Made by a program: the position numbers and the translations under genes. Under the pieces are notes generated by a model. The model saw nothing but the letters and a program-made list of their open reading frames with translations. It was not told the DNA's origin and did no database searches. A stretch of DNA of 64,000 nucleotides, taken from positions 29,579,001 through 29,643,000 of the forward strand of contig NC_072807.1 of the NCBI RefSeq assembly GCF_028583425.1, written 5' to 3'. The DNA comes from Eublepharis macularius. Its lineage: Eukaryota > Chordata > Lepidosauria > Squamata > Eublepharidae. Shown here piece after piece: positions 1 to 64,000 of the stretch (position 1 is the first letter of the stretch; each line of letters opens with the position of its first letter).

Positions 1-178
1 GTATGCCTTGCACTGAGTCAGACCTTTGGTCCATCTCACTCAGTACTGTCTATACTGACTGATGGGGTCTCCAGAGCCCCGGCACCTGCTGTGTGAGATC
101 TTTTAACTAGAGATGCCAGGGGTTGAAACTGATGTGGAAGAATGTGCTCTACCACTGAGCCATGACCTCTGCCAAACC
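1..178 (-). mobile_element. tRNA-Ala-like SINE, truncated by window edge
   Basis: The - strand begins ggtcatggctcagtggtaga (box A region) and has box B-like gtttcaacccctgg; the tail includes tgagatggaccaaaggtctg. Confidence 0.65.
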
Positions 179-423
179 GAATTCATCTGCAAGACCAATA
201 CTATATGACTAAGATTAACTTTCCAAGGATACCATCAGAAGCATTCCCCCCTTTTCTATCTGAGGAGCAGTAACCAGAGATGTTTTGAACTGAACCTCAA
301 ACTTTTGGCAAGCAAAGTGTGTGGTCTGCCACACCTGCAGCTCCACCCATTTAGTATCAAACAGAGGTAGCACATTAAATGCAGCTTATGTTGAGGTTGA
401 GCACTGCTTTGTCATGCTTTCAG

Positions 424-566
424 ATGACCCTGACGGACTTCATCAACTTGACGGCACACCGTTAACTGCTGAAGATATTGTCCAGAAGATTGCCATGAGA
501 ATATATGAGGAAAATGACAGAGGAGTGTTTGACAAAATCGTCTCCAAGCTTCTAAATCTGGGACTT
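424..566 (+). CDS. SCG3: SCG3 coding exon (first in window)
   Basis: The acceptor is ttttcag-like (cag at 421-423) and the donor is gtacgt at 567. The exon begins with the last two bases of an Asp codon and encodes 47 further residues ending LLNLGL. The frame is open further upstream to 321, but that part is intron and matches nothing in SCG3. Compared with human, changes are few (for example Gln for His in the EDIVxK stretch). Confidence 0.95.
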
Positions 567-3500
567 GTACGTTTCTGGACACCATCATTTCTTTTGCATA
601 TGTCTCCTGCCTAGATATTTGTTTTGGCCCTGGCTTGCTGTTTAAGAAAGCATCAAATTAATGGATGTTCTTTTGAACCAGAGCTAAGGCTTAAGGTAGT
701 GGTTCCATTTCCCATCAATCTCACCCTGCAGTTAAACCCGTTATTTGAAGCTTGGCCGTGCTGTGCAAGTTGCCAAGCTCTTGAATGGCTTTATGACGGA
801 TGAAGAAGCCCAGAAGAAAAACAAAATAGCAAGGATGGGAGAAGCAAGCTCAGTTAAGCACACACACACACCGCACACACACACAAGATGGGGATTATAG
901 CACAAATTATTATATGAAAGGGAGCCGTGCCATCTGAGCATAGACTGGCAAGACATGACTGACTTCAGGCAACTAGAGCTAGTTTACAATAGCTGAGAAA
1001 ATGAGTCTGAATAATGACTTTTCTTTCTACTGTTGAAATAAGTCATCAAAGAGCAGACATTCTGGCCGGTGTTTTGATCTCCAGACTTTCACTCCAGTGT
1101 CAATCGATTAGTCCTGTTCTTAACCAAGCAGTTGGGTTGCATGCTGTACAAGTAAACCTTCAGCAGCTTCAAGCTAGTCGCTATTGATCTCCAAGAGAAA
1201 CCTGTAGAGAAGACACTGAGCTTTCATTCAAGTTTAATTAGAGAATAGAAGCTCCTGTCTCCCAACACTAAGTCAGCCCCACAAAACCTATAGTTATTGG
1301 TAGGTAGGAACACATGTAGCTTTCTTAAACATAATCAGACCAGTGGTCTATCTAGCCCAGAATTATTGACTGTAGCAATTGTCCAGGGTCTCAGTTAAGG
1401 GCATTTCTCACCCTGCAGTATGTCATGGATTTGTTATCATTGCTGAACATGGTTCAGAGACAATCCCTAGCACTGCAATTGAGTTCCAAGGTTGAACTTT
1501 GGCTCCACTGAAGTCCTGAATAACAAGTAGTTTTGTTTTTAGGTAATTAGTATTGATATATTCCATCATGAAGCAGAGGCTTTGGAAAAATGTCCACTTA
1601 TGGCGCCATTGTTCTGTTGAAGGCAATGAGATTAAGCTGATTTAAGCACAAGGGCAGTAGAAGAAATGATTTCAGGACTACGGCCTAATTAATTGGGATG
1701 AAATCAAAGGATTTTTTCCCTCTCTCTGTCTCTCGAAAGCTGTTCTATCAAATTATTTGTGGAGCTGGAATAAGAAATGTCCCCCTCTCTTTTTTCATTT
1801 AGATCACTGAAAGCCAGGCCTACACGCTGGAGGATGAAGTGGCTGAAGTGCTGCAGCAGCTAATTGCTAATGAAGCAAAAGAACGAGAAAAGGCGCCTGA
1901 AAATCTTGATTACCTCCAGAGCAGAATAGACAGTAAGACCGAAGAGAAACAGGAGGAGAAAATGGTAATGCCTCTCAGCTAATCATATTGGCCCACTTAC
2001 TAAACAGAATGGCCAGGACAACCCCCCACCCTCCCCGCCACCCTTACTGTATTTTTGCTTTAGGGAATTCAGCTCCTCCACACTGAACTAATTAAAGAAG
2101 TTTTGAAGGATGATCGTTAAGACAATCTTCTGCAATATATCCCTTGAGTATTTGTAAGAAATGAAAAATTGCCTCGCTAAGGGTCCGCCTATTAGCATTC
2201 CATTTCCTGCTGCAGTGCTCTCAGTCTCAAGCAATGTATGAACGTCTGCTGCCCTTGTACATGGAGGTTCCCTTGAGCAGGCATGGGCTGATAAGAGCTG
2301 TCTTTCATTAATTTGTACAATCCCATTTGAAAGCAATGGTCCCATGAATCCAAATGGAATAAATGGGAGTGTAAGGCATTATTTTACTCTTGCTTCAGGG
2401 AAGAAAAAATAATCATAATACGGTGTGGATTCATTTCTCATTCAATTTTGGTGTGCATATTTACAATGTCCATTTTTAACATTTTGCATGGAGGTGCCAA
2501 AATATACAGATCAAGACGATACCTTGGATAACACATGGGCTTCCTCCAACCTTTTGGAAAGAAGAAATGAGCTGCCTCCCGGGGATAATTTTGAAGATCT
2601 CCAGTATTTCCCAAACTTTTATGAGCTACTGAAAAGTCTTAACTCAGGTCAGTTTCTTATTTTCAAAACCAACGTTCTTAGCTATTATTGTTATTATACG
2701 TTATTGTTATTGCTGCAGTTCTTATGTGACGGGTTGAAACATTTTTAGAACACTTGCAAATGTGTTAAAATCTCATATTTTAAAAATGTGGTCGTCTTGA
2801 TTCCCAACTTCCACTTCAACATTCTCAATGTGATGAATTTTGTATTACTGTTTTGGTGAGATAGAATCATAGAGTTGGAAGGGACCTCCAGGATCATCTA
2901 GTCCAACCCCCGGCCCAATGCAGGAAATTCACAGCTACCTCCCCCCCACACACAGTGACCCCTGCTCCATGCCCCGAAGATGGCAAAAAACCTCCAGGAT
3001 CCCTGGAGAAAATTGCTACCTGACCCCAAAGTGGCAATCAGCATTACCCTGGGAATGCATGAAAGGGCCACGAGAACCGAGCACTGATGTAACCCTTCCT
3101 GCCCTCCCTCTCATGCTCTGTGTGGGTTCACAGAGTCAGCATTGCTGTCGGATGGTCATCTAGCCTCTGCTTAAAAACCTCCAAAGAAGGAGAGCCCACC
3201 ACCTCCCGAGGAAGCCTGTTCCACTGAGATGATTCTTGTGACCGTTGGAAGAGATTATTCTTGGTTGGATACAGTATTACTTTCCTGACTTCAACACTTG
3301 GATGCGCAGGCGCCTTTCTTGTTTCGTTCCTATTTGTCCTAAGCCCTCTACACAGAAATAATAGCTCTTCAGATTTTATTATAAATATATCCCACCCTTC
3401 TCCCATATCCCTGTTCTTGTATGTCTTCAGTGGCCAGCCAGAGTGAACTGGCTGGAAGAGATTATCTCCCCTGCCCTGTTGAACCTCAGTGTGTCCAATC

Positions 3501-6500
3501 AGGGAAGTCATTAGTTTTGAGTCCCCCCAACCTCATCAGTTAACTTATTTAGGAAGTCTCTGTGATACCTCTCCAAAGAGCCTGCTTGTGGCGGCTTGCA
3601 AAATAAAACAGGCTGAGACATAAAACAGCACAAAAAAACCATTAATAAAATGATTACAACCTAGAATTAAAACTCCAGCATTAGAAACCGTTATGAGCCT
3701 ACTGTTAAAGCTGAGAAGCAGCTTCACCTCTCTCTGCTTGGATGATGGTCCCTGGCTTTGCACATGTGCCCTTTAGTCATCTTGCATTCCAGTCGTTTTC
3801 TGCATAACCGTCTCAGTGCGATGGTGGGTAGATTTCACGCAGCCGTGGCCTATGTGACGAGATGGAGAGTGGCAGAGGAACAGAAAGTCAGAGATAGGAG
3901 CAAGAAGAGCAAGAAAGGCAAAGAGGGAAGAGGGCAGTGCGTTCTGTTTTGCAGCCACCTGCATTCAGCGGCTTTGCAATTGCATTGCCTTCTGTTTGGC
4001 TTCCGGACCCAATTCAAAGTGCTTGACCTACCTCTAAAGACTCATTCAACCTGGGATCTAAGCAGTGTTTCTGTGCTAGGTGGGGCTCGAGAATTCCTTA
4101 ACAATTTGCTCTCCTTCAAGTGTGACGTGCCATTTCCTGCTGACTTCCTATCACAGATTACCCCTCTGTGACATTTTGGCATATAACAAAATGTCTGCAA
4201 GTGTATAAATGTTTTTGGGGAAAGCAGACTTTTTGTTTCTATCAGAGTGAGACCCAGGTTGTTTGACACAGCGTTGGGTGGGGTATAAGATACAACAAGT
4301 CGAGTGCCACTGGTTTAGAGCATTGGTCTTCAGCTGCGAGGTCAAACAGGACATTTGTGGGTTCCTCCTGTTTGGTTGGAAACCTCCCTATGGGTGTAGG
4401 CTCTGTGCTGATGTTACACTGGATGGACATAGATGGGGTGGGGCCAACAGGAATGATCCCACTCCCCCGATGTCTTATGTATACAGGACATGAAAGAGAG
4501 TGACCAGAGACAAATGAAGGACAAGCTTTCTGTACTTTTACTAATTGTGCAAGAGAACCAATTTGATGGAAATGTTTTTTTAAAAAAAGCTGAGGGTATT
4601 CTGAAAATCACTTAGCTCATAAGAAAGAATAAGAGCCCCGTGGCGCAGAGTGGTAAGCTGCAGTACTGCAGCCCAAGCTCTGCTCATGAGGCACGACCTG
4701 AGTTCGATCCTGACGGAAGCTCAAGGTTGACTCAGCCTTCCATCCTTCCGAGGTCGGTAAAATGAGTACCCAGTTTCCTGGGGGTAAAGTGTAGATGACT
4801 GGGGAAGGCAATGGCAAAGCACCTTGTAACAAAAAGTCTGCCAAGAAAAAGTCATGATGCGATGTCCCTCATGGGTCAGTAATGACTCGGTGCTTGCACC
4901 TTTACCTTTTATCATTAGAAAGAAGCTTTGAAAAAAGGCCACATTTACATTAATCTCATTGCTGAAGACCTTAGAGCCCCTCTCAGCAATACAAAGCAGA
5001 TGCTCTTTTATAGCATGGAACATATACATGATTGACTAATCTTTTGTGTAGGCCACACTGGATATCATTAGACAGGAAGGCAGGATATACATTTTTTTAA
5101 TCAATATATTGAATTCCTTCCTTCTGAGCATGGCCTCATCCTGTTCCTTCCTTTCAAATCAATCATGTGCATATTTATGCTCATGCTCTGTTCCTTAACC
5201 TAGAGAAAGAAGCTAAGGAAAAAGAAACATTGATAACTATAATGAAGACCTTAATTGACTTCGTGAAGATGATGGTTAAATATGGAACCATTACGCCTGA
5301 AGAAGGTGTTTCATACCTGGGTAAGTGTGCATTTAGAACCTTTTGTTGTTCCTCTTATGGCATGAATATGGGTAATTATATTGTCATCTTATTCCACTGC
5401 AAGGTAGTTTGTGTCAAAGCAATGATTTTTTGTGTGTGTGACAAGTTATTTTAAACCATACTGAACTGCATTGTTTCATGATTTTAGGTTTTGTAATTTG
5501 AAGCAATTTCAATCATTCTAAGAACACTGACAGCCATAAATTGCGAGCCAGTTGGGGGTGGGTTGGGAGTAATTTGGAACTGAGATCTTCCGGTTTCGAT
5601 CTGGTGTATAGCTCCTGTTGAAAAGGAGGGAGCCACAGGTACGCTGGGCATTCCTAAGCTCTCTTCTAGCGAAGAAACTAGTTTGAGTGGCATGTAGCTT
5701 TTGTCTGCTTTATGGTTTTAATTTTGTTGAATGGTTGGTTTCTGTTTTTGTGCTTTTCATGTTGTTGATATTTTTATTGCATTATCATATTTGATGTTTA
5801 AATTTTCCGTCAGCCACTATGAGAGCCTTTTGTGAGGTGGTGAGTGGGATAAAATTTTTAGTGGAACTGAATATACAGGAGAAGATCCCCACTGGGGTCA
5901 GACCAAAGGTCCAGCATTCTGTTTCCATCACTGGCTAGCCAGAGACTTCTGGGGAAATTGACAAGCTTTGTTTGCTTTTGGCATCCAGTATGAAGAAATA
6001 TACTGTATCTGACAGTACTGGAATTCCCATCTTCTAAACAGTCAGGTTCCTAACCATGTCTTGAGGCAAATACTAGCAAGTTGAAACTCAGGGCTCCATT
6101 TGACATAAATGAAACTTGATTGCTGCTTTTAATACTGCCGTGTGTATTATCAGCAGTGACCTGCTTTTCCCCCCATTGACAACCTCCCCATAACCACAAT
6201 AGTTGAAAAAAAGATTCGAATTTAAGACTACCCTTTGGAATGTTCAGGCAGTTTGATTCTTCATTGAGTATGACCCGCTAGGATAAGCTTTAAGAGCCCT
6301 TTCTCTAAGCAGTCACGAAGAAATGCCAAGATCTGAAGTTATTCAACCATCTCCTCTGTGGTTTCTGTAAGGAATGAAGAGCAAACTGGCTGAAATCCAG
6401 GGAAGCACGGCAGAGTGCTTGTTTCCTCCCCTAAAGCTCTCGCCCTTCACCATGCTATATCACAAGGCAGTTTTAAAACCTGGGGGTGTCCAAAGTAATT

Positions 6501-9500
6501 GGTCATATAGCCTCAGGGAAGAAGCCTGCTGTCTTGGAAGGGGGGGTGTAGAATGAAAGTCCTGCTACGTGCACACAAGCAATGCCATATTCTTCAGTGA
6601 TATTACTTGATTGTAACCAGTTTAGAATATTATCTTGGAGATAGTGTGAACGTATCTTCCAGGTTAAAAAAAACATCAGAAACCCCACCTTAAGTAATGA
6701 CGTACCTTGAACAATACAGGATGCTTTGCAAATAATCCATGGGGGACACCCCCACAAAGGATTCTAATTGGTTTATTGTGTCATGAGGTTTTGTACACAA
6801 GAGTCTGTTTCTTCAGCTACCTGAAGTATGTCCTCTGTTGGCATATATGTTTACAGAGTATGTGGGGGGAGAATTGTCAAAAGTCAGAATGCAATGATAT
6901 GTAAGAGATTGAATCTGTGACGTTGCTATGAAAAGCTTATTATGTATTCAGAACGAGAACAGCGATCATTCACAATGGCAAGAACATATTACATATTCTC
7001 TCTAGAATGATGCAGAGAAGTTAGCCGTGTTAGTCTGTGGTAGCAAAATCAAAAAGAGTCCAGTAGCACCTTTAAGACTAACCAATTTTATTTTAGCATA
7101 AGCTTTCGAGAATCAAGTTCTCTTCGTCAGATGCCTGATACAGAGACTGGTCAAACACAGAAGAGCAGAGGGAAGAGGCAATTAGGGGGGGAGGGGGAGG
7201 GAGCAATCAAAACATTCCTTTGCTAGTATATGTAAACATCTCCTTTTGGTGTGTGTATCAGTTGGCTTCAAAGGAGTTTGCCCTGTTAGTTTGTAGAAGC
7301 CAAACAGCTAGACCATCCAATTCCAATGCAGTATGGGCCTTCAATAACCACAGCTCTCCCTGCCAGATGCATCTGACAAAGAGATCTGTGGTTCCCGAAA
7401 GCCCACGCCAGGTACCACTGAGCTCCCCCAGACCCCACCTCTGTAAAGGAAATCTGTTACCTGTGGTAATGTGATAACCATTCATAGTCCCTATTCAGTC
7501 CCAGCTTGACAGAGTCAAATTTGCATATGAATTCCAGTTCAGCAGCCTCCCGTTGGATTTTGTTTTTGAAAGGTTTCTGTTGAACTACAGTGACCTTTAA
7601 GTCTTTGATGGAATGTCCTGGTAGATTGAAGTGTTCTCCCACTGGTTTCTGGACGTTTCCATTTCTAATGTCAGATTTGTGTCCATTTATTCTTTTGCAC
7701 AGAGGTTGGCTGGTTTGTCCAATGTACAGAGCAGAAGGACATTGTTGGCACATGAGGGCATATATCAGATTGGAGGATGAGCAGCTGTAAGAGCCAGAGA
7801 CAGTGTAGTTGATGCCATTGGGTCCTGTAATTGTATTCCCTGGGTAGATATAGGGGCAGAGCTGGCATCTGGGTCTGTTGCAGGGCCTGGTACCTGTGCT
7901 GGTGACTCTGCTGGCCGATTCATGGTTGTGAGTGAGAAGTCGTTTAAGGTTGGGGGGCTGTCTGTAGGCAAGGAAAGGTCTTCCACCCAGGGCTTCTGAG
8001 AGAGAGGTATCATTTTCCAGGATGGGTTGTAGCTCACTGATGATACGTTGGATGGGTTTGAGCTGGGAGCTATAGGTGACAAGCAGTGGTGTTCTGTTGT
8101 TAGTTCCTTTAGGTTTGTCCTGGAGTAGGCTGTTTCTGGGTACTAGTCTGGCCCTGTTGATTTGTTTCTTCACTTCATTTGGTGGGTACTGTAGTCCCAA
8201 AAATGCTTGTTGTAAATCTCTTAAGTGTGAGTCTCCCATCATTGTTATTTCTCCCATCATTTGGACCCATGGGAAGGAAGCTCTTGAGAGATTTCATCAA
8301 GACTTCAATAACTTTCACCCTACTATCAACCTAAGCCTGGACCACTCTACACAACAGGTACACTTCCTGGACACCACTGTACAACTACATAATGGACGAA
8401 TAAATACCACTTTATACCGGAAACCAACAGACCGATACTCATATCTACATGCCTCCAGCTACCACCCTAAACATACCACTCGGTCTATTGTCTACAGCCA
8501 AGCCTTACGTTACAACCGTATCTGCTCCAATGCTCTCGACCGAGACTCACACTTAAGAGATTTACAACAAGCATTTTTGGGACTACAGTACCCACCAAAT
8601 GAAGTGAAGAAACAAATCAACAGGGCCAGACTAGTACCCAGAAACAGCCTACTCCAGGACAAACCTAAAGGAACTAACAACAGAACACCACTGCTTGTCA
8701 CCTATAGCTCCCAGCTCAAACCCATCCAACATATCATCAGTGAGCTACAACCCATCCTGGAAAATGATACCTCTCTCTCAGAAGCCCTGGGTGGAAGACC
8801 TTTCCTTGCCTACAGACAGCCCCCCAACCTTAAACGACTTCTCACTCACAACCATGAATCGGCCAGCAGAGTCACCAGCACAGGTACCAGGCCCTGCAAC
8901 AGACCCAGATGCCAGCTCTGCCCCTATATCTACCCAGGGAATACAATTACAGGACCCAATGGCATCAACTACACTGTCTCTGGCTCTTACAGCTGCTCAT
9001 CCTCCAATCTGATATATGCCCTCATGTGCCAACAATGTCCTTCTGCTCTGTACATTGGACAAACCAGCCAACCTCTGCGCAAAAGAATAAATGGACACAA
9101 ATCTGACATTAGAAATGGAAACGTCCAGAAACCAGTGGGAGAACATTTCAATCTACCAGGACATTCCACCAAAGACTTAAAGGTCGCTGTGGTTCAACAG
9201 AAACCTTTCAAAAACAAAATCCAACGGGAGGCTGCTGAACTGGAATTCATATGCAAATTTGACTCTGTCAAGCTGGGACTGAATAGGGACTATGAATGGT
9301 TATCACATTACCACAGGTAACAGATTTCCTTTACAGAGGTGGGGTCTGGGGGAGCTCAGTGGTACCTGGCGTGGGCTTTCGGGAACCACAGATCTCTTTG
9401 TCAGATGCATCTGGCAGGGAGAGCTGTGGTTATTGAAGGCCCATACTGCATTGGAATTGGATGGTCTAGCTGTTTGGCTTCTACAAACTAACAGGGCAAA

Positions 9501-12500
9501 CTCCTTTGAAGCCAACTGATACACACACCAAAAGGAGATGTTTACATATACTAGCAAAGGAATGTTTTGATTGCTCCCTCCCCCTCCCCCCCTAATTGCC
9601 TCTTCCCTCTGCTCTTCTGTGTTTGACCAGTCTCTGTATCAGGCATCTGACGAAGAGAACTTGATTCTCGAAAGCTTATGCTAAAATAAAATTGGTTAGT
9701 CTTAAAGGTGCTACTGGACTCTTTTTGATTTCTTTAGAATGAGAAAATTTTGTCTCTGTTCGAACTTAGGTGAACGCAGTCAAAACTTTCTCCTGAGTTC
9801 TTGCTTATAGTCTCACTCTTTTAAGAAGAAATAACCTTACCAACTCCCTATCAATTCCTCTTGCCATTACCCTTTTGATTTGCCCATTGGCATCCGTTTG
9901 ATCTTTGACATGAAGCTTTCAAGTGCATTCAAAATGAATAAACCCAGCTGGCTCCATACACGTAAGGGCATTTCATCCCTGTCGCCTTCTTTGGTTAACT
10001 TGAGTTTAGTTTTGCTTATGTCAGGTCCACCTCCTGGCCAGACAAATAATCTGTGAGTCACAACAGCACCAGCAGTGACATTCTGATCTGTAAATATCAT
10101 TCTGAATTATAGGATCCTGATGAAAATATTGATTGTTTGTCATTTTCACTTCTGTGATACAAGGTTTCTAAACAGGGCTAGAATCTTTTTCACTGCAAAA
10201 TATCCCTTACTTCTTCATAAAGCTCTCAGCATCTATCCAGGAATGGTAATCATTAGCAATTCAAGTCAATGACCTTTGAAACTAGGCTGTTTTAAAGCCA
10301 TTTATCGCCCTAGGAGGGCTCAGCAGTTTGGTGCAGAGGATACCATCTACAACACAGCCACTGATCTAATTATAATCCCTAATGGGGTTTGATTAATATG
10401 AATGAGATTAAAAGGACGGCAGATGGAGAGGATGAGCCATCGCCCATTCATTCTATGAAGGATTCCTTGTTTTAAAATATAATTCTAATACTAACTCCCT
10501 TATCCCCAAATATATACTTCTTATATGCACAAAAATCACATAATACGAAGTATGTGTGTTATAAGGCAAAAAATTGGTGAGATTTTAAACGGGGAATGCG
10601 GAAAGATGAGTAACTTAGAAGGAAGATTTAAAATATGTAGAGAGAAAGGTGCCTGTACATACTCTGGGTGATTCCTCTCCTTTTGAGCTCTTGGGTACAT
10701 TGGATGAACAGTAGCTGAATCACCCCTCCCATAAGCCACCCACTCCTGGCCCCCTCAGGGATGGCTGGAGTAGCGGTCTTTTGGGAAGCACTGGGACATG
10801 GTTCTTAGAGATGTGATACTCCATTCACATCACGGAGCGTCAGAGTAATCCATGGGTGAACATGAACATGTAAACAATTCCCAGTGGAATTTTAGCCACA
10901 GATGTGACCTGGCTCCCTACCAACAGGTTGTTATGCTCCGGGAAGCAACAGAGAGATAAATTCCATCGATGCCAGCCGTACTAGGAAGCATTTTCTCATA
11001 CGCTTCAAGCTGCTTTGTTGGTGACCTATTTTTAGTCTCACTGTTGAGAAACAGCTTTCTTTCTGACCTTCAAATACTGATCTCATATTCTCAAGAATCT
11101 TAAGAAACCATGAGAACATTAATTTAAATAGAATGATCATGGAAGAAGCAATTGTGCTTTGTTGTCAGTACTCTTATTATTTGTGAAATCGTTTAACGCA
11201 TGCAGTACTATGGAGTATCGAGGGCTGTTTGGTAGTGCTGGGTCAGAAGAATCACACATAGCACTTTGAATAAATGGCCCCTGATTGGGTTTTTTTTAAT
11301 TAAGTCATAAAAGTAAATTATTTTCCATCCCTTCTTGTAACAATGTGTAAGATGTTTAGAGCCACCTTCCATTGATTTTGACAAAATTCCAGAATAATTG
11401 CTGGCTTTAAAACAGTTGCCTCAAAATACCTCCTGCCCCCTTTTTTAAAGAGATGAAATGACAAGCCTGACTTATGCATTCAAAACAATAAATCGTTTAC
11501 TAAATCAAATCACATGCTTTGAGCTGTTTCGGCAATCTATAGAGACAGTGAGTTTAAAAGCACATCTCGGTAACAGCTGGTCTGGGATTTGAAGATCCCA
11601 CATTATGTCATCGTTGTAGGATCTTGCTCCGAGGGAAGAGTCCTGTAGCATTGCTCACTGAATGATGCTATTACATCTCACAGTAAACCACACAGTATTT
11701 ATCTTCAGTATCCAGGGCCAGATGAAAGGATAGCAGGAGCTGTTTGTGGAATCGTACTCTGGCCCCTGAACCATTCAGATCGGAATCATATCCTTGTGTC
11801 CTAATCTTTGCTTTCTTAACTGATAGCACTCACAAGAAAAATCCAGGCGCTTCAGCCATGCCCATATGCAAGCTCATAAGACCTTACTGTTATCCCTCCC
11901 CTGTAAGAGTCACCTGCTTATGCCCACTCTACCAGTAATCAAAATTTTCCTCCAGCTGGGAATGTGGCTTCTGTTGTTGTATTTTGTGACAAAGACAAAG
12001 ACAAGCGTCTATGTTCTGAATTCCTAAAAACTCTCAAGAATCCCAGTGCAGAGAGCAAGAGACAAAGCTGTTTTATAGCGGCAACACTATTGGTCCATCT
12101 AGCTTTATCTGTGTCGTAACATTCTGTAGTTGGGTGCTCAAACACAACACGGAAGCTTCTGGGCATAACAAACCCATCAAAGTTTCCTTTATGCAGTGGT
12201 ATGGTGGGTAGAAGGTTGAACTTGGACCAAGGTGCCTTGAGTTCAGGCTGCTGACCATGAAACCTCCAAGTGTTGGATGAAACAGAGATTGTGAATGGCC
12301 ACACACCCCAATCTATACTTCCTTGAACAAGGCTCTGGAGACCACTCTTCCTATCAATACAAAGCCTAGTCAATCTAACCAATCCTCAAACTTCACTGTG
12401 CTTGCTAGTCATGGTGCCTGTCTGTTATACTTCCTTTTCCCTTCTGCACCTGGAAAGGTCTTTGAAACCTGAGCCCATACAGTCCTGACTGTCCCAACTA

Positions 12501-15500
12501 GCAAGCTATCCCTTCTTCTAGCTAGCTATCTCTTCTTCCTTCAAGGAGTTCGGGGTGATGTAAGTACATGGTTTCACCGCCTGCCCCTTCCAACCCTAGC
12601 TCATTAGCCTAAGACCCAGCCCTATAATCCAAGTTTTCTGGTTCAAGACATGGAGTCTTGGGCAATTGTTATTTCTAAGCATAACCTACAACACAGCATT
12701 GTTGTGAAGATAGGCAGCAACAGAAACAAAACCCAAGAGTTGTCCAAAGTTCTAGCCTGATCCAGAAGCCTTTCTCATTTTTCCAGGTCCGAGGGCATCA
12801 ATGGGCAGCCTACATGCCTAGATCTAGGGTCTCACAACTAGAGATGGGCACGAAACAAAATATGAACCAAAATCCATGACGAACCAGGCCGGTTTGTAGT
12901 TTGCAAACCAGTGGTTCGTCAGATCCCATTTCTGATGAACCACCATGAACTTTAGGCTGGTTCGTTTGCTTCGTTTTTTGGTTCGTCACTGCAGGCAGCC
13001 TGGTGCCGATCAATCAGTTTCCTAGGCAACAGGGGATGGACTTCCTGCAGACCTCCTGCTGACCCGGAAGTGACCTGCTGTCCCAGAAGTGATGATTTTC
13101 TGACCTGGATGTGACGTTTTCATGAACCGGGGGCAGGTTCATGAAAGTTCATGGTTCGTGGTTCATGAAATTTCATGAACCACATGGTTTGTTTTTTTCC
13201 CAGTTCATGCCCATCTCTACTCATGACACAGAGCAGCGATATGCTGTTCAGGATGGATTTCCTTTTACATCGTGTTTTTACAAGCTGGCTTTTTTAATTG
13301 AGGCAGGACAATGATTCTGCCTGACCCTGACTCATTTTGACATGAGCAGCTCTTGATTCTGACCCTGACTCATTTTGACATGAGCAGCTCTTGATCCTGA
13401 CCCTGACTCATTTTGACATGAGCAGCTCTTGATCATCTTCCTTCCCTCTGCAAACAGTAACTGTGTCACGGCTCTTTCCTGTTGGACATCATCTGTCGAC
13501 TACCCTATGTGAAAGCCAAAACACTAGCAAATGGGAATGAGCCGTTAAGGGACATAAAAAGAGAACTCTTATAAAGCCTGTGTGTCCTGGAGCCCTGACT
13601 GGAGGTGCTGGTTAAACCTCCACTAGATGCCAATCACTAGCAGAAAGCAAGAAATATATTTTGACTGCAGACAAGCCAAAGCAAGGCATACTGTAGGAAA
13701 GTGCATGATCCATCGGGCCATTAAAGACAGGCATCTATAGCTCTTAAATGAGGGTCCCATGCTGCCATCTATAATCCCACCCCCCTTTTGCTGGCTGTGC
13801 AGCACTGTGTGTGGACCTTTGAAGAGACATGATGAGAACTGGCTCAGCATCTTAGCTGGCAAGCCTGCCCTCCGTCCCTTGGATTTAATATTCTAATGCT
13901 GGTATTTCTAATGGACTTTGCTATGGCCTTGGGACAGCTGCCAGTTGATCAGGCCTGGAAAGAATTTTACCCAAGGTTGCAGTTCCAGGGGCTCACTCCA
14001 AGCAGTCCAGTACTCAGGGTACTTGTCATCCCCCACCCATATCACACCAAGACCTGAGGAATCTGTAATAAATACAGTTGCAGCCTGATTTTCACCAGGG
14101 ATATCTGCATTGCCCTTCCCTCTTTCCCCTTCTGACTGGCCTCTACTCCAGGCGCAAAGAATTCACCCATCTTCCTCCGTCATTGCTGGGCTGCAGCTAT
14201 CCTTCCACTTTGGGCAGAAGCCACTGCTGTCTCACTGTCTTCCTTAGTCATTGGGATCACGCCTTCCTCCTTCACTTGTGACTCACCGCTCCCATCCCCT
14301 GGACTGCTTTGCTGCTGAGTAGGGAATTGTTTTGATGAGAAATGGATGTGTACGGACGCCACCATACATCTCACCTTCCCCCATGTTTTGCTCTTCTTTG
14401 GAAATTTAAGCAAGTCCCTCCTCCTACAGGCAAGGAGTCTAATCTACATAACATATGGGAAAGAGTTATTATAGCCATACTTTTCCCTCTGAGCAATTTG
14501 CATCATTCACAGACGTGACCAACATTTTTAAACAACTTTGCCTTTAATATGAAGACGTTAGTAATCATAAGTTACTTTCATTATATTGATATCTGAAAAT
14601 CAAATTTCACCCATAGACTTCACCACTACAGGTCAAAACACACAAGACGCATGGACAAGTGTCGGATCCTGCAATGATCCCTGGGAATTATAGTTAAAAA
14701 AAACTATCCACTCAATGTGATTCTCAGCTGGGGAGGGAGTGGGGGGAGTTTCACACACACACACACGACACACACACACACACACGACACACACACGTGT
14801 GCACACGCGCACGCACACACACTCTCAAAAATCCTCTGAGAGGTGCTTTGCGAGCGAGAAAGAAAGCCAGTCCCTCCTATTCTTCTTCTCCTGGCAGGGA
14901 ATCGCAGCTCAAATTCCCCCCACCCCACCCCCATCTCTGAGCTGAAGGAAAACCAGCTGATGGGATTTTTGAAAGAGAATCAGCCTCTCTTTGAGAGAAT
15001 CTCTTTGAAAGACAATCTCTTCAGCTGAGCGGCTGTTCTTTGCCAGAAAAGCCACTTTGCTCAGAGGTGGGGTGGTGGTGGTTAGACTACCATTCCCAGC
15101 AAAGATTGCGGAACCAATCAAGTGCTCTTCACGAGAAATTCGTCTTGTGTGTTCTGACTCTTAAGTTGCCATACGTACTATCTGTTGCTTTAAATATGTG
15201 CTCTTGTGTCAGCCCTAGAATTGCTTATGTTCTGTTTCAGCATTTCTTCAACTCTGTATTGGATTCTTGCTAATGTTACGTCTTTGTAAATTTGTGTTTA
15301 TTCACCCTACGGCATTGTTTATGAAACTGTCCTTGATCCTGACTGTACTAATCTCACACTGTGTAATCCGCCTTGAGTCTCAGTGAGAAAGGCGGACTAT
15401 AAACGACAAATAAATAAGACAGACAGACAGACTTACATGTTCTGAGAACCTCGATAAAGTGATGGAACTCTTACAGCAGTTTTGCAAATATGTTCGTCAA

Positions 15501-18500
15501 AGTTACTAGGACTCGAACATTGAAAAGATATTTTTATCTGCTCCTCTCACTTGCAGGCTTATTCCCGCAGTCATTCCCTCTGCTTGTCAGACCAATGACC
15601 CACATTGCTCTGATGGTAATAAGGGAGCAATTGGTACTTTGCTTTTCTCGGGATGCTGCATCCATGAACAGAGACCCAAACTGCAGTTAAGAACATTTTC
15701 CTGGGATTAAGCCTCATCAAATAAAATGGGACTTACTTTTGAGTAGTTCGCTTTAGGATTGCTGTCTAACAGTGAAATCCTAAACAGAGTTACTCCAGTC
15801 TAGGCTTAGACTGGAATAACTCTGCTTACGAATTCACGGTAAGACATATTAGATGTTTGATATGACCAGATGGGGACACCAAACTAGAGGACTCTTAATC
15901 GGATATTGCTTATATCTTATGTTCTCAGTTCCCAGTGCGTTTGTTCATCTGTTTTAGTGCTATAATCAAACATTTTAAAGTGTTGAGTAATCCAGTTATG
16001 CACATTCTTGTATAAACCAGCCTTAAATGTTATCTATTATTACCATCATCCCTACGACTTCAGTACTTAAATATTTTTGCTCCAGAATGGAAAATCATTT
16101 CTATAGCAGACATTGTTGGGGAGTAGGAGAGGTCTTCCCCCAACAGAAGTATTTAATGCCACATGTATTTAGATTCATTTTGCTTCAGAGTTATGCTGAC
16201 AAGTGAACAAGTGTGGGTTGTAAAAGTGCCTTTTAGGCATGTGTTGATTATGCATAGAAGAACTTGCCTTTACAGGATATGTTATGGAACTTTTGGAAAT
16301 CTATATACAGCAGTGGTGTAGTATGGGAGAGGGCCAGAGGGGCGGTCGCCCCAGGTGCATAATTTTTAGGGGGTGCCATGCCACGCTGAGCAGGAGAGCC
16401 TGCACTGCATCTGTGGGAGGCCACCTGTGCCCCCTGGCCACCTGCCGTGGCAGCTTGCTCCCTAGGTGCCAAGCTGGCCCTCCTGCAGCAGCTGCTGGCC
16501 AAGGAGTGCGCCAAGCTTGTGGCGGCGGCACGAGTGGCTGCGCCATAGGGCTGCCCAGTAAGGGGCAGGGAGGCGAATGAGCTCCTGGGGGGCAGCCGCA
16601 CCTTGCATGATGATGTCACTTCTTGAAAGTGACGTCATCACGCAGTCTCGGGAGCGTGCGTGTGTGTGTGTAGTAACAGGAGCACCACCTACCTGGAGTT
16701 TCCCTGGGTGCTGCCAACTCACGCTATGCTGCTGATATAGAACAATGTAAATGACAGACTTTGCAGTTTGCTTTTTAATTGCCTAAATGCCTTTGTGAGT
16801 GGATAATTTGCTGTCCTGGAACAAGCCCCTAGCCCTTTCAGTGATTGTGCTTTATTTTTGCCCAGTGCATTTGGCTCAGAAATTCCATAGGAGATATCCA
16901 GAGCAGAAATCAAAGCCTTGCAAACCCCTCGGTTAGCTGTTTTGTTGAACTCATTCACACAACTTCTTCAGCATGGTATTAGCTGCAGGAAAATCCTACC
17001 CATTCTGGTTTTAAGACTCTGGCTGACATACATCTGTTGGTACAGTATTCAGGTTTTGACTTGCAAATTCAGAGATATGCTGGCCATGTGAGCTACTAAC
17101 CCACCTTCTGCTAGCAGTTTAGGGATGCACCACCCAAAAAACAAAGAGTAAGCACCAATTCACAGAGCAAAAGCTGCAGGTGCACACAAACAGTGCATTC
17201 ATGTTCAAGGGCGCTCCCACAAATGGTGAGTTTGAGCTATTTGGTGCACTCAGAACGAAGCATAAGTTTGATGCACATTTTATGATATTCATTTTGCTTT
17301 GAGGGCTGTCCTCCCCAGGACTTTTCAAGCAGACCTGCTTACTGGAGTACCATCACATGTCATGCGCATCCACGCCTGAGCTGATCTGTATCATGTTAAG
17401 AAATTCTGTGCTGCTTTGAGAGAACTCGGCTGGAAGAAGTGGGAACAAATCTAAGAAACAGATGATTAAGAAATGCTCCGCAACTGCACACACTCAAACA
17501 AGGTGCTTGATACCAGAAAAGGAAGGAAGGAAATCAGAGGCTGGATTAGGAGGGCCATTAGTCCACCTAGCCCTCAAGCTTAAAGAGAGCCTCAGATTTA
17601 GACCCTTGTTAATTTTTTGGCTTTTGATAAATTTTGCAACTTGCTTTTATCCTCACCCAGTGTTGTCTGTGGCATTATATACTGTTGAGGTCCCTCCCCA
17701 AACTCTGCCATCCCAACCCAGACGTGGCAACCTTTGGCCCAGGCTTCTCTGGACTAGGGTTGCCAGCACTGATTTGTGAAATTCCTGGAGATTTGGGGAG
17801 TGGGGCCTGTAGAAGGAGGGCTTTAGAGAAGGAAAGGATCTCATGGAGTATAAGGCTGTAGATTCCACCCTCCAAAGCAGCCATTTTCTCCAGGGGAATT
17901 GATCTCTGTAGTCTGGAGGTAAGTCGTAATTCTGAGAGATCTCCAAGCTTCACCTGCAGGATGGAAACCCTACTCTAGACCTGTGAGACTGTCTGGGAAG
18001 GAGAAAAGGAATGGCCATTAGCTTCCTCTTCTGCCTAGCAGAGATCAAAGGTGATGTGTAGAGCAAGGAGCCAGTGCCTTATCCACACAGGTCCCCTGAC
18101 AGCTGTGTGCATTCTACGCAGCTACTTAAATACATAGAACTGCCCCTCTGCCAGTCTAGGCTGTTTCATTGAAGTTATTAGCAGTTCTGGTCTGGAGTCT
18201 TTTTTTTTTTGCTTTAATTGGCATGATTAGAAATAGGTAGCCAGATGGGTGAAAGGTTGTTGCCTTGATGAGTTCTTAGCCTGTTAAAAAAAGGTTGCCA
18301 AGGCAACTGGCCTAGCAATGACATGGGATCTTATTAGAGCCCCAGCTAGGACACCCAGTTGCTTAGCTACTGGCCATGACTGTGACATTTCTGCAAATGA
18401 CTCACCCCATTAGTATAACTCAAAGCAAATATTTTGCACTCCCGTTCAGACCCCAGATGGTGGGTCTGTAAGCGTAGTCTTGATTGGAAATAGAGCCACT

Positions 18501-21500
18501 TGGTTGTGGCTTTCCATCTCCCTCTGTCTCTCCTGACCTTTTCCAAAATATGATGCATCAAAATGGCCTTGAACAATGCACTCTGCATCTTTGAAGGCCT
18601 GTGAAGGATTAAAAGAGAAAGCTCACTGCATTGCATGATAAATGGGCCTTACACCCAAAGCCAGTAATTTGGGTGCCTTTTGAACTCTGAGAAACTTGAG
18701 GGCTCCCAACTTTCTGTTTAAAAAGGAAATTATATTTCTAGCTTTTCTGAATGTAGAAGTGATAGCAAAATGACAGTCAGTTGGAGTTGGAAAAGGCCTA
18801 GGAATCGAGAAGAAAGAAGACTGAATACCTTATATGTCTTTCAGTTCTGTAATTTGTAACTGTGTACATCAAAATCTGTCACAAACCAATTCAGGTTTTT
18901 CACATCTGAGAGTTGCGATTTTAAAATGTGTAAGCAGGCACCATTCAAACTGCTGGTTCTCATTTTCAAAGCACTGAATTGTTTGGGACTGGTGGGGGCG
19001 GGGGCTGTCTTTGTCCTGCCTTCATGAATCTGGCTATCTTTTAAGAGCTCATTAAGAGCTTTCCTTCTGAATCTGAAGCGAGGTGGGTGGCTACCTTTTT
19101 TGTTTAAGAGTTCCCAGCCTCCAGGTGGTAGCTGGATATCTGGATCTTTCCAGATCAGTTGCACGGGAGAAAAAATGGCTGTCCTGGGAGGTGGACTCTA
19201 TGGCATTATACCCTGCTGAAGTCCCCTCCCTCTCTAAACCCCTCCCTCCTCAAGTTCCACCCCAAAAATCTCCATGACCCAACCCAGAGTTGGCAACCCT
19301 AACATAAAGGTAGCCATGCTGGGTCAGAAAATGTTCCCTCCAGTCTAGTTTCTTGCTTCCAAAAGAGGCCCAAAAAGTGGGAGCCCACAAGCAACAGCCC
19401 TTACACGCATGACAATGTTGACAAGGAGAGGCCTCTAACAAGAAGAGGAGCTCTGCCTTTGAACCCAGAGCCCCCCTTTGGTGACTGAGATTGCCAAGCA
19501 CAGACCTTGCCGTGATAAGGACATAGATGGGCAGGACTGTTAAATAGCAAACTGGCCTGTGGTTCACCGTTTCAAATCCAGCCCTAGGAAAGCCGGGAGG
19601 AGAGGGCAATAAACCTGGCAGAGCAGTACCCCTCCTTGGGATGTTTGTATCCTGTGAGTTGTTCTAGCCTTCTGGGTGCCATCATAAAACTGGCTTCATG
19701 TCCCACATGTGCTTAAGTGAGAAAGGGACAGCTGGCACATGGAGTTTGGGAGAGGCTGGTTTTAATTCCCGGGGAGAGAGGGAACTCCCCCCCCCCACAC
19801 CGGAGAGTGAGTTTAAAAAGGCTCTGGTGCCTTTGTGTGGGTTGGTTCATAAGGATGGAGAAAGGAGTGCACTAGAGGTGAGCTAAGCCCCCAAGTGATG
19901 AACACCTCTTCTTGCAGGTGATGTTTCAGCTACTATTTGGTAACTCTCAAAGGATAGTTAGCGATCAGACTCTCTGTTTCCTTTTCTTTCTTTTATTAAC
20001 TATTAATTCTTGTGTGCTGCTCCTTCCTACACATCATTGTGCTCTCTGTGTTTTATATCCTGCGGTAGTGCAATAAAGATCTTTCTTTGGGTAAGTGAAG
20101 ATGTGTCCAAACCTCACCCATGGACCTCCGGCTCCGCCATTCGCTCTGTGAACACACACGGAGGCTCACTAGCTTCCCAAACTGCTAGTGAAGGGTTACA
20201 CCTGTTTCAGTTTGGATGGTGGTGGCTACAGAAGGAACCAAAGAACTGGGAGGGAGAAGACTCCCCCCCCCTTGGTCATAATTGACTTATCCATAAATCT
20301 ATCCACTCCCTTTAAAATCCAGCTAAGCCCAGGCCATGACATTCACCACATTTTGTGGCCTGGAGTTCCACAAGCCAACTACATGTCATGTGAATCAATA
20401 CTTCATTTTTTCCTCTAGTGCCAGTTAGTTTCATAGGGTGACCTCAATTTCTAGGACAGGGAGAAAAGTTTATCTCTCTCTACCTAATTTTGCCTAATTT
20501 TGTAGACCTCTATCATGTGACTTAAATCATTTTCAAGAGGCATTTGAACCATCCAAAGGGGACAGTTCTTTCGGCAGTTGTTAGCCATAATGCCAAAGGG
20601 AACCTCTACCTTTAGAGGCAGTGTTCTACTGAATACCAGTTTCCCCCATTTGTGGGCTTCCCAGAAGCACCTGGATGGCTTTGAAATAGGATGTGGAACT
20701 AAATAGACCCTTGATTGGATCCGTCAGAGCTACTCTTCCATTGCTAAGTTTTAATTGGAATAGGTGGTGGTGGGGAGTGCCATCAAGTCATAGCGGACTT
20801 ATGGCAATATCTGGCGGGGTTTTCATGGCAAGAGACTAACAGAGGTGGTTTGCCATTGCCTGTGTCTACAACCCTGCTCTTCATTGGAGGCCTCCCATCC
20901 AATTACTAACCAAGGCTGGCCCTGCTCAGCTTCTGAGATCTGACAAGATCAGGCTCACCTAGGCTATCCAGGTCAGGGATATTAGATGAAATTAGTCTCT
21001 TGCTGAATAACAATGGGCTGCTTTGGCTGCCTTGTCTACACATGGGATTCATGGCATTTTATAATCATCAGCAGCATTGTGTCATAGGGCATTGTCTGCA
21101 CTCCACGGGGGACAAATCCATGACTTTGCAAATGTGTCAGATCTAGTCCCCCCAGGACTGCAGCTGAAGAACAGTCATTTTCTGTTTTCCAGAAAACCTC
21201 GATGCAATGATCGCTCTGCAGACAAGAAAGAAACTTGAGAAGCCCAATACCAAAAGCAAGCAGTTGTCAGGTATTTTTTTCTGTTACCGTGTCATTTTTT
21301 TAACAAAGATTTTCCTGGAAGATTCATTGAGTTAGTAGACTGTTATTCAACTAATGTGAACAATGAAAACCTGGATTGGTTGCATGCCTCTTCCATTCCC
21401 TGATCCACATCTGGAGTGATTTCTTTTCCTTATTTCCCGTGTTTCCAGTTGTCCTTTGTTGACTCCCACCCTTGGTGGGCCCATAGCTGGGTGGTTGAGC

Positions 21501-24500
21501 CCATGCTTTTGTGCAGAAAGTCCCAAAGTTTAATTTCTAGGGCTACTACTTAAAAGGATGTCAGGTACCAGGAATGGGAAAGACCATTTCTTGACAAGCT
21601 CTCCCAGTCAGAGTGGACAAGGCTCATGGGCCAGTGTTTGCCTCAATATTAGGCAGCTTCCTATTCACTGGTACTGTGATTAATCTTTGCTGCCTTCAGG
21701 AGGTCTGATGGACTCCTGTTGAGCATATCTGCCATATTACAGAATCACACAGAATTACCGAGTTGGAAGGGGCCATACAGACCTTCTAGTCCAACCCCCT
21801 ACCCAATGCAGGATGAGCTTAAAGCATCTCTGACAAATATTCATCCAGCCTCTTCTTGAAAACTGCCAGTGAAGGGGAGTTCACCACCCCCCTAGGCAGC
21901 TGATTCCACCTTTGAACTACTCTGACTGTGCAAAAGTTTTTCCTAATATCCAGCCTTTCTGCATGCAATTTAAGCCTGTTGCTTTGGGTCCTATCCTCTG
22001 CTGCCCACTGGAGCAGCTCCTTGCCCTCCTCCAAATGACAGCACTTCAAATACTTAAAGAGAGCAATCATGTCACCCCTCAATCTCCTCTTCTCCAAACT
22101 AAACATTCCCAAGGCCCTCAGCCTTTCCTTGTAGGGCTCAGTCTCCAGACCCCTGATCATCCTCGTCACTCTCTTCTGCACCCTCTCCATTTTGTCCACA
22201 TCCTTTTTGAAGTGAGGCCTCCAGAACTGCACACAGTACTCCAGGTGCAGCCTGACCAAGGCAGTATAGAGAGGGGCTATGACCTCCTGCGATTTCAATG
22301 CAATGGCCCTTTTGATACAACCCAAGACTAAGTTTGCCTTTTTTTGCCACCACATCACACTGACTGCTCCTATCAGCAAACATCCAGGTCAGTACACAAA
22401 AAACAGGGGCATATGAATAGCGACCAACTGATGCTGTTCACAAGGAATTGAATCAGTGTAGGTTTATCTTATTCTTTCTGTTGACCGATGGTCTTTTCAG
22501 GGTCAAAAGGGTGGTAGCCAATAAGACAGTCCCTCCAAAATGGATAAGGGGCTTTAGAAATCCCTATACTTTCAGCAATACCAGACTTAGTAAAGGGATG
22601 CTGTGATTGCAACCTCTCTAGACAAGAGCACTGAAGAGGCTGACAGCACAAAAGCAGCCGCGGCTAAAATGGAAAAAGAATATGAAACGCTGAAAGATTC
22701 CACAAAAATTGAAGAACAAAATACAGGAAACAGTGAAGAGCCAAAAGGTAAGTGAGATTTTTCTACTGCACATTTCCAGATTGTTTCTGGCATATATCAT
22801 CAAAAAGCTTTCCAGATACTGCAGAATTGTGGCTGGGATCCAAAGATCATCCTTTAGCTTGCCCAAAGACTTACTTTGTCTGTCTCTCTGTCTTTGAACG
22901 GCATGCCCACAAGCTGTATCCCAAACTGTTTTCAAATGCCCCTCCATTCCAAAATGATCTGCCATTTGACATGGGAAGAAGGATGGCTGTTGGCCAAAAA
23001 CAAATCTCTCAGAACATACAGGATTGGTTGCTTGACTCTGTGGGGAATAGCCCCAGTGGCAGAGTATATATTTGTCTGTAGAAGGTCTCAGGGGCAATCC
23101 TTGGAATTTCCAGTTCAAAAGATCTTGTACAGCTCTCGACTAGTGACCAGGGCCGTGTTGAGGTACACAGAGTGTTGGACTTGGACTAGAGAGACGTGAG
23201 TCCAAATCCCACTCAGAACTTAAGGTAGGCTGGTTTAGGCCAGCCACAACTATCTTGACAAACCTCACAGCATTGTTACAAGAAAATAAGAGAGCCCCAT
23301 GCCTGCTATGGGGAGGTTCTTGCGGAAAGATTGAGAAAATAAGATCTCACCAGACAGCCCTGATAAAGAAGGAAACGGAAAGATAAGATCCTTGGTGGCA
23401 CTAACAGAAGTTGACCTACTGAACTGAGAACAAGCTGTGCCGTTACATTTTCTTGCACCAGTTTTGCTCACCAAATCCAGGACATTCAATATACCACTAT
23501 AGCAGGCGATTCCTACCTAATGGCATCCGTACCTTTTAAAAGCGTAAAATCATTAGTGGGTTCAATAGTCTGGGTTGAGAATATTGATTGGTCTGTAACA
23601 TGAGAGAAGGGGGGGCGGGATCAGAAGTCTGAGATTCATTTCCAGTAGAGAATTCCACCCTTTGGACAGCTCAGAATGAAACAGGGAAGATGGATGAGGT
23701 GGGTGCTTTCAATAATCATTCCCAGCCGGCATCGTCACTTGCGCAGCTTGGCATACAGCCTTCACAATTTGGCATGCAGTGAATTGCTAAACAGGAAGGT
23801 GCTCCTGTTTTTTTATCTGTGAATGGTTCATTCGCACAGGCCAGTCACCCCTGAGTTGGCATCTGTGACCTAGCCCCCCCCACCCAGAGATTTATGGTGC
23901 TTGCCCTTTGTTTATGAAGTCACCATTTTATATGTCTTGTATTGTGATCTTCTTCTTCCCCATCCCCAAAACCCTGCAGGAGTGAGGGATTCTAGGGCCA
24001 GTGCTATCAAGTTTCTTTCCCTTTGAAAGAGAAAGCACTGGGATTTTAGGGTATTTTTGTAATTTCCTTTATTTATATTGAAGTAGAACACGGGTGGAGG
24101 TAAAGAGGCATTCCCACAAGGGAGCAGCTCTGTGACTTCTAATCAAATCACAGAGGGAGGTCTGGTGCCCTGCAGCTCTCTCTCCCTCTCTCCCCCTCCC
24201 GGCCTCTTTCCCTCTGCCCCCACTGCAGATCAGTAGACAACAGTGGCAAGTGGGGAGGCAGAAAAGTGCTGGTTGAAGTGCCTTCTGTTAGCAGAAAACA
24301 CAGATCCAAATAATGGTTGCACACATTTTACTTTCTACAATTTCCATTTTTACTGGTATACATACAGGATTTGTGTCATGTCTATCTGTACCCTAAGACA
24401 GAGATGATTTCTTATCAGTTGGCTCCATGCTGAAGAAAATACAGAGCCAATAAAGAACATTCATATCCTTTTGTCAAGTCCATCAGGTGTTACTTGTTGA

Positions 24501-27500
24501 CCAAATCACTGAGACAGGCTCATGCAGTTTTATGAGGCAACTAACTCATAAATGCATCATATTTTATTGTGCAATTTTCATCCTTTTTAATTTGACCCTG
24601 TGGAACGGCCTGCCTGAGGAGGTCAGGAGAGCCCCCACTCTCCTAGCTTTCCGCAAATGATGCAAAACCGAATTATTCAAAAAGGTTTTTGTATTGTAGG
24701 GAAGGGATCTCAAGTGCTTCGCTAATGAGTTCGGGACTGTAGACTTCACCACTATGTTGCCTTACATACTATCTGTTGTTATAAATCTGTGTTCCTATGA
24801 TATACCTGTGCTTCATGATGTCTAATATCAGCCCTAGAATTGTTTATGTTCTGTTTCAGCATTTCTTCAACTCTGTATTGGATTCTTACTAACGCTATGT
24901 CTTTGTAAACTTGTGTTTATTTACTCTATGGCATTGTTGATGGAAATGTCCTTGAAATTGGACTGTACTATTCTCACACTGTGTAATCTGTCTTGAATCT
25001 TGAGTGAGAAAGGCAGACTATAAATGACATACATGCATACGTTCATACGGGTATACGTGCATACATACATGCATACATAAGACAGACATATGGGTAAACC
25101 AGAGAAGAATATGGTTGTAGCGTGGATGCATATACCACATACTAATCTTCTATGCTCTTTATTCAAATATTCCCTGGCTGCTGGAACTCAATTCACTTGT
25201 TCCTCAAATTACCGTCTCTGGATGAGATGAGACATGCAGAGATGGGAATAGGGAGCTTTCCAGGAGGCTAATAGCTCTTGTCTTATCTGACAAAATTTGA
25301 GCATGTTACATCCACGATGCTCTCACAAACTTGAAAGTCTTTTCAAAGCCATTAAACTATTATATTACTCCAGGGACCTTGTTAAGTTAGCTTTGAACTA
25401 ATTTTGTCTTGGTTGCCCCATTGGCAAAACTGGCTCTCTCTCATTTAGCATTTAAAACACAATGAATAATATGGGCAATAGAACAATAATTATAATGATA
25501 ATAATAAAACATTTTTCCACTTGGAAAAGATGGCCATGTACATTTCGGCTTGTAGGGCTGAAGCAGACATGAGGAAAATCACAGATCTCTGTCAGTATCT
25601 AAAAGGTAAACTGCACTCACACAGCTACAATTTAGTTTTAAAAAAATAGCATGACACACTCTCACATTATATAACTTGGAGCGGGGCACAATTACCTTGA
25701 AATTAATCTAGGAAAATGGACAGAGAAAGGGTTGGGTTCAATTTCAGTTACTCCTGGGAGTATTGTATTCTTTTGTTGGAAGCTGCTTTGAACTTTGGAG
25801 AGGAAAATATGAATGTTTAAAATAAACACTGGGGTGGATCCAACCGGCTTTTACATCCAATCTCACCCAACTCTGCTCTTTCCTACAACCGTGTCTCACA
25901 TGGATTTTGTCCATGCATGTCCTGTGAGGATCCCCTCCTCCCCAGCACAACCTTTTTGGGCAATTAAAGGGGATCCTTTCTCCCTTTTTCATCAGCAGAA
26001 GAGTTGGCTGGATCCACCCCATTCCCAATAGTAATAACGACTGCAATTCTAGGGAAGGATAGAACCCAGCTATGCTTCAAAGTGGACTCTTCCTTACTAA
26101 TTTAGCATGTAACAACTGCTAGTTTTTTCCATTAAACTAAGACTAATGTTAGGTTTAATTAAAACATTGTGTCTTAACAAAGCTGTATACTACGAATTGC
26201 TGATACACTGATTCTTTTTGCTTTTCAAGGGAAAGCAGAAGCATACTTGGAAGCCATCAGAAGGAACATTGAATGGCTGAAGAAACACAACAAGCAAGGA
26301 AACAAAGAAGGTAAATTTGTGAAAACTGAGGGTGTGAGATGTGTTACAGTCATCTTGGAGTTTGGCTTCATAGCCTGAAGCGTTGAGCAAAAGAGTGGCG
26401 CAAAAGAGAAAGACAATAGTATAGTCTTGGGTAGTTAGCTGTTTTGGTCTATAGTGGATAAGCAAGACTTGAGTCCAGTGGCACCTTAGAGACCAACAAG
26501 ATTTTCAGAGTGTAAGCTTTCAAGAGTCAAATTTCCCTTCTCCAGATAACTTCTTCATAGCATAGGTGTCATTTGACCATCTTTGTGAAGAGTGTCCCAT
26601 GAAGAGGAGGGGGAGCATCACAGAGATAGCTCTATCACCACCACCTACCTTCTGAAGGATGAGTTACCCAGAAAAGGACCATCTGAAGATGTTCGCCAAG
26701 GACAGGCAGGTTCATATGGGAGCTGTTGGGGAAGAAGCAAACAACAGCATTTGATCAATGAGGGGGAATCGGAAATTAAGCTAAATTACAAGAAACGGGA
26801 CAAGACATGTTGCTGACAAGGTCGTGAGTTATGTACTTATTTATACCCCGCCTTCTCCCCAATGGGGACACAAAGAGGTTTACATAATTCTCCATTTTAT
26901 CATCACAACAACCCTGTGAGGTAGGTTAGGCTGAGAGGGTGTGGCTAGCCCCAGGTCACCCAGCAAGCTTCCATGGAAAAGTGAGGATTTGAACCAGGGT
27001 CTCCCGGATCCTAGCCTGATGCTCTAACTGCTACACCAGTCGAGCTCTGGAATCAGTCCCAAGAAAATTCTACATTTGTTAATGTTATTCGCAGCAGATC
27101 AGGAAGATATTACTGGTTTTTGCTAATGGGCTCATTATTACACTTTCCTCCAGAACTTAACAAGGTTAATACACTTTGCCTATTAATTAGCAGAGCCCAA
27201 GGAAACATATTTTCATGATTACCCATAATATGCAAATTTGTGACAACCTTCCCACTTATATTAGCCCACTTCATCTGGGAGATGATACCAAATGCCAAAA
27301 TGAACATTAAGGAAATGACATGAAGATTTAGCTTGCATATTTAATTCAGATAAGTTAACGGAGCGATTGGAGAATGTCCTCATTATCCAGGAAGGGGGTT
27401 ACAGCAGCTTTGTCGTTATCATCGGGTTTGCAGATATATTCACAATGAGCTGATTTGCAGGGCAGTCCTAGAGATTCTGGAGTCCCAAGCAAGGCTCAAG

Positions 27501-28691
27501 GATGGCTGTGGGGGTGGCAGTTTGCAGACCTCCCACCCATAGGTCCGTGGCTGCCCCCACAATGAGGCAGATGGGCCTACGCCTTGCACAGAGCTGGAGG
27601 GCCCAGGCAAAGCTTTCTGCCTGCACTCTCCCTCCATTGCCACTGCAGCTCCAAAGCCAGCAATGAATAGAAGCACCACCCTTACCATCTTTGCCTGCAG
27701 AAGAATGGAGCTTCAACACTCCATGCTGTGCAACATCAGTATGGGAGTGAGGTGGGGCTGCTTCTGCTGAACACCTGTGAAGGACCTCCACCCAGCTGAA
27801 TGAAATAGGCAGGGATAGAGAGGGATCATTAGGCAGACCGGGAGAGCAACTGTCGTGGCAGCAGCTGGCAGTGCCTTCCCACATGTTCCCCCGACACTGG
27901 GCCTGGGGAGCTGCCCGACCTGCTGTTTGGTTAAGGCTGTCCCTGCTGATTTGTATATACAAACTGAAGGCAGATGTGTTCCACTCTAAGAAGTAAGGGA
28001 AAGAAACCAGTAGAGCCCATACATGGCATGCTGACGGTCCTGGGGTCATTTCCTGGCATCGCCAGTTCAAAGCAGGGGCTATCTGTGACTTTCTCACAGG
28101 CAATGCTGAGCCCAATGAACCACTGAGATGAGTCTGTACGAGGCAGCTTTGTATGTTCAAAATCAATACAGAAATCATGACCATTACCTGCTTTAGATTT
28201 GTCTGCAGAATTATTTCAGTGCCGCGTGTGAATTAAGTTGGCAGACAAGAATGTGCCTAATTTGCATAACTGGGTCAGAGTATTTATCTCCTTGTGGCAC
28301 AGAACCTCAGCCAGCCTTATGACAGACTTGGATATTTTTGTTTAAATGTATATATATTCAACCCAGACAATTTTTAATCTCTCATGCTTTGACTGCAACT
28401 CAGGTATGAGTTTTCATTCTCATTTTACAGGCAGGCATTTAAAAAGCTGTCATGAGCCTTGTAGAAGCTCTTCAAAAGTCCCTGCCCAGCAATTCAGATG
28501 TTATGTTGACAGAGAGAACGTGACACAGGGAAGGCTTGCTGTATGAATGAACGAATGCCTTCTGTGTTTCAGATTATGATCTTTCGAAACTGCGGGACTT
28601 CATTGATCAACAAGCAGACGCTTATGTGGATAAAGGCATCCTGGATAAAGAAGAGGCAGATGTGATCAAACGTATCTATGGTAGCTTGTAA
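424..28691 (+). CDS. SCG3: SCG3 (secretogranin III), 3' portion, 8 coding exons
   Basis: Join 424-566, 1803-1964, 2494-2647, 5204-5320, 21193-21270, 22622-22747, 26230-26310, 28573-28691. The exons sum to 980 bp; after the two bases that finish a split Asp codon they read 326 codons including the TAA stop. The protein matches the C-terminal two thirds of human SCG3 (from about residue 133 of 468), with blocks such as [29 protein letters not shown] and EAYLEAIR. Every junction has GT/AG ends and keeps frame. Secretogranin III is a granin of neuroendocrine dense-core granules that binds chromogranin A and cholesterol-rich granule membrane; that role is family knowledge. A dibasic Arg-Arg (exon 2494-2647) is a possible prohormone-convertase site. 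The signal peptide and N-terminal exons lie upstream of the window. The gene converges on LYSMD2. Confidence 0.97.
1325..1425 (-). mobile_element. tRNA-Ala-like SINE fragment
   Basis: cagaccagtggtctatctag and ccagggtctcagttaagggc match the 3' half of the family. Confidence 0.45.
1803..1964 (+). CDS. SCG3: SCG3 coding exon
   Basis: This 162-bp exon encodes 54 residues beginning [18 protein letters not shown]. The acceptor is catttag at 1796-1802 and the donor is gtaatg at 1965. Both ends are phase 0, so it could be skipped without a frame change. The second half is acidic and lysine-rich and diverges strongly from the human sequence, as expected for this poorly conserved linker of the granin. 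Confidence 0.92.
2494..2647 (+). CDS. SCG3: SCG3 coding exon
   Basis: It encodes a variable segment, then LERR, then the conserved [18 protein letters not shown] block. The acceptor is set at 2492-2493 (tgcatggag) because only this AG joins the phase-0 donor at 1964 in the right frame; the AG at 2508-2509 would give the wrong frame. The donor is gtcagt at 2648, leaving one base of a Glu codon. The 5' edge is less certain than the 3' edge because the N-terminal residues are not conserved. Confidence 0.88.
2866..3300 (-). mobile_element. CR1 LINE 3' end
   Basis: The CR1 terminus agaatcatagagttggaagg is at the left, and the - strand reads [20 protein letters not shown], the standard CR1 C-terminal motif. 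It lies in an SCG3 intron; the right limit is approximate. Confidence 0.8.
4633..4913 (+). mobile_element. tRNA-derived SINE (agccccgtggcgcagagtgg family)
   Basis: Box A-like tggcgcagagtggtaag and box B-like gagttcgatcctg are in place. The body has aggttgactcagccttccat and ggtcggtaaaatgagtaccc, ending in tgcacctttacctttt. Confidence 0.8.
5204..5320 (+). CDS. SCG3: SCG3 coding exon (most conserved block)
   Basis: It encodes [20 protein letters not shown] followed by [19 protein letters not shown], nearly identical to human. The acceptor is cttaacctag and the donor is gtaagt at 5321. It is phase 1 at both ends (117 bp). The 15.9-kb intron downstream holds the large Penelope-like insertion. Confidence 0.97.
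5880..5965 (-). mobile_element. CR1/L3-like LINE fragment
   Basis: gatccccactggggtcagac and ccaaaggtccagcattctgt match the end of the same family as 29957-30290. Confidence 0.4.
7090..7137 (-). ncRNA. Hammerhead-ribozyme-like motif, left Penelope arm
   Basis: It is the mirror copy of the right-arm motif: on the - strand CTGACGA is at 7124-7130 and GAAA at 7104-7107, with the same stem II. Because the arms are inverted, transcription of either strand across the element carries one such motif. Confidence 0.55.
7457..8235 (-). pseudogene. Penelope-like ORF fragment, GIY-YIG endonuclease (left arm)
   Basis: The open - strand frame begins inside the element at [20 protein letters not shown] and ends EWLSHYHR. 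Visible features are a Cys pair segment (CNRPRCQLC), then [11 protein letters not shown] and [11 protein letters not shown], the GIY-YIG core, with a conserved Arg and His following ([10 protein letters not shown]). It lacks all of the reverse transcriptase. It differs from the right-arm copy at only about four residues (for example Cys for Arg after SQPL). It has no promoter or plausible start of its own. Confidence 0.75.
8262..9320 (+). pseudogene. Penelope-like ORF fragment, RT thumb end plus GIY-YIG (right arm)
   Basis: This is an uninterrupted frame from just after the inversion junction ([15 protein letters not shown]...) to TAA at 9318-9320, about 350 codons. The first part ([20 protein letters not shown]) matches the end of Penelope-type reverse transcriptases. 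It continues through a Cys-rich linker to the GIY-YIG endonuclease (YALMC..., [14 protein letters not shown]) and a conserved C terminus. The RT palm with its catalytic Asp residues is absent, so it is 5'-truncated and not autonomous. The open frame shows a young insertion. Confidence 0.8.
9640..9686 (+). ncRNA. Hammerhead-ribozyme-like motif, right Penelope arm
   Basis: The core boxes CTGACGA (9647-9653) and GAAA (9670-9673) flank a 5-bp stem (GAGAA/TTCTC) with loop CTTGA. After GAAA a short stem III is possible (AGC TTAT GCT). Penelope-like elements are known to carry hammerhead motifs near their ends. One extra A sits between CTGACGA and stem II and no strong stem I is evident, so activity is doubtful. 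Confidence 0.55.
9743..12830. other. SCG3 intron, nothing recognised
   Basis: I see no exon, RNA gene or clear repeat in this 3.1-kb part of the large SCG3 intron. Open frames here are short and non-homologous. Confidence 0.5.
12839..13219. mobile_element. hAT-type MITE with tagagatgggcacga ends and GAACC words
   Basis: The ends are tagagatgggca / tgcccatctcta with a near 8-bp duplication (ctcacaac 12831-12838, ctcatgac 13220-13227). Inside, tggttcg / gaacca and ttcatgaa words recur many times on both strands. It is 381 bp, non-coding and lies in the SCG3 intron. Confidence 0.7.
13321..13434. repeat. 38-bp tandem repeat, three units
   Basis: Units at 13321-13358, 13359-13396 and 13397-13434 begin ctgaccctgactcattttga; they are identical except for the last base. 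It begins 100 bp past the MITE at 12839-13219. Confidence 0.95.
14752..14822. repeat. (CA)n-rich microsatellite
   Basis: CACA runs interrupted by CGACAC and CGTGTGCACACGCGCACG. Confidence 0.9.
15128..15434 (+). mobile_element. L2-like LINE 3' end with (GACA)n tail
   Basis: It contains tcagccctagaattgcttat, agcatttcttcaactctgta, tgtgtaatccgccttgagtc, and ends in ggactataaacgacaaataaat and GACA repeats. It is shared with 24590-25086. Confidence 0.7.
15770..15840. mobile_element. Short palindromic MITE
   Basis: cagagttactccagtctagg and its complement ttagactggaataactctg form a tight hairpin, with cagtgaaatccta / acgaattcacggt at the ends. It is related to 58374-58445. Confidence 0.55.
16311..16734. 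mobile_element. hAT-type MITE with cagtggtgtag ends
   Basis: The ends cagtggtgtagtatggg / actcacgctatgctgctg are inverted and flanked by atatacag (16303-16310) and atatagaa (16735-16742). The GC-rich interior includes the ggggcggtcgccccaggtgc palindrome. It is 424 bp. Confidence 0.6.
17650..17737. mobile_element. Fragment of the tagggttgcca MITE family, opposite orientation
   Basis: It contains ggcattatatactgttgagg, a tccctccccaaactctgcc segment, then cccagacgtggcaacc, the complement of the family end. Confidence 0.5.
17755..17972. mobile_element. hAT-type MITE with tagggttgcca ends
   Basis: It starts tagggttgccag and ends ggaaaccccta-like (ggaaaccctac), flanked by ctctggac (17747-17754) and ctctagac (17973-17980). 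The interior has the agcagccattttctccaggg segment seen in the other copies. It is 218 bp. Confidence 0.7.
19108..19303. mobile_element. MITE of the tagggttgcca family, opposite orientation
   Basis: It runs from cagcctccaggtggtagctgg through aaaatggctgtcctgggagg and ggcattataccctgctgaag to gagttggcaaccctaa. Confidence 0.6.
20762..20982 (-). mobile_element. 5S rRNA-derived SINE
   Basis: The - strand region 20880-20975 (complement of ctcccatccaattactaacc and gcttctgagatctgacaaga) resembles the internal promoter part of 5S rRNA. It is followed by the SINE body with tggtttgccattgcc and agtcatagcggacttatgg (as read on +). Confidence 0.75.
21193..21270 (+). CDS. SCG3: SCG3 coding exon
   Basis: It encodes [20 protein letters not shown] and then KSKQLS. 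The acceptor is gttttccag and the donor is gtattt at 21271. It is 78 bp with phase 1 at both ends. Relative to human, where ISKLFPAPSEKS spans this junction, the lizard protein is a few residues shorter and lacks the Phe-Pro-Ala-Pro stretch. Confidence 0.93.
21478..21677 (+). mobile_element. tRNA-Ala-like SINE
   Basis: The head is gggcccatagctgggtggtt with gagcccatgc; the box B region is decayed (agtttaatttctaggg). The tail is ggcagcttcctattcactgg. Confidence 0.55.
21741..22386 (-). mobile_element. CR1 LINE, 3' end with RT C-terminus
   Basis: The - strand frame 21819-22379 reads continuously (186 aa) through [60 protein letters not shown] and [20 protein letters not shown], the C-terminal part of CR1 reverse transcriptase. 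The 3' UTR at the left ends in the usual ggggttggactag...aattctg motif. It is 5'-truncated and lies between two SCG3 exons. The frame has no stops. Confidence 0.9.
22622..22747 (+). CDS. SCG3: SCG3 coding exon
   Basis: It encodes [20 protein letters not shown] and on through [10 protein letters not shown] to NSEEPK. The acceptor is cctctctag and the donor is gtaagt at 22748. It is 126 bp with phase 1 at both ends. The alanine run in place of human EEAAKM is a local difference. Confidence 0.94.
24590..25086 (+). mobile_element. L2-like LINE 3' end including ORF C-terminus
   Basis: The + strand at 24595-24690 reads [20 protein letters not shown], then a stop, then [10 protein letters not shown], the L2/CR1-type C-terminal motif with one in-frame stop. 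The 3' UTR is the same as at 15128-15434, but the tail here is an ACAT/ATAC-rich run. Confidence 0.75.
26230..26310 (+). CDS. SCG3: SCG3 coding exon
   Basis: It encodes [20 protein letters not shown] followed by NKQGNKE, very close to human. The acceptor is gcttttcaag at 26229 and the donor is gtaaat at 26311. It is 81 bp with phase 1 at both ends. Confidence 0.96.
26427..26555 (-). mobile_element. Penelope-type 3' tail fragment
   Basis: The - strand reads gaaagcttacactctg, then a gttggtctctaaggtgcc-like block and actcaagtcttgct, then a terminal ctatagaccaaaacagcta. It is the same family as the array at 47332-47832 and lies in the last SCG3 intron. Confidence 0.6.
26828..27050 (-). mobile_element. 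tRNA-derived SINE (gtggttagag family)
   Basis: Reading -, gctcgactggtgtagcagtt carries box A and gaccctggttcaaatcctc box B. The body contains gcttgctgggtgacctgggg and the tail gccccattggggagaaggcgg-like ending. Confidence 0.75.
28015..28165 (+). mobile_element. tRNA-Ala-like SINE, decayed
   Basis: ggcatcgccagttcaaagca and tgagtctgtacgaggcagct keep the family order. It overlaps the start of a long but meaningless - strand open frame. Confidence 0.45.
28573..28691 (+). CDS. SCG3: SCG3 terminal coding exon
   Basis: It encodes [39 protein letters not shown] and the TAA stop at 28689-28691. The acceptor is ctgtgtttcag. The C terminus matches human (IKRIYSSL) at the same length, so the gene's 3' end is intact. 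The 3' UTR follows directly. Confidence 0.97.
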
Positions 28692-29255
28692 GAAACAGAA
28701 AGGAGGATGTCTCTTGAAGGTATAGGGAATTCTAGTCTAGCTTCATCCTCTTCTAGTTCTACGATCTACAACCTGTTTTTCTCGGTTTTCAAAGAGATTA
28801 TTCGAAAGCGTTCTGTCTGCATCGTACTGAATCTTTTCCAGGTTTAAAAAAAGCCCCTGTGTCAACAGCCCATCGTGACTGCATATTAATCTTTCCTACA
28901 CATTTATCATACTATTTAAGGCAGAACTTTGCTGTCCACTTTAGAGTTAACAGGGTAAAAACACTGACTTTCCTGTTCACTCAGCTTAACATTTGACGCC
29001 TAGCCACTCTGCTAGAGAAGCCAAGTGTTTTTGAGGGAGAGCTGTCTTACTCTAGCATCCACCTACATGTCACACAATTTGGTTGGATCCAAAGGACCAT
29101 GCACAAAAGGAAAATAGCCACCTATACTGTTCTGCAAATGTTTGCACAAGAGTTAATGCGGTGCTACAATAGGTAGTTCTCATGCTTCCACTTGTGCAAG
29201 TAGTGGTGCAAATTCTTGCACAAGCAGAATATCTTTGGGCTTTCTTTCTTGCATA

Positions 29256-29404
29256 AATAAAAGTGTGAGGCATCCAACAGTCCTTCTGTAAGCAGAAGCC
29301 ACCTTCCCGGTCTGGAAAGGTGCCTTTGGATCTAATGCTGTGACTTGTTAGACATGCTGTTACTCGTTTGTAAAGGGTGTTATCAGGGAACAATGGCAAA
29401 TAAA
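29256..29404 (+). terminator. Candidate SCG3 poly(A) signals
   Basis: AATAAA hexamers occur at 29256-29261 and 29399-29404, 565 and 708 bases after the SCG3 stop. The second is followed within about 75 bases by T-rich and TG-rich sequence. Which one is used cannot be told from sequence alone. Confidence 0.4.
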
Positions 29405-29956
29405 ATTCGTGCAGCAAATGCTTTCAAAGAAATCTCACATTCAGGTTTCCATCCATCTTTGCTGTTTATTTGGTGTCCAAGATTGTCTCGTTCTGAACAT
29501 TCGTTTATCACAATTTTCTTGTTTGTTTGTGTCTTCTGTATTGTGTCCCTGTCTGTGTGCCATTAACTAGCCACTGTATATTCAACAAATGCATCAGCCT
29601 TTAACATAGATCTCACAGGGAGGAAGAACTGGATTGCTACAGTCGGGTACAGTAGCAATGTTGTCGTTAACACACTTCATAGCTTTTTAATAAGTGTTAT
29701 TTCTCTGTGCATGTATAAAGAATCGAATCCTCCATGTGTGTAGCTTAACCACACGTGTAAATAGCTGTTAATTTCAAACTACAAAAAAAAAACCCTCTCG
29801 CAGTTGTAAAGAGAAACCCTTTGAGGAGCTTACAATTAGAAGGTGCTCCAGAGCAATTGGTCAAATATTTCCATTTAGATGGTTCGTTGCTTTTGCCAGT
29901 CAGGGGCAGATAAGTTTTAACTACTGGTCTGAAGTTAAAGAAACTGCTGTTTCTTG

Positions 29957-30290
29957 TTAATAACATAAGGAAAGCCTTGCTCAATCAGACCAGCAATCCA
30001 CCTAGTCCGGCATCCTGCTTCACAAAGTAGCCAACCAGTTATTCTGGAGGGCCAACAACCAGGCTTAGAGGCCAAAGACTTCCCCTGATGTAGCATCCCC
30101 TTACTGGGATTCACAGGTCTGAACGTGAAGTTTCCCTTTAGTCACCATAGCCACTGATGGATCTCTCCTCCATGAATCTGTCTAATCCCCTTTTCAAGCT
30201 GTGCCTGTGGCCATCGCTACATCCTCTGGCAGTGAATTCTACATGGTAAACACTCATTGTGTAAAAGAAGAATCTTGGAACAGAGGTTCC
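29957..30290 (-). mobile_element. CR1/L3-like LINE 3' fragment
   Basis: It includes aggaaagccttgctcaatca, gaccagcaatccacctagtc, agccactgatggatctctcc and ctggcagtgaattctacatg, the hallmark segments of a common reptile LINE 3' end. It is 550 bp past the SCG3 poly(A) candidates. Confidence 0.65.
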
Positions 30291-31561
30291 AAACATCTGG
30301 CAGTGGAGGCTCACTTTATTTTTTAATTAAAATGGAGGAGGCGGGGGTCACAAAGCTTTTTTCAGAGGCAAGGAAGATTGGCCCAACCATATAGTTGTTT
30401 TGAACAGTAGCTCTTTTTACTTGTTGTTAAACTGAGTATGCTCTTTGTGAGATTCCTGGCTGGAAAGAGCAGTGGCTTGTGCAGGGCTGCAACAGCTCTA
30501 ATTATTTATTTTTCTTGTTACTGTAGCAGGTCTCTCATGGCCTACTATTATACAGAAAACACTGTTTGGGAATAAAGGATTTTGCAACAACTGGATTGTG
30601 AGAGATACGAAAGAAAAACCCTACTACAATCAGAGCTTGCGTAGGAAGTGCTTTAGTACGTTTTTTTAAAGGGGGGGGCACTAAACGAAGTTAAGGGAGA
30701 GAAAGAAATTGTCACTGTTAATATGTCTGTAGATGTTTCCTGTTGACTAAGAGACCATTGCAAAGTGCACTGCTGGGCGCACTTTCGCACATTTCTGGTT
30801 TATCATTAAAGAACTGAATCAGTATCAGGGGAGGCATCCGCACAGACATGCCTCCCTGATTGTCAGAAGTTATTGCCTAATCTAGCCAGTTGTCCACATG
30901 CTGACATCCATTTGCCTGTGTTTCATTTGTTTTTCTTCTAAGATTTTCCTACAATCAAAACCAAAAGGGTTTGTCAAAAACAACCTTGATCTGACATGTC
31001 CACCTCAGAGTCCTTGTTTGTACCATAAGAGTAATCATCCTATTCCTGTTATCCTTCACTTTCTCTCTTATTCACTACGCCCCGCCCCCCCCAAATCAGC
31101 CCCAACTCAGCTTTACACAGGGCCAGCTTTGTGTACATGTTCAGCCTAGAACAAGCTTCTGCAAAAACATCCGAGGGACGACTCTTTCTCCTTTATGCAG
31201 GATTGTCTGAAAATTCCTTAAAAGGAAATAATATTTTCCCCCTAAGCCAGTTAAACTCAGACCAAGAGTTTGTGAAAATGGAAAGGGAAATTAACTTGCT
31301 CAACTTGCTGAATGCTTGCGAAATTGTGAGGTTTTGGGGGGGTGTAAATTGCACCCTCCTTTTGTGATTCTTCATAGGCATTTAGCTTGTTAAGTACTGC
31401 TGACAGTATGCTATACCTCCTATGTTCTAGAAATGGTACAGTCCCTTCCAAGGGGACATCAAGCTGCAGTGACCATGTATGAAGTAGCTATGCTTAGGTG
31501 GTTCATACCTTGCTGAAGACAAGAGGCTTAATGAGGGACATAGAAGGGAGCATGCTTAGCA

Positions 31562-31774
31562 GACACATACTAGCAAAGGAATGTTTGGGTTGCCTCCCCG
31601 CTAATTGCATCCTGTCCCCTTGTGATATATGTCCCCTTCTTTCTCCCCTCTCTCCCCTCCTCTTCTGTATTTGACCAGTTCGGATCATGCATCTGACGAA
31701 GAGAACTTGATTCTCGAAAGCTTATGCTACAATAAAATTGGTTAGTCTTAAAGGTGCTACTGGACTCTTTTTGA
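31562..31774 (+). mobile_element. Solo 3' end of the same Penelope-like family
   Basis: It matches the right arm from about 9543 to 9731 (tactagcaaaggaatgtt..., gaccagt..., ctactggactctttttgat) with moderate divergence and small indels. There is no coding sequence. It carries its own CTGACGA...GAAA motif (31693-31699, 31716-31719). It lies between the 3' ends of SCG3 and LYSMD2. Confidence 0.75.
31686..31731 (+). ncRNA. Hammerhead-ribozyme-like motif in solo Penelope end
   Basis: CTGACGA, stem II GAGAA/TTCTC, GAAA and AGC-TTAT-GCT are all conserved relative to the copy at 9640-9686, although the surrounding sequence has diverged. Confidence 0.5.
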
Positions 31775-34700
31775 TCTAGGAAGGATGCACCGTAAAAATG
31801 ATGTCAACAAGTGTAATGGGACAGGGAGGTAAAGGGAAGCGATGATAGATGAGTTCATGGGCAATAGAGGGAGCAACAGAGAAGGGAAGTGAGAGGGCAG
31901 CAAAGGAGGAAGTTTGCCATTGATGGAAAGATTTACAGGATGCCAGGGTAAAGACAGAAGTGTGGGGGGGAGTGACTGAGAGCAGAACGAGCCAAAACTA
32001 TGCCAGGAAATGGTTAAAGAAAATCTAAGGTTGACAACAGCTTCAGAAATTACTTGCTCAAAGTTAAGAGGACAGAGGGAGAGATGGGGGTAAAAGGAGG
32101 GGCTTTTAGAGGATGTGGAGAACGGAGAGAGCAAGAATGAGAGAGAAGATGTCTTAAGTTTCACACTACAGCCTTAGAGATATGCTTTCAGAAGACACCC
32201 CCCCCCATTTAAACTGTCATAATGTCCAGAGAACCCCCTTGCATTGTGTATCTTTAGAAAGTACATTTTGTGTGAATCGCAGACAGCAACAAGGAACGCT
32301 ACCTTTTTAAATAGTTAGATTACCGTAACATGAAAAACTATGGGTTCGGTGTCCTCTGCTTTATTAAGTGAGCACCACAGAACATGGGCGCAATTGGCAT
32401 GTTAGGCGGCCTCAATTGCATCTATACTGTCAGTAATTTGAGTTGACAGAGCAAATAGGAACAGCCTAATCCATCACCCTGCACTGCAGAAGAGCTATAG
32501 CTTGTGCTCAATGAGGGCTCCAGGGAGTGATCTCAGTTATTATAATTAGCACTGCAGATGCCTACGATGCTGCTTTACAGCATACTGTCAGTAGTATGTT
32601 TCTGCAATCACAGCAGTTGAGGGCAATTTGTAGATATTATTTCGCCAGTATTTTCCCTATTGCTGATGGGGGGGGGAGCTATCCTGCATCTCTCTGGTTC
32701 TAATCCCACCAAATATTCCCTCTGTCTTTTTTTACATTCTCTGTGTCTTTTAGATGCTTCAAGATGTCTTCACAATTATAAAAAATGCTAAAAATGTTAA
32801 CAACATAGACTACATTCACAACACACTTTTCTAATGGAATCCTGTTTCTGATACTGTACTTTATTAAATGCTTTGCTACAAGACACTGTTGTGCAGGTTT
32901 TTGTTCCTTCTTTTGCACTTGTTGCCTCCTTAAAGGTTGTGATTTTTCTGCAAAGTCTTTGAGAATGGTAAGGGGCTCGCTGCACAAAGTGAGACTTTTA
33001 TTTGTGATGCATTTGAAATCCATTCCTACTGGCTTCAGGATGGCACTAAGAACACAAATGCCGTATCTGTCAAAAATTACACATAACTAAGGAACGTTGT
33101 CAACAGCCTTCCTCTCTCAAGCAATCACTCTTATGAAGGTTCAGAATTTTACTAGCATTTCAGAATTTTACAAAAATCCAGGTTTGCAATTTAGCAAAAT
33201 CCTTTTGTTGTCATATTTGTACATATATCTTTAAGTATCAATAACAGATTTAAGATATACTATCTCAGGAAAAGGAAAAAGACATCTCTCTGCAATGTAA
33301 TGGGCTTTCATTTTTAAAAAGGAAAGCTGGGAATTCAGAGATCCTGCTACGCCTTGCATTACAATGTTGGGTCAGTTTATTATCAATATGAAATTGACAA
33401 TTAGAACAAGGAAGGGGGGAAAGGATGGCAGGGGAGGAGTGGCACGATGACGACGAACGTCCGGTCATCAAAGTGAGTTGGAGGGGGTTGGGAATAGGTG
33501 GGATAAAAATCCCCAAAGAAACATTGTCCACAAGTTAAAAATTGATTCAGTTGGCTTCCAGAAAAAGATCAGGGTAAAAGTGGTCTCAAAAGACGCAAAG
33601 CAAAAAAGAGGAAAACAAACAAAACAAAAACACTTGAAGCGAAAATTAAAGGCCAAAAATGCACGTGAGACTCACGGGATACATCAAAGTAGTATGGGGC
33701 CAGAAACGCCTGTGCGGAAAATTCCATTGTCACAACATTGGATTTGAATTTTAACCTAAACTTCAGAACTACAAGCAGACACCGAGTACTTCAAGCTGCA
33801 ATGATAAGGAGTATCTTATTATTACCTTGAGCGTGGTTGGAACTATAGCAAATTGGATAGAGCTATCATGGCCAATAGTGAAAAGATAATTTTCGTTAAT
33901 TTGTTTAAACCTTCTAAGCCAGTGGATGCTGTATCTTGTAGCAGTGGATGCTGTAAATTAATTAAATTACATGCTGGATGAGGAAGCACTTTTTGCGTCT
34001 GCTTTACCCAGTCGATTTATGAGACAGGAAGAAAAGTTCTATCATTTGCTTTTGCTATTCAGTCCTTAAAATCTCTCTGAAGTTCCCCCTAGTCCTTTTT
34101 TCTAAAGTCGAAAGCACCAAATGCTTCAAGACTTTTCTTGTAGAGGTGTGCTCATCTGTACATTGTTTAGCCAGCCCCTTTCCTGCTCCCCTTTTAGACG
34201 GGGCAATTTTAGAGAGTAAAATTTTGAAGCCAGCTGCACCATCGATCACCGTAAAGGCATTACGTTGACTGTATTTTTGTACTTCCCCCGGCTCTTGAGT
34301 AGCACAGTACTCACCACAACTCAAGATGTCTTTTTATTTGCAGACCTTTCACTTATAGGACCCACAATGACTTCTTAAGCGGTGCATAGCTTTACCTGTT
34401 CTACAAAAACAGCAAGAGCTTTGAGAGAATGCAGCTCATGTTCTTACCCCAACATTAAATGAACTTCCTTCAGTTCTGCAAATCAGAGTATGTATAATAT
34501 TAACAGCACAGAGAAATCTGTTTAAGCCTCAGGAGGAATTTCCCAAGAGTCAAGCTACTAACCTAATTTGGAAAATTGAGGCTAAACTACCACAAGATAC
34601 TTTTATCTTTCTTGTAAACTACAAAAATTGCACACACTCCAGTCACAGTCTTTGATGCTCTATTAACTTCCGTGGAATAGTCAAGAATATGCTTAACTCT

Positions 34701-37700
34701 CCCATTGACATCACTGGGGTAAAAAAGTGCTTACCTCTAGCTGGATTGCACCCACCGATTTTTGGCTTGCTGTGTCATCACCCATAAAAACGGCTGCATT
34801 TAAGAACTGCTGCCCCCGCTAACAAAAGTTTGACTTGTCTTTGGACTGCTGCAAATTCTAAGCTTTATTTTAAAGACTACTTTACGTTAACTTATTTTTC
34901 ATCCTTCTGTGTTTTAATTCATACACAATGCAAATACTAAAATCTACTTAATAAGGGATGTTAGCAGTTCTGTTTAGTTTAGGAAAAGTAAACTGTAGAC
35001 ATGAGACTCCCATGCATTAAAAACGGCGTATTAGTGTAGGAGGCTGGTTTCAGCGCAATTTTTCTAGTTTGTAAAATAAAAAGCTGATGGTGCATAAAGG
35101 AGGCAGTTCCATTTGTCCAAGAACAGCTGCCAAATTGAATTCCCCCACAAAGAATGATTCGTTTTTCTACAGGAAGCCAGCAGAAAAAAAATCAATGAAC
35201 AGATTGCAAAAGCTAGCTGTGTATAAAAGGGTCCAGTCTTTGCATGAGGGGCAGGTAGGTTTTCCGATTTTTTTGATTAAACACAACCATTCTTCATTAA
35301 GCCAGGATTTTATTCTAACAAAAATAAGAAGCAATTGGTGGGTAGGTCTAAGGAAAAGATGCAAGAGACAGGAAATCACAGTTTTCATGAGACAACCAGC
35401 TACTGGGGTTAGCAGCACTGAATGAAAGAATAAATCCTCCTTACTCTTCTCTGCTGATTGCGGGGATATCTGTTTTGACAGTCTACTCTGGACTAGAGCT
35501 GACTGTCCCAGTTTCATTTGCTGGATGAGAATAACCACCAGCCCTTCATTTCCTCCAGGTCGTGCTTGTTCTAACTACAGTTGTTGGATTATGGTATCTT
35601 TACCAATTAAAGCTCTAACTCTTGCATTTAGTAATAGTCAGTACTGGATTATCATGTATAACTGTCAAATATTCCACAGCTAGGCATTAGGTCATACTCC
35701 ATTATACCCTACTGGGATGTAGACCTCATTGGGCCTATGTCAGGACATCTTTCAAAGTTCTGTAAACGCAGCTGACCTGAAAAACGAGGGGGCTTTGGTT
35801 GGTGCTCTTCTTACTAAAGACATGCCTCTCTAGCCCTGGATTTATTAGCTGTCTTTGAAAGTTGAATCATTACTGGTTACCAGACAGTATGAATAATTAC
35901 TCAGATAAGTTTGGAGAAGTCTGGAGGTTGGAATCACGGAACTAAATTAATACCCATTTATAACTGTCCCTTACAACTGGAAGAGTTTTGGTCTAGCTTT
36001 TTTAGACACTCCTCTTCCCATTTTGATTTCAAGTCATACAAAATACCTCAGAACAATTAATTTTGAATCTGAAATGCTACACAGAGACCCCACGTCATCA
36101 TCTGATATTTTCCTTTATTCAGTGTTTCTTAAAGCACAGCTTACATATTTATTCTTCTGCTGTTCATTTTAAATCAAATTAATGTTCTTCACTTGGACAC
36201 TGGACAATAGCAATATCAATATATCAAATTCTCAATACTGCCCCATGAGTGTACTTAGTCCAGAGACTGGGGCCATGGACGGACAAGACAGATCTTTCTA
36301 TAAACCCACGAAAAGCCCCGTGTTCCCTCCACAAGTCCTTACATGTTCTCTACTGTGCAACTGGGCTCGGCTCAGCTAGCACTGTGGAACTTGGCCAGGG
36401 TTTTCAGGAAGGCTGAAAATAAAGGTATGTTGGCTGACGGGTGGGAAGGAAAGGAGGAAACAATGGGAGATGTTATAGAGACTGCCAGAGAAGAGGAAGA
36501 GGGTAACAGTGTGTGGGGGGGCGTTTAACTGAGATGCCTCCCCAGTCCCTGCAGGTCTGTTGCTTGTATAAAACCTATTTATGACAAAAACCAAGTAGAT
36601 GCAGGAAAGATTATTCAAATGACATACTGGTAAAAAACAGCCCCTTCCATAAGGATGTAGAATAATCCAGGTTCTTTTTGTTGTCATTAATTCAGACAGG
36701 ACAGACCAGGCATTTTAGCACTGAAGATGTCTGATGCTATCTGAAGTGAAATGCAGTTTGGTCTTGTCTAAATCCCACATTTAAAAAAAGAAAATTTATA
36801 GCTGTTTGACTGAATTATAGTAAATGGAGATAGAATATCCTACAAAATATTATTCACACTCCTTTTTGATATGTCTCAACCAAGATACTAATCTTCTGAT
36901 TTCAAGTATTTCAGAAAGTCTTAAGAATTAAAAAATGCTTAAAAGAACAGAATTCTTGCAGTTCTAATCTTGATGTCTTTCAATTAAAGTGACAGCAGTG
37001 AGAAAAAGGGCACAGACACTTGAATGTCTTGGGAATTTTTAATACATCCAAACAAAACTAAAAACATGTCTCGACATGTATCTGCAAAGCACATGACACT
37101 GTGCTTTCTATATGACAGGCTCCATAACAAAGATGTCACTGACCTAAAGTGCATTTTGTATTTATTACATGAAAGCTACATGTTTTCACACAAGAAACTG
37201 CTTCAAACATCCTTACCCAAAGAAAAATACATTTTACTAAGCTTTTCTTCTTTGTTTTAAAAAAGTTAAGTTTCCAAACAGTATTCTCCCATAAATGTTT
37301 TAAAACCCCAAGTTTTTTTTCTCAAAACAGATGGCTAAAACTTATTCATTTCTGAAGAACAAAAAGGCTTTTATATACATACTCTGGATCTGTACATACA
37401 TATATGCACACCCTGCACACATACAAGGCCACACTCATCGACTCTGGATACTTTTGCACAACAAGCTTATCTGCCTCAAGGCTCCACAACAATGATTTTC
37501 TTCATGAACACTTAATTTCTTAATGTATGTCAGCTGTTCTGTAAAGATTCTACATCAAAGGTGGTCTCTGGGATATATTGGTGCTACCATGCTACTATCT
37601 CGTAGCAAAAATATGAAGGCAATTACTAGTTTGGAAGGCTTACTTCCCTTACAGATGTATAGCACAAGGACACTGACCTGCAGAAGGCAAAAGGTCAAAA

Positions 37701-37849
37701 ATGTTTTAGTGCAAGTATAGTCAGTGGGATTATCTATACATGACTTGTAACAAGTACACCATAATAAATCAATCCAAAAGGTTTGCTTTTGAATCTTGAC
37801 ATATTTAGTTCTTTAAGAACTGTTTTTATTCCAGCTCTTCATTTGTCTT
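31775..37849. other. Interval between convergent SCG3 and LYSMD2; probably includes LYSMD2 3' UTR
   Basis: This is AT-rich and almost free of recognisable repeats, in contrast to the rest of the window. The LYSMD2 3' UTR must begin at 37849 and run downward. Several TTTATT hexamers (AATAAA on -) occur, such as near 36115 and 36148, but none can be chosen. Confidence 0.45.
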
Positions 37850-37895
37850 CTATTGCTGATAAGAAGTTGCATAGGAATTTTCTTCACCATCCTCC
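37850..37895 (-). CDS. LYSMD2: LYSMD2 terminal exon (46 coding bases)
   Basis: After the - strand acceptor caacag, one base completes an Arg codon, followed by EDGEENSYATSYQQ and a TAG stop at 37850-37852. This aligns with human DEESPYATSLYHS, with YATS shared. The exon is too short to be found as an open frame on its own; splice phase and the YATS match support it. The 3' UTR lies below 37850. Confidence 0.88.
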
Positions 37896-40800
37896 CTGTT
37901 GAGACAAAAAAGAGGATTCTGAAAATGCCACCTATAATTTACTCAACAGTACTTAAATCAACTTTAACACCTCTACTTGTAAATAATTTGAGAATATGCG
38001 TGAACTACCATTACGCTTCTCAAATTTTGAGACACCATATATCAAAAGCCCCTAAAAACAGAATAGTAAAATACAGCATTCAATCTCTGCACTAAGTACT
38101 GGAGGGCCTCACTTCTGCCTGCAGTGCCACAACAATTGTTGGCTCTGCTGCTTGTCTCTGACCCTGCAAGCCACACTGAATTGCTCTAGACAGAGCAAGA
38201 GGGGAGGAGCCCAATTTCGTATCCTCCCATGCAGCATTCTAGGAATCCTTTCTAATAGTAAAGGATAAGGATTCCACAGAAATAAATCTACACTTCATTT
38301 GCAATACTTAATTAAGTTATCCACAGGAATTCGCTGTCCATCAGTTTCACTCATGTCCTGACTGCCAGCTGGCACTTAAAATCCACGAATGTAGCACTTT
38401 GCTAACTGTGCTGTGGATGATTTGTACAGCCAGCTCATTCAAAAAAAATCAGTAACACTCCCAAAACTCTGCCGCATGTCATGGATGGAAACAAATATTT
38501 CTGGTTTTTAAAATGCAGTATGAAGAGTTTATGAACCAGAAAAAACTGAAACCACAAAAGGAATCTCTACAGTTCTAACACACATAATGCTAGCTTTTGA
38601 CTAGTGATCATGAATTAGAAGAAACTGAAGCATTTGGAGGATTATATTATTTACTATACAAGTGACACCATTTACTATATGAATAATTCCACAGGGCTAT
38701 TTGAGTCGCAATATTCACAGTATGCAAAACAAAAATAAAATAAACTATTTGCTGGAAAATCTGGTTTTGCATATCAGTATGATAAAAGCTAGAAAGAAGT
38801 TTCTTGCTATTGCCAAGATACCATCAATCACATTTTGTAAATAAATATAAAATTATCATAACCATCACTATGTCCTGGCCTAAATTTTTATGCTCAGAGT
38901 CCACTCTCTGAGATTCCCCATGCAAAAGCACCAAGGAAACAGAAGCTCAATAGGGCTTCTGATTGGCTGTGCAGATTAAAATAACATGTCAGCTGCAGCT
39001 GAAACCACAGTATTGGTTTTATTCTCCTCTTCCCCAATGCACGAATATACAAATTACACAAAATCCTACCATGCAGTTGTACAATGTCAAGCTAGATTAT
39101 ACTAAACTGCTCCTTACACTGTAGAACAAGCTGTAACGGAATATTAGTAATTATAAAATGTGTCAGTCTTTGGTAGACTTGATTTTAACTGCTGTCATTG
39201 ACTATAAAACAATTACTGTAGTAAAGGCAGAACTAGCAGGAGACTAGAAGTTCCCAACTCATTTCTCTTACACCATTATTATGTTTTTCTAGAATGGAGA
39301 TACGGAACTGTTTCCCTGCCCTAAAATTTAACAGTAAATGCCATCATCAATCCCTGATGTTTTTATTTTTCACTAGCAGGGTTCAAAACTGCAAGTCTGG
39401 CTGAGAGAAAACAGCTTTTGAAGAAAGTAAGAGGACACAGGACGGTTTAAACACACACACCGCTCCCACAGATACTCCCTGTAATTCCTTGACCAGCCCT
39501 GAATACCCATTATCTCAGCAAACACGGGCCTAGGAAGATATACTTGCTAAGGCAACATCTAGCTCTACTCTGTCTTTTAATGACCACTTGAGATATTCAA
39601 GGAAACTAGATTATGTACTAAATACAGCTGAATTCTATGACCTGTACAAATTATGCAAACTGAGGGGGGAAATTAAGTATAGAATTTAACAATTATGTAC
39701 TTTTTACTGTTTGGCGTAATTTATTCTGGTTCTGCTAAGCCATGAGAGGAATAATGATAATGAGGCTCAACAACCAAAATTTTATTCCACTGTTTCTCCA
39801 GCTTCTGCAGCTGCTGTCCACATATTGTAAGGGGTAGAAGAACAGCACTGAAAACAACTTAAAATGCTTCTAATTCTTAGGTATAAATATTATATTTTTA
39901 AGTCCTTGCACTGAACAAAGCTGAATAGTTGACATTTCTAGGGGCTAATCTTAAAAAATTATTTTAAACCAGCAGCCACTCAGTTTAAATTCCCTGGATG
40001 TTTCTGCCCTAGTTTGCAAATCATACCTGGTAGCTTCAGGTTTTAGTTTCCTAGCTGCTTGTTTGGACAGCTTAATCTGCAAATCTAGTCTGTGCAGAAA
40101 ATCTTTGGCAGATAATTCTTCAGGTGGAAGAACATCACTGTCAGATTCTTGAGGACTGGGTGAAGAGTCATCTTCCTGAACGGTCACTGGATCATCTTCA
40201 CAAGAAGGAGGGCTGCTAATTGCTTCACTCTCAGGAGACTCCAGCGAGTTCAATCCATTAAATAGCAAAGGTTTATCAGATATAACTGGTATATTCAAAG
40301 TCTTTCTCAGGAATATGCAGTCATTTGTGAACAGCTTATTTGCCCTTTTTATTTGCTCCATCTGAAAAGATACAATATTGTTTACTTATTGATTGAAGTA
40401 CAGATAATTGCATCTAGACAACGACTATAAATAAGCAATTTCCTGCAATTATGTTTCCTCATTACAGAAATTTCTTCCCTAAATCTAGTATCTCTTTTTT
40501 CCACTATATTACAGGAAAAATTCTCCTTAAAGTCACACTGCTCTTTCTGCCACTCAGTCCCTTTAGTTTTAAATGTTCTTAATGTTGTTATCCGCCCTGA
40601 GCCTGCTCGCGGGGAGGGCAGAATACAAATATGATATAAATAAAAATAAAATAAAAATAAATATTCTCTGCATTGGAATCCTTTTAAAACTTTTCTTGCA
40701 TGAGAGTAAAGTATGGCAAGCAATGAACTGTATTTAAAACCCAGTTATGTTGAAGAACAATCATCCCTGAAACTGAGGAGCCATGTAAATTCTCTCTTAT

Positions 40801-41072
40801 GCACACAGCAGTGACCAAAAAAGTTACATCATGCTCTGGGAACATGTAGTGCAATTCCTGTCCTAAAAACTAATACCTTATAGAGGGGGCTAGAAATTAG
40901 GAACTCCAAGGACATATCCATCCCCTGTCTTTCCAGTAACAAACTTAGGTGCCCCCTCTTTCATTTGCCAGAAAACATCTGTTTCAGATAACAAGGGAAA
41001 GATTATGTGCAGGGCAGAAAGACGCCCCCATAACTGCAACATTTCTTCCTCCTTAATGTGACAGTCAACTTC

Positions 41073-41145
<73 letters not shown>

Positions 41146-44100
41146 GGGTTTATTACGGTCACAAGACCAGCCAAGTAAAATACAGATAAAATACATGTCA
41201 CAAATAATTAAAACAAGACATCTTAGAACAACAACTTGAAGGGCTATGGCTCTAACTGCACCAAATATCAATCATCCAAAATTCCCACAAAGGTGCAAGA
41301 AAAATGTTACAATTAACAGTCAGCAAACCAGACGGTCAGTCAATATGAATAGCTGGTGGCTACTCCAGCAAAAGGTTCCTTTGTTACTGCAGCCGGCCAA
41401 AATAGATTTCCACTATACAAACGTGAATGTCTCAGTACTATAGTAAGAAAGAGGTTCTGAAGAATAACTGCTTTTCCATCACTAATCAAACCACTTAAAT
41501 GTGTTTTCTTTTGTACTGACATATAATTTCAGTATTTTCAGTTTTGTGCTATTTATTGAAAGCCTCTGCATTATCTCAGAAGGCACACCTTGTCCCATAT
41601 GACAGCTATCTGAAGACGTTCAGTTCAAACAAAGAAATACAATATTTTCTCTGTGGTATTAGTTTCCTCAATGAGTTAGGAAGTTGATGTCTCAGTAGCA
41701 GACACAGTGCAACTTTATAAATAATGCACCAACAGTTTTAGTGCAACTCAGGTTTACTTGTTCCATCTCGCTCTCTAAAACCATACATGAAGGTATGACA
41801 TTTTAAGGGCTGGTTCACACCAATTAATGGCTGAAATATCAAGCAATGGTTTCCATGTGTAAACAAAGCATCATGAATTAAAGCCACAAAGGAATTTTAA
41901 TTATCACCTTAAATTCAGCAATTTCCCCATTGAAGCAGCTAAAATATTCAGCTCCCGCTCATTGTCAAGTAATCAGTTGATAAGAAATCAAGTGATACCA
42001 GGGCTTTTTTTCAGCAGGATCGTGGTGGAATGGAGTTCTGGCACCTCTTAAAAATGGTCACATGGCCGGTGGCCCCGCCCCCTGATCGCCAGACAGAGGG
42101 GAGTTTAGATTGCCAATTACATCAAAATTAATTATCAAAAATCAAAGGTTCTAGTTTTTGGAAGCAAGTTGCGAACTTACCAGTGGAAGATAGACTCGGT
42201 GGATATTGAGCAAGTCCATTGTTTTAAATATTTAGGAACTGCCTTTCAGGCTTCAGGCTCTAGAAAAGCTCATGTGGACCATGTTACAACAAGTGCATCT
42301 AAAAGTGCGCGAGCGATTGAGAAATTTTATTGGTCTTCTGGGGGCCGGAATGTTGCAGCAGCAGTCACGATTTTCAAGGCTAAGTCTCTTGCCCAATTAC
42401 TTTATGCGGCGCCCTTGAGCATAACAACACATCAGTCTTATTGGCAGTCACTGGAAAAAGTGCAATCTAAGTTTTTAAGGCACATTTTGCAGGTTCCCTT
42501 TTGTGTCTCTAATGCACATATTCGTTTGGAATCCGGTATGGTCACTGTAAAAGCACGCCTGTGGATTGCTACCATTGTCTATCGGTTTAAGCTAATAACT
42601 AATCCCTCCGGTTTAACCGGTTTAATAGCATGGGATTCTAGAGTACCACTTTGGATCAAAGAAGCGGAGCGCAAATTGGGTTATTATGGTCTTTCCAAAC
42701 AGTTTTTGATGAATATGGAACATGACTTGGTCAAACCCTTTGTGAAACAAAGAATCCTGGATATTGAAAGGCAGAACGACTTCAGTCAAGTCAAAGGGTA
42801 TTTCCCGGGAATAGATAGCCTAAACCAAGTGATAATGATGCCTTACTTACAAAACTTGGATAAAGCAGATTATAGAAGAGCAGTTACCCTCCTCAGAATG
42901 GACACGTTACCATCAGCGGTCATGGAGGGCAGATATGCAAAACAACCACTCGAGAAAAGAGTATGTATATGTGGGGCTGGAAAGACAGAAACTAGGGGAC
43001 ACGTACTCTTCGAGTGTGAGCTTTATCAAAATATTAGGGCAATCTTCATAACTCCAATTTGTAATCAGTTCCGAGGTAGAAATGATAGATTCTATCTAGA
43101 TAAGCTTTTAGCCGATAAGGACCATGAAATTACATTAAAGGTGGCAAATTTTGCTGTGCAAGCCATACGGATTAGGAAGTATTTTACAGGGGGAAATATT
43201 TAAATATTTTATAATGTTAAGGATTTTAATATTTAATAATTTGGTCTTAGGCACTCAGGTTTTAAGGTTTTAAATATTTAAGACTCTGTACCCTGAAATT
43301 TTAGTGAATAGATTTGTAAATAATATGACTTACCATGACTGGGTTGTATGCTATTATTGTATGGTCTATGACCGTAATAAAGATTGACTGACTGATTGCC
43401 AAGGGCAATTTAAACTTTAAAAAACTCGCCCCTTGTTCCAACTGACCCAAAGTGATGTCATTGTGTGGTCTTGAGTTCCACCACTGAGTTCCACCACCTC
43501 TTTTCCCAGAAAAGAAGCCCTGAGTGATACTCATTCAACAGTGAACTTTTGGGACTGGTACACAGACAATTAAATGAGTATCTAACAAGCCTAATCAATT
43601 TGAGTAAAAGTAATAAAAGTAAACCAGGAGATGGGTGAGAGGGATTGCCAACAAAAACTTTGGCTGGAAATAATTCATTTTCCCATGATAAGAAGGTTAT
43701 ACAAAAATAAGACACCTTTGGCTAAAATTTCAGGTTTTTCCTTACATATCAAGGCACTAAAATTATTTTATTTCCAAATCTGATTCCCTACTCCTCAAAG
43801 TACAGGACTGGCACAAATTTTGTGCAAAAGCACCTAGGTTAACAGAATAGGAAGCCCTAGATAGCAACACAGGACCTGCTAATTTTACCATACAGAAGTA
43901 TGAAAAGTGATGGAGTGCCTCAATCCTTACTGCCTCTGCCTATCTACACCAGATCACCAACGTAAAGGTAAGAGACTTGACAATGGGTCTGAATGACATT
44001 ATCACAGATAGAGCTTCTCACAATCTAAACAGGAAATCAGTTCATGCAGAATGATTACTACAACTGCAAAGTTTGAGTTAACCTGCAGCTTTCCCTTCAC

Positions 44101-46980
44101 TGCAGCCTGCTTCCTTTGAGGGCTTAGTAAAAGACAAAGTCAAATGTTTTAGGGGAAATTACAGAAACAGAATTTTCTATATATGTATGTATTCATTTGC
44201 TTAACAGCAAAGGATGTTGCTTTATGCTTGATTGCTCACAATGGCTATGGAATAAAATGCATCTGCCAAATTGTTATGCCCTAATAAGGAATATTTGAAC
44301 TGCTGCTTAAGCTTTATGCTATTTCTTCAACTGAGACAATAAGATACATACCATATGCATAATTATTTGAAGAATTGTAAATAAAGTACACAAAGTCAAT
44401 TAGATTAAATACAAATGGAAACCCACATACATTTGTGCAAGTAATACTTTCTCGTGTCCATTCTTACTTTATTCTCACACATTCTCTGATTCGCATTACA
44501 CATACCCAATTCACATGACTCCCATAAACACAGTCCAACAGGTGACCAGCACTTTAATAACACTGCTTACTTTTCGGATAAACCTGCTCCACCAATAGCA
44601 CACACCCTCCTCTTTTCTTAGGCCTTGAGAGCTCACATTTCAAAGAAAAATTAATTGCAATGTTCATAAATATTCCATAAAACAATTGCAGATGAGCCAG
44701 TGGTTTGGGGAGAGGGAGTTCATTACAATAATCTGAAATATAAAATCTTGAAATCTGACAATATCAGAACTAAACTCAAAGAAATAGGACAGTATCTGAT
44801 TTAAATGTGATACTGGTACGGCAAAGTTTGCATAGGCTCAGGAGCAAATTTAAGATGTGCTGCAACCTTGCCAAACACCTAAGTGTGCTTAAGTTTGCAC
44901 ACCAAAGATCCATCATCATTTGTAAACCACATATGATGAACTGCATGCAAAATTCACAACATTTCTAACATGGCACTTACCACCACATAGGAAATGTTTA
45001 TTATTTTCTTACTTAAGGAACATGATGCTACACAGTGTCATATGAGCAAAAACTTCAAGTTCTTGCTCAGAGGAGCTTACAACGAACTTTTAACAGTTGG
45101 GAAGTGGAAGAATAACAAACAACATAGATGAGGAAGGAATGGATGCAGTTAGTGCTACATGAAATAAACATGGGGAAGACCATTAGATCACAAACAAAAC
45201 CAGAGTGCCACCCTCAGCAACCACTTATACTTCTTGCAAAATTATTCAAATTTAAGGCAGGCATGTGAAAAAAGTGGTAAAATAAAACATGACATAACTG
45301 AGGGGGGGGGGCGCAGAGGAGTGGAAAGGACTACCAACTGTTCGAACACACTCCTCCTCCTCCTCACAAACTGTCTTTCACTTCCTCCCCTGAAATCACC
45401 AGCTGGGCAATATTGGTTGCCCAACCATGTCTTTGTTCCTACAGCAAAAAAGACTCATGTCAGTCTGGAAGCATCTATTCACCCCCTCAACCCCAGAGGA
45501 ACTGGTGGCAGTTACTCCTTGGTAGGGGGTACCGCTCTATACATGCTCAGAAAGAGGTACTCTTCTCAAAACTTTGCTAGGCAATGGGTGTCAGGAGGAC
45601 CTCAGCTCACAAAACCTTCGTACCTTGCCCTTGGACAGAATTACTTGTCTAGAAGGCACTACTCACCCACCTAGATTCCAGGTGTTTGAGGAATGAGCTA
45701 AAGTTTCTCCACAAAGAGGGAAAGGCACTCTGCACCTAGCCAGAAAAAGGTGTTCTCTCCACCATATTTCTACATAGGCAACTTCTGGCAACAGGTTGGA
45801 AACCCATAGTGTTTGCATCCTGCAGTAAATTATTTACTTCATTTATACCCCATTTGCCTGCTCAGTGGGGACCCAAAGCAGCTTACATTCTTCTCTTCTC
45901 CTCCCTTTTATCCTCACAACAACCAGGTTAGGCTGAGAGAGTGTGATTGGCCCAAAATCACCCAGTAAATTTCCATGGTGATTCAAACCTGGGACCCACA
46001 CATCTGAATCTGGCACTGTAACCATTACAGAATACTGGGCAATGCCAGTTACACAGGCATGGCTTTGTTCTTATAAGGAAAAGTACCAAGGCTCAATCTG
46101 CCCAAATACCTCTAATCTCCCCCACACCCACTCACAAACCCACCTTAATTGCAATGGCTGGCTGTATCTCTGCACACGCTCAAAGACAACGCTTCCTAAG
46201 GCGACGTCCCTCGGCAAGGTGCCACTGGACTCAAATCCTGCTATTCTACTGCAGACCTTTGCCTAAAACTACCCCTCTGCAAGATTTCCCACTCTCCACA
46301 GCATATCTTGAAGCAGTAGGTGCAAGGGCTCACACATCCACCTCGAAACCCTCATCCCCTTCCTTCATCTCAAACAAAGAGCCATTGCACAGACAATGTG
46401 CAGGGAAGGCAGTCGTTCTGCACATGCTCAGAGGCGCTGCCTCCAGCAAAAGCCCTAGGAGGAGGATGGTTTCCAGCTCCAGGTTGGGAAACTCCTGGAG
46501 ATTTATGGGGTGCAACCTGGGGAGAGTGGGATTTGGGAAGGGACGAGACCTCAGCTGGGTATAATGTCATAGAGCCCATTCTCCAAAGCAGCCATTTTCT
46601 CCAGGGGAACTGATCCCTCTGGCCTGGAGAGCAACTGCAATTTCGGGGTCTCCAGGCTTCGTCTGGAGGTTGGCAACCTCCTGAAAATGAACCCCTTCAT
46701 TTGGGGGGGGAGCCTTTTAAGCCCTTGGCGACACAGCCGGGCCTCCACCTACCGTCACGCCGTACTTGAGGGCGATGCCTTGCAGGGTGTCGCCGGGGTC
46801 GAGGCGATGCTCCAGGTAGCGCTCGGCCAGAGGCGCCGCCACGCTGGCCGTGCTGCCGTACGAGCGGGTCTTGGTGAGCGCCAGGCTGAGCGAGAGCGCA
46901 GCCTCCGCCTCGGCCGCCTCGGGCCCGGGAAGCGGCTCCTCGCGCAGAGACAGCCCGGGCACCGCCAGGAACTCGGCCAT
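37850..46980 (-). CDS. LYSMD2: LYSMD2 (LysM domain-containing protein 2), complete, 3 coding exons
   Basis: Complement join 46753-46980, 40027-40361, 37850-37895; 609 bp, predicted 202 aa plus stop (human 215 aa). One LysM domain lies at about residues 55-101: the first half (HRLDPGDTLQGIALKYGVT) is in exon 1 and the second half (MEQIKRANKLFTNDCIFLRK) opens exon 2, the same split as in human. It is preceded by the conserved LTKTRSYGSTASV segment and followed by an acidic Ser/Pro-rich linker and the basic DLQIKLSKQAARKLK helix. LysM domains bind glycan polymers elsewhere, but the role of vertebrate LYSMD2 is not established. No signal peptide or membrane segment is seen. The ATG at 46978-46980 fits the human start and lies in a CpG island. 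Confidence 0.95.
40027..40361 (-). CDS. LYSMD2: LYSMD2 exon 2 (second half of LysM, linker, basic helix)
   Basis: 335 bp starting MEQIKRANKLFTNDC, with - strand acceptor ttttcag at 40362-40363 and donor gtatga below 40027. The open frame runs on to 39951, but those residues are intron read-through: the donor position matches the human exon end (LKEESR) and the next exon supplies the expected C terminus. Confidence 0.94.
40560..40668 (+). mobile_element. LINE 3' terminal fragment
   Basis: gttatccgccctgagcctgc and ggggagggcagaatacaaat are followed by an A-rich ATAAA tail. It lies just upstream of LYSMD2 exon 2. Confidence 0.5.
41075..41145. repeat. (AATC)n microsatellite
   Basis: About 18 perfect AATC units form the expanded tail of the LINE fragment just to the right. 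Confidence 0.95.
41075..41445 (-). mobile_element. LINE 3' end with (AATC)n tail, same family as 42117-43393
   Basis: On the - strand the sequence ends gtgaccgtaataaaccc and then (TTGA)n. The gaccgtaataaa terminus is shared with the LINE at 42117-43393, which lies in the opposite orientation 700 bp away. The 5' limit is uncertain. Confidence 0.6.
42117..43393 (+). mobile_element. 5'-truncated non-LTR retrotransposon nested in the hAT MITE
   Basis: It is flanked by the 9-bp duplication gattgccaa (42108-42116 and 43394-43402). It opens inside the RT region, encodes the C-terminal part of the ORF (to 43203), then has a short 3' UTR with gaccgtaataaa and a (GACT)n tail. The same GACCGTAATAAA end is found in the inverted fragment at 41075-41445. 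The clade is not certain (Vingi-like is possible). Confidence 0.8.
42118..43203 (+). pseudogene. Non-LTR retrotransposon ORF2 C-terminal fragment
   Basis: The frame is open from the truncation point (NYIKINYQKSKVLVFGSK...) for about 360 codons. The RT thumb signature CFKYLGTAFQASGS is followed by a long helical region and a Cys/His motif, CICGAGKTETRGHVLFEC, typical of non-LTR C termini. The YxDD catalytic centre and the endonuclease are missing because of 5' truncation. No stop codons interrupt the remaining frame, so the copy is fairly recent. It has no start signal and is not expected to be expressed as a protein. Confidence 0.75.
43531..45827. other. LYSMD2 intron 1, nothing recognised
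   Basis: No exon or clear repeat is seen. A 146-codon + strand frame at 45234-45674 has no domain and no conserved neighbour. Confidence 0.45.
45828..46038 (-). mobile_element. tRNA-derived SINE (gtggttagag family)
   Basis: Complement of cagtggggacccaaagcagc, tcctcacaacaaccaggtta and gtgattcaaacctgggaccc. It lies in LYSMD2 intron 1. Confidence 0.7.
46178..46262 (+). mobile_element. Penelope-type 3' tail fragment
   Basis: It contains gtgccactggactcaaatcc followed by tgctattctactgcagacc, the distal part of the same tail family, just upstream of a MITE in LYSMD2 intron 1. Confidence 0.5.
46469..46681. mobile_element. MITE of the tagggttgcca family near the LYSMD2 promoter
   Basis: It has tccaggttgggaaactcctg, aagcagccattttctccagg and a ggaggttggcaacctcc end. 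The whole family length (about 210 bp) is present, 70 bp below LYSMD2 exon 1 within intron 1. Confidence 0.6.
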
Positions 46981-47230
46981 GGCCCCTCTTGGCTCAGCGG
47001 AGGCGGCGGGAAAGCAGGGTCAGGAGCATGGCGGGCGCCGCGGAAACCCGCCGCCAGCGCGATCCTCCCCTCAGCGCCTGAGAAAACAAGCCCCCGCCCC
47101 CACCCAAAAAAGGCGGGAAAAGACGGGCCGCAATAACCACCGCTTGCCCAGGTAAAGGAACTCTCGCAGAGAAAGCAGCCCCGGCTAGTCTGCGCCTGCG
47201 CACAAACGCTCGCGCATGCGCCTACGGTGC
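46740..47230. promoter_or_regulatory. CpG island / LYSMD2 promoter, possibly bidirectional with TMOD2
   Basis: A compact GC- and CpG-rich block in otherwise AT-rich DNA spans the LYSMD2 first exon and about 250 bp upstream, with no TATA box apparent. On the + strand, cccag|gtaaag at 47147-47156 is a good splice donor and could end a non-coding first exon of a divergent gene. In human, TMOD2 starts head to head with LYSMD2. The divergent-promoter reading is inference. Confidence 0.7.
46753..46980 (-). CDS. LYSMD2: LYSMD2 exon 1 (start codon, first half of LysM)
   Basis: 76 codons from ATG (46978-46980) to the Thr of KYGVT; the donor on the - strand is gtaggt just below 46753. It is GC-rich and begins MAEFLAVPGLSLREEP, comparable to human MADSSPALSLREGG. 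The shorter N-terminal region accounts for part of the length difference from human. Confidence 0.95.
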
Positions 47231-47331
47231 TCACCTGTTTTAAGGTGATGTCTCAGACGAAGATGCTTCTCCTCAGGTTACCTTGTACATAGCGCAGCTG
47301 CCCCCTTCGCCATCTTCTCCCTTCATGGGAA

Positions 47332-47832
47332 GCAACAAAATTGGAGTCCAGTGGCACCTTAGAGACCGACAAGATTTTCAGAGTATAAAGCTTTCCAGAG
47401 TCAAAGCGCCTCTTTTCAAATGCCTGAAGAATATTTGAAGAAGAGATTTCTGAGTCGTGAAAGCTTACACCCTGGAAATCTTGAGTTCAGTGGCATCTTA
47501 GAGACCAATAAGATTATCAGGGTATAAGCTTTAGAGAGTCAAAGTTCCCTTCTTCAGGTACCTTCTTCAGATATCTGAAGAAAGGAGCTCTGACTCTCAA
47601 AAGCTTACATCCTGGAAATCTTGAGTCCAATGGCACCCATTTTACAGACCAACAAGATTTCCTCAGTATAAACTTTAGAGAGTCAAAGCTCCCTTCTTCA
47701 GATATTTCTTTGTATCTGACCACGGGAGCTTTGGCTCTTGAAAGCTTATGCCCTGAAAAACTTATTGGTCTCTAAGGCACCACTAGACTCCAATCCTGCT
47801 GTTCTACTGCAAACCAACACAGCTACCTACCT
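47332..47832. mobile_element. Alternating inverted array of Penelope-type tail modules
   Basis: Modules of a second Penelope-tail family alternate in orientation: - (about 47340-47415), + (47437-47486), - (47487-47560), + (47570-47628), - (47629-47705), + (47711-47832). The + modules read ctgaagaa/ctgaccac-ggagct-ctctcgaaagctta-like and end in ggaaatcttgag or, in the last, the full tail ctaaggcaccactagactcc to ctacctacctgaa. The - modules are their complements. Only the last module has the complete 3' tail. Confidence 0.7.
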
Positions 47833-48056
47833 GAAATTCCCTTCATGGAGATCTTTTTGATCTCAGTGTAATATATTGGCAAAGTATTTGGGAGTGGTTT
47901 TCAATGCCAAGAAGCACAATCAAGTAGTTATAGAGAGGGAGGAAAGAGTCCTCTTGAGAATGTACAGAATGCCTTTTGTTGTTTACACTATATTTTTAAA
48001 CAAGCACCTTGTAGTAATAAGGCTTTCTGTGATATAAGGTGCAAAATTGGTTTGGG

Positions 48057-48162
48057 AAATTTATATGTAATCTAATCTAATGACATTTAAATCTAATTAG
48101 ATTAGATTTAATTAGCTCTGATGAAATCTAAATCTAATTAAATTTATATGTAATCTAATCTA
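48057..48162. repeat. AT-rich direct and inverted repeat cluster
   Basis: A 23-bp word starting aaatttatatgtaatctaat occurs at 48057-48079 and 48140-48162. Between them is the palindrome aaatctaattagattagattt. It is outside any recognised repeat. Confidence 0.8.
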
Positions 48163-48654
48163 CATTACAAAAGTAATATTGTGCAAGGAACAAGTGTCAC
48201 ACAATCACTTTGGGTTCACTGTGTGGGAAGAAAGGCATAAAGTATTTTAATCAAATGGGCATTATCTGAACATCAGTAAAACCAATCAAAGCTTGCCCTG
48301 AGGAGAAGCATCACAAAACATCCACTTGTACATCTAGATTAGAAGAAAGCTTTTTCTAAAAAAATACTGTTAATAGAAGTAGGAGCAAGAGGTTATGGTA
48401 AGGCTGAAGATGAAGAGAACTGGAGCTATAGGAGGAGATGGAAGAGGAAGAAATTCGAAGGCTGCAAGAAGAAAGCTGAAAGGTAAATTTATCATAGTCC
48501 TATATGGCCACTGGCTGCGCTGTGGTAATGCTACTATTTCATTGTTAGTGGACTGCGGTGTGAGGGACGGTGCTTCCTATTTCACCAATACATATGTGTT
48601 TAGATGTATGTCTAAACACATATGTTTAGCATTTCATGTTAAAAAGATCTAGTA

Positions 48655-48782
48655 GTGGGTGATGTGAAAAACCTTTAGCTGAGACCCTGGAGAACAGCTG
48701 CCAATCAGAGTAAACAGCATTGACCTTGATGGACCAGTGTTCTGATTCAGTATAAGGCTGCTTCAAGTGTTCTGAATGAAAT
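48655..48782 (+). mobile_element. tRNA-Ala-like SINE 3' part
   Basis: gagaccctggagaacagctg, accttgatggaccagtgttc and attcagtataaggctgcttc are the 3' body of the family. Confidence 0.6.
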
Positions 48783-48880
48783 GGTTCCCAAAGCAAGTAA
48801 CAAATCAGTGGTAACAAAATCCAGAAATATAAACAACAAACAAATTTAAACCAGCAGAAGTTTCAGTACAAATAATTAAG

Positions 48881-49055
48881 AGCCAGTGTAGTATAGTGGT
48901 TAGAGTGTCTGAGAGACCTGGGTTTGAATTCCTACTCTGTTGTGGAAGCTTGCTGGGTGACCTTGGGCCAGCCATACGCATTTAGCCTAACCTGCCTCAC
49001 AGGAAGATAAAATGGAGGACAGGAGAATATTGCACATAAACAAGATGCCAGAAAT
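48881..49055 (+). mobile_element. tRNA-derived SINE (gtggttagag family)
   Basis: gagccagtgtagtatagtgg with ttagagtgtctgagagacct (box A side), box B gggtttgaattcc, and gcttgctgggtgaccttggg. Confidence 0.75.
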
Positions 49056-50418
49056 ATTAATAAACAATAAAGCCAACCCCCAAGGCACTGTTTAGAAACT
49101 TTGGAAAAGATGAATCTCCCCAGGGAAAGATTCCAGTCTTGGTGCTTGAGAAGGCCCTCTCTTTGTGGCTACCATTGAATACCAGGCACTTCTGACAATT
49201 GTAATGAGTAAGTGGCTTTATATGGGTTCATATGCCATTAAGTATCCTGCGCCTAACCATTTCTTAACTTTGAATGAGTCCCAGAAACAAACTGGTAGAC
49301 AGCAAATTGACATAGTACGGTCTATAGGGCAGGTCTCAGCTGTAAATGGAGCTGTAGAAGCTGCAATGGAATGGCTTGTCCTCTGATTTTAAGCCATGCA
49401 CATATTTCTGAGTTGTAAATTCTCATACCTCAATTTCAGCTGGAAAATTTGCATTTAAACTGGTGCTGCTGTGCAAAGTACAAATTGGCAAGTAACACAC
49501 CTGATTCCACGAGTACACACAATAAATGAGTTTGCATGTTTACTCAGAAGTATGTCTGAGGGCAGTGGGACTTACTAGTAAGAATGCATAAGATTGTAGT
49601 CTTAATGAAAATAGAAAACTAGAAATTAGGAAAAATCCAGAAAATATATCTTCTGTCTTAAAAATATGAATCTTATTTTGTGCACAGATCTTGAATGTCC
49701 ATATCTTGAATAAAAATTATTCAGTTGCTTTGCTGAGCCAGAAAGTGCCCTTGGAGACCCATCTTTTCAGCTTCCCAGAAAGTGCTTAGAAAGAATATCC
49801 CTGTGACCATCACACACACATTTTAAAAGATGCTGACCTTGTAATTTCCTAGTAGTACACTGAAGAATTCACATTGCTCGTGTTACTGTTGTGTTTCAGA
49901 CTATGTCTAGACTGGTAGTTAGTTTTAATAACCAGCATGCATCATACTCCTACGTTCCTTATGTTGCAAAATTTCAGCCTAGCTATTTGAGTCCAGCACT
50001 CTTGCTGTGCTGTCTTTCTGTTCTGATCCCAGCAAACAGCTATATGACTTCTAGCCATTACAGAGATGGTTAAAAGTAAATGGGTAGCCTGTCTAGTAGT
50101 GAGCAATAAAAGCAAGCAGTGCAGTCCTGTCACAAGTTTATGCAATCTGAACAGGTTCAAATCCAAGTCCCCTTGTATACACCAGCTTAAAGAAGTTGGG
50201 CTAGCATGTGAGGTCACAGAAACCCCGTTGCCTTCAAACCACAAACATGGCCTATCTGAGCAACAATGGAGAGAGAGCAACCAACTGTTAGTATGTAGGT
50301 TGCCCCTTTTTCATCCCAGGGCTCTTGTGTCTTTTCAAAAATACGTGGCAGATAAAAGCATACCAGGAATGTGTTGCTATCTAGTGTGAAGTTGGGGAAA
50401 GCTGCTGTAGTCAAGTGA

Positions 50419-50545
50419 GAGCAAGATTCAAGTCCAGTAGCACCTTAAAGATTAACAAGATTTCCAGGATATAAGCTTTCAAGAGTCAAAGCTCCCTTTG
50501 TCAGATAAAAGCAAGTTGCTACTGGACTCAGATCTTTCTAGTCAA
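50419..50545. mobile_element. Inverted pair of Penelope-type tail fragments
   Basis: A - strand module (caagtccagtagcacctta ... ataagctttcaagagtcaaa ... tttgtcagat) is followed directly by a short + strand piece (aagttgctactggactcag). This is another small head-to-head arrangement of the family. Confidence 0.55.
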
Positions 50546-51211
50546 GAGGTTCTCATGCAACTTCGAAAGGCAGAGGAGTCCAGCAAGAACAAAAAGTTTG
50601 ACAAGCCCATTTCTGTTTGATGCTGTCAGAAGTTAGAACTCACCATACTGTTCAAGCAAAAGCTGTGACATTTTCAGTTTGTTCCATGCATGAATCTCAC
50701 ATCAACTGTCTTTGTGACAAGAAATACCTTGGAGAGGACAATTAGTTTCCCACCACGATCCCCCACTTGCACTCTTTAGACCACAGCAGCTCTCGTTGTG
50801 TTTCCATTAACTTTCTTTTTAAATACTTTTGCGAGATTTCAATTTTGCTGCTAGAGAGAATCTCAGCCGTATAATGCTGGCATGGATTGTGGCATAGCCC
50901 CAGCTGTTGTTGTTGAACCATAGGATTCGTAGTTCCTGTGTTCGCTCTAAAATGGCTAAGCTACTGCAAAAACAGTTGCTCCCTTTGCTTTTTTATATAA
51001 AGCATGCCAAGCACTGGTGTTGTGTTTCACAACGTTTGCCTCTACATGGAGATGGTTGTTTTAATTTTAGCCACAACACAATCTGGTGGGTTATTATGTA
51101 AATGAAAGAAGAAGTTGTTTGCTCAATAATTAAGAATAAATTAATGAAGATGGGACTGAACCATGGAAACTGGTGTTTGCTATGAAGTAGCCAGTCCTCA
51201 TCCTCCAGAGG

Positions 51212-51778
51212 AGAGCTAGCATTATGTAGTGGCTAGTGTTAAACTACGACAAGGGTCCCCAAACTTTTTGAACCTGCAGGCACATTTGGAATTCTGACAC
51301 AATGGTGTGGATGCAGCAGCAAAATGGCTGCTGCAGTAGATGGAGCCAGGTATAAAATAAGCTACAGCTTACCTTCAGTCACACAGTAAAGATCCTTGTG
51401 CTGTGGAAGCAGTTTCTGCCAAAGCAATGTTTTTAAAAAATTGTATAGCCAATCAATACTTCAATGACCAATGAGAAGCCATGCTTTGCAAAAGCCCTAC
51501 CTGGCCCCACCCACTTTCTAACAATACATGGCAGGCACAATTATGCCCATGGACACCAGGTTGGGGAGTGGGGACCCCTGAACTAGAATCTGGGAGACCC
51601 AAGTTTGAATCACCGCTCTGCAATGGAAGTTTGTTGGGCCAGTCACAACAACCTCTCAGCTAACCTTTTCAGGATTGTTGTGAGGATAAAATGGAGGAGC
51701 TGAGAACAATATAAGCCCCTTTGGGTCCCCATTAGGAAGAAAGGCAGGAGATAAATGAAGTAAATTAATAAATAAGTA
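51212..51778 (+). mobile_element. tRNA-derived SINE split by a hAT MITE
   Basis: The first part (agctagcattatgtagtggc tagtgtt) lies at 51212-51249. The rest, from aatctgggagacccaagttt to gggtccccattaggaagaaa, lies at 51581-51778. The 331-bp MITE between them is listed separately. Confidence 0.7.
51250..51580. mobile_element. hAT-type MITE inside a SINE
   Basis: The ends caagggtccccaaac / ggttgggg...ggggacccctg are inverted and flanked by aactacga (51242-51249) and aactagaa (51581-51588), a diverged 8-bp duplication. It is 331 bp, non-coding. Confidence 0.7.
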
Positions 51779-54700
51779 CATAAAATGGACCTCTCCTCCA
51801 TTATCTTCTGGAGAAACCTTGACAGAAGTGTAGCTTTAGCCTCACACAGTCACTCTGCATGTTACTTCTTTTACGAGTTCTCCACAGAGCCAACCCTTTG
51901 CACAGATGCACATCACCTCGGAGATTGGCTTTTATTTAAAAAACACACACACAGCATGCAAATGGGCTCAGAAAGTTGCCACTGGGGGAAGGAAAGCTCC
52001 TGCCTTTCTCTGAAGCTTACCCCCCACCTTGCAAAAACAGTGCAGAGGGGAGACATTTCCTCATTTCCGCTGCTGCACATGGAGGTACTGTGTGCACGTG
52101 TGGCAGCAGAAAGAGGAAAACTCTCCTTCCCTGCATTTGTAAAAGAAATAACGTGTAGAGTGACTGTTAATCCTATTGTCTACTTTGAACAGTTGAGAAT
52201 AATCTGCCCATGCAAATAAAATGTTATGGCATTACTGAAGTTGCTGAGAATGAGAAACTGGTGAAGTATGACCACGTTTATGCTGTTCTGAACCTACTGC
52301 CAATCATTGGATGACCTTGAGTTCAAGTATTTTTGACATGACATGATTGTAGCTATACATCCTATTCTAAAAGTGACTGGCCGTACATTCTCAAGAAGGC
52401 ATTATAATACTTGCTGTATTATTTTCAATCCCTGTCCTAATATTCTTCCAAGACTAGAGGTGTCATTTTGCCAGCAAGTCACCCAGCAAATAGTTATTGT
52501 CTTGGTTCATTCCATATTAGATCAGGATTTTAAAAAAAACCTATAATGTAAAGTTTTTTTAAAAACTTGCAAGCCAATAAAATTTTATTGCTGCATGTTT
52601 TATTCCACCAGCTCTAGATAATTTACTTTTCTGTTTGGTAAACATATCAGAAAGCTGCAGTTTCTCGTTGTGGCACTCCAGTGTGTACCATAACTTAAAA
52701 GCAAACATTCTTATTTTGCAGGACTGGAAATCATCTCAATAGAGTATTTGAAGTTCATAAGTCACTGCTAAGCTGGTGCCATCTGTACTCAGTTTTCTTA
52801 TACAGTAATTAATCCTGAAGTTTCCATGTTCCAAAATCGCTACTGAGAAGGGCATTATGGCTCTGATTTCCTAGGCAGTATTAACTACTATGCCTAGTAT
52901 ACTGTAGAGGAAACCTTTTGGAGTCATGGCTAAAGTGAAATTAGCTGAAAATACCTCCTAATCCATAGTCCTCCATCTTGTTCCATGTAAATTCCTTCAC
53001 CACTTTAAAATGAGGAGTACTAGCAGCAACCATGTTGCCAGCTTGTAGTACTTTTAATATATTCCATAATAACTCTAATGGTGGTGCCAATCTGGCCAGA
53101 GTGGTTTGCCGTGCAAAACAAATACTAGTTGCTCTACTTAGTCTCTTACAGCAACAGCAGTAGAGCCTGGGAGAATTTCCTTTCTCCTCTCTGTATATCT
53201 AGGGGAATTGCAGGGGGCTTCTCTGTGGTACCGCTTCTTAGGATGTGGAGTGGGGGAAAGGTGGAGGGGGATCCCTCCACTTCATTAAAGTAGGTGTGAT
53301 GATGAACATAAGATGTACCTGAATCCGCTGCTTCTTGAGGTGCAATAAAATGCGGCAACTATGCTCCTCCAAGGGACTCTCTTGAAGTTGAGGTGGCATG
53401 GTGCTGCTATGGAATAAGAACAATATTTCTTGCTAGTCATTTTTTCTCAGCCTTCATCTAGACACCTCTGCCCTAACCCTATGGTACTCCTGCAATGTAT
53501 TGTTGTTGACACAGACTGGATTTCCCCAGTGCTACACATGGTCACTCAAGGTACTTAAAAAGCAGCAGTATCCCCATGAGACTTTGTACATATCTACATA
53601 ACAAATGTATGTATGGCAGTTTCATATCAGTTTAATTGTCCTACCTTTCCCCAAAGAATCCAGAGAACTGTAATTTGATGCTGGAGATATGAATTCTCTG
53701 TTAAGAGATCTCTATCTCCTTCACACAGCTAGAATTCCCAGGATTCCCTGGAGAGAGGGATTAACTATTAAACCTGTTTAATTCTGTGTAGTGTAGAGAT
53801 TCCCGTTTCTCCTCTTATCATAAAGAATTTACAATTGATATGTTCCCTCTAGTATAACTGCCTCTTTCAAAAACACCTACATGCCTTATAGTCATAGCTA
53901 AATCGATATTAAGGCAAGGGGAATGGAGAGAAAGGAATCAACACATTAATTAAATGCTCTGGTGTCTGAATAATGCAAAGGGATAGAGCAAAAGGCTCTG
54001 TTGTCATGACAACATCATCCCTGGATGCTCTGGGATGCATCTCCCTCTGCTTACGTTCCAGTGCTTCCTGCACACGGATATGATGTGAGCTAATTTCCCA
54101 GCTATGCGTAAACTCTGAGCAAATGCCTCACTGAGCTAAAACAGACATAAGAAGGTCCCAAGGTAGTATGAATGGGACTAGTTAATGCACACAGTCTGAA
54201 AAGTCTATATAAGGATGATTGTCAACATGTTTACAGTTGCAAAATTGCTACTAGCAAAAAACTGGAAAAGTAGTAAACATCTTACAATTCAATTTTGGAT
54301 TCAAAAAGTCTGGGATATTGCAAAATTATCAAAATTGTCAGAACTTGTTCAATTAAGAAATAGTGGTATTAAAAAACTTATTTTTCTGATAGCTAGAATT
54401 GTTTTTAATTCTGGAGGAATAATTTAAATATGCCATTAGACTTGTATAATTGTGCCGCACTTTTATATAAAATAAAAAAAAACAGAAATTAGTAAATTGT
54501 TAAGACTGAGTGTGAATTAAGTAATTGTTACATTAATGAGCCTGAAAATTTATATAATTATAACTTACAATTCAACATTATTATTATATTGTAACAAGTG
54601 GGGGATATGCAAGGACTTGTGGGGAGATATCATTTCTCCCTCCCTCATCATGTCCTCTTTCCCTACCTTGCCTCCCTATAGCCTCTCCCCTTTTCCTGCT

Positions 54701-54989
54701 TTCTTCTCTCCTTCCCACTCACCTTTGTTTGCCCCCCTGTTTTCCCCCTTCCCCCTCCCTCCCAGCATCCTCTCCCCTATGGCCCAGTTGCATGGTGCCA
54801 GGTGAGCTTGGCCCAGTTGTATAGGGAGAACCTATAAGGACTTGCTGAGGGTATTTCACTTTTCCCTGTGTCCTCTTCTCCACACTATTTCCTCTTTCCC
54901 GTCTCCTGGCAGCCTCCATATGCTCACTTTTCCCTATGTTTTTCTGGCCCTCAGACCCAATAAACAACTTACCGTTTATCTGCCCCCCA
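51779..54989. other. Non-coding, nothing recognised
   Basis: There is no exon, RNA gene or clear repeat. If TMOD2 is transcribed rightward from the CpG island this would be its first intron. Confidence 0.4.
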
Positions 54990-55215
54990 TCTTCACCTAT
55001 CTTTATTAATTTAGTTCATTTATATACTGCCTTTCTCCAGAATGGGGACCCCAAACAGTTTTAATCATATTCACAACAACCTTGAGAGGTAGATTAGGCT
55101 GCATGTGTGTGACTGGATTGAAGTCACCCAGTGAGTTTCCACAGCAGAGTGGTGATTCCTACCAGGGTCTCCCACATCCTACTCTAAATCTCTAACCACT
55201 ATTCTACACTGGCTT
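54990..55215 (-). mobile_element. tRNA-derived SINE (gtggttagag family)
   Basis: Complement of tatatactgcctttctccag, agtcacccagtgagtttcca and ctctaaccactattctacac. Confidence 0.7.
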
Positions 55216-55603
55216 CTGTTGGGGGATGGGTGCTGTTGGATAGTAGCAAGCATCCAGGCCTGGGTGAGTCATGCAAGTCATGTGGTATCAAGTCTTCTAG
55301 TGTTTGCTTCTGGGTGTGGCCCCAATGAGTCCTCCCTCAAAGGCCAAAACAGCTCTGGAAAGCGCCCTGCTGCCTTTCCCTGCCTTCTACTGACAGCAAC
55401 CAAAGCTGGAATACTGACTAAACTATTATGGTTGCCTAGCGACAGCCATTGAAGACATCTGTGCTTCTTTTATCATTTTGGGCTTTTCTTCCCCCCCCCC
55501 CGGATTGTGGGTCCCCCAGTGGGGAGCCCCACTCCCAGCCTCCACCCCCTGCCACCACTCATAGGGGGGAAGATGGAGGAACAGACCCTCTGGGAGATCT
55601 CCT

Positions 55604-55799
55604 GGTGCGGCTTGACGATGTCACTCCCAGGAGTGACAACACCGTGCAGGCCCCAGGAGCACTCCCATGTTTTGTGCCGGGCTGATTTCATCCCCAAACA
55701 GACCAATTGTTTAAGAATCAGCCCAGTATGAAGCATGGGAATGCTCCAGGGGCCTGCACAATGATGGCACTCCTAGAAGTGACGTCATTGCACCGCACC
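55604..55799. repeat. Imperfect palindromic repeat
   Basis: Arms beginning ggtgcggcttgacgatgtcac and ending gacgtcattgcaccgcacc are complementary at roughly 80 percent over about 65-90 bp. It is followed at about 55880-55900 by gggaacctggcaaccctac, an end of the tagggttgcca family, so it may be the core of a larger MITE. Confidence 0.5.
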
Positions 55800-56776
55800 A
55801 ACAGTGTGTGCACACTTTGCACCTTCGTGTGAAGACTCAGACATGAGTGCCAGGTTCCTCCTCTCCTGCTGGGAGAGTAAGGGAACCTGGCAACCCTACT
55901 CCCCATGTATATTTTTAGAATTCAGATTTTTCTGCAAACCTGGGGAGCCCTGTGGCCTCTGATTCAAGAGCTTTAGGAGGTCTCACATGACCCAGCCCAT
56001 ATATTTTCTGCTGCTCGCTATGCTAAAAGAATGTTTGAATTGGATTAAAGGGTGCTTCACCCTGAGGCATCTGAAGACTGACAGAGCATGCTGTGTAGGT
56101 TAGTTAATAATTTGTTTCCTGAAAAACATGTACTTGGAACTAAGCTGCAAGTCCATGCTGGAAATCTGAGAAATTTTGCTTGGTCTCAGCAGGGTCACCT
56201 ATCAGGATTTATTTGTATCATCCTAAAGGCTCCATCTGAATGCCTGTCTGGATGTGTATGCTTACAAAAAGAGGGAACTGGGTGGATCATTAGGAATGTA
56301 CTTTCCTGACTAACTGATGTGGTGCCTGGCAGCCAATAAAAATCTGAATCTCATCTGGAGCTTAACATTGGGATCTTGTTTACATTATCAGGGCCTGCTG
56401 CCCAAAGTTCTTAAGGGGAGTGTTAGTTCAGATTTGAAGTCCTAAATCAAACTCAACGACATACTAGTTGTCTTTCCATTCTTGGATACTAAGGTACTCT
56501 TGCAGTGTATTCAGAAAGCCATCAACATTTGCAGTCAGGGAATAATTAACATGGTATTACTTATACCTCATACTGAGAGTCTCTCTGCCCAAGATGCCTC
56601 GGCATATGTTCGTCAAATGTGGGGAGACGCAATGTTAGCTAGGAAGTGTAGTTTTAAAAGACACAGCCAATGGCGATGGCTCCTCAGAGGGTTTGTTAAT
56701 TTCATCTTCACCTACCCAAAGACTCTGTCAATTTCACATCTCCAGTCTAAAACAACTGTCATTCAACCCTGATTTA

Positions 56777-56978
56777 GAGCCAAGCTACAAGTGACGCCTG
56801 ACACAGATTGGACACTTGTCAGCTTCCCTCAAGTTTTGATGGGAAATGTAGGCATCCTGGTCTTGCAGCTGTAATGGAGAGCCAAGCTGTAAAACCAGGA
56901 CGCCTACACTTCCCATCCAAACTTGAGGTAAGCTGACAAGTGTCCAACCTGTGTAAGGCGTCACTTGTAGCTTGGCTC
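56777..56978. mobile_element. Harbinger-type hairpin MITE
   Basis: It is a long imperfect palindrome beginning GAGCCAAGCTACAAGTGACG and ending with its complement, with arms of about 90 bp and a short centre. TTA on both sides (56774-56776, 56979-56981) fits a PIF/Harbinger target duplication. Confidence 0.65.
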
Positions 56979-56981
56979 TTA

Positions 56982-59186
56982 GAGGCTCTATTCCTAGTTT
57001 CCACCTGACCTCAACCTGGGGTTGGTTTCTTGATAATGGAAACAAGTCAGAAAGAGAAGCTGACAAAGAATATTTTAAATCTTGGCCAGCTGAAACAAGA
57101 ACATTAAAAATTAGATTGACATCTGAATGGAGTAGATTGACTCCAGTTTATTTTCCATTTAGACCATTGTCTTGGCAGTGGACATTCTTTCCGTTTTTGA
57201 GTTATACCTAGCTACAAGAGGGCTCTGCATGGAAGCAAATGCTTGATTCTCATTTTCTCCTGCTGTGAAAATAGCATCCACTGAAGAGGGGACATATGGA
57301 TGTGTGGAGATGCCATAGACAGGGGATAAAGATCTTCTGGTCTGTCTCAGCTCCCAAGCAGCCATGAAATAATTAACGCCTGAAATGTGATAAATTTTAC
57401 ATTCACTTGTATTTGGCTGGAAAATGTGTTACGTATATTTTTAAATAATGTTGACTGTCCCAGACAAAATTTTGTGACTATCTTAAAAACATACCTGTAA
57501 ATGTTATCTAATCTACTTGTCAGCATGTACATCTCCACGTGCCAAAGGTGGGGTGATGCATATAAATATTTGTGAGCATTCACAGCATTCATATGGGATT
57601 GTCAGCATTTACATCTGAAGGACGTTCACTGTAAAAATAGAATATGTGGAATATTAAAGTGCAGATGTTCCATCTAGTGGACAAAATGTTATACAGCAAT
57701 CTTTGATATGTTGTATAAGCTAAACAGGGAAATCCTGATGTACTGTTTTCCAACTTTTTTTTCACCTTGCCCTTCTGAATCACATTTGCTAAATTTGGTG
57801 GTGTGAAACAGAAGCCAAAGTGACAAAAAAAGGCTAAGAAGAATTATCAGTCTCTTAAAATTTGTTATTGGGTACTTTTAGATGTCACCTAAGTCAGGCA
57901 AAATGATACCATATAGTACAGGGAGCTGTTAGCAGACATTGTCTTGGCACGTTGGTTCACATTTAGAGCCCTCACTGGCCTAGGTCTATTGAGATTCTTT
58001 GGGAGCGACATTAGAGGTGATGGAAGCATGAAATGACAGCAGTTGGGAGGGGGGTTGTTCAGTAAAAATTGATTTTGCATTCTACAGTTTTCAACATAGG
58101 GAAGTTCCTTCCATGTATGCCACAAATAGGTACAACTATCACCCCATTTTCACCAGTGCTTCCACAAGAGTCAGTGTTTCCCTTCCCATAACATTTTTAC
58201 CCAGAAGATGGCATCTATCATATTCAACAGAATCTTCAAGGAAGCCCAAATGTATGAGTAAATGCGGTTATACCCCTCCTCTAGTTCCATCTCCATTCCT
58301 CCAAGAGCTCCATCAAAGGACTTGAAGTTAATAGTAATACCCATCTTTTTGCTTTTAGATGTGGTACTTTCACAGTGCAATTCTAAGCAGAGTTACTCCA
58401 GTCTAAGCCCACTGATTTCAACTGTTTAGGATTACACGGTCAGTCCCCTTTTCTTCAGAAACAACAGTAGACGTTTGGTAAGTGGGAGGCAGCCATCAGT
58501 GGGCCAGATTTTACCCAGAAGGCAGCAGTTGACTTCTTAGCCACCACCTTCTCTTTTTTTCCCCACTGACTTTTCTTTCCATATGCTTCTCACCAGGTTT
58601 GTCGTGCGTCTCCAAGAAAACCACCATCTGTCATCCTCCTCCTCCTGAAAGCCTTTTTAATAATCCTCAAAACAACATCCCAGAGAAGTAGAGCTTCTCT
58701 TTTAAGAAATTCTGATACAGCATGCTCATATTAAAAACTATCCGAGGGAGAAATATTTTCTGTTTCAGCATTAAAACAAGCGTTAAAGCAACACACTCAT
58801 TTAAAATAAATAGCAAAACAAAGCATCACAGCACACAGTAAGGAGGGAAACTGACATCTATAATTAACCTTTCTTATAATTTACTAAACAATAATCTCCT
58901 TTGCTCATGTAAGGTATTTCCCTTCATGTCAGGCCTAATAAATCCAAAGGCAAACAGATCCTCATTCAGATTCTTTGGTTTATGTTCAACTGCATTTCTG
59001 AAATGGACAAGAGCAATCAGCATTCTGAGACAGCCTGCTTTGTAGATTCAGGGGCCATGCTAGCAATGCAAGCAACGGGTGTGGCTGGTCAGGGCAGCCA
59101 AAGTTCAGGAGCACAAGGAATCCGGGTATAGTGTGAAGGCACCGCTGAAGAAGGGTAAGCGGGGGAATGACGATGTCGGTCTGCTT
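56982..59186. other. Non-coding apart from a short MITE
   Basis: Only the palindromic MITE at 58374-58445 is recognised here. Confidence 0.4.
58374..58445. mobile_element. Short palindromic MITE (related to 15770-15840)
   Basis: It contains cagtgcaattctaagcagag and ttactccagtctaagcccac, ending in ttaggattacacggtcag. Confidence 0.5.
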
Positions 59187-59366
59187 GGTGCTGAATCAGA
59201 CCATTGGTCATTTTAGCTGAGTGCTGTCTGGTCTGATTGGCAACAGCCCTCCTACCAGGCAGCACTTTTCCTCAGCCCTGTGGTGTGATAGTTTTTAACT
59301 GGAGGACCTTAGGACCTTGCACAAGCAAAATGTGTGCTGTACTGCTGAGCTATGCTCCCCCACACA
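59187..59366 (-). mobile_element. tRNA-Ala-like SINE
   Basis: Reading -, ggggagcatagctcagcagt (box A region) to the tail aatgaccaatggtctgattc. Confidence 0.55.
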
Positions 59367-59764
59367 TTATATATGATAAGGAGTATCTATAGACTGATCA
59401 TAACAAAATGCTCTCTAAGTACACTGATTTATTTCAATGTAATCTTGACTACAGCAGACAGATGTAAAACCCTTTTCTCATTAAACACACACACACACAC
59501 CACACTGACAAGGCTTTGCAAGTGCAAAGGCCAAGGCCAGCATAAAAGTACCTATTTTGAATTTAAAGACTTTCCCTGCATGGGATGTGCAGGGGCCATC
59601 ATGGTTACGGAGGAGAACCACTCTCCGCATGATTAGAATCACGCTGTTTTTCATAACCCAAGTTAACAGTGATCTCAAGAACTTATCATAGGCTTGGGGG
59701 TGGGGGGCAAATTTCAGTTCGATCTCTTGGCTTAGATGAAACCCTAGTAACCATTTGTCACTTC

Positions 59765-59915
59765 AGACATACAAATCTGCCTTATACCAAGTCAAACTAG
59801 AGGCCTATCTAGCCCATTACTTTCTACTTTGACAGGCAGCAGCTCTCCAAGGTGCAAGTGAAGCCTTGCTATTGGAGATTGCTTTAGCCAGAGATGCCAG
59901 CATTTGAACCTAAAT
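59765..59915 (-). mobile_element. tRNA-Ala-like SINE fragment
   Basis: ccttataccaagtcaaacta and ggcagcagctctccaaggtg, with agagatgccagcatttgaac as the box B side. Confidence 0.5.
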
Positions 59916-60059
59916 TGAGAAGAATCTAACAATCTAGTCCTTATGTATGTTCTCTCACAAATATCACTGAATTTAATAGGACATAGTCCCAAGCAATCTA
60001 GTTTATTTGCCATAACCTGAAGAGGAACAAACCAGTACTCTGAAGTAGGGTTGACAGCC

Positions 60060-60320
60060 TAAGAACTGCATTGTTGGATTTGGCCAAGTCCATCAGGTCC
60101 AATACTCTGTTTCTAACATTGGCCGGGCAGATCCCTCTAAAGCTCATAAAGAGCAGATGAAGTTGGCAGCTGCCCTGCATTGCTTTTCGACTCCCTGAAA
60201 AGCATCAAAGATATACTGTTTATGTAGCAAATTGACCAATCCTCTTTTTTTTAAGTCATAAAGCTAGTAGCTGCCACCACCTTTTGTGGTAGTGAATTTT
60301 TCATCGCATTTGTATCCCAA
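60060..60320 (-). mobile_element. Decayed CR1/L3-like LINE fragment
   Basis: aagtccatcaggtccaatac is followed later by agctgccaccaccttttgtg and gtagtgaattttt, in the order and spacing of the 29957 family; the centre is unrecognisable. Confidence 0.4.
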
Positions 60321-61789
60321 TATGTTCTGAGTCCCACAGCACCAAAAAAAATAACAGGAAACCAAATTGTTATGAAAGTTTATTTACAAAAGTAACAACC
60401 AATGAGCGGAAATCCACATGACATCTTCCAGCAATTCCCTTTGCTGCAAAGCCGTGAACATGCAACATTATTCATTTTTCGAACCATACATCTACCATTT
60501 AACATGTACACAGACTCGGTGCACTGTAAAATGCATAAACGTTGCACACAATTGCCAACAACATTCATGGAAAACTTAATTTAAAAAAAAATTAAAAATC
60601 TGAAACAGCATGTGCAAAATAATTGGTTAGCTTATCCCCAACCATTTGCCATTTTTTTCTAAATAAGGAAGCTCTAATTTATGCGCCATTGTCGTATTAT
60701 TCTAAATATGATTCTCATGTGCTTGAAAGCTGTGCTTAGAACAATATTAAATCTTTACTAATTTCTACATACCATTATCAGAACAAGGGACTGCTTCAGC
60801 TTACTATCTGAATCTTCTTCCTCCAGGGTTCAGCTCTTAAGACGGTGAGGCTGAAACTGACCTGTGTCTATGTAACATACTTCACAACCTCCCTCTCCTA
60901 TTCTTGATTATCAGTATGTCCCACATGAAGGGCTTAAGGCCAGATCTTGCTATAAAGATACAAGCTGTGCAGGTTTTAGGGAACCTTTTCCATCTTTAGC
61001 AGCCTTCATCAAGCTGTTGGGCACAGAAATGGCTCTTGTGTTTTCCTTGGAAGCAGGGAAGCCTGTATGCAAAACCATTGCAAGAATTGTTCCAAAGGGG
61101 ACAAGTTCACATAAGACATTTGCCATGGATATTTTCAGTTGTATTTGAGTATGTTGAAGTGACATTGTGAAACCTTCAACACCTGTCCTGATCATGAATT
61201 ACAACGTCATCTTGGGGAGCAATATGGCCATGTGACAGCCTTGCAAATCATCTAGCATTCATAAAATTTGTTTTAAAAAAACCCTAAAGACTGAAAAGGT
61301 CAAATAATGTTAATTTCCACAAGCAAAATAAAAACCAAAATCATCATGTCCAAAGATATGGAAAGAAGTTTTAGAACAGGGGTCTCCAACAGGTAGGTTG
61401 TGAGTTACTGCTAGCTTGCCAGCTACTGCAAAGTAATTTCTCCTGCACCACCTAGAATACCCATATTGCTTAGCAAATAGCTTCATTTATGGTGCTTTTC
61501 CTAATCCATGCCCAATTTCTAGGACAAAACTTAGTTACATCTAGGGTGGGGGAGTGGGGGGAGATAGCTTGGTATATTTGTCATTGCTCGGCTTAAGGAA
61601 AAGTTTGGTGACTCCATTTCTAGAAAGATTAGGCCAATGTATCCTTGTCATTAGACCTATCTGGGCCCATTGGTAGTGTTATGATGGAACCAAGACAGCC
61701 TGGGGGTTTCCCAGAATGCCCCAGACCCAACCTGCAAGAAGCAGAAGCCATTGGGAAAATCTAATAGGCTTCTTAAGCAAATTGCTTTG

Positions 61790-62048
61790 ACGTCCCCATG
61801 GGGGGACGTCAAATCACAACGTTTTCTTGGCAGACTTTTTACGGGGTGGTTTGCCATTGCCTTCCCCAATCAGCTACACTTTACCCTCAGGAAACTGGGT
61901 ACTCATTTTACCGACCTTGGAAGGATGGAAGGCTGAGTCAACCTTGAGCCAGCTAGCTGAACCCGGCTTCCGCCAGGATCGAACTCAGGTCATGAGCAGA
62001 GTTTGAGCTGCAGTACTGCAGCTTACCACTCTGCCCCATGGGGCTAAT
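61790..62048 (-). mobile_element. tRNA-derived SINE (same family as 4633-4913)
   Basis: On the - strand the copy runs from agccccatggggcagagtgg with box B ttcgatcctggcg through the aaaatgagtacccagtttcc body. The complement of gacgtccccatggggggacg forms a small hairpin at the 3' end. Confidence 0.8.
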
Positions 62049-62287
62049 CCCTTGATGAAGCCATTTGATTCTGGAGCACTAACTTGTGGTCTATGAGAAT
62101 TTTAAAACAAGCATCAAAGTTCATGACATTTATTTGTGAGTGGATTCCCCAAAATTAGATTTTTTTATCAATGGAAGACTGTGTAGAGAGAGTCATTTAC
62201 CAAGAGGTAACTTATTGTACATGTACTTAAAAAGCTGGTCATCTCTAGGTTCCTTGCAACTGTTGAAGAGAAATTTACTATTCCCTA

Positions 62288-62385
62288 GTATCTGGCAAAG
62301 GGAGCTTGACTCAAAAGTTTATACCCTGGATATCTTATTGGTCTTAAAGGTACTATGGGATTTGAATCTTGCTCTTTTGCTAGTC
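62288..62385 (+). mobile_element. Penelope-type 3' tail fragment
   Basis: It reads gggagcttgactcaaaagtt, then ataccctggatatcttattg and gtcttaaaggtactatggga, matching the tail family with about 15-20 percent visible divergence. Confidence 0.5.
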
Positions 62386-62462
62386 CCTTACTTCTGTGAA
62401 CTTCTGATCACACTGAAGAAGTAAGTTAAGATTGTCCCCAGCATTTCACAGGACAATTACAA

Positions 62463-63500
62463 TAATTGTTGATTTATATACCGTCCTTCAGGATGACTTA
62501 ACACTAGAGATGGGCACGATCCGAATTACGATCCAAAAAAAACTACGATAATGGTGATCACGCGATTGTGACTCAGTGGATCGTGATCGGCCATGGCCAA
62601 CGATCCAGTGATTGGGAGGGGGGCTGGATCGGGGCTGGATCATGCTTGGATCGGGAAGCCAGACACTCAGGCGCCAGTAATCTATTCCCGGGGCAACGGA
62701 GCCAGGGGAATGCCTGAGCTGTGTTTCCCCTCCTTCTGTTGCCCTAGAAACCTGAATGGAAGCCCAGCTTTCCTTGATCAGCAGGGCTTCCTTCCAACCA
62801 CGGAGCAGCAAAGCAGTCACCAGTTGGGAGAAGACACCCAGGGGAGGGAGGGGTAAGGGGGTGTTCTGTAGCCATGGGCACTCCAATCTCATCCCTGCAA
62901 ACCCTGATAGGCAGTTCTGACGGCCAAACACAGAAGGCCAAACACAAACACAGATGCCGCCGGCATCACCCACCGTTCTTTTCTCACCAGTGCACTCCCT
63001 TTTGGCCTGGCGGGTGGGCACATGTGGGGTGCCACCGGCAAGCGGCCAGACCCCCTGCCCCCTGAGGGGAGGTGACTCGTCGCCGTCTCCCTGTGCTCGG
63101 TGGCCACCGCCAACACTCATCTTCCCACATAGCTGGGAATAGCAGCGCGCCCTGCTTTGGCCTCCACGATCCACGGATCGGGAACAGGAGATGATCGGTG
63201 TGGATCGTTTAGTCGGGATCGTCACCGGCAACGATCCATGATCAGCTGGATCGGCAATTTTTTTGGGATCGTGCCTATCTCTACTTAACACCCACTCAGA
63301 GCGATTTACAAAGTATGTTACTATTATTCCCACAACAAAACACCCTGTGAGGTGGGTGGGGCTGAGAGACCTCCAGAGAGCTGTGACTAGCCCAAGGTCA
63401 CCCAGATGGCTTCAAGTGGAGGAGTGAGGAGGAATCAAACCCGGTTCTCCAGATGAGAGTCCTGCGCTCTTACCACTACACAAAACTGGCTCTCAACCCG
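62463..63500 (-). mobile_element. tRNA-derived SINE split by the 779-bp hAT MITE
   Basis: The 3' end of the SINE (ttgatttatataccgtcctt) is at 62463-62504 and the remainder (agcgatttacaaagtatg to cttaccactacacaaaactgg) at 63284-63500. Confidence 0.75.
62505..63283. mobile_element. hAT-type MITE with tagagatgggcacga ends and GATCC words
   Basis: The ends are tagagatgggcacgatcc / ggatcgtgcctatctcta with a perfect 8-bp duplication, cttaacac at 62497-62504 and 63284-63291. It is 779 bp. Both end regions are packed with GATCC/GGATC/CGATC words; the middle is GC-rich. The 281-residue - strand frame across it has no recognisable domain. The insertion splits a tRNA-derived SINE. Confidence 0.8.
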
Positions 63501-64000
63501 TTTATATCTCTGGAGACAGGCAAGTTATGAGAATTTTGCCATCCACCTGCCCCCCTCAGATTTCTGAATGAGTGTGGATGCAGGGTAAAAATTCTCCTCA
63601 CCAGCTAGCATTGCTCCTCCTCACCACTCTGAGGCCATTCAGATGACCAGATGATGCCAGCATAAGTTCTCACATCAGACTGGCGTGGTCATCTGCATCA
63701 ACCCGCCAAATGGAAAGGAGCATTTTACCAGCTGTTGCATGCAGATGTATGGTAAAACGGTCACTTGTCAACTCCCAGATAACCGGCTTGGCTACATACA
63801 TGCTACAATAACCTACCTGTTGATAAACAGCTGTCTGTAATCTTGTGAAAGAGAAGGAAGTGGCAAAATGAACTGAGAGAAAATGAACAATTACTGAGGC
63901 TATGAGGCTAAGCTAGGCAACCAAGCGGAATATTACAAAACATTGCACATATGTACACAACATACCCATTATATGGCTTGGCTAAAAGGACAAATACAAC

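Follow-up and report, generated by a model that had tools for sequence, protein, structure and literature searches.

The window analysed here, a stretch of 64,000 nucleotides of Eublepharis macularius (contig NC_072807.1), contains a palindromic insertion of a recent Penelope-like element (PLE). We consider it probable, at about 0.8, that this insertion was made by dual target-primed reverse transcription of the young element. Its two-armed inverted shape is the ordinary layout of this PLE family in this genome, not an exceptional one. In every complete two-armed insertion that we read, the two outer ends follow a strict rule: one carries a short 3′ extension, or tail, and the other does not.

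In the window, two arms are opposed head to head and meet at their 5′ truncations, separated by 19 nt of filler (Table 1). Aligned base by base, they match in inverted orientation over 1,190 nt (7046-8235 against 8542-9731), with 6 mismatches and no indel. Outward, only the left arm continues, through the extra tail of about 36 nt; inward, only the right arm does, at 8255-8541. Arm positions are given on a longer copy of the element, L028, which serves as a ruler and places an element 3′ end at both outer ends of the insertion. The filler matches neither arm at that place and creates a second occurrence of TCTCCCATCATT (8232 and 8250), which looks like local copying. A single target duplication encloses both arms, and no second one is seen at the inner joint. 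It is 11 bp long with 10 of 11 positions identical; its score of 9 is equalled by 3 of 1,056 mismatched pairs of left and right flanks. Taken alone, this is good evidence, short of overwhelming. The window flanks are single-copy: their sole match in the assembly is the locus itself, and no paralogous empty site was found there. The preliminary description had recognized a PLE, two opposed arms, a single integration event and element 3′ ends on both outer sides, and all of this holds. The target duplication, which it gave as 10 bp, is indeed a single enclosing one, but it is 11 bp with one mismatch and not a perfect 10 bp.

Table 1 Features of the palindromic insertion, in positions of the window; reference positions are those of copy L028.
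Feature	Position	Strand	Basis or remark
Left copy of target duplication, CTCTAGAATGA	7000..7010		Flank comparison; the tail may already start at base 7010
Tail (3′ extension), left arm only	7011..7045	-	Reference positions about 3210-3245
Left (tailed) arm	7011..8235	-	Reference positions 3245 to 2020
Hammerhead-like core, left arm	7104..7130	-	Pattern match; no confirmation by Rfam
GIY-YIG endonuclease domain, left arm	7544..7768	-	PF01541, E 1.6e-4, 22.4 bits, slightly short of the cut-off (curated, 22.6)
Inner-joint filler, 19 nt	8236..8254		TCTCCCATCATT twice (8232, 8250)
Right (untailed) arm	8255..9731	+	Reference positions 1733 to 3209
GIY-YIG endonuclease domain, right arm	9009..9221	+	PF01541, E 4.7e-5, 24.1 bits, above the cut-off
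Hammerhead-like core, right arm	9647..9673	+	Pattern match; no confirmation by Rfam
Right copy of target duplication, CTTTAGAATGA	9732..9742		Flank comparison

By its domains and layout, the element is a canonical endonuclease-bearing PLE. A single frame of L028 holds both a reverse transcriptase (RVT_1, 8.2e-11, 42.4 bits) and a GIY-YIG domain (1.2e-4, 22.7 bits, cut-off 22.6); in the truncated arms of the window, GIY-YIG is the only domain found. L028 also has the pLTR, positions 2303-2408 being repeated at 5446-5551 with 98% identity. The pLTR repeat upstream of the ORF is absent within the truncated window copy. An inverted copy at the other end, a short target duplication and a one-sided tail, all characteristic of PLEs, are present. 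Both arms contain the pattern CTGANGA-N16-GAAA, whose core CUGANGA ... GAAA we take to be the conserved one of hammerhead ribozymes; the window has 3 matches against 0.26 expected. Rfam finds no hammerhead in the whole window at the gathering threshold, nor in 9560-9760 at E up to 10. The label "hammerhead-like", attached earlier to the arm ends, is therefore only partly backed: the core pattern supports it and the Rfam search does not. The tail folds no better than its shuffles (z 0.22).

We searched the assembly (2.24 Gb, 72 contigs) for other copies, and many are present at 99-100% identity (best 40 of 2,052 candidates scored). A first sample of 20 further copies was drawn with a query containing the tail, which favours tailed copies. 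A second was drawn with a 311-base query that stops short of the tail; its best 40 of 1,632 candidates, a selection weighted towards recent copies in which one arm or both exceed 311 bp, correspond to 31 distinct insertions. Complete two-armed insertions with target duplications account for 22 of them, all head to head within one target duplication. Two are single-armed (L046 and L048, both untailed, with a target duplication), two are unclear (L033 and L057) and five are unfinished: L032, L036, L045, L049 (untailed end visible) and L065 (tailed end visible). The tail-biased sample adds five two-armed insertions; left out of it were the unclear L010, L013 and L014 and the single-armed L028, which also has a target duplication. 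The interiors of L055/L056 and L064/L069 were read in part, and each pair is one insertion since the flanks match.

Target-duplication scores were obtained for 26 of these 27 two-armed insertions (21 of the 22, and the five). The window scores 9 and the other 25 score 11-17, the highest score among the 1,056 mismatched flank pairs being the 9 mentioned above; some outer ends were set after flank inspection, which may lift the scores slightly, and these ends also served for the mismatched pairs. In the 27th, L064/L069, the target duplication GGTTTCTATTG was judged by eye. The inverted arms range from 60 nt to kilobases, often with both deeply 5′-truncated, and the duplicated stretch is about 1.6 kb in L015. 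A palindrome produced by misassembly is unlikely, because the 27 two-armed insertions differ in their lengths, joints and duplications and are spread over 13 contigs. The preliminary description had set the layout apart from the unusual copies known for PLEs and had proposed a search for similar copies with scored target duplications. In this assembly such a search returns the same layout in 22 of 31 sampled insertions, and the layout is already published for PLEs (PMC3846280, PMC11167929).

One tailed and one untailed outer end are found in 22 of 22 complete two-armed insertions, and in 27 of 27 when the five tail-biased ones are added. Tailed ends lie at reference position about 3242-3250. 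Untailed ends lie at about 3201-3215, and further in, at about 3160-3167, in L023 and L037. If each strand chose either site freely and equally, 21 mixed pairs out of 21 would have a p of about 1e-6. The exact tail sequence has 629 matches in the assembly and a 25-mer near the element 3′ end has 30,154, two counts that yield no ratio of tailed to untailed ends, as the two patterns are of unequal length and cover copies of different ages. Among 100 listed exact-tail places, two close opposite tail pairs were noticed by eye and considered as tail-tail insertions. They were rejected: one tail of each pair continues into the ORF, and such tails, judging from this continuation, are the internal 5′ pLTR and not insertion ends.

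Among 18 inner joints read, one of them from the unclear copy L010, none is blunt: 12 show an overlap of 1-4 nt and the other 6 contain filler of 1-19 nt. Under a simple random model 56% of unfilled joints would be blunt, and 0 of 12 has a probability of about 5e-5. The lengths of the two arms are unrelated (Spearman 0.26, p 0.24) in 23 of the 27 insertions, those without L055, L058, L063 and L064. The inner ends are unequal in 22 of these 23; the tailed arm exceeds the other in 10, falls short of it in 12 and equals it in 1. A single-file model, with two polymerases on one RNA and the tailed arm always shorter, fails on the 10 longer tailed arms, and survives only if one polymerase can displace the product of the other. 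As for L025, it would shift to the class with a longer tailed arm if a further 5′ piece were counted.

The two arms of an insertion tend to carry the same variants. In 24 of the 27 insertions (without L020, L035 and L064), minor alleles present in at least two insertions are common to both arms in 26 of 45 cases, against 10.8% in shuffled pairs. For non-CpG alleles the figure is 19 of 29 against 9.3%, with a maximum of 28.6% in 2,000 shuffles. CpG-type alleles, common in 7 of 16 cases against a shuffle mean of 14.3% and a maximum of 45.5%, give a less clear source signal when taken alone. With pair-private variants counted, 18 of the 24 pairs have at least one variant common to both arms and 6 have none. 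The window arms have five in common, of which 2172 and 2555 occur in no other copy read; variant 3202 of L058 is likewise on both its arms and in no other copy read. In 19 cases the arms disagree and the odd allele is also present in another copy; 2664 and 2669 in the window are among them. Three discordant sites are found in each of L009, L021 and L026 and one in L025, and in none of these four do the arms have a variant in common. Such sites may come from recurrent mutation, template change or different templates. A single source can be read from the variants in most arm pairs, though not in all of them. L058 and L050 were tried as two-template cases, their arms being unequally identical to the reference; direct alignment shows gaps in a pyrimidine tract and, for L058, the private variant on both arms, and the reading was withdrawn. 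Upstream, the tailed arm of L058 runs on into another pLTR that is more diverged.

By dual target-primed reverse transcription, the element endonuclease would make staggered nicks about 11 bp apart, and each free 3′ end would serve as primer for a separate cDNA that starts close to the 3′ end of the element. One cDNA would start at the downstream site and include the tail; the other would start about 36-40 nt upstream and lack it. Both would halt early, at independent points, and their 3′ ends would join head to head through a few bases of microhomology or a short filler. Fill-in would then supply the two second strands and finish duplicating the target. The layout, the target duplications, the tailed and untailed ends, the common source of most pairs and the type of joint can be read in the sequence, whereas we infer the order of events, the joining of cDNA ends by annealing and the location of both start sites on RNA of one source locus. 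For dual priming speak the paired ends of all 27 insertions, the enclosing target duplications, the common variants and the joints with microhomology or filler. In addition, an Anolis PLE protein, when purified, cuts both strands and extends them, starting internally at two neighbouring sites that bound the tail (PMC11167929). On the other side, top and bottom strands show no difference in start site in vitro and the strict pairing is not reproduced (PMC11167929). Five of the 31 insertions are unfinished, 6 of 24 pairs are without a common variant, and single-armed copies exist.

It is possible that one RNA molecule serves both nicked strands, with each start site used once. The tailed/untailed head-to-head insertion would then be the normal PLE product, and the joining of cDNA ends would replace a separate second-strand step. 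The exclusive site use and the private variants common to both arms point to one RNA, a reading that we hold only tentatively, well below even odds. As a variant of the dual-priming explanation, each nicked strand may copy its own RNA; a single dimeric protein-RNA particle would carry both, and each of its halves would use a different start site. The free arm lengths and the discordant variants of a few pairs point to two RNAs: unrelated lengths, with the tailed arm often the longer, come easily with two templates. A protein dimer is also predicted by AlphaFold2 (PMC11167929). Strict use of one site each is simplest with one RNA, as are the pair-private variants, although two transcripts of one locus would also fit the latter. 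Two RNAs are a serious possibility, a little short of even odds. The preliminary description invoked a dimeric template or second-strand synthesis primed on a second RNA; the data favour something near the latter, in that the other strand primes on RNA, and do not require a dimeric template.

Twin priming inverts a segment without duplicating it. In twin-primed LINE insertions both target strands prime on the element RNA and one target duplication results, as is proposed for the window; unlike the window insertion, they have a single outer 3′ end. LINE-style twin priming on one RNA, in which internal priming by the second strand leaves the 5′ part inverted, agrees with the one duplication, the two primers and the microhomology of the inner joints. 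It is scarcely credible here: both outer ends are 3′ ends, and 1,190 bp are present twice in the window, which upholds the earlier argument that simple twin priming is inadequate for a 1.2-kb duplication; in L015 the doubled stretch is still longer. An origin from two independent insertions, or from inverted duplication of an element already in place, is extremely unlikely as well. PLE copies are so numerous that neighbours do occur, but in the 27 insertions read both arms lie within a single target duplication. Moreover, the first 100 places of the 25-mer, which contain apparent segmental duplicates, include neighbours less than 4 kb apart that are head to head in 23 cases, tail to tail in 3 and the same way in 2, against about 5 expected at random. 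Finally, a first cDNA or an antisense transcript might fold back and copy itself into the second arm. Self-priming on an antisense template has been proposed for head-to-head copies with palindromic joints (PMC3846280), and the joint of L059 is the palindrome GAATTC with equal inner ends. Fold-back should repeat an identical outer end, and we judge it very unlikely because the outer ends of the two arms differ in 27 of 27 insertions; the inner ends, too, are unequal in 22 of 23.

Inverted pLTRs, duplications of 8-10 bp and a 31-bp tail on one inverted pLTR are described in PMC3846280, which also suggests self-priming on antisense RNA for PLEs; inverted pLTRs and short 3′ extensions are mentioned in PMC8969392. 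The PLEs of Adineta vaga, such as Pen2a_Av, are present in few copies, usually with a short inverted pLTR (PMC3846280), in contrast to the very many recent copies of the window family and its inverted arms of 60 nt to kilobases, often both deeply 5′-truncated. Poseidon of Anolis carolinensis (PAc) resembles the window family, going by its published description, in that it cuts and extends both target strands, starts internally at two neighbouring sites bounding the tail, and has AT-rich targets without homology to the RNA (PMC11167929). PAc uses its sites in vitro without strand difference, whereas the insertions here show one end per site. The architecture is thus already in print, and the added part is the quantitative end-pairing rule. 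In our search of the PLE literature, which lacked some key PLE papers, we found no statement that a tailed end is strictly paired with an untailed one.

The later steps, by which PLEs finish their insertion, still await validation (PMC11167929). This genome offers at least 22 complete recent two-armed insertions and very many related ends on which to study them. The one-tail rule counts against fold-back copying as a general route, and makes of an "optional tail" a proposition open to test, on how one RNA source is used by two DNA strands.

Besides the two-armed insertion of the Penelope-like element (PLE) at 7011-9731, the window holds a single piece of the same family, whose 3' end is untailed and in which a pattern match also places the hammerhead-like core. 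This piece is older than the two-armed insertion. Four more diverged repeats, akin to the PLE in sequence comparison within the window, are probably relics of older PLE ends; several of them have an inverted arrangement. The window also contains a near-perfect palindrome of 204 bp, for which comparison with the PLE reference (the longer copy L028) gave no match.

PLE-related and palindromic features in the window and elsewhere in the genome
Feature	Position	Strand	Identity
PLE piece	31563-31775	+	92% to reference 3078-3207
Hammerhead-like core	31693-31719
Diverged repeats	47336-47831; 26433-26557; 50418-50508; 62289-62375
Inverted repeat of itself	47340-47794		71%
Palindrome	56776-56979		87%
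Mosaic arm regions	L020 3235-3315; L015 3183-3693; L025 3746-4159; L026 2356-2505; L058 1822-2574
Composite copy L070	C1:217593701-217594200

Among the matches listed in the first 9 Mb of contig C1, spacings of 113, 737, 2768 and ~3095 bases between PLE ends recur, which suggests segmental duplicates there. Copy L070 is composite, since ~350 bases that do not match the PLE reference interrupt an apparent single arm. Close to the inner joint, some arms of other copies have lost internal stretches, include short segments in inverted orientation, or carry pLTRs (3' end sequence repeated upstream of the ORF) in tandem; these mosaic arms look as if produced by polymerase jumping.
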